From an uncultured Bacilli bacterium (lineage in GTDB: Bacteria > Bacillota_I > Bacilli_A > RFN20 > CAG-826), in NCBI GenBank assembly GCA_905235515.1, contig CAJOLV010000020.1:1-38074 (forward strand): a stretch of 38,074 bases of DNA, in the 5' to 3' direction. The first letter of the stretch is position 1; each line of letters opens with the position of its first letter. The position numbers were made by a program, and so were the translations under genes. The notes below the pieces were generated by a model. It was not told the origin of the DNA. It saw nothing but the letters and a program-made list of their open reading frames with translations, and made no database searches. Shown here piece after piece: positions 1-38,074 of this stretch.

Positions 1-67
1 GATGGTCCGCATTTCGCCCTTGATGGGGGCGGCTAGTAACAGAGGGCTAATATCTGCCCGACTATGA
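1..67. other. Unassigned sequence at window edge
   Basis: I cannot assign these bases. One plus frame is open from base 2 to a TGA at 65-67 and one minus frame is open throughout, but neither short peptide resembles a family I know. On the plus strand GGGCGG (27-32) can pair with CTGCCC further on, so a structured RNA tail ending at the hairpin at 72-90 is also possible. The upstream sequence lies outside the window. Confidence 0.2.
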
Positions 68-71
68 AAAA

Positions 72-90
72 CCACCGGATTGTCCGGTGG
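72..90 (-). terminator. Intrinsic terminator of the minus-strand membrane protein gene
   Basis: A perfect 8-bp stem CCACCGGA / TCCGGTGG with a 3-base loop is followed on the minus strand by TTTTTC. It lies 8 bases after the stop codon of the minus-strand gene that ends at 99. On the plus strand it is followed by ATATTTATTT, so it may also stop a transcript entering from the left edge. Confidence 0.85.
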
Positions 91-98
91 ATATTTAT

Positions 99-1133
99 TT
101 AGTATTGAGGTCTCAATTGTTTCATGGCGATCCACATTGTTCTTAAACCAAGTAGAACGATGAACGCCATTTGAGCGAAGTTGGAGAAGATGAATCCCAC
201 AATCATCGCGAGGATACTTGGGGTTAAAGAAGTCCACCAAGCCATCTTTTGGGTATCCATAAATTTAAGATAGCTGAACATGTTGTTCTTACCACGGGTT
301 AATAACCAGAGTAATAAGCCCATAATGAATAATAATGCAACATAGATTGCTAAGAAGATTGCGGATGTAACCCAAGTGTTATATCTCTTTTGAGACATAA
401 AGGCTTTGTTATAGATATCAACCCAGTTGTTATAGATAACATCTCTATCGCTAGCTTTATGATCTGGATCTGCTTCTGTTAATTGGATATCGCCTAGTGT
501 TGAGGCTAATAATTTATGGCCTGATTCATATTCTTTCCAGTCAGTGGTGAAGTTTGTGTATGTACCATTGCCAGCTTCTGTAGAATTGTTTTTATTTAAT
601 CTAGTATAAATGCCATCTTTAAAAAGAATGACATAAGACGGAGCGTATTTAACATCTTCTTCAACAGCAATATTAGTAGTGCCAACTTTATAATTTTTTG
701 CGTCAACACTTTGAATAAATGATGAAATATCAGATCTACCACCATCTAAGTAATAAATCATTAATTCATATTGACCATCACTAGAATTCACTTTAGTGGC
801 AACTGGTTCTAATCCTCCGCTAGTAACTACTGAATCTACTTGATATGTTAATAAATGATCATCACCAACGACAAATTCCTTTTTGTCATTTAACATTTCA
901 ACTGTTAAAGAAGCGATGTTTTGATCAAAGTTATATTTATTCGCCGCTAAAAAGGAAGCTCCATATGTTTTAGCTTGCGAAACAGTAATTGGAATAACTG
1001 GTAAGAGGACTCCAACGATACCAATGATTAAGGCTACCCACCATGGATTGGTTTTCGCGCCTTCAATGGCTCTATCGTTTGAAATTAATCCTCCGAAGAA
1101 ATTTGATAAGAAACTTTTGGTTTTTGGTTTCAT
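99..1133 (-). CDS. Membrane protein of unknown function
   Basis: This is a 344-residue protein. It has a short charged N-terminus, one membrane segment near residues 30-50, a long polar region (about 55-250) predicted outside the membrane, and a C-terminal hydrophobic part with two or three segments (about 257-335). No catalytic motif is visible and I do not recognise the family. The start is supported by GAGG about nine bases upstream of ATG and by a good promoter at 1159-1187. The gene is a single transcription unit between that promoter and the terminator at 72-90, and it diverges from ssrA. The arrangement of one N-terminal helix, an outer domain and C-terminal helices recalls DUF1189-like proteins, but the match is too weak to call. 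Confidence 0.75.
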   Translation of the reverse strand: MKPKTKSFLSNFFGGLISNDRAIEGAKTNPWWVALIIGIVGVLLPVIPITVSQAKTYGASFLAANKYNFDQNIASLTVEMLNDKKEFVVGDDHLLTYQVDSVVTSGGLEPVATKVNSSDGQYELMIYYLDGGRSDISSFIQSVDAKNYKVGTTNIAVEEDVKYAPSYVILFKDGIYTRLNKNNSTEAGNGTYTNFTTDWKEYESGHKLLASTLGDIQLTEADPDHKASDRDVIYNNWVDIYNKAFMSQKRYNTWVTSAIFLAIYVALLFIMGLLLWLLTRGKNNMFSYLKFMDTQKMAWWTSLTPSILAMIVGFIFSNFAQMAFIVLLGLRTMWIAMKQLRPQY

Positions 1134-1158
1134 AAGCGATACCTCACTATGCCCGTAT

Positions 1159-1187
1159 ATTTTATGGTATAACGAATCATTTTACAA
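1159..1187 (-). promoter_or_regulatory. Sigma-A-type promoter of the 99-1133 gene
   Basis: Read on the minus strand: TTGTAA (-35, bases 1187-1182), a 17-base spacer, then TAAAAT (-10, 1164-1159). It leaves a leader of about 20 bases that contains the GAGG ribosome binding site. Confidence 0.65.
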
Positions 1188-1216
1188 ATGAATTATTATA
1201 AGCATATTAATATTAA

Positions 1217-1244
1217 TTGCATTTTTCATAACATTTGTTAGAAT
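1217..1244 (+). promoter_or_regulatory. Probable ssrA promoter
   Basis: TTGCAT (1217-1222), a 16-base spacer, and TAGAAT (1239-1244). The predicted start near 1251 gives a precursor about 14 bases longer than mature tmRNA, which fits RNase P processing of the 5' end. Confidence 0.5.
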
Positions 1245-1264
1245 TAAACACGCTCAATAGCACT

Positions 1265-1658
1265 GGGGTCGTACTGGTTTCGACAGGGATGTGCTAGGCT
1301 CTAACTGCAGCCGGGTGGCAACCGTGATAGCCAAAAGAAAAATAACTGACAACAGTTATATGAGAGCTCCTAGAGCTCAAGCACTCTGCGCAGCTTAATT
1401 AGCACCCGACTTTAGGGACCGACGCTAGGCGCCGGGCACAGCATCACCCAAGGTTTTCGCCTTTCACGCTTGGTCATGGTGTCATACCAAAAGGCTAGTT
1501 ATTCACTGAAGACACATAGGTGTGTAATGAAACTAATATTCGTCTCGCGTGTGAAACCCGTCGATATGCGAAACACGTTAAAGTTCATACCGTCTAAGCT
1601 GTAGACGTTATTGAAGAGCCTTCCTTGGACAGGAGTTCAACTCTCCTCGGCTCCACCA
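1265..1658 (+). ncRNA. ssrA: tmRNA (transfer-messenger RNA)
   Basis: tmRNA rescues stalled ribosomes and tags the unfinished protein for proteolysis. The 5' end GGGGTCG followed by the conserved TTCGACAGGG segment pairs over 7 bp with the 3' end CGGCTCC, which is followed by A and CCA at 1656-1658. The T-arm with GTTCAA lies just before the 3' acceptor strand. The tag reading frame ends ...A-L-C-A-A followed by TAA at 1396-1398. If the resume codon is GCC at 1330 the tag has 22 residues (starting AKRKITDN), but the exact resume codon is inferred. The encoded CCA and one-piece structure are normal for Firmicutes. Confidence 0.95.
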
Positions 1659-1862
1659 ATAGTTTGAATATGTTCCCATAATTTGGACCTAAATTGGTAC
1701 AATATGAAAGGAGCATTTTTATTATCGAAACGCAGTGAAGATAAAAACCGGGTGCTATGCACGTGAGAATCGAAATAGCTTCCTGCGATGTGAAAAAACC
1801 TCATGTTATAATCAATAATCAAAAAAAGCTGACAACCGTTTGATATAACAGGATGTGTATCC

Positions 1863-1998
1863 ATGGATGACGATTTAAGTTTATCACACGAGGTGGAACT
1901 GTAAGTATCGCATCGTGTTTATCCCCAAGTATCGTAGGAAAGAGATATATGGGAAATTATGTTCTGATATAGGACAAATCATAAGACAGCTTACTTAA
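1863..1998 (+). pseudogene. Truncated, frameshifted IS200/IS605-family transposase (TnpA) remnant
   Basis: Reading from ATG at 1863 gives MDDDLSLSH and then runs to a stop. Shifting frame after the CACAC at about 1885 restores the family signature WNCKYRIVFIPKYRRKEIYG and continues as KLCSDIGQIIRQL to a TAA at 1996. This is the N-terminal quarter of a Y1-type IS200 transposase, which is normally about 130-150 residues. The catalytic His-x-His and Tyr are absent. The frame is explained by loss of one AC unit from a short AC repeat. No intact element ends are seen, so it is a dead relic beside ssrA. Confidence 0.8.
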
Positions 1999-2007
1999 GC
2001 CTGCCAA

Positions 2008-2145
2008 ATGTGGGGGTTAAATGAATCTACACTTAGAAAAGCTGTTTCTTACGGGAAGCTAGTTGACGGTGTTGATGTTTGTAAATTTGGCAAACAATGG
2101 GTTGTGATGATTAAATCTATGGAAAGGGAATGGACCAAGAATTAA
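2008..2145 (+). pseudogene. 5'-truncated helix-turn-helix protein remnant
   Basis: A 45-residue frame beginning MWGLNESTLRKAV and ending EREWTKN resembles the C-terminal two-thirds of small helix-turn-helix/excisionase-like proteins, which have a conserved W-G-L-x-x-S-T-x-R-K-A helix and a F-G-x-x-W-V wing. The usual N-terminal part is missing: the frame is closed by a TAA 12 bases before the ATG, right at the junction with the IS200 relic. It could still be made as a short peptide, but there is no ribosome binding site and I favour a fragment. Confidence 0.55.
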
Positions 2146-2156
2146 TTAGGTAAATT

Positions 2157-3659
2157 ATGAATAAAACAGATTTTAAAGACTTAATTTTTTATGAAATTTA
2201 TCCAACATCTTTTTGTGATTCCAATAATGATGGTGTGGGTGATTTAAAGGGCATTGAAGAAAAATTGGATTATGTTAAAGAACTAGGGTGTAACGCGATA
2301 TGGATTAATCCATTTTATAAATCCCCATTTTTTGATGGTGGCTATGATGTGGAAGACTTCTTTGATGTTGATCCTAAGTTTGGTAATCTCGATGATTTTA
2401 AATCTTTAATTAAGACCGCTCATGAAAAAGGAATAAAAATAATTCTCGATTTAGTAGCGGGCCATGCCTCAATTAAAAATAAAGAATTCCAAAGGAGCGG
2501 CGAATCTCAAAGAAATGAATATTGGGATTTGTTTATATGGAACGATTCTGTATGGGAATGGAATCCAGATTTCCGTTTAATTGGTGGTGTTTATCCAAGA
2601 AATGCTGAATTTTTAGTGAATTTCTTTGCCCATCAACCAGCTTTTAATTATGGCTTTAATCATATTAATCGTGATTGGCAAATGTCTTATAAAGATAAAA
2701 GAACATATCAAGCCAGAGAATATATGCTCAATGTCATGAGATTTTGGCTAGGATTAGGTGCCGATGGATTTAGAGTTGATATGGCGGATTCATTAGTCAA
2801 ACTTGATAATGAGAAAACTGCCACTATTGAAGTATGGAAATATATGTTTGAGATTATTAGAAAAGAATATCCAGATGTCTATTTTGTTTCTGAATGGTCT
2901 CACCCCGCAAGAGCGTTAGAAGCAGGATTTGATGCTGACTTTGTTTTAGACCATTGGGATAACTTTTACCATCTGATGGTCAGAAGTAATGACAATAGTC
3001 GCGGAGCCTCCTTATTTAACGGTGGACAAGATATCCAAAAGATTGTCCAAGATATGAAATGGAGATTCACTGAAGCAAAGAATCATCACGCTAATATCGC
3101 CTTAATTAGTGGCAATCATGACACATCTAGAATTGCGGACTCATTAGATGAAGATAGGCTCAAGATGTTTTATGTATTTTTGCTTTCAATGCCAGGTAAT
3201 CCGTTCATCTATTATGGTGATGAATTGATGATGCGAACCATGCCTTTAGATTCAAAAGATGGAGGTTATCAAAGAACGGGAGTAAGAATTCCGATGATTT
3301 GGAGTGATAAAAATGAAAATCACGGGTTTTCGACCACTAAAAACGAATTTTACTTACCTTTCTATGACAAAAATAAGATATCAGTTGAATCATCTTTGAA
3401 GGATAAAAAATCATTATATTATTTCATTAAAGAATTAATCAATTTAAGAAAGAAATTACCTGATTTAACATCACCTGATTTTGATATTCAAGAAAGTCAT
3501 AGAGTCATTATGATTAGCCGTGGTGACCATACGAAAGTAATCTTAAATTGTTCTTATATTGATCATTGTTTTAATGGAAAAGTATTAATGTCCTCCAAAG
3601 AGATTAATGACAACAAACTTTCTCCTTACTCCTGCGCAATAATTAATGTAGAAGAATAA
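2157..3659 (+). CDS. GH13 (alpha-amylase family) glycoside hydrolase, intracellular
   Basis: This 500-residue protein has a GH13 TIM barrel. The N-terminal FYEIYPTSFCDSNNDGVGDL is the usual beta-1 region. The conserved catalytic residues are visible: nucleophile Asp208 in GFRVDMADS, acid/base Glu246 in VSEWSHP, and transition-state Asp322 in SGNHDTSR. Region I reads DLVAGH (98-103), with Gly where most relatives have Asn. There is no signal peptide, so it probably acts in the cytoplasm on alpha-glucans or imported oligosaccharides (oligo-1,6-glucosidase or alpha-glucosidase type); the exact substrate cannot be read from sequence. A short C-terminal beta domain follows from about residue 420. 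The next gene starts 22 bases after the stop but has its own promoter-like box. No clear Shine-Dalgarno sequence precedes the ATG. Confidence 0.9.
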   Translation: MNKTDFKDLIFYEIYPTSFCDSNNDGVGDLKGIEEKLDYVKELGCNAIWINPFYKSPFFDGGYDVEDFFDVDPKFGNLDDFKSLIKTAHEKGIKIILDLVAGHASIKNKEFQRSGESQRNEYWDLFIWNDSVWEWNPDFRLIGGVYPRNAEFLVNFFAHQPAFNYGFNHINRDWQMSYKDKRTYQAREYMLNVMRFWLGLGADGFRVDMADSLVKLDNEKTATIEVWKYMFEIIRKEYPDVYFVSEWSHPARALEAGFDADFVLDHWDNFYHLMVRSNDNSRGASLFNGGQDIQKIVQDMKWRFTEAKNHHANIALISGNHDTSRIADSLDEDRLKMFYVFLLSMPGNPFIYYGDELMMRTMPLDSKDGGYQRTGVRIPMIWSDKNENHGFSTTKNEFYLPFYDKNKISVESSLKDKKSLYYFIKELINLRKKLPDLTSPDFDIQESHRVIMISRGDHTKVILNCSYIDHCFNGKVLMSSKEINDNKLSPYSCAIINVEE

Positions 3660-3681
3660 TTAGTAGGTATAAAATATAATC

Positions 3682-4932
3682 ATGGCAAAGAAAACAGCAA
3701 ACCAAAAACCTGAAGAAGAAATCAAGAAGCAACAAGAGACAGAAAAACAAACTGCTACTGTTGAAGAACCCGCTCAATCTGATGAGCAAGAGCAAGTTGA
3801 AACTCTCAAAAAGAAAAAGAAAAAACAGGCTCGCAAAGAAAAAAGATTAGAAAAGATCAAAAAGGGATTCTTTAATCCAGTCGACATTAAATATCAAGGT
3901 CCTCTTTCTTATCGTTATCTGCGTATTTTAGCTTGGCTCGCTTTAGCAGCAGGCCAATTTTTAATTTTAAATTCTGTTGGCAAAATGATTGCGGGTTGGT
4001 ATGTAATACCAGAGAAGATGCAGATAGTTCTTGGTTTTGCTTCATCTCTTTCCACTCCATTTTTTATCATTGCGTCATTTGGTTTAATCTTAAGTAATCA
4101 AAAGAATTATAAAAACGTTTTAGCTACCTATGGTGCGGCATTTTTGGGTTTAGGTTTAGGTATTACTTTATTCTATTACCGTTATGTTAATGGTCTCTTT
4201 ATTAAATTAGGCATAGCTGAAACCATGGTAATGGATTTAATTAAAGAGTTTTTGGGTCGAAAGGTGCAAGTTAATGTCTTCGCTGATTTATTTGCTTTTG
4301 CATGTTTCCATTATTTCCTTAATTACGTTCCACAAAAGTGTTTTCAAAATAAAAAGATTTATATTTTCCGTTCCTTTATAGCGTTACCAATATTGTTTGT
4401 ATTTGGTTCCTATGCTGTTAAAGTAATGATTTCCTTACATTCAATCAGCATCCCATTTTATATTTATCCGTTCTTAACTACCAAATCACCAATTGTTTTA
4501 ATGGTGTTTGCCTTAGCTTCAATTTGGATTAAGAATCGTGAAAGATTATTCATTAGTCTTGGCGCCTCTAGAGCGGAATATAAAAAGTTCTTAAATACTA
4601 AACGTAATTCCTTATCCTTCTCCCTTCAATTATCATTGATCTTTTTGACAGCAATATTATTGGAATTGACTTTATTTATAATTCTTTTGATTGTTTATAC
4701 TGGTATTAAAGGAGTTGATTCAGAAACATTTAGTTCTGTTATTAACGCCTATCAACTTGGTGAATCATCTGGTTTATTGTTAGCCATCCCATTCATCTTG
4801 TTATATTCCTACACAAGAGGACACAAAAATAATCTTATAGATATTTTTATTCCAATTATCGGCATTGGATTATTAGCTCTTGTCTATGTTGAGGGCGTTT
4901 ACCAGTTACTAATTAATATGCTTGGAGTGTAA
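3682..4932 (+). CDS. Multi-pass membrane protein with Lys/Glu-rich N-terminus, unknown function
   Basis: A protein of 416 residues. Residues 1-70 are highly charged (runs of Lys and Glu, probably a cytoplasmic coiled coil). The rest holds about nine hydrophobic segments, near 80-100, 114-138, 147-170, 200-217, 228-252, 261-284, 318-343, 362-379 and 388-411. I do not recognise the family and see no transporter signature. There is no ribosome binding site: TAAAAT ends six bases before the ATG, the same spacing seen at other predicted leaderless genes in this window. It follows the GH13 gene by 22 bases, so a role linked to it is possible but unproved. Confidence 0.75.
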   Translation: MAKKTANQKPEEEIKKQQETEKQTATVEEPAQSDEQEQVETLKKKKKKQARKEKRLEKIKKGFFNPVDIKYQGPLSYRYLRILAWLALAAGQFLILNSVGKMIAGWYVIPEKMQIVLGFASSLSTPFFIIASFGLILSNQKNYKNVLATYGAAFLGLGLGITLFYYRYVNGLFIKLGIAETMVMDLIKEFLGRKVQVNVFADLFAFACFHYFLNYVPQKCFQNKKIYIFRSFIALPILFVFGSYAVKVMISLHSISIPFYIYPFLTTKSPIVLMVFALASIWIKNRERLFISLGASRAEYKKFLNTKRNSLSFSLQLSLIFLTAILLELTLFIILLIVYTGIKGVDSETFSSVINAYQLGESSGLLLAIPFILLYSYTRGHKNNLIDIFIPIIGIGLLALVYVEGVYQLLINMLGV

Positions 4933-5006
4933 TCACTCCTTAAAATAACTTATTTTTTCTTGACTATATCAACTTTTTATTGTGCTTATAAGAGCTGTAT
5001 ATGATA

Positions 5007-5084
5007 TTAGCGATAAAGGCAAAACCACAATGATGTGGTGATGCAAAACTACAGGGTTTTTGTGGGGAAGATAGCCAGCTGTCG
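5007..5084 (+). ncRNA. Degenerate c-di-GMP-I riboswitch (GEMM-I), upstream copy
   Basis: The core matches the GEMM-I pattern: GATAAAGGCAAAACC, a P2 hairpin (CCACA / TGTGG), GATGCAAAACTACAGGG, and AAGATAGCCAGCTG. The ligand-contacting G of GGCAAAACC and the intercalating-A segment are present. It departs from the second copy at structural points: the P2 loop is ATGA instead of the GAAA tetraloop, GACGC has become GATGC, and the P1 stem keeps only about four pairs. A TTGACT (4960-4965) with TATAAG at 4987-4992 may be its old promoter, with an overlong spacer. No terminator follows; broken coding sequence begins at once. Confidence 0.8.
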
Positions 5085-5089
5085 AAGAA

Positions 5090-5477
5090 TAGAAGATCGG
5101 TGTTGCAGAGTATTATTATCAAACATCTTCAGATCCTGCTCCTGTGGCTACTACAGAAGCAGCAATTGAAAGATATTTTGAAAATAGTAGCGCTTTCCTA
5201 TCTACAATGTTATTGGAATATCACTATCTAGTAGCAGATTCTTCAACAAAAATTTATCCAACAGGCACTGCTGTTTGGTCTAATTCTGGTGATACACCTA
5301 CTTTAATTTCTCACGCAATCTCTACGACTACAAACACTGCTGATGTATCTATAAATTATGTAGTGACATTACTTTTTGAGAGATGGTGATGTTGTTGATA
5401 GAGGTTTTTCTTGTGAAACGGAATTTAGTTTAAGAACTAACAACAAAAATAAAAAAGTAGAAAAATATTGCAAATAA
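5090..5477 (+). pseudogene. Broken gene behind the first c-di-GMP riboswitch
   Basis: The frame reads ...AEYYYQTSSDPAPVATTEAA and continues to FERW and a stop at 5387-5389. Shifting one frame near 5372-5385 gives a clean continuation, LRDGDVVDRGFSCETEFSLR ... KVEKYCK, that ends at TAA 5475-5477. The 5' end also lacks a start, ribosome binding site and signal sequence: coding sequence abuts the riboswitch. The simplest reading is a deletion that removed the expression platform and N-terminus plus a later frameshift. The remaining Thr/Ser-rich text looks like the end of an exported protein, but I do not recognise the family. A GTG at 5144 could start an 81-residue product, which I think is fortuitous. 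Confidence 0.65.
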
Positions 5478-5482
5478 ATAGC

Positions 5483-5488
5483 TATTAT
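5483..5488 (+). promoter_or_regulatory. Candidate -10 box of the second riboswitch transcript
   Basis: TATTAT lies 7 bases before the P1 stem of the second aptamer, placing a start at about 5494-5496, exactly where the aptamer begins. The -35 region (around 5460-5465) is poor. An alternative pair, TTGCAA (5468) and TAAAAT (5491) with a 17-base spacer, would start inside P1 and is less likely. Confidence 0.35.
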
Positions 5489-5495
5489 CATAAAA

Positions 5496-5600
5496 TAGTG
5501 GCGATAAAGGCAAAACCGCAGAAATGCGGCGACGCAAAACTACAGGGTCTTATTATTGTAAGATAGCCAGCTGCCACTACATTAATGGGCTGGTTTTTTT
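5496..5600 (+). ncRNA. c-di-GMP-I riboswitch (GEMM-I) with terminator expression platform
   Basis: The aptamer spans 5496-5579. P1 is TAGTGGC / GCCACTA (5496-5502 with 5573-5579), P2 is CCGCA-GAAA-TGCGG with a proper GNRA loop, followed by GACGCAAAACTACAGGG and the AAGATAGCCAGC segment. The base aligned to the guanine-contacting position is G, which favours c-di-GMP over cGAMP. The expression platform is an intrinsic terminator: AGCCAGC (5565-5571) pairs with GCTGGTT (5589-5595) and runs into seven T (5594-5600). The 5' arm of the terminator is part of the aptamer, so ligand binding should block the terminator and turn the operon on. It controls the two AWF-motif genes from 5607. Confidence 0.92.
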
Positions 5601-5606
5601 CTTATC

Positions 5607-6572
5607 ATGAACAGGTCGGGAAGCAAAAATTTGAAGATAGCGTCCGCCACAATGATGGCGATTTTTTCCTTGATGGCCTGTTTTACTGCTACCTATGCTT
5701 GGTTTAATGCCGTTAAAAATAAAAGTTTTGGTGTTGATAATTTTGGTGTTGTCGCGGTCGATACTTCTGTAACCGCGATTTCCGTTCATCAATTTTTAGG
5801 CACTAGTGATGATGGAAATAGTTATTGTTTCAACCCCACTCCTGATCATTCTATTGTTTGGGATGATGGTAGTGGCACTGATTCTACAGGTTTTACCATG
5901 GATACTTATTCCTTGAACGATCCTCACCATCCAGTTTTATTCTTATTTGCTGTTTCTGGCATTTCACAAGTTATCGATTTAGTCACTGATTACAGTTATT
6001 TAGCTAACGATGAACCTGAATCCACAAAAGAAGATGTGGCAAATTACGATGCTTTAATCGCTGGAACATATGTTAATAATGACATTATCCAAGTTGATAA
6101 TGATAATCGTCATGGTGGTTCTAAGACTAAATATAAATATGTCGTTCCCTCTGAAGGAGACCCATATTTTGAAATGGTCTGGATTGATATTGCTTTAAAT
6201 AATAACCCTTTAAGCTCTATTATCGTTTCTCATTATTTTTTATTTGAAGATGATCCTTCAGATAACGAAGGAACTTATCAAAAGCAAAACAAAGTCATTA
6301 ATGAAGTTTCAACATCATGTCTGCCTATTGATGTCAGTGGTTTTTTAGATTCCAATAGTGCGTCTTTTGTAGAATTTGATGGAAATAATGTTAATTTTAA
6401 TAAGAGAGTCAAACTTTTTGATGGTGATATTTCGGGAATGACACATATTGGTATTGTTGTTGATTATTTCAATGAATCATTAGAATATATTTATTCTTTC
6501 TTTTTAGGCCACGATGCCTTGAACAATGAAAATGGCCTCCATTTTAGATGTGATTGGACCATGGAGATATAA
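5607..6572 (+). CDS. Exported AWF-motif protein under c-di-GMP riboswitch control
   Basis: A 321-residue protein beginning with a short basic stretch (MNRSGSKNLK), one hydrophobic segment (about 11-30) and then ATYAWFNA. A membrane segment followed by A-W/Y-F recalls the SipW-type signal peptides of TasA/camelysin-like matrix proteins, but I see no further TasA domain evidence. The mature part is rich in Asp, Asn and Ser, suggesting a beta-sheet surface protein; it has no LPxTG and no C-terminal membrane anchor. The ATG lies just six bases after the T-run of the riboswitch terminator and has no Shine-Dalgarno sequence. The next gene starts two bases after its stop, so the two are co-expressed. 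Its exact function is unknown. Confidence 0.8.
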   Translation: MNRSGSKNLKIASATMMAIFSLMACFTATYAWFNAVKNKSFGVDNFGVVAVDTSVTAISVHQFLGTSDDGNSYCFNPTPDHSIVWDDGSGTDSTGFTMDTYSLNDPHHPVLFLFAVSGISQVIDLVTDYSYLANDEPESTKEDVANYDALIAGTYVNNDIIQVDNDNRHGGSKTKYKYVVPSEGDPYFEMVWIDIALNNNPLSSIIVSHYFLFEDDPSDNEGTYQKQNKVINEVSTSCLPIDVSGFLDSNSASFVEFDGNNVNFNKRVKLFDGDISGMTHIGIVVDYFNESLEYIYSFFLGHDALNNENGLHFRCDWTMEI

Positions 6573-6574
6573 AG

Positions 6575-9500
6575 ATGAAAAAAGGTTTACAAAAAACTTT
6601 AGTGTTTGCTTTACCATTTATCTCCCTTACAACTCTTATCGTAGGTACTTTAGCGTGGTTCCGTTCCATTATCAAAATTAATTCAATTAATGGTGGTGGT
6701 GCAGTCGACAGTGCCTATTATGCCTATGGTAAAGGAACAAAAGATGAACCTTTTGGCATCGCTAATACCAGACATCTAAATAACCTTGCATGGTTACAAT
6801 ATCTTGGTGTTTATGATAATGACAATTATTATTTTGAACTCGCTAACGACATCAATGTCGGTGAAAGTACTTATGTTATTCCCCCTATTGGTAATGAAGA
6901 CCACCCCTTCATCGGTGTCTTTAACGGTAATGACCATGTCATTGAAAACATTAAAGTAACCAATACCTCTAATGTAGCAGAATTCACTTATAAATCATCT
7001 AATATCACTGATTATAATTCCAATGATTTTGAGATCGTAGGTTTCTTTGGCGTAGTTGGAGAACTTGAAGGAGAATCATATTCTTCACAAGTTAACACCA
7101 TTAAAGATGTTACATTTAAAAATCTTACTGTTGAATCTAAAACCGAAAATACATTAATCGGTCTTGCCGCTGGATATGTAAATGCAGATATAAGCAATGT
7201 AAAGATTGATGGCACAGCGACAATTAATGTTAATGACCAAGTTCATACCGCCAAAACAAATATCACCGATAAATTATCCGATTATGGACTAGTGGGATAT
7301 ACAACAAAAGTTGGAAGTAATGGCTCATATAGCACAGACTTATCTGAATATTTCAATAGTGGTGATGGTACTGGTGGCGGTGGCCAAGAACAAGACTGGG
7401 GTGGATCCATAGTTTCGACAGATTATTTCAAATGGCTACATCAAAGCGGAAATATTGCTACTCAAACCGGTGTTACCGTTACTGGAACAGGCTACAAAGG
7501 GTATTACAATAGAGCATCAAATGCTTCAGAAATGCCAGATGATGATTCTATGCTATTTCGAAATTCCTCGACTAGGTATTTTAGGCTGTATTCTGATGGC
7601 ACTTTTTATTTTAAATATAATGCATCCACAAACTACACAGGTAATTACGAGAATAATCCAAGCGCTCCTAATATAATAGGATACAAACTGATGTTTGATA
7701 ACGAGATTACATTAGGTACTGGGACATCTAGCGTGACTTCTAACACTTTTTATCTAAATAAGCAAAATTCAGGTGCGAATTTTGTTGTCACATCCACAAT
7801 GAACTCTACGACAACAATCAATGGTTTTTCTAGCACCTTTACAATAAGATCTTCGTGGATTTATCAGTTTAGAGAATCATCGTATTTGCCGTTGCGTTTT
7901 GAAAACGAAAATTGGATTTCGAATGGAACAAACAATACTGTTTCAAGCAAAAACACCGGATATATTTTGGGCAATCAAGGAACCGCTGGTTCAAACGCTT
8001 CGGTTCGTCTTGCATACTATTGCCGCTCAAATCTTATCAATTCAATTTCTCCGAGCCACACAGATTCTTTAATTAACATTTATAATGGACACTTTTTAGA
8101 TGAACAGTTTAATGAAGATAGAATAGAAATTTTAACTTATGATAAGAATGAGGATGATTGGGTTTTAATAAAAGATGACTGGAATGGAAGTTACGACGCA
8201 GATAATCCGGCTCTCGCAACATATGCAGATACAAAAACAGATGATTCGTCTCCAAAAAGTCTCGGCTTTACTAAATATGATAATTCGCGAAATATTCTAT
8301 CAAATGAGGTGCTGAGCACGATGTTCCTAGGCGGCATTCACTTTGATCCGACGGCAAATAATTATGGAATTGGGCAAGGAAACAATTTAGAAACGTATTC
8401 AAATTGTAAAGTTTTAAGCGATACCGCTTCAAGTTATCAGATGCCTAGAGGAACAATTGATTTCAAACTTAAATCTACAGGTGCTATTAATTTCTTTGCT
8501 GGAACGTATTACTCAAGCGATGTAAATTTCACTTTCTTTTCAATTTATGATGTGGTTCGAAAAACAGATGGCACTATTAACACTCTTAAAGAAATAACAA
8601 AAATATTCACTGCTAAAACCACCGCCGTTGCTGGTGGAACTTTTGATACTTCAAAGCCTTCTGATTCAAAAACAAACACCAAATATATATACCAGTACAT
8701 TGATGGGTCTTATTCACAAATATATGACCCTTCACCAAGTGTTAAAGCTCTTCGGAATGCAACTGCTGCTGATATTGATAATAATAATCTAGTATTTGAC
8801 TGCACATCATCTCTTAAAGCGCAAGCGCCTGTCAAAAACGCCCTTTATTATTTTGAATTACCTGTTAATGATGGTGAATTTGCAATGAGTAGTGTTAGTG
8901 GTTCTACGCTTTCTGGTGCTTATTTACTTTATCTTGATATTGGCGCTAACGCCGACATCATCGATTCCGATGAAATAACTGCTTACTCTATCACAACTAA
9001 GAGAAGCGGAAATCAATATCCTCAAGGTGTTGATTTCATCGCTACTGATGTTGCGGGTAATGGTGGAGAATCCGTTGGTGTTTATATTTCAAATAGCAAA
9101 CAAGGACAATTAGTGTTTGTTGTTACATCTAAAAACATTGCTATTACAGATAATTCAGATATATCAACATTTACTTTTGAAGGAACTGATTATACGGACG
9201 CTGCAAGTCCTCCTGATGGTAAATTTAATATTACATCTGGAACATCACCTGGGCCGATGGAGTCACCTCCTGTAGGTGGAGAAAGAGTTCTATTTATCAA
9301 TATTAAGAAAGTGAATAGTACGACTGTATATGGCGTTAAAATTACCGACTATCTTGATTCATCGGGCAACATCGATGAATCAGAATCAAAATATGAGATT
9401 GATTATGATGATGGCATGGGATTCATAGCTGGCAAAACCAAAGCTGAAGTTGAAACCTTATCTACATCACTTGATATTGCCGAATTACGAAGCCTAAATA

Positions 9501-9706
9501 TCGCGGCGACATTAACAAGAATACCTGGCTACGATGCTGAATTCTCCGTTACATATAATGTTGCTGATTGTAGTTATTCTGAAAAAACAATTGATATTGA
9601 TATTGCCACTAACGGAGTGTCATTAACTATCATAGTTAATACCGATGAAGGGTATACGCTTAAAGTTAATGGTAGTACCCCTGTTAGTCCATATCCTGGT
9701 ACCTAA
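6575..9706 (+). CDS. Large exported AWF-motif surface protein with GLUG-like region
   Basis: This protein of 1043 residues starts at ATG 6575, chosen over an upstream TTG because GGAG sits eight bases before it and MKKGLQK gives a proper signal sequence. One hydrophobic segment (about 9-28) ends in GTLAWF, matching the upstream partner. Residues 45-240 carry a segment such as IPPIGNEDHPFIGVFNGNDH and EIVGFFGVVGE, resembling GLUG-type beta-helix repeats of surface proteins. The remainder is a long Ser/Thr/Asn/Gly-rich beta-type region with no sortase motif and no terminal membrane anchor. A Gly-rich GTGGGGQEQDWGG stretch near residue 265 separates the modules. It forms an operon with the 5607 gene and ends at the terminator at 9711. 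A role as adhesin or matrix protein is inferred. Confidence 0.82.
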   Translation: MKKGLQKTLVFALPFISLTTLIVGTLAWFRSIIKINSINGGGAVDSAYYAYGKGTKDEPFGIANTRHLNNLAWLQYLGVYDNDNYYFELANDINVGESTYVIPPIGNEDHPFIGVFNGNDHVIENIKVTNTSNVAEFTYKSSNITDYNSNDFEIVGFFGVVGELEGESYSSQVNTIKDVTFKNLTVESKTENTLIGLAAGYVNADISNVKIDGTATINVNDQVHTAKTNITDKLSDYGLVGYTTKVGSNGSYSTDLSEYFNSGDGTGGGGQEQDWGGSIVSTDYFKWLHQSGNIATQTGVTVTGTGYKGYYNRASNASEMPDDDSMLFRNSSTRYFRLYSDGTFYFKYNASTNYTGNYENNPSAPNIIGYKLMFDNEITLGTGTSSVTSNTFYLNKQNSGANFVVTSTMNSTTTINGFSSTFTIRSSWIYQFRESSYLPLRFENENWISNGTNNTVSSKNTGYILGNQGTAGSNASVRLAYYCRSNLINSISPSHTDSLINIYNGHFLDEQFNEDRIEILTYDKNEDDWVLIKDDWNGSYDADNPALATYADTKTDDSSPKSLGFTKYDNSRNILSNEVLSTMFLGGIHFDPTANNYGIGQGNNLETYSNCKVLSDTASSYQMPRGTIDFKLKSTGAINFFAGTYYSSDVNFTFFSIYDVVRKTDGTINTLKEITKIFTAKTTAVAGGTFDTSKPSDSKTNTKYIYQYIDGSYSQIYDPSPSVKALRNATAADIDNNNLVFDCTSSLKAQAPVKNALYYFELPVNDGEFAMSSVSGSTLSGAYLLYLDIGANADIIDSDEITAYSITTKRSGNQYPQGVDFIATDVAGNGGESVGVYISNSKQGQLVFVVTSKNIAITDNSDISTFTFEGTDYTDAASPPDGKFNITSGTSPGPMESPPVGGERVLFINIKKVNSTTVYGVKITDYLDSSGNIDESESKYEIDYDDGMGFIAGKTKAEVETLSTSLDIAELRSLNIAATLTRIPGYDAEFSVTYNVADCSYSEKTIDIDIATNGVSLTIIVNTDEGYTLKVNGSTPVSPYPGT

Positions 9707-9710
9707 TATT

Positions 9711-9767
9711 AAGGGGCTGTTCGAAAACCCATGAAGTAAAATGAGTAAAAGGGACAGCCCTTTTATT
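9711..9767 (+). terminator. Terminator of the AWF operon (possible small inverted-repeat element)
   Basis: AAGGGGCTGTT (9711-9721) pairs over 11 positions with GACAGCCCTTT (9753-9763), with GU wobbles, followed by TTTTATTATG. The loop of about 31 bases is large for a terminator. The ends (GGGGCTGTTCGAAAAC and the inverse of GTAAAAGGGACAGCCC) resemble terminal repeats of some insertion sequences, so a tiny MITE acting as terminator is possible. Confidence 0.65.
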
Positions 9768-9892
9768 ATGCTTCACTGATAAGAAAAAATAATTATCTTT
9801 TAAGATATTTATAACCCACAAATTTTTTATATTTTGTCAACTAAAAAATAACCATTTTGGACACTGTCTAAAAATGTTAAAAAAGTGTTTTG

Positions 9893-9941
9893 TATAATGA
9901 CCAGTTTGTGATAAAGTTTAGGCATGGTTTTGAAACCGTGC
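9893..9941 (+). promoter_or_regulatory. -10 box and leader hairpin of the small acidic protein gene
   Basis: TATAAT at 9893-9898 is preceded by TTTTG; the -35 region is weak. The transcript would start near 9905. Its leader holds a 7-bp hairpin GCATGGT / ACCGTGC (9922-9928 with 9935-9941, six-base loop) that ends five bases before the AAAGGAG ribosome binding site, so it could affect translation. Confidence 0.5.
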
Positions 9942-9959
9942 AAGAAAGGAGAGTTTCTA

Positions 9960-10100
9960 ATGTATTACTTTGGTCCAAGAGATAAGAATAACGAAATCAC
10001 CGATGCTGAAGAATTACAAATTGTTGAAGCATTCGCGGAAGCTGAAGAATATTTAGAAACCAGCATGGTTGATGACTACTACTTCGATACCGAAGACTAG
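9960..10100 (+). CDS. Small acidic protein (46 residues), unknown function
   Basis: The frame runs from ATG 9960 to TAG 10098 and begins MYYFGPRDKNNEITDAEELQ. It has 15 acidic and two basic residues, a Glu/Ala-rich probable helix in the middle and a tyrosine/aspartate-rich tail (DDYYFDTED). AAAGGAG lies eight bases upstream of the start, a TATAAT box lies further up, and an intrinsic terminator follows 24 bases after the stop. A promoter, ribosome binding site and terminator around so short a frame make it a credible stand-alone gene. I know no family for it. It immediately precedes the polysaccharide cluster. Confidence 0.7.
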   Translation: MYYFGPRDKNNEITDAEELQIVEAFAEAEEYLETSMVDDYYFDTED

Positions 10101-10123
10101 TCCCTAAAACCAACATAGTAATG

Positions 10124-10148
10124 ACGGGGTATGACCTCGTTTTTCTTT
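10124..10148 (+). terminator. Intrinsic terminator after the small acidic protein gene
   Basis: ACGGGG / CCTCGT stem (10124-10129 with 10135-10140, one GU pair) with a TATGA loop, followed by TTTTTCTTTT. Confidence 0.75.
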
Positions 10149-10184
10149 TATCTTTATTATTATTTATATAAAATAAGAACACGT

Positions 10185-11654
10185 ATGAATGAAAAAAAGA
10201 AGTTTGATTTATCAAATTATGGTAAAGCTGTCTGCTTTATTCTTTTAGAAATACTCGCTGTCTTATCATTTTCATTAGGTAGTTCATTTATCTTTATGGC
10301 TATCTTATCTTTTGTGATTTTAGTTTTAATCATTTTGGTGACCTTCCGTCAAATAAAAGCTGATGGTGTTGCCTCTTTTGGCTTCTTTTTGTTCCCTATT
10401 TTAATTTTTGGATTGTTATCTATTTTAAGTTATTTCAAATATGATCCAAACTTCATTATGTATGAATCATCATTTTTATTCTTAATACCGATTGCTTTAA
10501 TATGTTTTGCTGGTAGTGGATATCTTATTAACCTCACAGGCGCATTTAAAATTCGCTATGCCTTAATAGTTATCTATAGTGGTATCGCTTTATTAACATT
10601 TATCAATCTCTTAGTGACAATGATTCAATTTGTCCCGTTCTATACATTAATTTATAGAGATGCCTATTATTATTACGATGGAGCGAGATCAAGCGCTTCT
10701 GTTGGTAATATGGCCTATTTCTTAGTGAACTTTTCAATGGTTGAAGTATCATTAGCGTATTTCAGTTATTATCCAATGATTTTATTAACTGCCTTTATTC
10801 CTTTAGGATTCATTAAATTTAAAGAAAATAAAAAGTTATTCATCACGTATCTTGCCTTTGGTGTATTAGGTTTAATATCTCTGATATTCACAATTAATAA
10901 GATGACATTATTGCTACTATTTGGTGTGGCCTTATTAATTGGTATTATCACTATTTATACAAAATTTAATTTAAAGACAAAGCCATTAAAGATTGCCTCA
11001 GTGGTTATTGGCGGACTGGCAGTGTTAGGATTTATCTTTATGTTCTTTAACGCTCAAGATTCAGTTGGATATGCAATGAGAATAAGTGGTTTAAGAAATC
11101 TCACAACTGGTAATAGAATATTTAATCGTTTATTTAACTCCAATAGATTCGCTAGTGCGTTTAACGGCATATTAGATGGCACATTTGCGTCACGCGTGAT
11201 TGAAGGACGCAGTGTTTTAATTAAGTTGTTTGGTTATCCAATCACTGGTGGATATGTTGATTACTTTGGAGCGATGACTTGGAAATTAACCGATTCTAAT
11301 AGTTTCTTCTTTGATACATTCTTCACTTCTGGATTTTTTGGAGTTATATTCCTCACAGTGATATTAATTGTCGGTATTAGAAGAGTGTTTCTATATTACA
11401 AATATAGTAGCGATAAAAAAGATGAAAAAGTCATGGTGTTAAGTTTTGTTTTGGTGAGCCTTGCTTATGCATTTTTGGCCTATGATGCGACCCCATATAT
11501 CTTTGATAAAACAATTGTCCCATTCTATATGAACAACATCTTCTTAATTGATTTATTCTTATTTGGTTATTGTTTCTATAATAGTGAAAAACCAAAAGAA
11601 GTTATCGTAGTGGAAGAAGAAAAGAAGGAGAAAATAACAAATGAACAAGAATAA
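10185..11654 (+). CDS. Wzy-like polysaccharide polymerase / O-antigen ligase-type membrane protein
   Basis: The 489-residue protein starts at ATG 10185 (MNEKKKFDLSNYGK). An upstream TTG in frame would overlap the terminator at 10124-10148 and is rejected. It has about 11 hydrophobic segments, a polar loop near residues 175-210 (YRDAYYYYDGARSSASVGN) and a second large loop near 330-405 containing RVIEGRSVLIKLFGYPITGG and DSNSFFFDTFFTSGFFG. This matches the topology of Wzy/WaaL proteins that polymerise or ligate lipid-linked glycans at the outer face of the membrane. Sequence motifs in this family are weak, so the call rests on topology and the neighbouring flippase and glycosyltransferases. 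A TATAAA box at 10167-10172 leaves only a few bases of leader and no ribosome binding site. It overlaps the next gene by 14 bases. Confidence 0.65.
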   Translation: MNEKKKFDLSNYGKAVCFILLEILAVLSFSLGSSFIFMAILSFVILVLIILVTFRQIKADGVASFGFFLFPILIFGLLSILSYFKYDPNFIMYESSFLFLIPIALICFAGSGYLINLTGAFKIRYALIVIYSGIALLTFINLLVTMIQFVPFYTLIYRDAYYYYDGARSSASVGNMAYFLVNFSMVEVSLAYFSYYPMILLTAFIPLGFIKFKENKKLFITYLAFGVLGLISLIFTINKMTLLLLFGVALLIGIITIYTKFNLKTKPLKIASVVIGGLAVLGFIFMFFNAQDSVGYAMRISGLRNLTTGNRIFNRLFNSNRFASAFNGILDGTFASRVIEGRSVLIKLFGYPITGGYVDYFGAMTWKLTDSNSFFFDTFFTSGFFGVIFLTVILIVGIRRVFLYYKYSSDKKDEKVMVLSFVLVSLAYAFLAYDATPYIFDKTIVPFYMNNIFLIDLFLFGYCFYNSEKPKEVIVVEEEKKEKITNEQE

Positions 11655-12512
11655 ATTTAAATACTTTTCTCTAATTATACTTTGTTATTAACCGGATGTG
11701 GATATGGCTTAAAAGAAATCTATGAAGGCGATGTCTATGCTTCTATTGATTATAATCGTAACTTCTATCGTGAATGGGATGATGCGATTAATTATCATAA
11801 AGAAGGAAATCAAGTTGATAACGTTAATCAAGAAACGATGGTGATGAATAAAGACACTAATGGTGTGTTTACTAACTTTAATGATCCAAATTTCGCCAAA
11901 GTTCAAAGTGATGTGGGTGAATATTCATATACAAGTGATTTATATGAACCAGAAGGCAAAAAGAGTTATGGCCAAACATTTAAACTCAGCAATACCGAGT
12001 CATCATTTAGATATGGTTATATATCAAAACTCTTTAATGGTCAAATGTTCTGCAATGGTAATTATGAATTAGCAAGAGTGCAAATCGATGAAGGCGGTTT
12101 TGGCGCTAAATTTAAAAAAGAAATTAAAGAATATAAGTATCTTGCCCTTAATTTTAAAGCATCATTAGATTATCGAAGAGATGGTCAAAACACTAATATT
12201 CCAGGTCATAATTCTAAAATCAGATTAATTATTAATTTCTTCTGTAAGACAGATAATAATTCATACCATCGAGTGCCTGTTAGTTATGAGATTAGTGATA
12301 TTCCTACTAACACCCCTGAAGCAATTGGTTATTCCAACTACATTTTCTTTGGTTTTGATTTATCAACAATAGAAAAAATCGATAGATGCGCAGGCATATC
12401 TATCGAATATGAATTAATTGAAGATGAATATATCAATGCTCACTTAGAAGATAATTGGAAACATTGTTTGTTGTTATACGAATTGTTCTTGCCAGGATCT
12501 ACTTGGCATTAA
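11641..12512 (+). pseudogene. Lipoprotein gene with frameshift inside the signal peptide
   Basis: GGAG followed by ATG at 11641 gives MNKNKFKYFSLIILCY and a stop. One frame over, from TTG 11682, the text reads LLTGCGYGLKEIYEG and stays open to 12512. Adding one T in the CTTTG at about 11680-11684 would join both parts into a normal lipoprotein signal (basic N-terminus, hydrophobic core, LTGC lipobox). The mature 270 residues contain alternating polar and aromatic stretches such as YGYISKLFNGQMFCNGNYEL, suggesting a beta-sandwich; I do not recognise it. It is coupled to the Wzy-like gene by a 14-base overlap, so a role in the same polysaccharide is plausible. A sequencing error is as likely as a true mutation. 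Its end overlaps the convergent ATP-grasp gene by 14 bases. Confidence 0.7.
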
Positions 12513-13416
12513 AATATTTAGATATATCTAACCATTCTCCCATTTCATAGTCACATCTATCATCGTCTAGGATTAATGTTCCTTTCGCGGGAGTGAATGT
12601 CATCTCAGAGAAATATATTCTCCCATTAATGTTATATAGGTCTACTCTGACAAATGGGAATGGCTTAGCTAATATCTCTGCCATCTCAACCATATCAGAC
12701 CAGTGGTCTGGTTTTTTTATTGGTTCATCAGTCTTTTTCCAACCATTAAATTGAGAACCATCAAATGGAGTCCAATCAATATAATAATTGTTATATCTAA
12801 TATCTACACCTCTAGAAGTGACGACATACATTGATTTTGCCTTGCCATTAAAGACATGTATCTTATATTCAATCGGTAAAGGTTGCCCCTCTTCTTTTAA
12901 ATATTCTTCAATAATAATTTGTGGTTTGATTGGAGCGTAATGCAATTCAACAGTCTTTTTCCCATAGTTTGTTTTAAGCCATTTATCAAACTTCTTTTTG
13001 AGCTCCGGAATGTTAATTTGACTCTTATCTTTGCAAATATAATTAAACGCACAAGCATGAGTGCACTTCATCACAAATTGATCAGGTAATTTATCAAAAT
13101 CGATATCATCAAATTTATCAAAAACTCCGTAAATCGTGATTAATTTATCGCAAAAACCCTTTTTCTTAACATATTCTCTCACACCAGCGCGACCTGCACA
13201 TTGGATTACTAATGGGTCTTTTGGGTAGACAAATAAACGGAGATATTGAAGTTTCTCTGTATATCTCTTTGGATTATCTAAATTGAGTTTATGATGGGTG
13301 ATGTATTTATATTGACATTTCACATAAGCAACTTTATTAATGGCTTTAATGACATTTCTAAAAGGAGACACTAACGCTCTTTTGAGTTTGTTCTCTTTAA
13401 GGTTTGGATTAGGCAT
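12499..13416 (-). CDS. TupA-like ATP-grasp protein of polysaccharide biosynthesis
   Basis: A 305-residue soluble protein matching the ATP-grasp TupA-like family found in capsule and teichuronopeptide gene clusters. Visible family features are NPKRYTEKLQYLRL (about 48-61), FVMKCTHACAFNYIC (about 113-127), the IIIEEYLKEEGQPLPIEYKI segment (about 167-186) with ATP-binding Glu and Lys, and FVRVDLYNINGRIYFSEMTF (about 255-275), where Asp and Glu should bind Mg-ATP. It probably adds an amino acid or other carboxylate to the sugar polymer; the substrate is unknown. GGAGG precedes the ATG, which overlaps the end of the flippase gene by eight bases, so the two are translated together. Confidence 0.85.
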   Translation of the reverse strand: MPNPNLKENKLKRALVSPFRNVIKAINKVAYVKCQYKYITHHKLNLDNPKRYTEKLQYLRLFVYPKDPLVIQCAGRAGVREYVKKKGFCDKLITIYGVFDKFDDIDFDKLPDQFVMKCTHACAFNYICKDKSQINIPELKKKFDKWLKTNYGKKTVELHYAPIKPQIIIEEYLKEEGQPLPIEYKIHVFNGKAKSMYVVTSRGVDIRYNNYYIDWTPFDGSQFNGWKKTDEPIKKPDHWSDMVEMAEILAKPFPFVRVDLYNINGRIYFSEMTFTPAKGTLILDDDRCDYEMGEWLDISKYFNAK

Positions 13417-14926
13417 TAATAGTGTCCTCCTTTTTCTTTCTTCTGAAAGATGTTACTAAATCTTCTTTTAAAAGTAGTAAGGTGACTAAATAGATAATTC
13501 CATCTATTAAAACAACGCTCAATAATTGAAGGATGAAGCTGACACCAATTGATAGATTCATCGAACCCCATAATTTCATCAATGGATTGTAAATTAATAA
13601 CGAGACACCGAGAATAATGATATTAGCGATTAATAATTTGAGACTATTGAAATTAAAGATAGCTCTCTTGACCCATTTCCAAGAAATCGCCATTAAGAAA
13701 ATGATAATTAATAAATCAGTAGACGCTGTTCCAATGGCAACACCAATAGCGGGTCTATCTTTGAAGATAAAACCACCTAAAATTATTGATAAAGCAACAT
13801 TCAATAGTGTTCCCACTCCAATAGCGATTAGATAATATTTTTCTTTCTTCATCGGTAAAAGAATTTGACCATAAATGATATCGCCAATAGAATAGGTCAG
13901 CATCATGCTAGCCAAAATCATTAATATATATGGAGCGGACCAATAACTATTACCCTCGACAAAAGTATATGTGCCTGAGATTAATCCACAAATAGGTTTA
14001 GCTAAAATACACATTGTAACAATAGCGGGTAATACCACAAACAAACAAATGTTGATTGAGTATTTGTTTAGTCTATTGAAATATTGTTTGTCCTCGACAT
14101 TATAGTAATAAGCCGCTCTTGGGATAAAGACTACTGATAAAGCAGTAAAAATACCAATGATAATATCAATACCTTTAATGCCAACAGAATAACTTGCTAC
14201 TTCTGTTTTGTCGGTGTTGATAAAACCTAAGATAAATGTATCAGTTTGATTGTACAAAGATAAGACTAGAGACAATGTGCAAAGCACAAGTAATGGCTTA
14301 GCGTATTGTTTTAAGTTATACGGGCCAGTTTTCTCAAATGAAATAAATTTTCTTACATAGTAAAGGTTACAAATTGTGGTGATAACAGTTACCATAATAG
14401 CGATTAGTGCATATAGTAAAATATCATCTGGATTAGTGACAAAGATAATAATCAATATCGCAGAAATAGTTAACGCGACAATGCTACGCACCGCCATATA
14501 GAATTGTTTTTCTAGAGCAATAAAAATCCATTCAAAAGAGAAAGCCCCAACTAAAAAGTTGAGAGATAAAATAAAGATTAAAGCACTAGTGTCTCTTAAT
14601 TCTTTAACGGAAAAGACAACCACACACAATAGTCCAAACGATAATACTGTAGCGATTAATTGCAGTAAAAAGAATCCCTGTGCTTTATTAGATAAAGCCA
14701 CTTTATCATCTCTGACCTTAACGCATTCTCTAACAGCTAGATTAGGAATACCAATCTTTGCCAAAATCAAAAAATAGGCGACAAAAGTGTTTGCCCAAGT
14801 ATAAATACCCACTCCGGCGTTACCCAAATATCTACATACCCACGGGAAAGTAATGAATGATAATAACGTGAGAACAAAAGTTCTTATCACGTTAACTATG
14901 ACATTGGTTCTAATATTGTCAGTCAT
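13409..14926 (-). CDS. Polysaccharide flippase (Wzx/MVF-type)
   Basis: A 505-residue membrane protein with about 14 hydrophobic segments. The N-terminus MTDNIRTNVIVNVIRTFVLTL followed by FPWVCRYLGNAGVGIYTWANTFVAYF is typical of oligosaccharide flippases of the MATE/MVF superfamily, which move lipid-linked repeat units to the outside. A loop near 245-260 carries TDKTEVASYSVGIKGIDIII, also typical. There is no ribosome binding site: TATAAT ends six bases before the ATG, so the mRNA is predicted to be leaderless. It is the first gene of a two-gene minus-strand unit with the ATP-grasp gene, and it diverges from a glycosyltransferase gene across a 76-base gap. Confidence 0.9.
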   Translation of the reverse strand: MTDNIRTNVIVNVIRTFVLTLLSFITFPWVCRYLGNAGVGIYTWANTFVAYFLILAKIGIPNLAVRECVKVRDDKVALSNKAQGFFLLQLIATVLSFGLLCVVVFSVKELRDTSALIFILSLNFLVGAFSFEWIFIALEKQFYMAVRSIVALTISAILIIIFVTNPDDILLYALIAIMVTVITTICNLYYVRKFISFEKTGPYNLKQYAKPLLVLCTLSLVLSLYNQTDTFILGFINTDKTEVASYSVGIKGIDIIIGIFTALSVVFIPRAAYYYNVEDKQYFNRLNKYSINICLFVVLPAIVTMCILAKPICGLISGTYTFVEGNSYWSAPYILMILASMMLTYSIGDIIYGQILLPMKKEKYYLIAIGVGTLLNVALSIILGGFIFKDRPAIGVAIGTASTDLLIIIFLMAISWKWVKRAIFNFNSLKLLIANIIILGVSLLIYNPLMKLWGSMNLSIGVSFILQLLSVVLIDGIIYLVTLLLLKEDLVTSFRRKKKEDTINA

Positions 14927-14932
14927 GAGACT

Positions 14933-14995
14933 ATTATATAGACCTGATAATTGAAATACTAATTATTTCAAGTTTTCTATCAATCCGTTTATAAT
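14933..14995. promoter_or_regulatory. Divergent leaderless promoters sharing an inverted repeat
   Basis: Minus strand: TATAAT at 14938-14933, six bases before the flippase ATG. Plus strand: TATAAT at 14990-14995, seven bases before the glycosyltransferase ATG. Between them TTGAAAT (14951-14957) and ATTTCAA (14965-14971) form a perfect 7-bp inverted repeat with a 7-base centre, covering the -35 area of both promoters. It could be an operator or simply shared -35 sequence. Confidence 0.6.
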
Positions 14996-15002
14996 AATTG
15001 CT

Positions 15003-16193
15003 ATGAAGATTTTAGTGGTTTGTCAATTTTATTACCCAGAAAATTTTGTTATCACTCGCATAGCGGAAAAGCTTGCTGAATATGGCCATGATGTCACTGT
15101 TTTAACAGGTAAACCAAATTATGGTTATGGCTATATTTTGCCTGGATATCAAAAAATCAATTCTGAAGTTATCAATGGTGTTAAAGTTGAAAGAGTAAAT
15201 CTTAAACCAAGAAAAGAATCAAGAAAATCAATTATAGATAATTATCTATCTTTCTGGAAAAACTCTAAAAAATGGGTGAGGAGATGTCGGACTAAATATG
15301 ATGTTGTTTATTCAATGTCTTTGTCTCCGGTGACCATTCTTTCGGCTGGGAATTTGTATAAGAAAAAGTTTGGTGTTCCTCATGTTGCTCATTGTGTGGA
15401 CTTGTGGCCTGAGTCAGTGTTAATTACCAATGCAGTGAAGAAGAAATCTTTAATGTATAAAATACTTTATAAGTGGAGTAAAAAGTTATATTCCAAAGTT
15501 GATGAAATATTAATTGGTTCACCGGCTTTTGAAGAATATTTTCACGACGTTTTGAAAATTAAAAACATTGAAATAAAATTTGTGCCTCAACCAAGTATGG
15601 TGGAAGAGAGCGACTTAGAGCCATTCCCATTTGATAAAAAATACTTTAACGTCCTTTATTGTGGGAATCTTGGTATTATCCAACACATTCCTTTTATACC
15701 AGAGGCCATGAATCAATTAAAGGGTAGTAAAATCCGCTTCAACATCATTGGCATGGGTCCAATGTCAAACTACCTCAAAGATAAAATTAAAGAATATGAC
15801 TTACAAGAAAACCTTGTTTATTATGGGCCAATACCAGCTTTACAAGCTAGCGCCTATTTTAAAGGAGCGGATGCGCTTTATGTTCCTCTTAAGAGTGATG
15901 GCTATGTAGGAAAAACAATTCCTAACAAATTAATGATGTCTATGGCTTTTGCTAAACCAATATTGGCTATGCTAGAAGGCGATGGCAAAAACATCCTTCT
16001 AGAATCTGATGGAGCGGTATTTTCTAATCAATCATATCAATCTTTAGTGAGCGCACTTAAAACATTATCAAATATGTCAAATAGAGAATTAAATAAGCTT
16101 GGGCAAAACAATTTATCGTATTACAAAAACAACTTAACAATAGATAAAGTGACCCGTCAAATTGAAACGGAATTAATGAATAAATGTAACTAA
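15003..16193 (+). CDS. Glycosyltransferase family 4, WcaI/WbuB-like
   Basis: A 396-residue GT-B enzyme expected to add a sugar from a nucleotide donor to a lipid-linked glycan on the cytoplasmic face. The N-terminal domain begins MKILVVCQFYYPENFVITRI and contains HDVTVLTGKPNYGYG, typical of the WbuB/WcaI branch. The C-terminal domain has IGMGPMSNYLKD (about 251-262) and GKTIPNKLMMSMAFAKPILA (about 303-322), the donor-binding region. The start is fixed by the TATAAT box seven bases upstream; no ribosome binding site exists. The gene ends by overlapping the convergent glycosyltransferase by 21 bases, with a terminator hairpin just after the stop. Sugar and linkage cannot be told from the sequence. 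Confidence 0.88.
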   Translation: MKILVVCQFYYPENFVITRIAEKLAEYGHDVTVLTGKPNYGYGYILPGYQKINSEVINGVKVERVNLKPRKESRKSIIDNYLSFWKNSKKWVRRCRTKYDVVYSMSLSPVTILSAGNLYKKKFGVPHVAHCVDLWPESVLITNAVKKKSLMYKILYKWSKKLYSKVDEILIGSPAFEEYFHDVLKIKNIEIKFVPQPSMVEESDLEPFPFDKKYFNVLYCGNLGIIQHIPFIPEAMNQLKGSKIRFNIIGMGPMSNYLKDKIKEYDLQENLVYYGPIPALQASAYFKGADALYVPLKSDGYVGKTIPNKLMMSMAFAKPILAMLEGDGKNILLESDGAVFSNQSYQSLVSALKTLSNMSNRELNKLGQNNLSYYKNNLTIDKVTRQIETELMNKCN

Positions 16194-17324
16194 GAAATCG
16201 GTGAGTAATTTGCCGATTTTTTCAATAGAATAAAGGGAATTTGCGATGTTTTTTGCTTTATTTACAATGTTATTACGTTCTTGTTCTGACATTGATAAAG
16301 CTTTATTAATAGCCATTAATAGGTCTGCTTTCGAATTACTATCAACCCATATTGCACAATGGGAGAAGTGTTTTTCTAATTCGGTATTTTTAACCGAGAT
16401 TGTTAAAGCACCGGAAGAAAGATATTCAAGAGTTTTGCTAGGAATTGAAAGGCGATCTAAATCCTGGGTAAATGGTCTAGGATTAATATTTGCAAAAGCG
16501 TTCCTTTCTAATTCCAAAACTTCTTTAACTGGTAGTAGGCCCAAAAACTTAATTCTCTTATCATCTTCAATAGCGGAGTATAGTCTATCTTCATCTTCGT
16601 GATGGCCACATATTAAAAGTGATAACTCATCATCTTTTACTTGTTTAAAGGCTTCGATTAATTGGTAAATGCCATATTTAGGAAGTAAAGCCCCTCCAAA
16701 GAAAATATATTTGCCACTGACCTCTACTTGTTCATTTTCAAATGGTTCAACAATACCTTCAAAAACAATATGTGGCTTTTTGGCTGGATTATATAAATTG
16801 TTGAGTGCTTCTGTAAGAGTGATATATCCATTCAAGTGCCGGGTGTTATTTAATAAATATTGAGTGTATAACTTTGGTGTGCCAGAAATGTTAGATGGTG
16901 AATCGGTACAAATACCGATACAAGGAATTTTATATTTCTTTTTGAGATAAGACGTTAACAAAACACAACGTGGATTAATAGTGTCAGTAACAATAACTGT
17001 TTGCTCATTAATAATAGAAGGTAAAAACTTTTTGACTTGAGCTTTAATTGATTGCCCTCTGATATATTTGTTTCTTGTTATTTTCAAATAATGATAGTGA
17101 ATATTGCCAAATGTTTTATCTTCCGCAAATAGTCTTTTTTGCCCACAATATTTTTTAGAGAATGGACGAATAGAGATAACATCTACTTCATTAAGATTAG
17201 CTAAAGAACGAATAACCTTATTATGGAAATTTTGATTAGAAGGGTTTAAAGAAATAGACCATGTTTTAGAAAAATCAAAAAAGTCATTTTCTTCTATTGA
17301 AGTTGTAACATATATTATTCTCAT
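16173..17324 (-). CDS. Glycosyltransferase, GT4-like
   Basis: A 383-residue protein with GT-B character. The N-terminal half contains DVISIRPFSKKYCGQK and TVIVTDTINPRCVLLTSYLK; the C-terminal half contains KYIFFGGALLPKYGIYQLIE (about 207-226), LLICGHHEDEDRLY and LSIPSKTLEYLSSGALTISV (about 301-320), the usual donor-binding turn. Glycosyltransferase activity on the surface polysaccharide is inferred from this and the cluster. GGTGAAATA precedes the ATG, and the start shares one base with the stop of the upstream glycosyltransferase gene, so translation is coupled. The 3' end hosts the terminator of the convergent gene. Confidence 0.82.
   Translation of the reverse strand: MRIIYVTTSIEENDFFDFSKTWSISLNPSNQNFHNKVIRSLANLNEVDVISIRPFSKKYCGQKRLFAEDKTFGNIHYHYLKITRNKYIRGQSIKAQVKKFLPSIINEQTVIVTDTINPRCVLLTSYLKKKYKIPCIGICTDSPSNISGTPKLYTQYLLNNTRHLNGYITLTEALNNLYNPAKKPHIVFEGIVEPFENEQVEVSGKYIFFGGALLPKYGIYQLIEAFKQVKDDELSLLICGHHEDEDRLYSAIEDDKRIKFLGLLPVKEVLELERNAFANINPRPFTQDLDRLSIPSKTLEYLSSGALTISVKNTELEKHFSHCAIWVDSNSKADLLMAINKALSMSEQERNNIVNKAKNIANSLYSIEKIGKLLTDFLVTFIH
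16195..16222 (+). terminator. Terminator of the 15003 glycosyltransferase, inside the convergent gene
   Basis: AAATCGG (16195-16201) pairs with CCGATTT (16213-16219), loop 11 bases, followed by TTTTTTC. It lies right after the TAA of the plus-strand gene but within the last codons of the minus-strand gene 16173-17324. Confidence 0.7.
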
Positions 17325-18406
17325 TATTTCACCTTATTAATTATATCCACTGTTGTCTTTACCATTAATTCAATAGTGTTTTCTCTAGCGGTTTTGATTG
17401 CTTCTCTTGGATCAATGTTTTTTAATATATTGATTTTATCAATAATATCATCGTTGTTTGATAAATCCACTAAATAGCCATTCACCCCATCTTTAATGAG
17501 ATGCCTTGAACCAACTACTTTATTAGACGATAAAACTGGTAATCCCATTGCGAAAGCTTCATTAGTGGTGTGGCCATAAATATCTTCTGTTGATAAGGTG
17601 ATAAATCCATCGCATGCCTTCATTAATTCAAATAAGTTATGACGCTTTTCAAAAGGCTTAATAATCACATTAGTTTGGCCACTTTCTTTTATGATTCTTT
17701 CATATTCTTCTTTTTGATTGCCTTCTCCGACCAGTAATAAAGTTGCGCTTGTATGCTTGAAGCAATCAATCAATTGAGTGTTGTTCTTTCTTTTAATGAA
17801 CTGAGATGCAGATATATATAGGTCACCTTCGGGTAAACCTAGTTGTTTTCTTAATTGTAATTTTTCTTCTTTACTTAAAGGCCTTTCCACAATATCTCTT
17901 TCATATATTGTGCTATAGACATAGTGGAATATTTTATTCTTTGCTCCATAATACGCCAAATACTCATCAGCTTGTTCACATGGTGAAAAATAATATTTAG
18001 CAGAAGAAATAAATTTAGTTTTAAGCCATTTTTTCAAAGAAGATTCTTTTTTAATGAGTCCGCCGTTGATATATAAAACGTATGGAATTTGGTGTTTGTT
18101 CATATAATGAATAGCACGTAATTCAGTGGGGGTGGCATAACCATTCATGATTATGACATCGAATTCATTGTGTCTTTGCTTAATAATCTTTCTTAATTCA
18201 TTAGTGTTTGAATTCTCTTCACCAAATGCCCCCTTTTCTAAAATTGAGTATTTGAAATTAAAGTCTTTCGCATCATAAAAAGAATCTGGCCTATTAGTGG
18301 CTTTTTCTCTTTCAAAAATGACTTCTAAATCAAAATACTTCGCCAATTCATTGAAGAGTCTTATTTTATAAGGAGCAGGATGATTAAAGACAATTAGTAT
18401 TTTCAC
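17324..18406 (-). CDS. Glycosyltransferase family 4 (GTG start)
   Basis: From GTG at 18406 this is a 360-residue GT-B glycosyltransferase beginning V/MKILIVFNHPAPYKIRLF, the canonical first strand. An in-frame TTG at 18421 would lie upstream of and within the -10 box and is unlikely. TATAAT (18418-18413) ends exactly six bases before the GTG, implying a leaderless mRNA starting at the GTG. Donor-domain motifs are LLLVGEGNQKEEYERIIKES (about 224-243) and STEDIYGHTTNEAFAMGLPV (about 271-290), including the acidic residue and Glu-x7-type region of family GT4, then GSRHLIKDGVNGYLV. It is the first gene of a two-gene minus unit and diverges from ung. Confidence 0.88.
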   Translation of the reverse strand: MKILIVFNHPAPYKIRLFNELAKYFDLEVIFEREKATNRPDSFYDAKDFNFKYSILEKGAFGEENSNTNELRKIIKQRHNEFDVIIMNGYATPTELRAIHYMNKHQIPYVLYINGGLIKKESSLKKWLKTKFISSAKYYFSPCEQADEYLAYYGAKNKIFHYVYSTIYERDIVERPLSKEEKLQLRKQLGLPEGDLYISASQFIKRKNNTQLIDCFKHTSATLLLVGEGNQKEEYERIIKESGQTNVIIKPFEKRHNLFELMKACDGFITLSTEDIYGHTTNEAFAMGLPVLSSNKVVGSRHLIKDGVNGYLVDLSNNDDIIDKINILKNIDPREAIKTARENTIELMVKTTVDIINKVK

Positions 18407-18412
18407 ATAACC

Positions 18413-18444
18413 ATTATACAAGTGATGAACAAAAATGTTATCAT
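18413..18444. promoter_or_regulatory. Divergent leaderless -10 boxes of glycosyltransferase and ung
   Basis: Minus: TATAAT at 18418-18413 followed by six bases and GTG (18406). Plus: TATCAT at 18439-18444 followed by six bases and ATG (18451). The start codons are only 44 bases apart and neither gene has a Shine-Dalgarno sequence. The -35 regions are poor matches and overlap the opposing promoter. Confidence 0.6.
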
Positions 18445-18450
18445 TTTTAC

Positions 18451-19125
18451 ATGCTAAACAATATCAAAACATGGAATGAATTTTTTAAGATAATCCAAAC
18501 AAAGGATTATTCTGTTTCACTACATAAATTTTTGGATAAACAATATAGAGATTTTACATGCTACCCACCGCGCGAACTTTTATTCAATGCATTTAGACTC
18601 ACCCCATTAAAAGATGTAAAAGTTGTTATCATTGGACAAGACCCATATCATGAACCAGGTCAAGCAATGGGATTATCTTTCTCTGTGCCGAAAGGAATTC
18701 AAGTCCCTCCATCATTAATTAACATTTATAAAGAGATAGCAGATGAATATAAAACAACAGTTGATATGAGAAGTGGGGATTTGACCTACTTAACAAAACA
18801 AGGAGTGCTCCTTTTAAATTCTATTTTATCCGTTAGAGCACACGAACCAATGAGTCACAACATTCCTGAATATGATCTTTTCTTTAATGATGTATTAGAG
18901 GTGTTAGATAGACAAACTCATCCAATTGTTTTTATGCTCTGGGGAAGTTCAGCTCGCAAATTTAAAAAATACCTCCACAATCCGAGTCACTTAATATTAG
19001 AGTCGGTTCACCCTTCTCCTTTAGCGGCTAATCGTGGAGGTTGGTTTGGCAATGGTCATTTTGCGAAAGCTAACGAATATCTCCGCAAAAACGGCGTAAA
19101 AGAAATAAAATGGACTAATCTTTAG
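18451..19125 (+). CDS. ung: Uracil-DNA glycosylase
   Basis: Family 1 uracil-DNA glycosylase, 224 residues, the normal length. It removes uracil from DNA to start base-excision repair. The water-activating loop GQDPYH is at 62-67 (catalytic Asp64), the uracil-pocket LLNSILSVR at about 121-129, and the DNA-intercalation loop HPSPLAANRGGWFG at 187-200 with the conserved His187. The fold is complete. It is a single gene with a predicted leaderless start and it overlaps the convergent thiT gene by 11 bases; no separate terminator is visible. Confidence 0.97.
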   Translation: MLNNIKTWNEFFKIIQTKDYSVSLHKFLDKQYRDFTCYPPRELLFNAFRLTPLKDVKVVIIGQDPYHEPGQAMGLSFSVPKGIQVPPSLINIYKEIADEYKTTVDMRSGDLTYLTKQGVLLLNSILSVRAHEPMSHNIPEYDLFFNDVLEVLDRQTHPIVFMLWGSSARKFKKYLHNPSHLILESVHPSPLAANRGGWFGNGHFAKANEYLRKNGVKEIKWTNL

Positions 19126-20170
19126 CGATTTGTTTCTTTCTTCTAATTAGTATTGAATAAATCAAATAATAGATTGCTAACGCTAAAAGCACTAATGCAA
19201 CACCGAACCAGATCCAATGGTTAGTTAGGTATGTTAGGTCTTCTTTTTTAACATAACCTCTAATTAATCTAGCAAGGCCAAAGACAAATGCTGTTGAAGT
19301 AATAAATGTTAAAGCGCTCGCGGTATTAACATATGTATATTTATCTAATCTTACTTTGATGAACCCATTTATGCCTGTTAGCATAAGCATTAATCCTAAA
19401 ATAAAAATTAACATACTATCTGGATCAAAATCATAACCATATGTATACTCATCAGCGTAATCTAAAAAACTTCTAATGTAACTAATCAAAAAGAACGTAA
19501 AGAAGAAAGCTCCAATAAAAACAAAGCTGATAGAAGAGATAAGTGGAAAAAGGTTTTTCTTATGACTATTATCTTCTTGAATCTCATTTTTAACTTCAAA
19601 TATGCGTGGTGCATTAATATACATCACTGATAACAAACCACTTGATAAAACAATAGATGGTCCGATAAATGCAAAGTTATAAATAAAGCAATATAAATAA
19701 ACATTCATGCTGTTTAAATTCCAAGCAAAATATTCTGGATTATTAAAGAAGATTACTCCGGAAAGATAGTGCATTAGCAATTTTGCCAATCCACCAACCA
19801 CTGTGCTAAGAATTAAAAATCCTAATTTGCCTTTTCTACTTTGCGAATTATTGAACAATGGTCTAAATAGACCAGCTATGCCTACAACCGCATATGGCAA
19901 TATATAGTCAAGCAACAATTGCGCTGGGTGTACTATATATGCGCTTGTCGCAATATCTAATAACCCCATGATTAAACCGGTTAATATACCTGGTAGCCAT
20001 CCTCTTCTATAAGAAATGATGATTACTGCAATCATGGCAAAGCCAATAGACCCGCCATAAATAAAAACACCTTTTGACAATATTCCTTGTAATTCATCAA
20101 GGGCGAAACCGATTGCGGCAAATAGTCCGATTTCACACATTGTCCTAATGGTGTTAGAAGATTTGTTCAT
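19115..20170 (-). CDS. thiT: Thiamine ECF transporter S component ThiT, with C-terminal membrane extension
   Basis: From ATG 20170 (MNKSSNTIRT), preceded by GGAGG at seven bases, the protein has 351 residues. An upstream in-frame TTG would put the start inside the riboswitch terminator and is rejected. Residues 1-190 match ThiT, the thiamine-binding S component of energy-coupling-factor transporters: six hydrophobic segments and the block SIGFAMIAVIIISYRRGW, then TSAYIVHPAQLLLDYILPY. ThiT is normally about 190-200 residues. Here about 150 further residues (about 200-351) add four membrane segments with a Tyr/Asp-rich outer loop (YADEYTYGYDFDPDSM), unlike any ThiT I know. Control by a TPP riboswitch directly upstream supports the thiamine assignment. 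Confidence 0.88.
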   Translation of the reverse strand: MNKSSNTIRTMCEIGLFAAIGFALDELQGILSKGVFIYGGSIGFAMIAVIIISYRRGWLPGILTGLIMGLLDIATSAYIVHPAQLLLDYILPYAVVGIAGLFRPLFNNSQSRKGKLGFLILSTVVGGLAKLLMHYLSGVIFFNNPEYFAWNLNSMNVYLYCFIYNFAFIGPSIVLSSGLLSVMYINAPRIFEVKNEIQEDNSHKKNLFPLISSISFVFIGAFFFTFFLISYIRSFLDYADEYTYGYDFDPDSMLIFILGLMLMLTGINGFIKVRLDKYTYVNTASALTFITSTAFVFGLARLIRGYVKKEDLTYLTNHWIWFGVALVLLALAIYYLIYSILIRRKKQIAKD

Positions 20171-20191
20171 AAAAATACCTCCAAAATAAAA

Positions 20192-20207
20192 CCCCTCAAA
20201 CGAGGGA
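20192..20207 (-). terminator. Terminator of the TPP riboswitch expression platform
   Basis: On the minus strand CCCTC-GTTT-GAGGG is followed by GTTTTATTTT. The CCCTCC just upstream can pair with GGAGGG at the 3' end of the aptamer (20222-20228), an antiterminator that TPP binding would prevent. This makes TPP an off-signal for thiT. Confidence 0.8.
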
Positions 20208-20212
20208 GGGAA

Positions 20213-20300
20213 AAATTGAAGTCCCTCCGCTAGCATTACCTAGATCAGGTTTGGTCGGTCCGAAGAAGGACCCTCTCAGCCAAATTCGTTTAGCTCCCAA
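20213..20300 (-). ncRNA. TPP (thiamine pyrophosphate) riboswitch
   Basis: Read on the minus strand the leader shows GGGAGCTAAA, a P2 stem AGCTAAA / TTTGGCT, the conserved GGCTGAGAGGG, a P3 hairpin GGTCC / GGACC, AAACCTGATC, and the P4/P5 part CTAGGTAATGCTAGCGGAGGGA. These are the invariant CUGAGA and CCUGAUC...UAAUxC..GCGxAGGGA blocks of the THI-box. It precedes thiT, its usual target. Confidence 0.96.
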
Positions 20301-20305
20301 AAACA

Positions 20306-20334
20306 ATAATAGTTTTGATTTGTTAATTTGTAAA
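20306..20334 (-). promoter_or_regulatory. Promoter of the TPP riboswitch-thiT transcript
   Basis: Minus strand TTTACA (20334-20329), 17-base spacer, TATTAT (20311-20306). The predicted start at about 20299 coincides with the first bases of the aptamer. Confidence 0.7.
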
Positions 20335-20399
20335 TCAAACACTTAATACTAAACAACGACTAATAAATTTGATATATTTATTAGCGAGGTTACTTATTT

Positions 20400-21440
20400 A
20401 TGGAAGAAAAAGAAATTATCAACGAAGAAGAAAAACAAGAAGAGGTTATCGAAGAAAAACCTGTTGAAGAACCTGTTCAAGAAGAATTAAAGGTTGAAAT
20501 TGAAGAAAAACAAGAAGAAGAGTCTGAAGACTCCGCTATTGAAATTGAAAAGCCGGTCGATGGTGAAGAATCTTATGATTTAGTCGTGGAAAAAGAAAGA
20601 GCGAGTATCATTGCGCAATCTAAAAAAGGCAATCTACTTTCTACAATTTCCATTATTATCGTTTTAGCATTTTCCATTGCTGGTGTTTTTACCTTAACAA
20701 CAATCCCTGCTTTAGCTTATAGCTTAATGGGTGCAGCGGTTGTTACATTAATCACATTTTCTATTATCACAAGACGTACCGCACGCCCAGACGTGAAGTC
20801 CTATATTGTTAAAGCATCAACAGCAGTTAATAAATATACATTTGCTGACAATCGCTTTAGCGAAGTCTTCTATGACCCGAATGATAAATTAGAATTAGGC
20901 GATGTTTCTAGCGATGGTGTTTATATTGGCTTAGTGAGAACAGCATCAAGAAATGTTGTGGAAGGCAAATTTGAAGGAAGGTCTTTTAAAGTTTGTGAAT
21001 GTGCTTTGTTCAATCCAAACCAAGGAAAAAAACAAGACCCAGCATTTATTGGTAAATATTTATCGACCACAAATGACCTTCACTTTGAAGGAAAAATCTT
21101 AATCATTAGTAAAGGTAAAAAAGACACTGATTTACCAAATGATTTAGAAGGATTACAACAAGTTGTAAATGAAGAGAAATTTTATGTTTATGCAAATGAT
21201 GAAAAAGCTATTAAAGCTTTAGATAAGAATTTTATTAATAGTATTAAAAAGATTAGTGTATCTAATCATTTATTAAATTTGACCGTAGCAATTTGGAGTG
21301 GTAGAAGTATTGTCTATGCAAGTTATGATGATGCAACAATCACACTTCCTTTCTACGAAAAGTATCAAGCCGACACAGCAGTCCAATACCGCGATAATTT
21401 AATTGAACTATTAGATGCTCTTAAATTATTGAGGGAATAA
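20400..21440 (+). CDS. Glu-rich membrane-anchored protein, unknown function (possibly DUF3137-like)
   Basis: A 346-residue protein. Residues 1-66 are almost half acidic (repeated EE/EEKP), two membrane segments lie near 79-98 and 103-123, and a cytoplasmic-type domain of about 220 residues follows. That domain has the pattern FEGRSFKVCECALFN (about 189-203), LHFEGKILIISKGK (about 223-236) and FYVYANDEKAIKALDKNFIN (about 259-278), which resembles DUF3137, but I cannot confirm it. GAGG lies eleven bases before the ATG. It heads the transcription unit that continues, with gaps of 0-3 bases, through the DUF402 and tsa genes to tsaD. Nothing in it points to t6A synthesis. Confidence 0.75.
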   Translation: MEEKEIINEEEKQEEVIEEKPVEEPVQEELKVEIEEKQEEESEDSAIEIEKPVDGEESYDLVVEKERASIIAQSKKGNLLSTISIIIVLAFSIAGVFTLTTIPALAYSLMGAAVVTLITFSIITRRTARPDVKSYIVKASTAVNKYTFADNRFSEVFYDPNDKLELGDVSSDGVYIGLVRTASRNVVEGKFEGRSFKVCECALFNPNQGKKQDPAFIGKYLSTTNDLHFEGKILIISKGKKDTDLPNDLEGLQQVVNEEKFYVYANDEKAIKALDKNFINSIKKISVSNHLLNLTVAIWSGRSIVYASYDDATITLPFYEKYQADTAVQYRDNLIELLDALKLLRE

Positions 21441-21442
21441 TC

Positions 21443-21973
21443 ATGGACTTAGTAGGACGCTGGTTAAGTATACAATGCTTTAAACATAATGGTTCTTTGC
21501 ATCGTTGTTGGGACCGTGGTTTAGTCTTGGAAAATAATGAAGACTATATAGTTATTGCTTCTAAAAAAGCAAAAGTAGTGGAATATAATGGCCGTTGCTG
21601 GTTTACAAAAGAACCCGCAATTACTATTTTTTCTAAAAAAGAATGGTGGAACGCCATCTGTATGATTAAAAAAGATGGTATTTGTTTTTATTGCAACATT
21701 GCATCTCCTGCATTAGTAAATAAAGAATGCATTAAATACATTGACTATGATTTAGATGCTAAATTGTTTTCTGATGGTGAAATTAGGGTTCTTGATGAAA
21801 AAGAATACATCCATCATAAGAGTTTGTATCATTACGATGAAAATCTAGATAAGGTATTAAAATACCAAACTAGAGTTATTGTTGAAGCAATGAAAAATAA
21901 AGATTTCCCGTTTGAAGAAGTGTTGATTAGAAGCTATTTTGATCAATTCTTGCAGATGATTAGTAGAACATAA
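21443..21973 (+). CDS. DUF402 nucleoside tri/diphosphate phosphatase (Ntdp-like)
   Basis: A 176-residue cytosolic protein aligning along its length with the Ntdp/YgaC group of the DUF402 family, which hydrolyses nucleoside tri- and diphosphates with a divalent metal. Diagnostic text is QCFKHNGSLHRCWDRG (11-26), GRCWFTKEPAITIFSKKEWW, GICFYCNIASPALV (about 79-92) and KYIDYDLDAKLFSDGEIRVLDEKEY, with the Asp/Glu/Tyr metal-binding cluster. In other Firmicutes this gene is a stand-alone housekeeping gene; here it is two bases after the Glu-rich protein and one base before tsaE, so it is co-transcribed with the t6A genes. Confidence 0.88.
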   Translation: MDLVGRWLSIQCFKHNGSLHRCWDRGLVLENNEDYIVIASKKAKVVEYNGRCWFTKEPAITIFSKKEWWNAICMIKKDGICFYCNIASPALVNKECIKYIDYDLDAKLFSDGEIRVLDEKEYIHHKSLYHYDENLDKVLKYQTRVIVEAMKNKDFPFEEVLIRSYFDQFLQMISRT

Positions 21974-21974
21974 T

Positions 21975-22424
21975 ATGGAAATTGTTTATAAAACAAAAAG
22001 TGAAATAGAAACTATGTCTCTTGGCGAACAACTAGCTCGCTCTCTTTGTAGTGGCGCTACATTGTTATTAACAGGCGATTTGGGAGCTGGTAAGACTACA
22101 TTAGTAAGAGGCATTGCTAGAGGTCTACACATCAAAGATGTTGTCCAATCACCAACGTTTAACATTATGAAAATCTATTTTAAAGGTGATAGACCATTAA
22201 TTCATATTGATGCTTATCGTTTGGCGGATATTAATAATGATATAGGTTTAGACGAATATATCGGATATGAATCTGGCATCACTGTTATTGAGTGGCCAAT
22301 GTTTATAAAAGACTTATTGCCACAAGACGCAATAGAGGTTAACATCACAAACGACGGTGATGACAATAGAACTCTTAAATTTAGTGGTGAAAATCTTAAT
22401 TTTCTAAAGGAAGTGACTTTATGA
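21975..22424 (+). CDS. tsaE: tRNA t6A synthesis ATPase TsaE
   Basis: A 149-residue P-loop ATPase that works with TsaB and TsaD to put threonylcarbamoyl on A37 of ANN-decoding tRNAs. The Walker A loop GDLGAGKTT is at 34-42, followed by QSPTFNIM and HIDAYRLADINNDIGLDEYI, the family's HxDxYR block, and VIEWP, its Walker B-like Trp-Pro motif. The length is normal. Its last four bases overlap the tsaB start (ATGA), so translation is coupled; tsaB is served by AAAGGAAG inside the tsaE end. Confidence 0.96.
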   Translation: MEIVYKTKSEIETMSLGEQLARSLCSGATLLLTGDLGAGKTTLVRGIARGLHIKDVVQSPTFNIMKIYFKGDRPLIHIDAYRLADINNDIGLDEYIGYESGITVIEWPMFIKDLLPQDAIEVNITNDGDDNRTLKFSGENLNFLKEVTL

Positions 22425-23011
22425 AAGAATTCTATTTACTTTTAGATTCATCAAACACTTCTTTAACTGTTGGACTAGCTAAAAAAGATGAATTGGTTGA
22501 CTCCATTTCTTATGAAGCTTGGCAGTGCCAATCAGAGCATATGATTCCTGAAATAAACACTATTTTAGAAAATCATTCATTAACAAAAGATGATATTGCT
22601 GGTGTTGTTGTGGCTATTGGACCTGGTTCATATACAGGGGTCAGAATCTCTTTAACAATTGCTAAAGTTATTGGTGTTGCTCTCAGTGTCGATATCTATC
22701 CAGTCAGTTCCTTGCAAATTTTAAAAAACGGAAAAATGCCCTCGATTTGCTTAGAAAATGCTAGAAGCAATCGTTCATATATTGGCGTTTACGAAAATGA
22801 AAAATGCATTCTCCAAGACCAAATCATGACTAATGATGAAGTTAAACTATATATTTCAGATCACCCAACTTATTGTGTTTGTGGCCAAACTAGTTATTTA
22901 GGAATTGAAGGACACCAAAATGATTTATCTTTTGAGATGATATCTCTTTTAAAATACTTAAAACCAAGTGAAGATTCTCGCGCTCTTAAGCCAGTTTATT
23001 TAAAGGATTGA
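22421..23011 (+). CDS. tsaB: tRNA t6A synthesis protein TsaB
   Basis: A 196-residue ASKHA-fold protein that forms the TsaBD heterodimer core. It opens with LLLDSSNTSLTVGLAKKDEL and carries the family block GPGSYTGVRISLTIAK at about 67-82, followed by VSSLQIL. As in other TsaB proteins the ATP-binding site is incomplete and catalysis resides in TsaD. The C-terminal part is slightly short compared with the 220-230 residues common in relatives. The gene sits between tsaE (4-base overlap) and rimI (1-base gap). Confidence 0.95.
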   Translation: MKEFYLLLDSSNTSLTVGLAKKDELVDSISYEAWQCQSEHMIPEINTILENHSLTKDDIAGVVVAIGPGSYTGVRISLTIAKVIGVALSVDIYPVSSLQILKNGKMPSICLENARSNRSYIGVYENEKCILQDQIMTNDEVKLYISDHPTYCVCGQTSYLGIEGHQNDLSFEMISLLKYLKPSEDSRALKPVYLKD

Positions 23012-23012
23012 T

Positions 23013-23465
23013 ATGGAATATTTTACAGTTAGACCAATGAAGGAGAAGGATTTAAATACAGTCATGTATCTACAAAATACATGTTTTGTTGCACCTTGGG
23101 GTCTAAAAGATGTTAAATATGAATTAAACAACAATCCAGTTAGCAATTTGTGGGTTATAGAATCCGATACTTCTGGAGTGGTGGGATTTGTTGATTATTG
23201 GATTACTTTTGATTCTGCAACAATTTGCCAAATATGTGTAAACCCTCTTTATCGAAGAAAGGGTCTTGCCTCATTAATGATTGAAGAATTGTTATCTGAT
23301 TGTCACGCCAACAGAACTAGAAATGTCACCTTAGAAGTTAGAGAAAACAATCTAGCGGCTATTAAGTTATATGAGAAGCATGGATTTGTTAAAACATTAG
23401 TAAAACAAGGCTATTACACTAATGGTGATAATGCCGTATATATGATTAAGGAGTTGGATGTATAA
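23013..23465 (+). CDS. rimI: Ribosomal-protein-S18-alanine N-acetyltransferase-type GNAT
   Basis: A 150-residue GNAT acetyltransferase. Motif A for acetyl-CoA is QICVNPLYRRKGLASLMIEE (about 70-89) with the R-R-K-G-L-A pyrophosphate loop, followed by TLEVRENNLAAIKLYEKHGF (about 109-128), the classic RimI region. The substrate in other bacteria is the N-terminal Ala of S18, but bacterial RimI proteins can act on other proteins, so the substrate is inferred. Its position between tsaB and tsaD is conserved across Firmicutes and supports the name. AAAGGA precedes the start. Confidence 0.92.
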   Translation: MEYFTVRPMKEKDLNTVMYLQNTCFVAPWGLKDVKYELNNNPVSNLWVIESDTSGVVGFVDYWITFDSATICQICVNPLYRRKGLASLMIEELLSDCHANRTRNVTLEVRENNLAAIKLYEKHGFVKTLVKQGYYTNGDNAVYMIKELDV

Positions 23466-24485
23466 ATGGCAACGATATTAGCTATTGAATCAAGTTGTGA
23501 TGAAACTGCTGCCGCAATAATTAAAGATGGCAAACTTTTGTCAAACATTGTCTCCACTCAAATCGAAGTTCATCGTAAATATGGTGGAGTCATGCCGGAA
23601 ATCGCCTCTCGTTTACACGCAGAGAATATTTCTGTTGTCCTCCAAGAATGTTTAGAAACCGCTAATGTGAAGTTAGAAGATATAGATGCATTTGCAGTTA
23701 CACGTGGACCTGGCTTAATAGGCGCGCTTCACGTAGGGTTACAAGCCGCTAAAACATTAGCTTTGCTATATAAAAAACCACTCATTCCTGTTCATCACTT
23801 AGCTGGCCATATATACGCTAATGAATTTGTTGGTGATTTAGAATTCCCACTATTAGCAGTCGTGGTGTCCGGTGGTAATACAGAATTAGTCCTCATGAAA
23901 GACCATTTTCAATTTGAAATTATCGGAGAAACTAGAGATGATGCAATTGGCGAATGCTACGACAAAGTCGCTAGAGTGTTAGGACTTCCTTATCCAGGTG
24001 GTATTCCAATTGATAAACTCGCTAAAGAAGGTGAACATACATATGATTTACCTATCCCGTTAAAAGGTGAACATACATATGATTTATCTTATTCTGGTCT
24101 TAAGACCAATATTATAAATCTTGTTCATCATCTAGAACAAAAAGGTGAAAAAGTAAATGTTCCTAACATGTGTCGCTCATTCCAAGATGTAGCGGTAGGG
24201 TTAGTGATGGATAGAACCATTAAGGCTGTTAAGGAATATGGTGTTAAACAAGTCATCTTAGCGGGTGGAGTTTCTGCTAATTCTTATTTAAGAAGTGAGA
24301 TGAATAGAGAGATTCCAAAGTTAGGATGCAAGATTATTATTCCACCAATGTGGTGTTGCACAGATAACGCTGCGATGATTGCAAAAGTCGGAGAACATTT
24401 ATATGAAAGAAAGATGTTTGCAGACTTAACTCTTGGTGTTGATCCTAACTGGCGCATCGAAGATTTTGATAAATATGAAAATTAA
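23466..24485 (+). CDS. tsaD: tRNA t6A synthase catalytic subunit TsaD
   Basis: A 339-residue ASKHA-fold enzyme that transfers the threonylcarbamoyl group to tRNA A37. The start ILAIESSCDETAAAII is diagnostic. The Fe-binding pair is His111 and His115 in HHLAGHIYAN, with a third ligand Asp in CCTDNAAMIA near residue 300. VVSGGNTELVL, GECYDKVARVLGLPYPGG and LAGGVSANSYLR are also present, so all functional blocks are intact. A 23-base stretch is duplicated exactly (24028-24050 and 24064-24086), coding GEHTYDL twice, without changing the overall length compared with relatives. GGAG precedes the ATG. It is the last gene of the operon; no strong terminator follows. Confidence 0.97.
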   Translation: MATILAIESSCDETAAAIIKDGKLLSNIVSTQIEVHRKYGGVMPEIASRLHAENISVVLQECLETANVKLEDIDAFAVTRGPGLIGALHVGLQAAKTLALLYKKPLIPVHHLAGHIYANEFVGDLEFPLLAVVVSGGNTELVLMKDHFQFEIIGETRDDAIGECYDKVARVLGLPYPGGIPIDKLAKEGEHTYDLPIPLKGEHTYDLSYSGLKTNIINLVHHLEQKGEKVNVPNMCRSFQDVAVGLVMDRTIKAVKEYGVKQVILAGGVSANSYLRSEMNREIPKLGCKIIIPPMWCCTDNAAMIAKVGEHLYERKMFADLTLGVDPNWRIEDFDKYEN

Positions 24486-24531
24486 AATGATTAAATCATT
24501 TGAAGTAAGATATAATAGTTAAACACGGAGG
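24485..24531 (+). promoter_or_regulatory. asnS promoter region with inverted repeat and ribosome binding site
   Basis: TATAAT at 24511-24516 and GGAGG at 24527-24531, nine bases before the asnS ATG. AAATGAT-TAA-ATCATTT (24485-24501) is a 7-bp inverted repeat that covers the -35 area. It could be a weak terminator for tsaD or an operator. There is no room for a T-box leader. Confidence 0.55.
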
Positions 24532-24540
24532 TATTAAAAT

Positions 24541-25926
24541 ATGGCAAAGTATTCAAACTTTCAACTCTATGATATTGTCACGGGGGGTGACGAGGAAGAG
24601 TTATTAAATCTTAATGAAGTTACACTTCAAGGTTGGGTTAAAACCAATCGTGATAATGGCTCAATTGGTTTCGTTGAATTTAATGATGGAACATATTTTA
24701 AAAACATCCAACTTGTTTATAACAAGGATAGTGAAGATTATGAAGTTTTATCTAAATTAAAAACTGGTTCCGCTATTACAGTGACCGGCAAAGTTGTCTT
24801 CACTCCAGAAAACAAACAGCCATTTGAAATTTCTGCTAATAAATGTGTTTTAGAAGGCGATGTCGAAGATGACTATCCACTTCAAAAGAAGAGACACTCT
24901 TTTGAGTTCTTAAGAGATATTGCTCATATCAGACCAAGAGCCAATACCTTCCAAGCAATCTTTAGAGTGCGTAACGCCTTATCATTCGCTATCCATGAAT
25001 TCTTCCAACAAAGAGGATTCATTTATGTGCACACACCTTTAATTACCACTAACGATGGTGAAGGTGCTGGAAACGTTTTTGATGTCACAACTCATGACAC
25101 AAAAGATCCATATTCATTCTACAACCACAAGGTCAATTTAACTGTTACTGGTCAATTACACGTTGAACCATTTGCCTTGTCTTTCAAAGATGTTTATACA
25201 TTTGGTCCAGCTTTTAGAGCAGAGCATAGTAACACCGTTAGACACGCTAGTGAATTCTGGATGGTGGAACCTGAAATGGCGTTCTGCGATTTATCTGATA
25301 ATATGGATGTCATCGAAGATTGTGTCAAATATTGTATTGAATATGTCGAAAGAGCGTGTCCAGAAGAAATGAACTTCTTCAACACTATGATTGACAAGAC
25401 ATTGCTCGAAAGATTGCATCACGTTCTCAACTCCAAATTCGAGAGAATGGAATATACAAAAGGTATTGAAATTCTTCAAAAAGCTGTGCAAAATGGCCAT
25501 AAATTTGAGAATAATGATATTTTCTGGGGTATGGATTTACAATCTGAACATGAACGTTATTTAACCGAAGAAATAGTGAAAGGACCACTCTTCCTTATTA
25601 ACTATCCAAAAGATATTAAAGCCTTCTATATGAGATTAAATGATGATGGTAAAACCGTTGCAGCATGTGACTTATTAGTTCCTGCTGTTGGTGAACTTGT
25701 CGGTGGATCTCAAAGAGAAGAAAGATATGAACTATTAAAAGCAAAAATGGAAGCACTTGGTAACGACAAAGAATTAGATTGGTATCTTGATACTCGTCGT
25801 TATGGTGGTTGCAAGCACTCTGGATTTGGTATCGGATTTGACCGCTTACTTATGTATGTCACCGGTATGCAAAACATTAGAGATGTTCAACCATATCCAA
25901 GAACATTTAATAGCATTAAATATTAG
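24541..25926 (+). CDS. asnS: Asparaginyl-tRNA synthetase
   Basis: A class IIb synthetase, 461 residues, charging tRNA-Asn with asparagine. The N-terminal OB fold (about 20-115) contains VTLQGWVKTNRDNGSIGFVE. The catalytic core has motif 1 near IRPRANTFQAIFRVRNALSF, the AsnRS-specific GEGAGNVFDVTT, motif 2 FRAEHSNTVRHASEFWMVEP (about 221-240) and motif 3 GFGIGFDRLLMYVTG (about 428-442). The GEGAG block separates it from AspRS. Its presence means that the GatCAB encoded downstream is probably needed mainly for Gln-tRNA. It starts with a strong ribosome binding site and is followed after two bases by a 44-residue membrane peptide gene. Confidence 0.97.
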   Translation: MAKYSNFQLYDIVTGGDEEELLNLNEVTLQGWVKTNRDNGSIGFVEFNDGTYFKNIQLVYNKDSEDYEVLSKLKTGSAITVTGKVVFTPENKQPFEISANKCVLEGDVEDDYPLQKKRHSFEFLRDIAHIRPRANTFQAIFRVRNALSFAIHEFFQQRGFIYVHTPLITTNDGEGAGNVFDVTTHDTKDPYSFYNHKVNLTVTGQLHVEPFALSFKDVYTFGPAFRAEHSNTVRHASEFWMVEPEMAFCDLSDNMDVIEDCVKYCIEYVERACPEEMNFFNTMIDKTLLERLHHVLNSKFERMEYTKGIEILQKAVQNGHKFENNDIFWGMDLQSEHERYLTEEIVKGPLFLINYPKDIKAFYMRLNDDGKTVAACDLLVPAVGELVGGSQREERYELLKAKMEALGNDKELDWYLDTRRYGGCKHSGFGIGFDRLLMYVTGMQNIRDVQPYPRTFNSIKY

Positions 25927-25928
25927 TT

Positions 25929-26063
25929 ATGGCAAAACCTCTTACAGAAGAAGCAATTCAAAGAAAAGCAACCCTACGTAGAAGATTATTCTGGTTGCTA
26001 GTTGGATTAGATGTCTTATTAGTTATCTATTTAATAGTTCAAATCGCCTTATTATTCAACTAA
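25929..26063 (+). CDS. Small single-pass membrane protein (44 residues)
   Basis: From ATG 25929 to TAA 26061 the frame reads MAKPLTEEAIQRKATLRRRL and then a hydrophobic helix (about 21-42) ending LLFN. The basic RRRLFW before the helix predicts the N-terminus in the cytoplasm. It starts two bases after the asnS stop and is followed by a terminator, so it rides on the asnS transcript. No homologue is known to me. No Shine-Dalgarno sequence is visible, so expression would depend on translational coupling with asnS. Confidence 0.6.
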   Translation: MAKPLTEEAIQRKATLRRRLFWLLVGLDVLLVIYLIVQIALLFN

Positions 26064-26069
26064 AAAAAT

Positions 26070-26104
26070 GGTCCGTTAACTTATAAAGTTACGGGCCTTT
26101 TAAA
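26070..26104. terminator. Bidirectional terminator between asnS unit and convergent membrane operon
   Basis: GGTCCGTTAACT (26070-26081) pairs with AGTTACGGGCC (26087-26097) with one bulged T. On the plus strand TTTTAAAA follows; on the minus strand TTTTTTT follows, so it can end transcription from both sides. Confidence 0.8.
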
Positions 26105-26795
26105 ATATTGTTCCATTGTCATTATTGTTATTGTCTTCTGGAGGATTATTCGTTGGACTAGGGTTGTTATAGACTTGTTGTCCAGGAACATAATGTTCGA
26201 TTTGTTCGTTATAAATCTTTTGACCTAGCTTATTGATTTGTAGATGACGCGCAATAAAGGCTTGAACGGATATGAGATACCAGATTGCCCCACCAATGAA
26301 TGCGGGAACAAATATATATGATGACCACGCTTCTTTAACTAGATGCGGAGTGTTCACTAAAGCTGGCCAATTAATCAGCACACCAGCGCCAGATTCTGGA
26401 GTGGTAATAATGGTGGAGAAATCCCAAATAAATAGCAAAGTGCCAAATCCAGTATAACGATCAAATGGATTTTTAAATCCAGCGATGGAAGACACAATAA
26501 TATAGAAAACAACTGATAAAACGACTATCAAGGCAGGTATTCTTGCTTGATGATAAAATAACCACCAGTTCTTTTTCTTGGCATATTTTTTGAAATCTGA
26601 TTCGTTAGTAATTACACCAGACATCACAACATCTGTCACGTGGTTGTTAATCTTTTTGCCTTGCCATTTCATAATTTTAGTGATGAGATAGCCAATATAA
26701 GCTACTAGGACTAGCAAAAGAATAAACACCGCTAAAAGAACGAAAATAATTCGTTTGTCACTTTCAGTGAGTTGAATCAAAAACAAATTATTCAT
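26100..26795 (-). CDS. Membrane protein of unknown function
   Basis: From ATG 26795 (MNNLFLIQLTESDKR), preceded by GGAGGGG, this is a 231-residue protein; a longer frame to 26849 is unsupported. It has four hydrophobic segments: RIIFVLLAVFILLLVLVAYI near 15-38, one at about 88-112, one at about 120-142 and one at about 165-190. The tail is rich in Asn, Pro and Asp. No motif is recognised. Its start overlaps the stop of the upstream frameshifted gene by eight bases, so it belongs to a three-gene minus-strand operon starting at 28287. Confidence 0.75.
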   Translation of the reverse strand: MNNLFLIQLTESDKRIIFVLLAVFILLLVLVAYIGYLITKIMKWQGKKINNHVTDVVMSGVITNESDFKKYAKKKNWWLFYHQARIPALIVVLSVVFYIIVSSIAGFKNPFDRYTGFGTLLFIWDFSTIITTPESGAGVLINWPALVNTPHLVKEAWSSYIFVPAFIGGAIWYLISVQAFIARHLQINKLGQKIYNEQIEHYVPGQQVYNNPSPTNNPPEDNNNNDNGTIF

Positions 26796-27380
26796 TGTCC
26801 CCTCCAAAATAAATATTAGTGGCAGAGGTTTCTTCCTCCTCATCACCATCTTCTACAATGCGTTGTTGACTCTTATGAGGAACATATTCACGAATTGGTT
26901 CTTCTTTTGCTTTTGGAGTCTCTATATCAACAGTTCTAAATTGTTCTTCTTCTTTAACTTCTGTAGTGGTGCCCAAAATGTTATCAAATATTTCATCACT
27001 AGTTCTTTCATCAACATATTGTTGTGTTGTTGGGTGTGGATTTGCTTCTGGTCTGGATTCATTTTGAGCGCCAAAAACAGCGTCTTCTATAGTTTGTTGT
27101 TCCTGTTGAGGAGAAACATAAGTATCATATCAACTATTGGTTCGTTTCGTGAAGAGTTCAAATTAGGATCTCTATTTTCTTTAATGAGTCTCGCTTTTTT
27201 GTCCTCGGGCAATTCATCATCTAAAGAACGACCAGTGAAGAAAAGGATAAGTGATTTGAAAAACATAAATATCAAAACAAAAATACCAGCCACTCCAGTA
27301 AGAACTAGAATGAGAAGGAAGAACGGCAAACCAATTATATAGAGAATGCCCTTACCAACGTTTTTCAAAACCGACATCAT
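26788..27380 (-). pseudogene. Membrane-anchored acidic protein, split by a frameshift
   Basis: Starting at ATG 27380 or 27377, the frame gives one long hydrophobic region (about 10-45) and then a polar part to NSSRNEPIV, after which it runs into a stop at 27087. One frame over, from about 27128, the text continues YDTYVSPQQEQQTIEDAVFG and stays open and strongly acidic (EVKEEEQFRTVDIETPKAKE, DGDEEEETSATN) to the stop at 26788, where the next gene overlaps it. Both halves together make one protein of about 197 residues with a membrane anchor and a disordered acidic tail. One inserted base in GTTGATATGATAC (about 27124-27134) explains the break. Sequencing error cannot be excluded. Function unknown. 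Confidence 0.7.
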
Positions 27381-27381
27381 A

Positions 27382-28287
27382 TCAATTATTTATTGTATCT
27401 TTGCTACGCTTGCTTAGCAAACTTTTATTCAATAAACAGGTGCACGATATAGTGAATGGAAGAAAACCAATCAACAATAGACCAAGAGGGGAAGGAATCA
27501 TGTTATAAAGTAACGCAACAAAGAAAATGCTCCCTAAAGAAAGAATGACAAGTTCTACTATGTATAACTTATAGTGTTGAAAATCCAAATAAACGATTCG
27601 AGCAATAGTAATGATAAATGTCAACATTAGAAAAACAAATGAGAGCACCGGATAAACAAACGCAAACAAAATCATCAGCAAGGAGCAGGCAATACTCATT
27701 AAATCCAAAATGAAGATGTTGTCTGAGTTTTTGTTAAAGCTAATACCAAACTTTGTTAGTTCAGAATACATAACCATATATGAAATCATCACTTGAGCAA
27801 AGGCAACAAAAAACACAAAAGACACAACGACATAATCTAGATATTGATAGTCAAGCAAATGAAATATTTGAGCCATGTCATGGATGATATCTCTATCGGT
27901 CATAATTTTGATTAATGGAATGAAGGCAAACGATAACCCAAACTGCACAATTGTGGCAATCAAAATACTAAATATTGACTGTATTTTTTTATCGACAAAT
28001 AAACCAAAAATAAAGCCTGTAATTAATGATGGAATGACATAAAAAATAGTGTCTGGTAAATCGATTAATAAACAGATTGTTGTAACGACAATGAAATAAA
28101 TAGGAAAGTATATCTTCTTACAATAGTAAGTAATAATCACACTACAAAGCGGTAAAACAAAAACAAGGATGAACAATAAAAAAGGAACAAAATATGTCAA
28201 TAAAACAAACACTACATTGACCGCAGCGAGCAGACCCATATAGACCATATTTTGGACAATTGTCTCTTGTTTTTTGAACACGCTCAT
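27382..28287 (-). CDS. Multi-pass membrane protein, ECF S-component-like or DUF2232-like
   Basis: A 301-residue protein with about eight membrane segments, few charged residues and no extramembrane domain. The N-terminal part VYMGLLAAVNVVFVLLTYFV followed by IDLPDTIFYVIPSLITGFIF is reminiscent of substrate-binding S components of ECF transporters or of DUF2232 proteins; neither is certain. It heads a minus-strand operon of three membrane proteins. No ribosome binding site is seen: CAAAAT (28299-28294) ends six bases before the ATG, the same layout as the other predicted leaderless genes. It diverges from the thioredoxin-like lipoprotein. Confidence 0.7.
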   Translation of the reverse strand: MSVFKKQETIVQNMVYMGLLAAVNVVFVLLTYFVPFLLFILVFVLPLCSVIITYYCKKIYFPIYFIVVTTICLLIDLPDTIFYVIPSLITGFIFGLFVDKKIQSIFSILIATIVQFGLSFAFIPLIKIMTDRDIIHDMAQIFHLLDYQYLDYVVVSFVFFVAFAQVMISYMVMYSELTKFGISFNKNSDNIFILDLMSIACSLLMILFAFVYPVLSFVFLMLTFIITIARIVYLDFQHYKLYIVELVILSLGSIFFVALLYNMIPSPLGLLLIGFLPFTISCTCLLNKSLLSKRSKDTINN

Positions 28288-28351
28288 GAAATTATTTTGT
28301 CTTTTTTAAAGAAAAAGTGAAACTAATTTCGAAAAATCGAGAATAGTTTAT

Positions 28352-28810
28352 ATGAGGACAAAATTGTTATTTTTACTGTTAACGCCCTTATTGGCGGGGT
28401 GTTATCAAGAGGTCAATGGCACCACTATTCAAGATGATGAAGTAGTGCTTGATTATGATGATTTCCAAGACCTTAATTTAGAGTGGAAAAATCTATTTTC
28501 ACCCGCAAAAAGCCATTATTTTGTTTACATTTACAGCATTTCTTGTGGTCATTGTGGACACATAAAAAAGGAGGTTTTAGATTTTGTAAATGCAAACAAA
28601 GAATCATTCTATTTAATTGAATATACGGAGGAAATTCAAACAAAAACAAACGTTGTTGAAACAATTGGTAAAGAGAAAATTGAAGAGATTTATATTTTAG
28701 GAACCCCAACATTATTAGCGGTAACAAATTGGTCGCTTTCTTTAAACATCGCGGGAGAATCTGAAATATTAAATTATCTCAGTGGTTTACCCCACAGAGA
28801 TAGTTGTTAA
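28352..28810 (+). CDS. Thioredoxin-fold lipoprotein with CGHC motif
   Basis: A 152-residue protein. The signal peptide MRTKLLFLLLTPLLAGC ends in the lipobox LAGC with the lipidated Cys17, so the protein should be anchored outside the membrane. The active-site pair Cys65-Gly-His-Cys68 (in SISCGHCGHIKKEVL) and the cis-proline segment GTPTLLAVT near 127-135 define a thioredoxin fold, so it probably acts as an extracytoplasmic thiol oxidoreductase. An extra Cys ends the protein (HRDSC). GAGAAT at 28339-28344, seven bases before the ATG and without a ribosome binding site, suggests a leaderless start. It is a single gene before pcrA. Confidence 0.85.
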   Translation: MRTKLLFLLLTPLLAGCYQEVNGTTIQDDEVVLDYDDFQDLNLEWKNLFSPAKSHYFVYIYSISCGHCGHIKKEVLDFVNANKESFYLIEYTEEIQTKTNVVETIGKEKIEEIYILGTPTLLAVTNWSLSLNIAGESEILNYLSGLPHRDSC

Positions 28811-28831
28811 TTTTTGTTGCTTTAATATTTA

Positions 28832-28872
28832 TTGAAAACTGAGATATCGTATGGTAATATATTGCAAGCAAT
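28832..28872 (+). promoter_or_regulatory. pcrA operon promoter with adjacent palindrome
   Basis: TTGAAA (28832-28837), 17-base spacer, TAATAT (28855-28860). ATTGC-AA-GCAAT (28861-28872) is a perfect inverted repeat around the expected start at about 28867. The promoter overlaps the ATG at 28851, so translation must begin at 28875. Confidence 0.65.
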
Positions 28873-28874
28873 AT

Positions 28875-33094
<4,220 letters not shown>

Positions 33095-33095
33095 T

Positions 33096-33392
33096 ATGAA
33101 AAAAGTCACAAAAGAAGTTTTAATCGAAGCCTCACATAAACTTCTTTTTGATATGACTGATGAAGAATTAGAAAGATTATTAAATGACTTTAATGTCATA
33201 TTAGAGCAAATTGATCTTTTGTCACAAATCGATGGTTTAGATGGTGTTGAACCAATGGTTTTTCCTTATCCAATCTATTCAACTTATTTAAGAGAAGATG
33301 TTGTTAAAACACCACTAAGCCAAGATGAGGCGTTAAGGAACGCAAAAGAAAAAGAAAATGGAATGATTAAGATTCCAAAGGTGGTGAAATAA
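33096..33392 (+). CDS. gatC: Asp/Glu-tRNA amidotransferase subunit C
   Basis: A 98-residue GatC with the usual helical pattern: an N-terminal helix ending LLFDMTDEELERLLNDFNVI, a linker with GVEPMVFPYP and a C-terminal segment LREDVV. GatC clamps GatA to GatB. The usual N-terminal VxxLARL motif is replaced by VLIEASHKLLF, a divergence seen in reduced-genome relatives. It overlaps gatA by one base (AATGG in GTGAAATAATGG), showing translational coupling; gatA is served by AAAGGTGG at the gatC end. Confidence 0.93.
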   Translation: MKKVTKEVLIEASHKLLFDMTDEELERLLNDFNVILEQIDLLSQIDGLDGVEPMVFPYPIYSTYLREDVVKTPLSQDEALRNAKEKENGMIKIPKVVK

Positions 33393-34852
33393 TGGACTAC
33401 CGCAAATTATCAATCACCGAATTGCATAATGCTTTAGTGAATGGTGACATCACTCCTTTGGAATTAGTCAAAGCCGCGATTAAGGAAGCAAAACAGGACA
33501 ATAATGTCTCTTTTGAATATATTTGTGAAAAAGAAGCGATTGAAGCTGTCAAATATTTAGATGAAAGTAAAAAGAATAATCTTTTATGGGGAATCCCCTA
33601 TGTTTTAAAAGACAATTTCTCCACTAAAGATGTCCCCACAACTGCTTCCAGTGATTTCTTGAAAAATTATGTTCCAACTTTCTCTAGTGAAGTGAGTGAT
33701 AGATTAGATGAACAAGGGGCTATCTTGATTGGTAAAACCACTTTAGATGAATTTGCTATGGGTGGTAGTGGTATCACTGGTCATTTAGGCAAAACATATA
33801 ATCCTTGGGATCCAACTCATCAAAGAATGGTGGGAGGTTCATCTTGTGGTTCCGCTAGTGCATGTGCTACTGGAATTATTCCTCTAGCTATTGGTTCTGA
33901 TACTGGTGATAGTGCTCGTAAACCTGCTGCTTATGCAGGATTAGTGGGATTTAAACCAACTTGGGGAAGAATATCTCGTTATGGTTTATTCCCGTTTGCT
34001 TCTTCATTAGATCATGTTGGACTCTTTACGAGAAATGTGGTTGACACCGCAATTGCATTGGCCGCTTTGGCGGGGAGAGACATGAAAGATTCAACATCAT
34101 CAGAAAAACCAGTAGATGATTATTTATCTTGTCTAGATAAACCACTTGTTGGTAAAAAGATTGCTATTATTGATGAAATTTATAATTCATTTAAAAATAA
34201 AACATTGAGAAAAACATTCGACATTTTACTAAATAAAATGCACGAACAAGGTGCGATTATTAATCATGTTCATATGGATATCAAATTGTGTCGGGCAATA
34301 TTCCCAGTTTATATCATCCTTTCTTGCGCGGAAGCAACAAGCAATAATGCGGCATTAGATGGTATTAAATATGGTGAAAGATTTGATGCTGATAATTATG
34401 AAGGTGTGATGTATTCAGCAAGAACTAATGGATTCTCCGAATTAATTAAAAGAAGATTTGTTATTGGTAGTTATTCTCTTTTAAGAGAAAATCAAGAAGA
34501 TGTCTTTGTCAGAGCGCAAAAATGTCGTCGCTTAATTGTTAACGCAACAAACAATATCTTAAAAGATAATGACGCTATCTTTTTGCCTGCTGCTCCAGGA
34601 ATAGCCCCTTTATTTAATGATAAGAAAAAAGACAATTCAGATGATGAATATTTAATTGCTGATAATTATTTATCAATGGCAAATTTTGGTGGACAACCAT
34701 CATTAACTTTACCTATCGGTTTTGAAAACGACCTTCCATTAGGTGGCAATTTGATTGGAAAAATATTTGATGAAAAGACAATATTAAATATCGCCAAACA
34801 AATTGAAAATATTACCGGACTCGCTAACTTATTAGCTCCTGAGGTCAAATAA
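33392..34852 (+). CDS. gatA: Asp/Glu-tRNA amidotransferase subunit A (amidase)
   Basis: A 486-residue amidase-signature enzyme that frees ammonia from glutamine or asparagine for transamidation of Glu-tRNA-Gln. The Ser-cisSer-Lys triad is present: Lys73 in YVLKDNF, Ser150 in VGGSSCGSASA, and the nucleophile Ser174 in GSDTGDSARKPAAY. The common motif is TGGS; the Asp here is a variation that keeps the serine. GRISRYGLFPFASSLDHVG is the second conserved block. With AsnRS encoded upstream and no glutaminyl-tRNA synthetase seen here, the likely product is Gln-tRNA. The gene is followed after one base by gatB. Confidence 0.96.
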   Translation: MDYRKLSITELHNALVNGDITPLELVKAAIKEAKQDNNVSFEYICEKEAIEAVKYLDESKKNNLLWGIPYVLKDNFSTKDVPTTASSDFLKNYVPTFSSEVSDRLDEQGAILIGKTTLDEFAMGGSGITGHLGKTYNPWDPTHQRMVGGSSCGSASACATGIIPLAIGSDTGDSARKPAAYAGLVGFKPTWGRISRYGLFPFASSLDHVGLFTRNVVDTAIALAALAGRDMKDSTSSEKPVDDYLSCLDKPLVGKKIAIIDEIYNSFKNKTLRKTFDILLNKMHEQGAIINHVHMDIKLCRAIFPVYIILSCAEATSNNAALDGIKYGERFDADNYEGVMYSARTNGFSELIKRRFVIGSYSLLRENQEDVFVRAQKCRRLIVNATNNILKDNDAIFLPAAPGIAPLFNDKKKDNSDDEYLIADNYLSMANFGGQPSLTLPIGFENDLPLGGNLIGKIFDEKTILNIAKQIENITGLANLLAPEVK

Positions 34853-34853
34853 T

Positions 34854-36251
34854 ATGGAACTAGTAGCGGCAATTGGGTTGGAAATACATGTTCAGATGAA
34901 CACCAAGAGCAAGATGTTTTCTACTGCTCCAGTTGGTTTTGGTGGCCAACCAAATACTCGTGTTGCTCTTTTAGATATGGCATTTCCTGGTGCGATGCCA
35001 GTAGTGAATAAGGAAGCTGTTATAAACGCTATTAGAGTGTGCCATGCCTTAAATATGACAATCGATAATGAATTATGGTTTGACCGTAAAAACTATTTTT
35101 ATAGTGATTTGGCTAAAGGCTATCAAATATCACAGCACAAAAGACCAATTGGTAAAAATGGATATTTAGATATTAATGGTAAACGTATAATAGTGGATAA
35201 ACTTCAGATAGAAGAAGATACTTGCAAACAATTACATTTAAAAGATTGTTCATTGCTCGATTATAATCGCTCAGGAATTCCTCTTCTCGAAATAGTGTCA
35301 AAACCAGAAATCACTACTGGAGAAGAAGCGATGAGATATGTTGAAAAGATTAAATCAATTGTCTCATTTCTCGGTGTTTCAAATGGAAAGATGGAAGAAG
35401 GATCTCTTCGTTGTGATGTTAATATTTCTCTTAAAGAGAAAGACAGTGAAATCTTAGGTGCAAAAGTAGAGATTAAAAATCTCAACACATTATCAAATAT
35501 CAAAAGAGCTGTTGAATATGAAATAAATCGTCAAAAAGAAATTTTGCTTAATGGTGGTCATATTGAACAAGACACCAGGAGATTTAATGAACAAACTAAA
35601 AAGACAATGAAAATGCGCTTAAAAACAGACTCAGTAGACTATAAGTTTTTCATAGAGCCAAATCTCCCTCCAGTTAAATTGAGTGAACAATTCATCAATG
35701 ATGCGATTAAAACATCACCCGAATTAGCAGAGCAAAAATACGAAAGATATTTAAAACTTGGTTTAAGCAAATATGATTCAACATTATTAACAAACGACAA
35801 AGAGATATCTGATTATTACGATGAAACTATTTCTTATGGTGTTAGTCCTAAGCTAGTCGCTAACTGGGTTAACGTTGATATACAGACCATTCTTAAAAAG
35901 AATAATATTTTAATTAGTGATTTTAGTATTAGACCAGATAGATTGTCTTCTTTAATCAAATTGATTGAAACTAACCAAATCACAAATAAACAAGGAAGAG
36001 AAATATTCTCTCATATGTTAAAATGTTCAAAGGGTCCAAAAGACTTTGTTACACATCATGAATTAACCAATGATGATGAACTCAAAATCTTAATTGATAA
36101 CTTAATCAATGATAGAATTGTGAAAGATTATCAAAATGGTAAAGATAAAGTAGTGGGCTATATAGTTGGTCAAATCTTAAAAGCCACACAAGGGAAAGTA
36201 AATCCAAGTAAAGTCAATAAAATGGTTCTAGAAGAACTAAAAAGGAGATAG
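34854..36251 (+). CDS. gatB: Asp/Glu-tRNA amidotransferase subunit B
   Basis: A 465-residue GatB, the kinase and transamidase subunit that phosphorylates the Glu on tRNA-Gln and adds ammonia. The cradle domain begins IGLEIHVQMNTKSKMFSTAP and has DRKNYFYSDLAKGYQISQHK (about 79-98) and ERP/EDTCKQLH-type ATP-binding text IEEDTCKQLHL, then EIVSKPEITTGEEAMRYVEK, GSLRCDVNISL and EIKNLNTLSNIKRAVEYE. A YqeY-like C-terminal tail (about 315-465) binds the tRNA elbow. The length is normal. GAGG in the gatA end serves its start. It is separated by four bases from galE. Confidence 0.96.
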   Translation: MELVAAIGLEIHVQMNTKSKMFSTAPVGFGGQPNTRVALLDMAFPGAMPVVNKEAVINAIRVCHALNMTIDNELWFDRKNYFYSDLAKGYQISQHKRPIGKNGYLDINGKRIIVDKLQIEEDTCKQLHLKDCSLLDYNRSGIPLLEIVSKPEITTGEEAMRYVEKIKSIVSFLGVSNGKMEEGSLRCDVNISLKEKDSEILGAKVEIKNLNTLSNIKRAVEYEINRQKEILLNGGHIEQDTRRFNEQTKKTMKMRLKTDSVDYKFFIEPNLPPVKLSEQFINDAIKTSPELAEQKYERYLKLGLSKYDSTLLTNDKEISDYYDETISYGVSPKLVANWVNVDIQTILKKNNILISDFSIRPDRLSSLIKLIETNQITNKQGREIFSHMLKCSKGPKDFVTHHELTNDDELKILIDNLINDRIVKDYQNGKDKVVGYIVGQILKATQGKVNPSKVNKMVLEELKRR

Positions 36252-36255
36252 CAAA

Positions 36256-37272
36256 ATGGCGGTATTAGTAACAGGTGGAACAGGGTATATCGGTTCCCAC
36301 ACAGTAGTGGATTTATTGAATAATGGATACGATGTTGTAATCGTTGATAATTATGTTAATTCCAAACCCGAAGTTTTAAATAGAATTTTCAAAATTACTG
36401 ACAAAAAGCCAAGATTTTACGAGATTTCTGTGCAAGATGAAGAAAAAATGAGTGAAGTTTTTGAAAAAGAAAATATCACTGATGTCATCCATTTTGCAGG
36501 CTTAAAAAGTGTTGCGGAATCAGTCGCTAAACCACAATTATATTTTGATAATAATGTCGGAAGCAGTAAGGTTCTTCTTAAACTCATGAACAAATATGGA
36601 GTAAAAAATCTAGTCTTCTCCTCTAGCGCGACAGTGTATGGTGTCCCAGACCATGTACCATTAAAAGAAACCGATAAAGTGGGTGGATGCACAAACCCAT
36701 ATGGTCAAACCAAATTAGACATTGAATATCTTTTAAAAGATTATGCAAAAGAACACAAAGATGCTAATATTGCTATCTTAAGATATTTTAATCCTATCGG
36801 CGCTCATTCTTCTGGTTTAATTGGTGAAGACCCACAAGGTATCCCAAATAACTTAATGCCATATATCACTCAAGTTGCAGTAGGTAAAAGAGACCATTTA
36901 AATGTTTATGGCAACGACTATAAAACAGTAGATGGAACTGGTGTAAGAGATTATATCCATGTTGTTGATTTAGCAAGAGGTCATTTATGTGCTTTAAAGA
37001 AGTTAGAACAAAAACCAGGCTTAGTCATTTATAACTTAGGTACCGGTAAAGGCACTAGTGTTTTAGAATTAGTTCACGCTTTTGAAAAAGCCAACAACAT
37101 TAAAATTAACTATGTTATTTGTGAACGTCGTCCAGGCGATGTTGATGAAAACTACGCTGATTGTCATAAAGCATATGAAGAAATGGGCTTTAAGACAAAA
37201 CTAGATATAGTCGATGCTTGTAGAGATTCTTGGCATTGGCAAAAGAATAATCCAAATGGATATGGCGACTAA
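36256..37272 (+). CDS. galE: UDP-glucose 4-epimerase
   Basis: A 338-residue short-chain dehydrogenase/epimerase. The NAD-binding loop GGTGYIGSH is at 7-15, and the catalytic Ser/Thr and Tyr-x3-Lys are in FSSSATVYG (about 118-126) and NPYGQTKLDIEY (about 148-159). VIHFAGLKSVAESV, LRYFNPIGAH and GTGVRDYIHVVDLARGH identify the GalE subfamily. It interconverts UDP-glucose and UDP-galactose, supplying donors for the glycosyltransferases of the surface cluster, and may also link to alpha-glucan use. It has AAAAAGGAG before its ATG and is the last gene of the pcrA-ligA-gatCAB unit, an unusual neighbour for those genes. Confidence 0.95.
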   Translation: MAVLVTGGTGYIGSHTVVDLLNNGYDVVIVDNYVNSKPEVLNRIFKITDKKPRFYEISVQDEEKMSEVFEKENITDVIHFAGLKSVAESVAKPQLYFDNNVGSSKVLLKLMNKYGVKNLVFSSSATVYGVPDHVPLKETDKVGGCTNPYGQTKLDIEYLLKDYAKEHKDANIAILRYFNPIGAHSSGLIGEDPQGIPNNLMPYITQVAVGKRDHLNVYGNDYKTVDGTGVRDYIHVVDLARGHLCALKKLEQKPGLVIYNLGTGKGTSVLELVHAFEKANNIKINYVICERRPGDVDENYADCHKAYEEMGFKTKLDIVDACRDSWHWQKNNPNGYGD

Positions 37273-37284
37273 CCTAGTCGTTAT

Positions 37285-37361
37285 GCGCTCGTAACTCAGC
37301 TGGATAGAGTACCAACCTCCTAAGTTGGGAGTCGGACGTTCAAATCGTCTCGAGCGCGCCA
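37285..37361 (+). tRNA. tRNA-Arg (anticodon CCT)
   Basis: A 77-base cloverleaf. The acceptor stem GCGCTCG pairs with CGAGCGC, followed by G and an encoded CCA. The anticodon stem is CCAAC / GTTGG with loop CTCCTAA, anticodon CCT, reading the arginine codon AGG. The D-arm (AACTCAGCTGGATAGAGT) and T-loop (GTTCAAATC) are normal. It starts 12 bases after the galE stop, probably on the same transcript. Confidence 0.96.
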
Positions 37362-37373
37362 TAACTTAAAAAT

Positions 37374-37403
37374 AAGGATTTTGCACCACAAAGTCCTTTT
37401 TTT
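37374..37403 (+). terminator. Terminator after tRNA-Arg
   Basis: AAGGATTTT (37374-37382) pairs over nine positions with AAAGTCCTT (37390-37398), seven-base loop, followed by a run of T to 37403. It ends the long pcrA-to-tRNA transcription unit. Confidence 0.85.
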
Positions 37404-37435
37404 CTGCCATTTTTGGCTGATTTTTACCATTATGA

Positions 37436-37714
37436 GTGTATTTTTTGATGAATTTCACAAAAGCTGAAATTTCTGAGGGATACAAATTAAGAATGATTAA
37501 ATTCGCCAGAATAAGCACTTCTCCTCGGGGTCGTTTCATGATAGAATTTAAAAAAATCAGATGTTGTCGTGAAAAAGATTCATTTATTGTTTTAGATGAT
37601 CCATCAGCAAGTCTCGATGCTGAAAAGATTGAAAATGTGAAAGAGCTTATTAAAGATTTATCCAAAAAATGGCAGATTATTTATTTCACCTGTCATGAAA
37701 GTAGAAAATTATAG
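37436..37714 (+). pseudogene. Remnant of an ABC/SMC-type ATPase (YhaN-like C-terminal piece)
   Basis: The last third reads DSFIVLDDPSASLDAEKIEN ... DLSKKWQIIYFTCHESR. That is the Walker B, D-loop and H-loop (LDDPxxxLD ... IYFTCH) of YhaN/SbcC-like ATPases. In front of it there should be a signature helix and hundreds of residues of coiled coil and P-loop; instead there is a short scrambled stretch (ISEGYKLRMIKFARISTS) that hints at the signature region with deletions or frameshifts. No ribosome binding site precedes it. A dead fragment is the best reading. It lies between a tRNA gene and a transporter, a common spot for insertion and decay. Confidence 0.6.
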
Positions 37715-37723
37715 GTTTAGAAA

Positions 37724-38074
37724 ATGAAAGAGAAATGGTCAAGTAGAGTAGCGTTTATTCTAGCGTCCATTGGATCGGCAGTTGGGCTTGGCAATGCCTG
37801 GCGCTTTCCAGGAATGTGTGCGAAATATGGTGGTGGTGCCTTTCTTATCGCTTATATTTTGTGCATGGTCATCTTAGCGCTTCCTGTCCTCATGAGTGAA
37901 ATTGCGATTGGAAGAAAGACAGGCGCGAGCGCACCTAAAGCATTTAGATCAATGAACAAGAAAGGTGAAGCCATTGGTTGGTGTGGAATAGCTACTTCTT
38001 TAGTAATTCTTTGTTATTATGCGGTTGTTTTTGCCTGGTGCATTATTATGTGCGTTCTTTCTTTCCGCTTTGCC
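37724..38074 (+). CDS. Sodium-dependent transporter of the NSS (SLC6/LeuT) family, partial
   Basis: The first 117 residues of a transporter whose 3' end lies outside the window. MKEKWSSRVAFILASIGSAV followed by GLGNAWRFPGMCAKYGGGAF is the first helix of NSS symporters, including the unwound Gly-Leu-Gly-Asn sodium and substrate site. PVLMSEIAIGRKTGASAPKA is the conserved end of helix 2. These carriers import amino acids or related solutes with sodium. There is no clear ribosome binding site; AGG lies twelve bases upstream. The particular substrate cannot be read from the visible portion. Confidence 0.93.
   Translation, partial: MKEKWSSRVAFILASIGSAVGLGNAWRFPGMCAKYGGGAFLIAYILCMVILALPVLMSEIAIGRKTGASAPKAFRSMNKKGEAIGWCGIATSLVILCYYAVVFAWCIIMCVLSFRFA

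Follow-up and report, generated by a model that had tools for sequence, protein, structure and literature searches.

Does the RNA element that precedes two genes for exported proteins in an uncultured gut bacterium respond to c-di-GMP, and what does it switch? The locus lies in a stretch of 38,074 nucleotides (contig CAJOLV010000020.1), hereafter the window, from a genome (G000) of 1.2 Mb in 49 contigs that is 92% complete. The original prediction had placed it in a Mollicutes-like bacterium, a label that was borne out: no PBP transpeptidase was matched in G000, and one was found in six of the 224 family genomes. This family of uncultured gut bacteria is apparently wall-less. The reading of the locus that we consider probable as a whole is that of a transcriptional ON riboswitch, opening an operon of exported surface proteins upon c-di-GMP.

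The aptamer, on the + strand at positions 5499–5578, matches Rfam RF01051 (GEMM-I, c-di-GMP-I) with 63.6 bits and an E-value of 2.4e-10, the gathering score of the family being 35 bits. Thus, the covariance search returned the significant match that the original prediction had called for, and the intact GEMM-I aptamer with terminator that it had described before two genes is indeed present. In an alignment of 63 family copies, 98.9% of the cells in the aptamer helices are paired, and these helices contain 116 double-change cells, compared to a mean of 34 in shuffles. The G preceding CAAA, which we take to be the equivalent of G20, is invariant in all 63 copies. The copy at 5499 retains the conserved positions and is overlapped by a terminator; covariance score, covarying helices, and an expression platform in which aptamer and terminator are mutually exclusive all place it in the GEMM-I class. 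A sigma-70-like promoter match (TTGCAA-17-TAAAAT, + strand, 5468–5496) lies immediately upstream, but it is weak and no better than chance. Two more GEMM-I copies are found elsewhere in the genome, at C1:51477 and C35:2883. The search for c-di-GMP-II riboswitches gave no match in the family; its positive control was silent too, so that absence is not established.

The intrinsic terminator (+ strand, 5565–5603) consists of a 5′ arm, AGCCAGCTG (5565–5573), which is at the same time the 3′ strand of the aptamer, and a 3′ arm, GGCTGGTT (5588–5595), followed by a T run. The same arrangement recurs in the family: an anti-aptamer terminator with a score of at least 9 was found in 53 of 102 loci, against 2.6 expected from shuffled leaders, by a looser scan with shuffle control, and a stricter scan retained 40 overlapping cases out of 102. 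About half of the loci fall under the threshold, some of them with weaker forms of the same helix. One variable position of the terminator helix, left out of the scoring, is occupied by T-A in 34 cases, T-G in 10, C-G in 17, C-A in one, and other combinations in 11, which represents a compensatory change (Fisher p 1.6e-7 over the four classes, an optimistic value given that the loci are related). Folding of the window RNA yielded two states of similar energy; hence, the direction of switching rests on layout and covariation, and the covarying aptamer and terminator arms support an ON switch. At low c-di-GMP, strand AGCCAGCTG would pair with GGCTGGTT, and transcription would stop at the T run before gene 1; with c-di-GMP bound, the strand would be held in the aptamer, no terminator would form, and genes 1 and 2 would be transcribed.

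A second GEMM-I-like aptamer, overlooked by the original prediction, lies upstream on the same strand (5008–5086; Rfam GEMM-I, 47.9 bits; alignment A3). It departs from the family in having GCTGTC for GCTGCC, GATGCAAA for GACGCAAA, and a loop ATGA for GNRA, and the C to T change presumably falls at the equivalent of the ligand contact C92 (Vc2 crystal structure numbering). Moreover, the terminator scans found no overlapping terminator at this copy, and the short open frame that follows it (5144–5389, + strand, from the ORF list), a possible gene relic, has no homologue among the compared family loci. On account of these altered positions, the missing terminator, and the homologue-less frame, we read this copy as probably decayed.

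The two genes behind the intact switch encode proteins of 321 residues (gene 1, 5607–6572, + strand) and 1043 residues (gene 2, 6575–9706, + strand; the length is counted from the ATG, the ORF list giving 1050 residues from a TTG at 6554). Both products start with the membrane segment that had been predicted for them, ending in TATYAWF in gene 1 (A31 W32 F33) and in VGTLAWF in gene 2 (A27 W28 F29), and both display the signature of SipW substrates, that is, a positively charged start, a hydrophobic stretch, and an A followed by aromatic residues. A31 and W32 are invariant in the gene-1 alignment (24 sequences), as are A27 and W28 in that of gene 2 (22 sequences). Both proteins would thus be exported by means of a hydrophobic signal ending in A-W-F, with cleavage at a SipW-type site. 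The model of gene 1 is confident and shows a beta-rich secreted domain (pLDDT 82); its Foldseek matches are meaningless (best E-value 0.034, probability 0.04), no solved structure being matched. Gene 2 has a long exported part beginning with a beta-helix-like domain (residues about 44–222; 6704–7240, + strand), which matches PDB 3n6z, a putative immunoglobulin A1 protease of Bacteroides ovatus, both by profile (E 6e-7) and by fold (Foldseek E 9.8e-4, probability 1.0). The organisms are unrelated, and the likeness covers only part of the N-terminal region, the remainder of gene 2 being matchless. In the model, pLDDT is about 80–90 in the core of this domain and poor beyond about residue 245. 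Pfam holds no family for either gene. The suggested likeness to TasA found no support: searches for membership of the TasA/camelysin group gave no Pfam match and no TasA profile match in the PDB, Foldseek returned nothing confident for gene 1, and neither product is demonstrably TasA. Most likely, the mature small beta-rich partner and the giant protein starting with a beta-helix would assemble into an adhesin or a filament at the surface of the wall-less cell.

Behind gene 2, a putative operon-end terminator was recognized by eye (GGGGCTGT...ACAGCCC-TTTT, + strand, 9713–9764); it has a long loop and was not listed by the + strand terminator scan, which allowed loops of 3–8. It stands between the operon and the polysaccharide genes. 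The latter had been predicted as an adjoining cluster and are real (about 10.1–18.4 kb), but nothing was found that connects them to the riboswitch or supports a control shared with the operon. The window also harbors a tmRNA gene (1265–1658, Rfam) and, on the - strand, a TPP riboswitch (20205–20310, 57.2 bits) just upstream of the gene for a membrane protein of 373 residues (19115–20236).

The distribution of these elements was then checked in the family. GEMM-I is present in 110 of the 224 genomes and GGDEF in 125; the two occur together in 105 genomes (odds ratio about 99), GEMM-I stands alone in five and GGDEF in 20, and neither was found in the remaining 94. The five genomes with GEMM-I and no detected GGDEF are G078 and G220–G223; the G078 copy is the top-scoring of all and has no AWF gene behind it. 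The set of GEMM loci comprised 100 from the family and the four of G000 itself, 101 of them being informative. A loose rule for the SipW-type segment was satisfied at 84 of these 101 loci, and a strict AW rule applied to the first two genes at 76, against none of the 285 ORFs sampled over 300 kb of G000. Further GEMM-I copies before AWF proteins, expected by the original prediction, were therefore found both in the genome and across the family.

Most of the informative loci outside the strict rule precede variants of SipW clusters or c-di-GMP enzymes. On reading, several of the 17 that fail the loose rule (e.g., L069, L090, L102, L106, L124, L127, L135, L136, and L139) appear to be variants of the same operons. 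In four others (L057, L084, L119, and L130) the aptamer stands before a gene with a GGDEF motif and in L097, which L094 resembles, before an EAL domain gene; L053 seems to have degenerated, and L088 bears no relation to the rest. The position of these aptamers before GGDEF and EAL genes may reflect a feedback on c-di-GMP itself. The two-gene layout was retrieved by script at 29 loci, 28 of which are distinct, since the window operon was counted twice. Probing GTDB genomes with gene 2 returned 54 loci, many of which came from gut samples, ruminant ones included, and in 39 of the 54, counted from the table, a GEMM precedes the gene on its own strand.

In G000, both full-length gene-2 homologues stand behind a GEMM. 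The two-gene operon occurs a second time on C35, behind a DDE transposase (L008, 899–2365). In the C1 cluster (L007, L209), the GEMM comes after the gene of a cyclase whose GGDEF motif is intact, that of an AWF protein, and a small gene; it is followed by four AWF or related genes, an AAA-domain gene, a gene of 679 residues, a SipW-like peptidase, and an EAL gene. The intergenic gaps are short, except for 117 bases after the gene of 316 residues, and the GEMM-headed genes are likely to lie on a single transcript. The candidate peptidase, a protein of 281 residues, matches NF046067 with an E-value of 6e-10 and 39 bits, which is below the curated cut-off of 190; the EAL phosphodiesterase gene (L209, 1747–3300) overlaps the end of its gene. 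In several SipW clusters, the SipW gene is immediately preceded by an AAA_5 gene and a gene of 470–680 residues (L007, 13840–17415, and relatives), the latter with a DUF2357 match in L043. SipW-like matches occur in 160 of the 224 family genomes.

These data agree with the SipW-type reading of the AWF segments, as the genome encodes a candidate for such a peptidase, itself within a GEMM-headed cluster. They also fit the claim that the window lacks GGDEF and EAL proteins and that the signal must come from elsewhere in the genome: matches to these domains are confined to C1, C19, and C23, with one intact GGDEF cyclase and four EAL matches, one of them weak. Since the peptidase ends a second GEMM-headed gene run, c-di-GMP should turn on the peptidase and its substrates together. 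The cyclase gene just upstream of the C1 switch would close the circuit, and the EAL gene overlapping the end of the SipW gene might provide a negative feedback on c-di-GMP.

Could the aptamer sense another cyclic dinucleotide, such as 3′,3′-cGAMP? Other bacteria do have GEMM-I variants whose ligand has changed, and the five genomes with GEMM and no detected GGDEF would fit such a variant; nevertheless, the invariance of the presumed G20 equivalent, the strong co-occurrence of GGDEF and GEMM, and the aptamers preceding GGDEF and EAL genes in relatives make this very unlikely. Still slightly less probable, in our opinion, is that the window switch no longer functions, being a remnant, and that the operon is unregulated or silent. 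The adjoining aptamer at 5008–5086 is visibly decayed, with a damaged frame behind it, but the 5499 copy keeps its conserved positions and overlapping terminator, genes 1 and 2 are long intact frames, and the operon layout recurs at the 28 distinct loci mentioned above. The reading as a functional c-di-GMP switch is therefore preferred.

The nature and the fate of the products leave more room for alternatives. Parallel beta-helices are also found in polysaccharide-active enzymes and the only annotation of 3n6z is that of a putative IgA1 protease, so that the products might be glycan-active or other exported beta-helix proteins rather than adhesins; no catalytic domain was found in gene 2 by Pfam and profile searches, and a paired small beta-rich partner under a control shared with SipW suits surface assemblies, which renders this possibility rather unlikely. 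We assign a similarly low weight to the idea that the AWF segment stays uncleaved and anchors the proteins in the membrane by their N-terminus, so that they are tethered and not released as SipW substrates. A wall-less cell needs some anchor, no obvious LPXTG motif or hydrophobic anchor was seen at the inspected C-termini of the giants, and the cleavage at AWF is only predicted. On the other hand, a SipW-like peptidase gene ends a GEMM-headed run of AWF genes, SipW-like matches are widespread in the family, and an A ahead of aromatic residues is in keeping with SipW sites, the P2′ residue of TasA being an F (PMC10269814). Hence, export through a SipW-type route and a role as surface adhesin remain the preferred reading of these proteins.

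GEMM-I ON switches for adhesins are already known and the kind of switch described here is not new. The Bc2 RNA of Bacillus thuringiensis turns on the collagen adhesin Cap by anti-termination in response to c-di-GMP (PMC4933901). The locus studied here shares with Bc2 the GEMM-I class, the anti-termination layout, and a target that is probably a surface protein, and since its terminator layout matches that experimentally shown ON switch, we infer the ON direction here as well. Bc2, as portrayed there, acts in a walled cell on a wall-anchored adhesin, whereas here the proteins are of the SipW-exported type and the family appears wall-less; the regulon here, unlike that described for Bc2, includes a SipW-like peptidase and c-di-GMP enzymes. 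A dedicated SipW-type peptidase whose gene lies with those of beta-rich exported matrix proteins is likewise known from SipW-BsaA of Clostridium perfringens (PMC7395162) and SipW-TasA of Bacillus subtilis. BsaA is controlled by the two-component system BsaRS, compared to GEMM-headed operons here, and neither system is described with a giant beta-helix partner, while the present proteins matched TasA neither in sequence nor in fold. Lastly, Acholeplasma laidlawii, for which 14 GGDEF and EAL proteins are reported, is a wall-less bacterium with both types of protein as well; the section of that account at hand describes no readout or riboswitch (PMC2408644), whereas here an RNA with recognized target operons would serve as the readout.

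No PilZ domain was found in G000 or in any of the 224 family genomes. PilZ is the commonest protein receptor of c-di-GMP; its absence from these genomes implies that RNA may be the main reader of this messenger. We propose, tentatively and with less assurance than for the switch itself, that in this wall-less family GEMM-I RNA is the chief c-di-GMP receptor, mainly activating SipW-exported surface assemblies and the enzymes of its own turnover. Other protein receptors, e.g., degenerate GGDEF or EAL domains, may act alongside it. A literature search, with most subscription papers outside its reach, retrieved no paper on this combination.

In this large uncultured gut group, one regulon would tie a second messenger and its RNA receptor to a dedicated export route. 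This, in turn, suggests a lineage in which c-di-GMP is possibly read mostly by RNA, and the use of c-di-GMP by wall-less bacteria becomes directly testable by in vitro work on the RNA.
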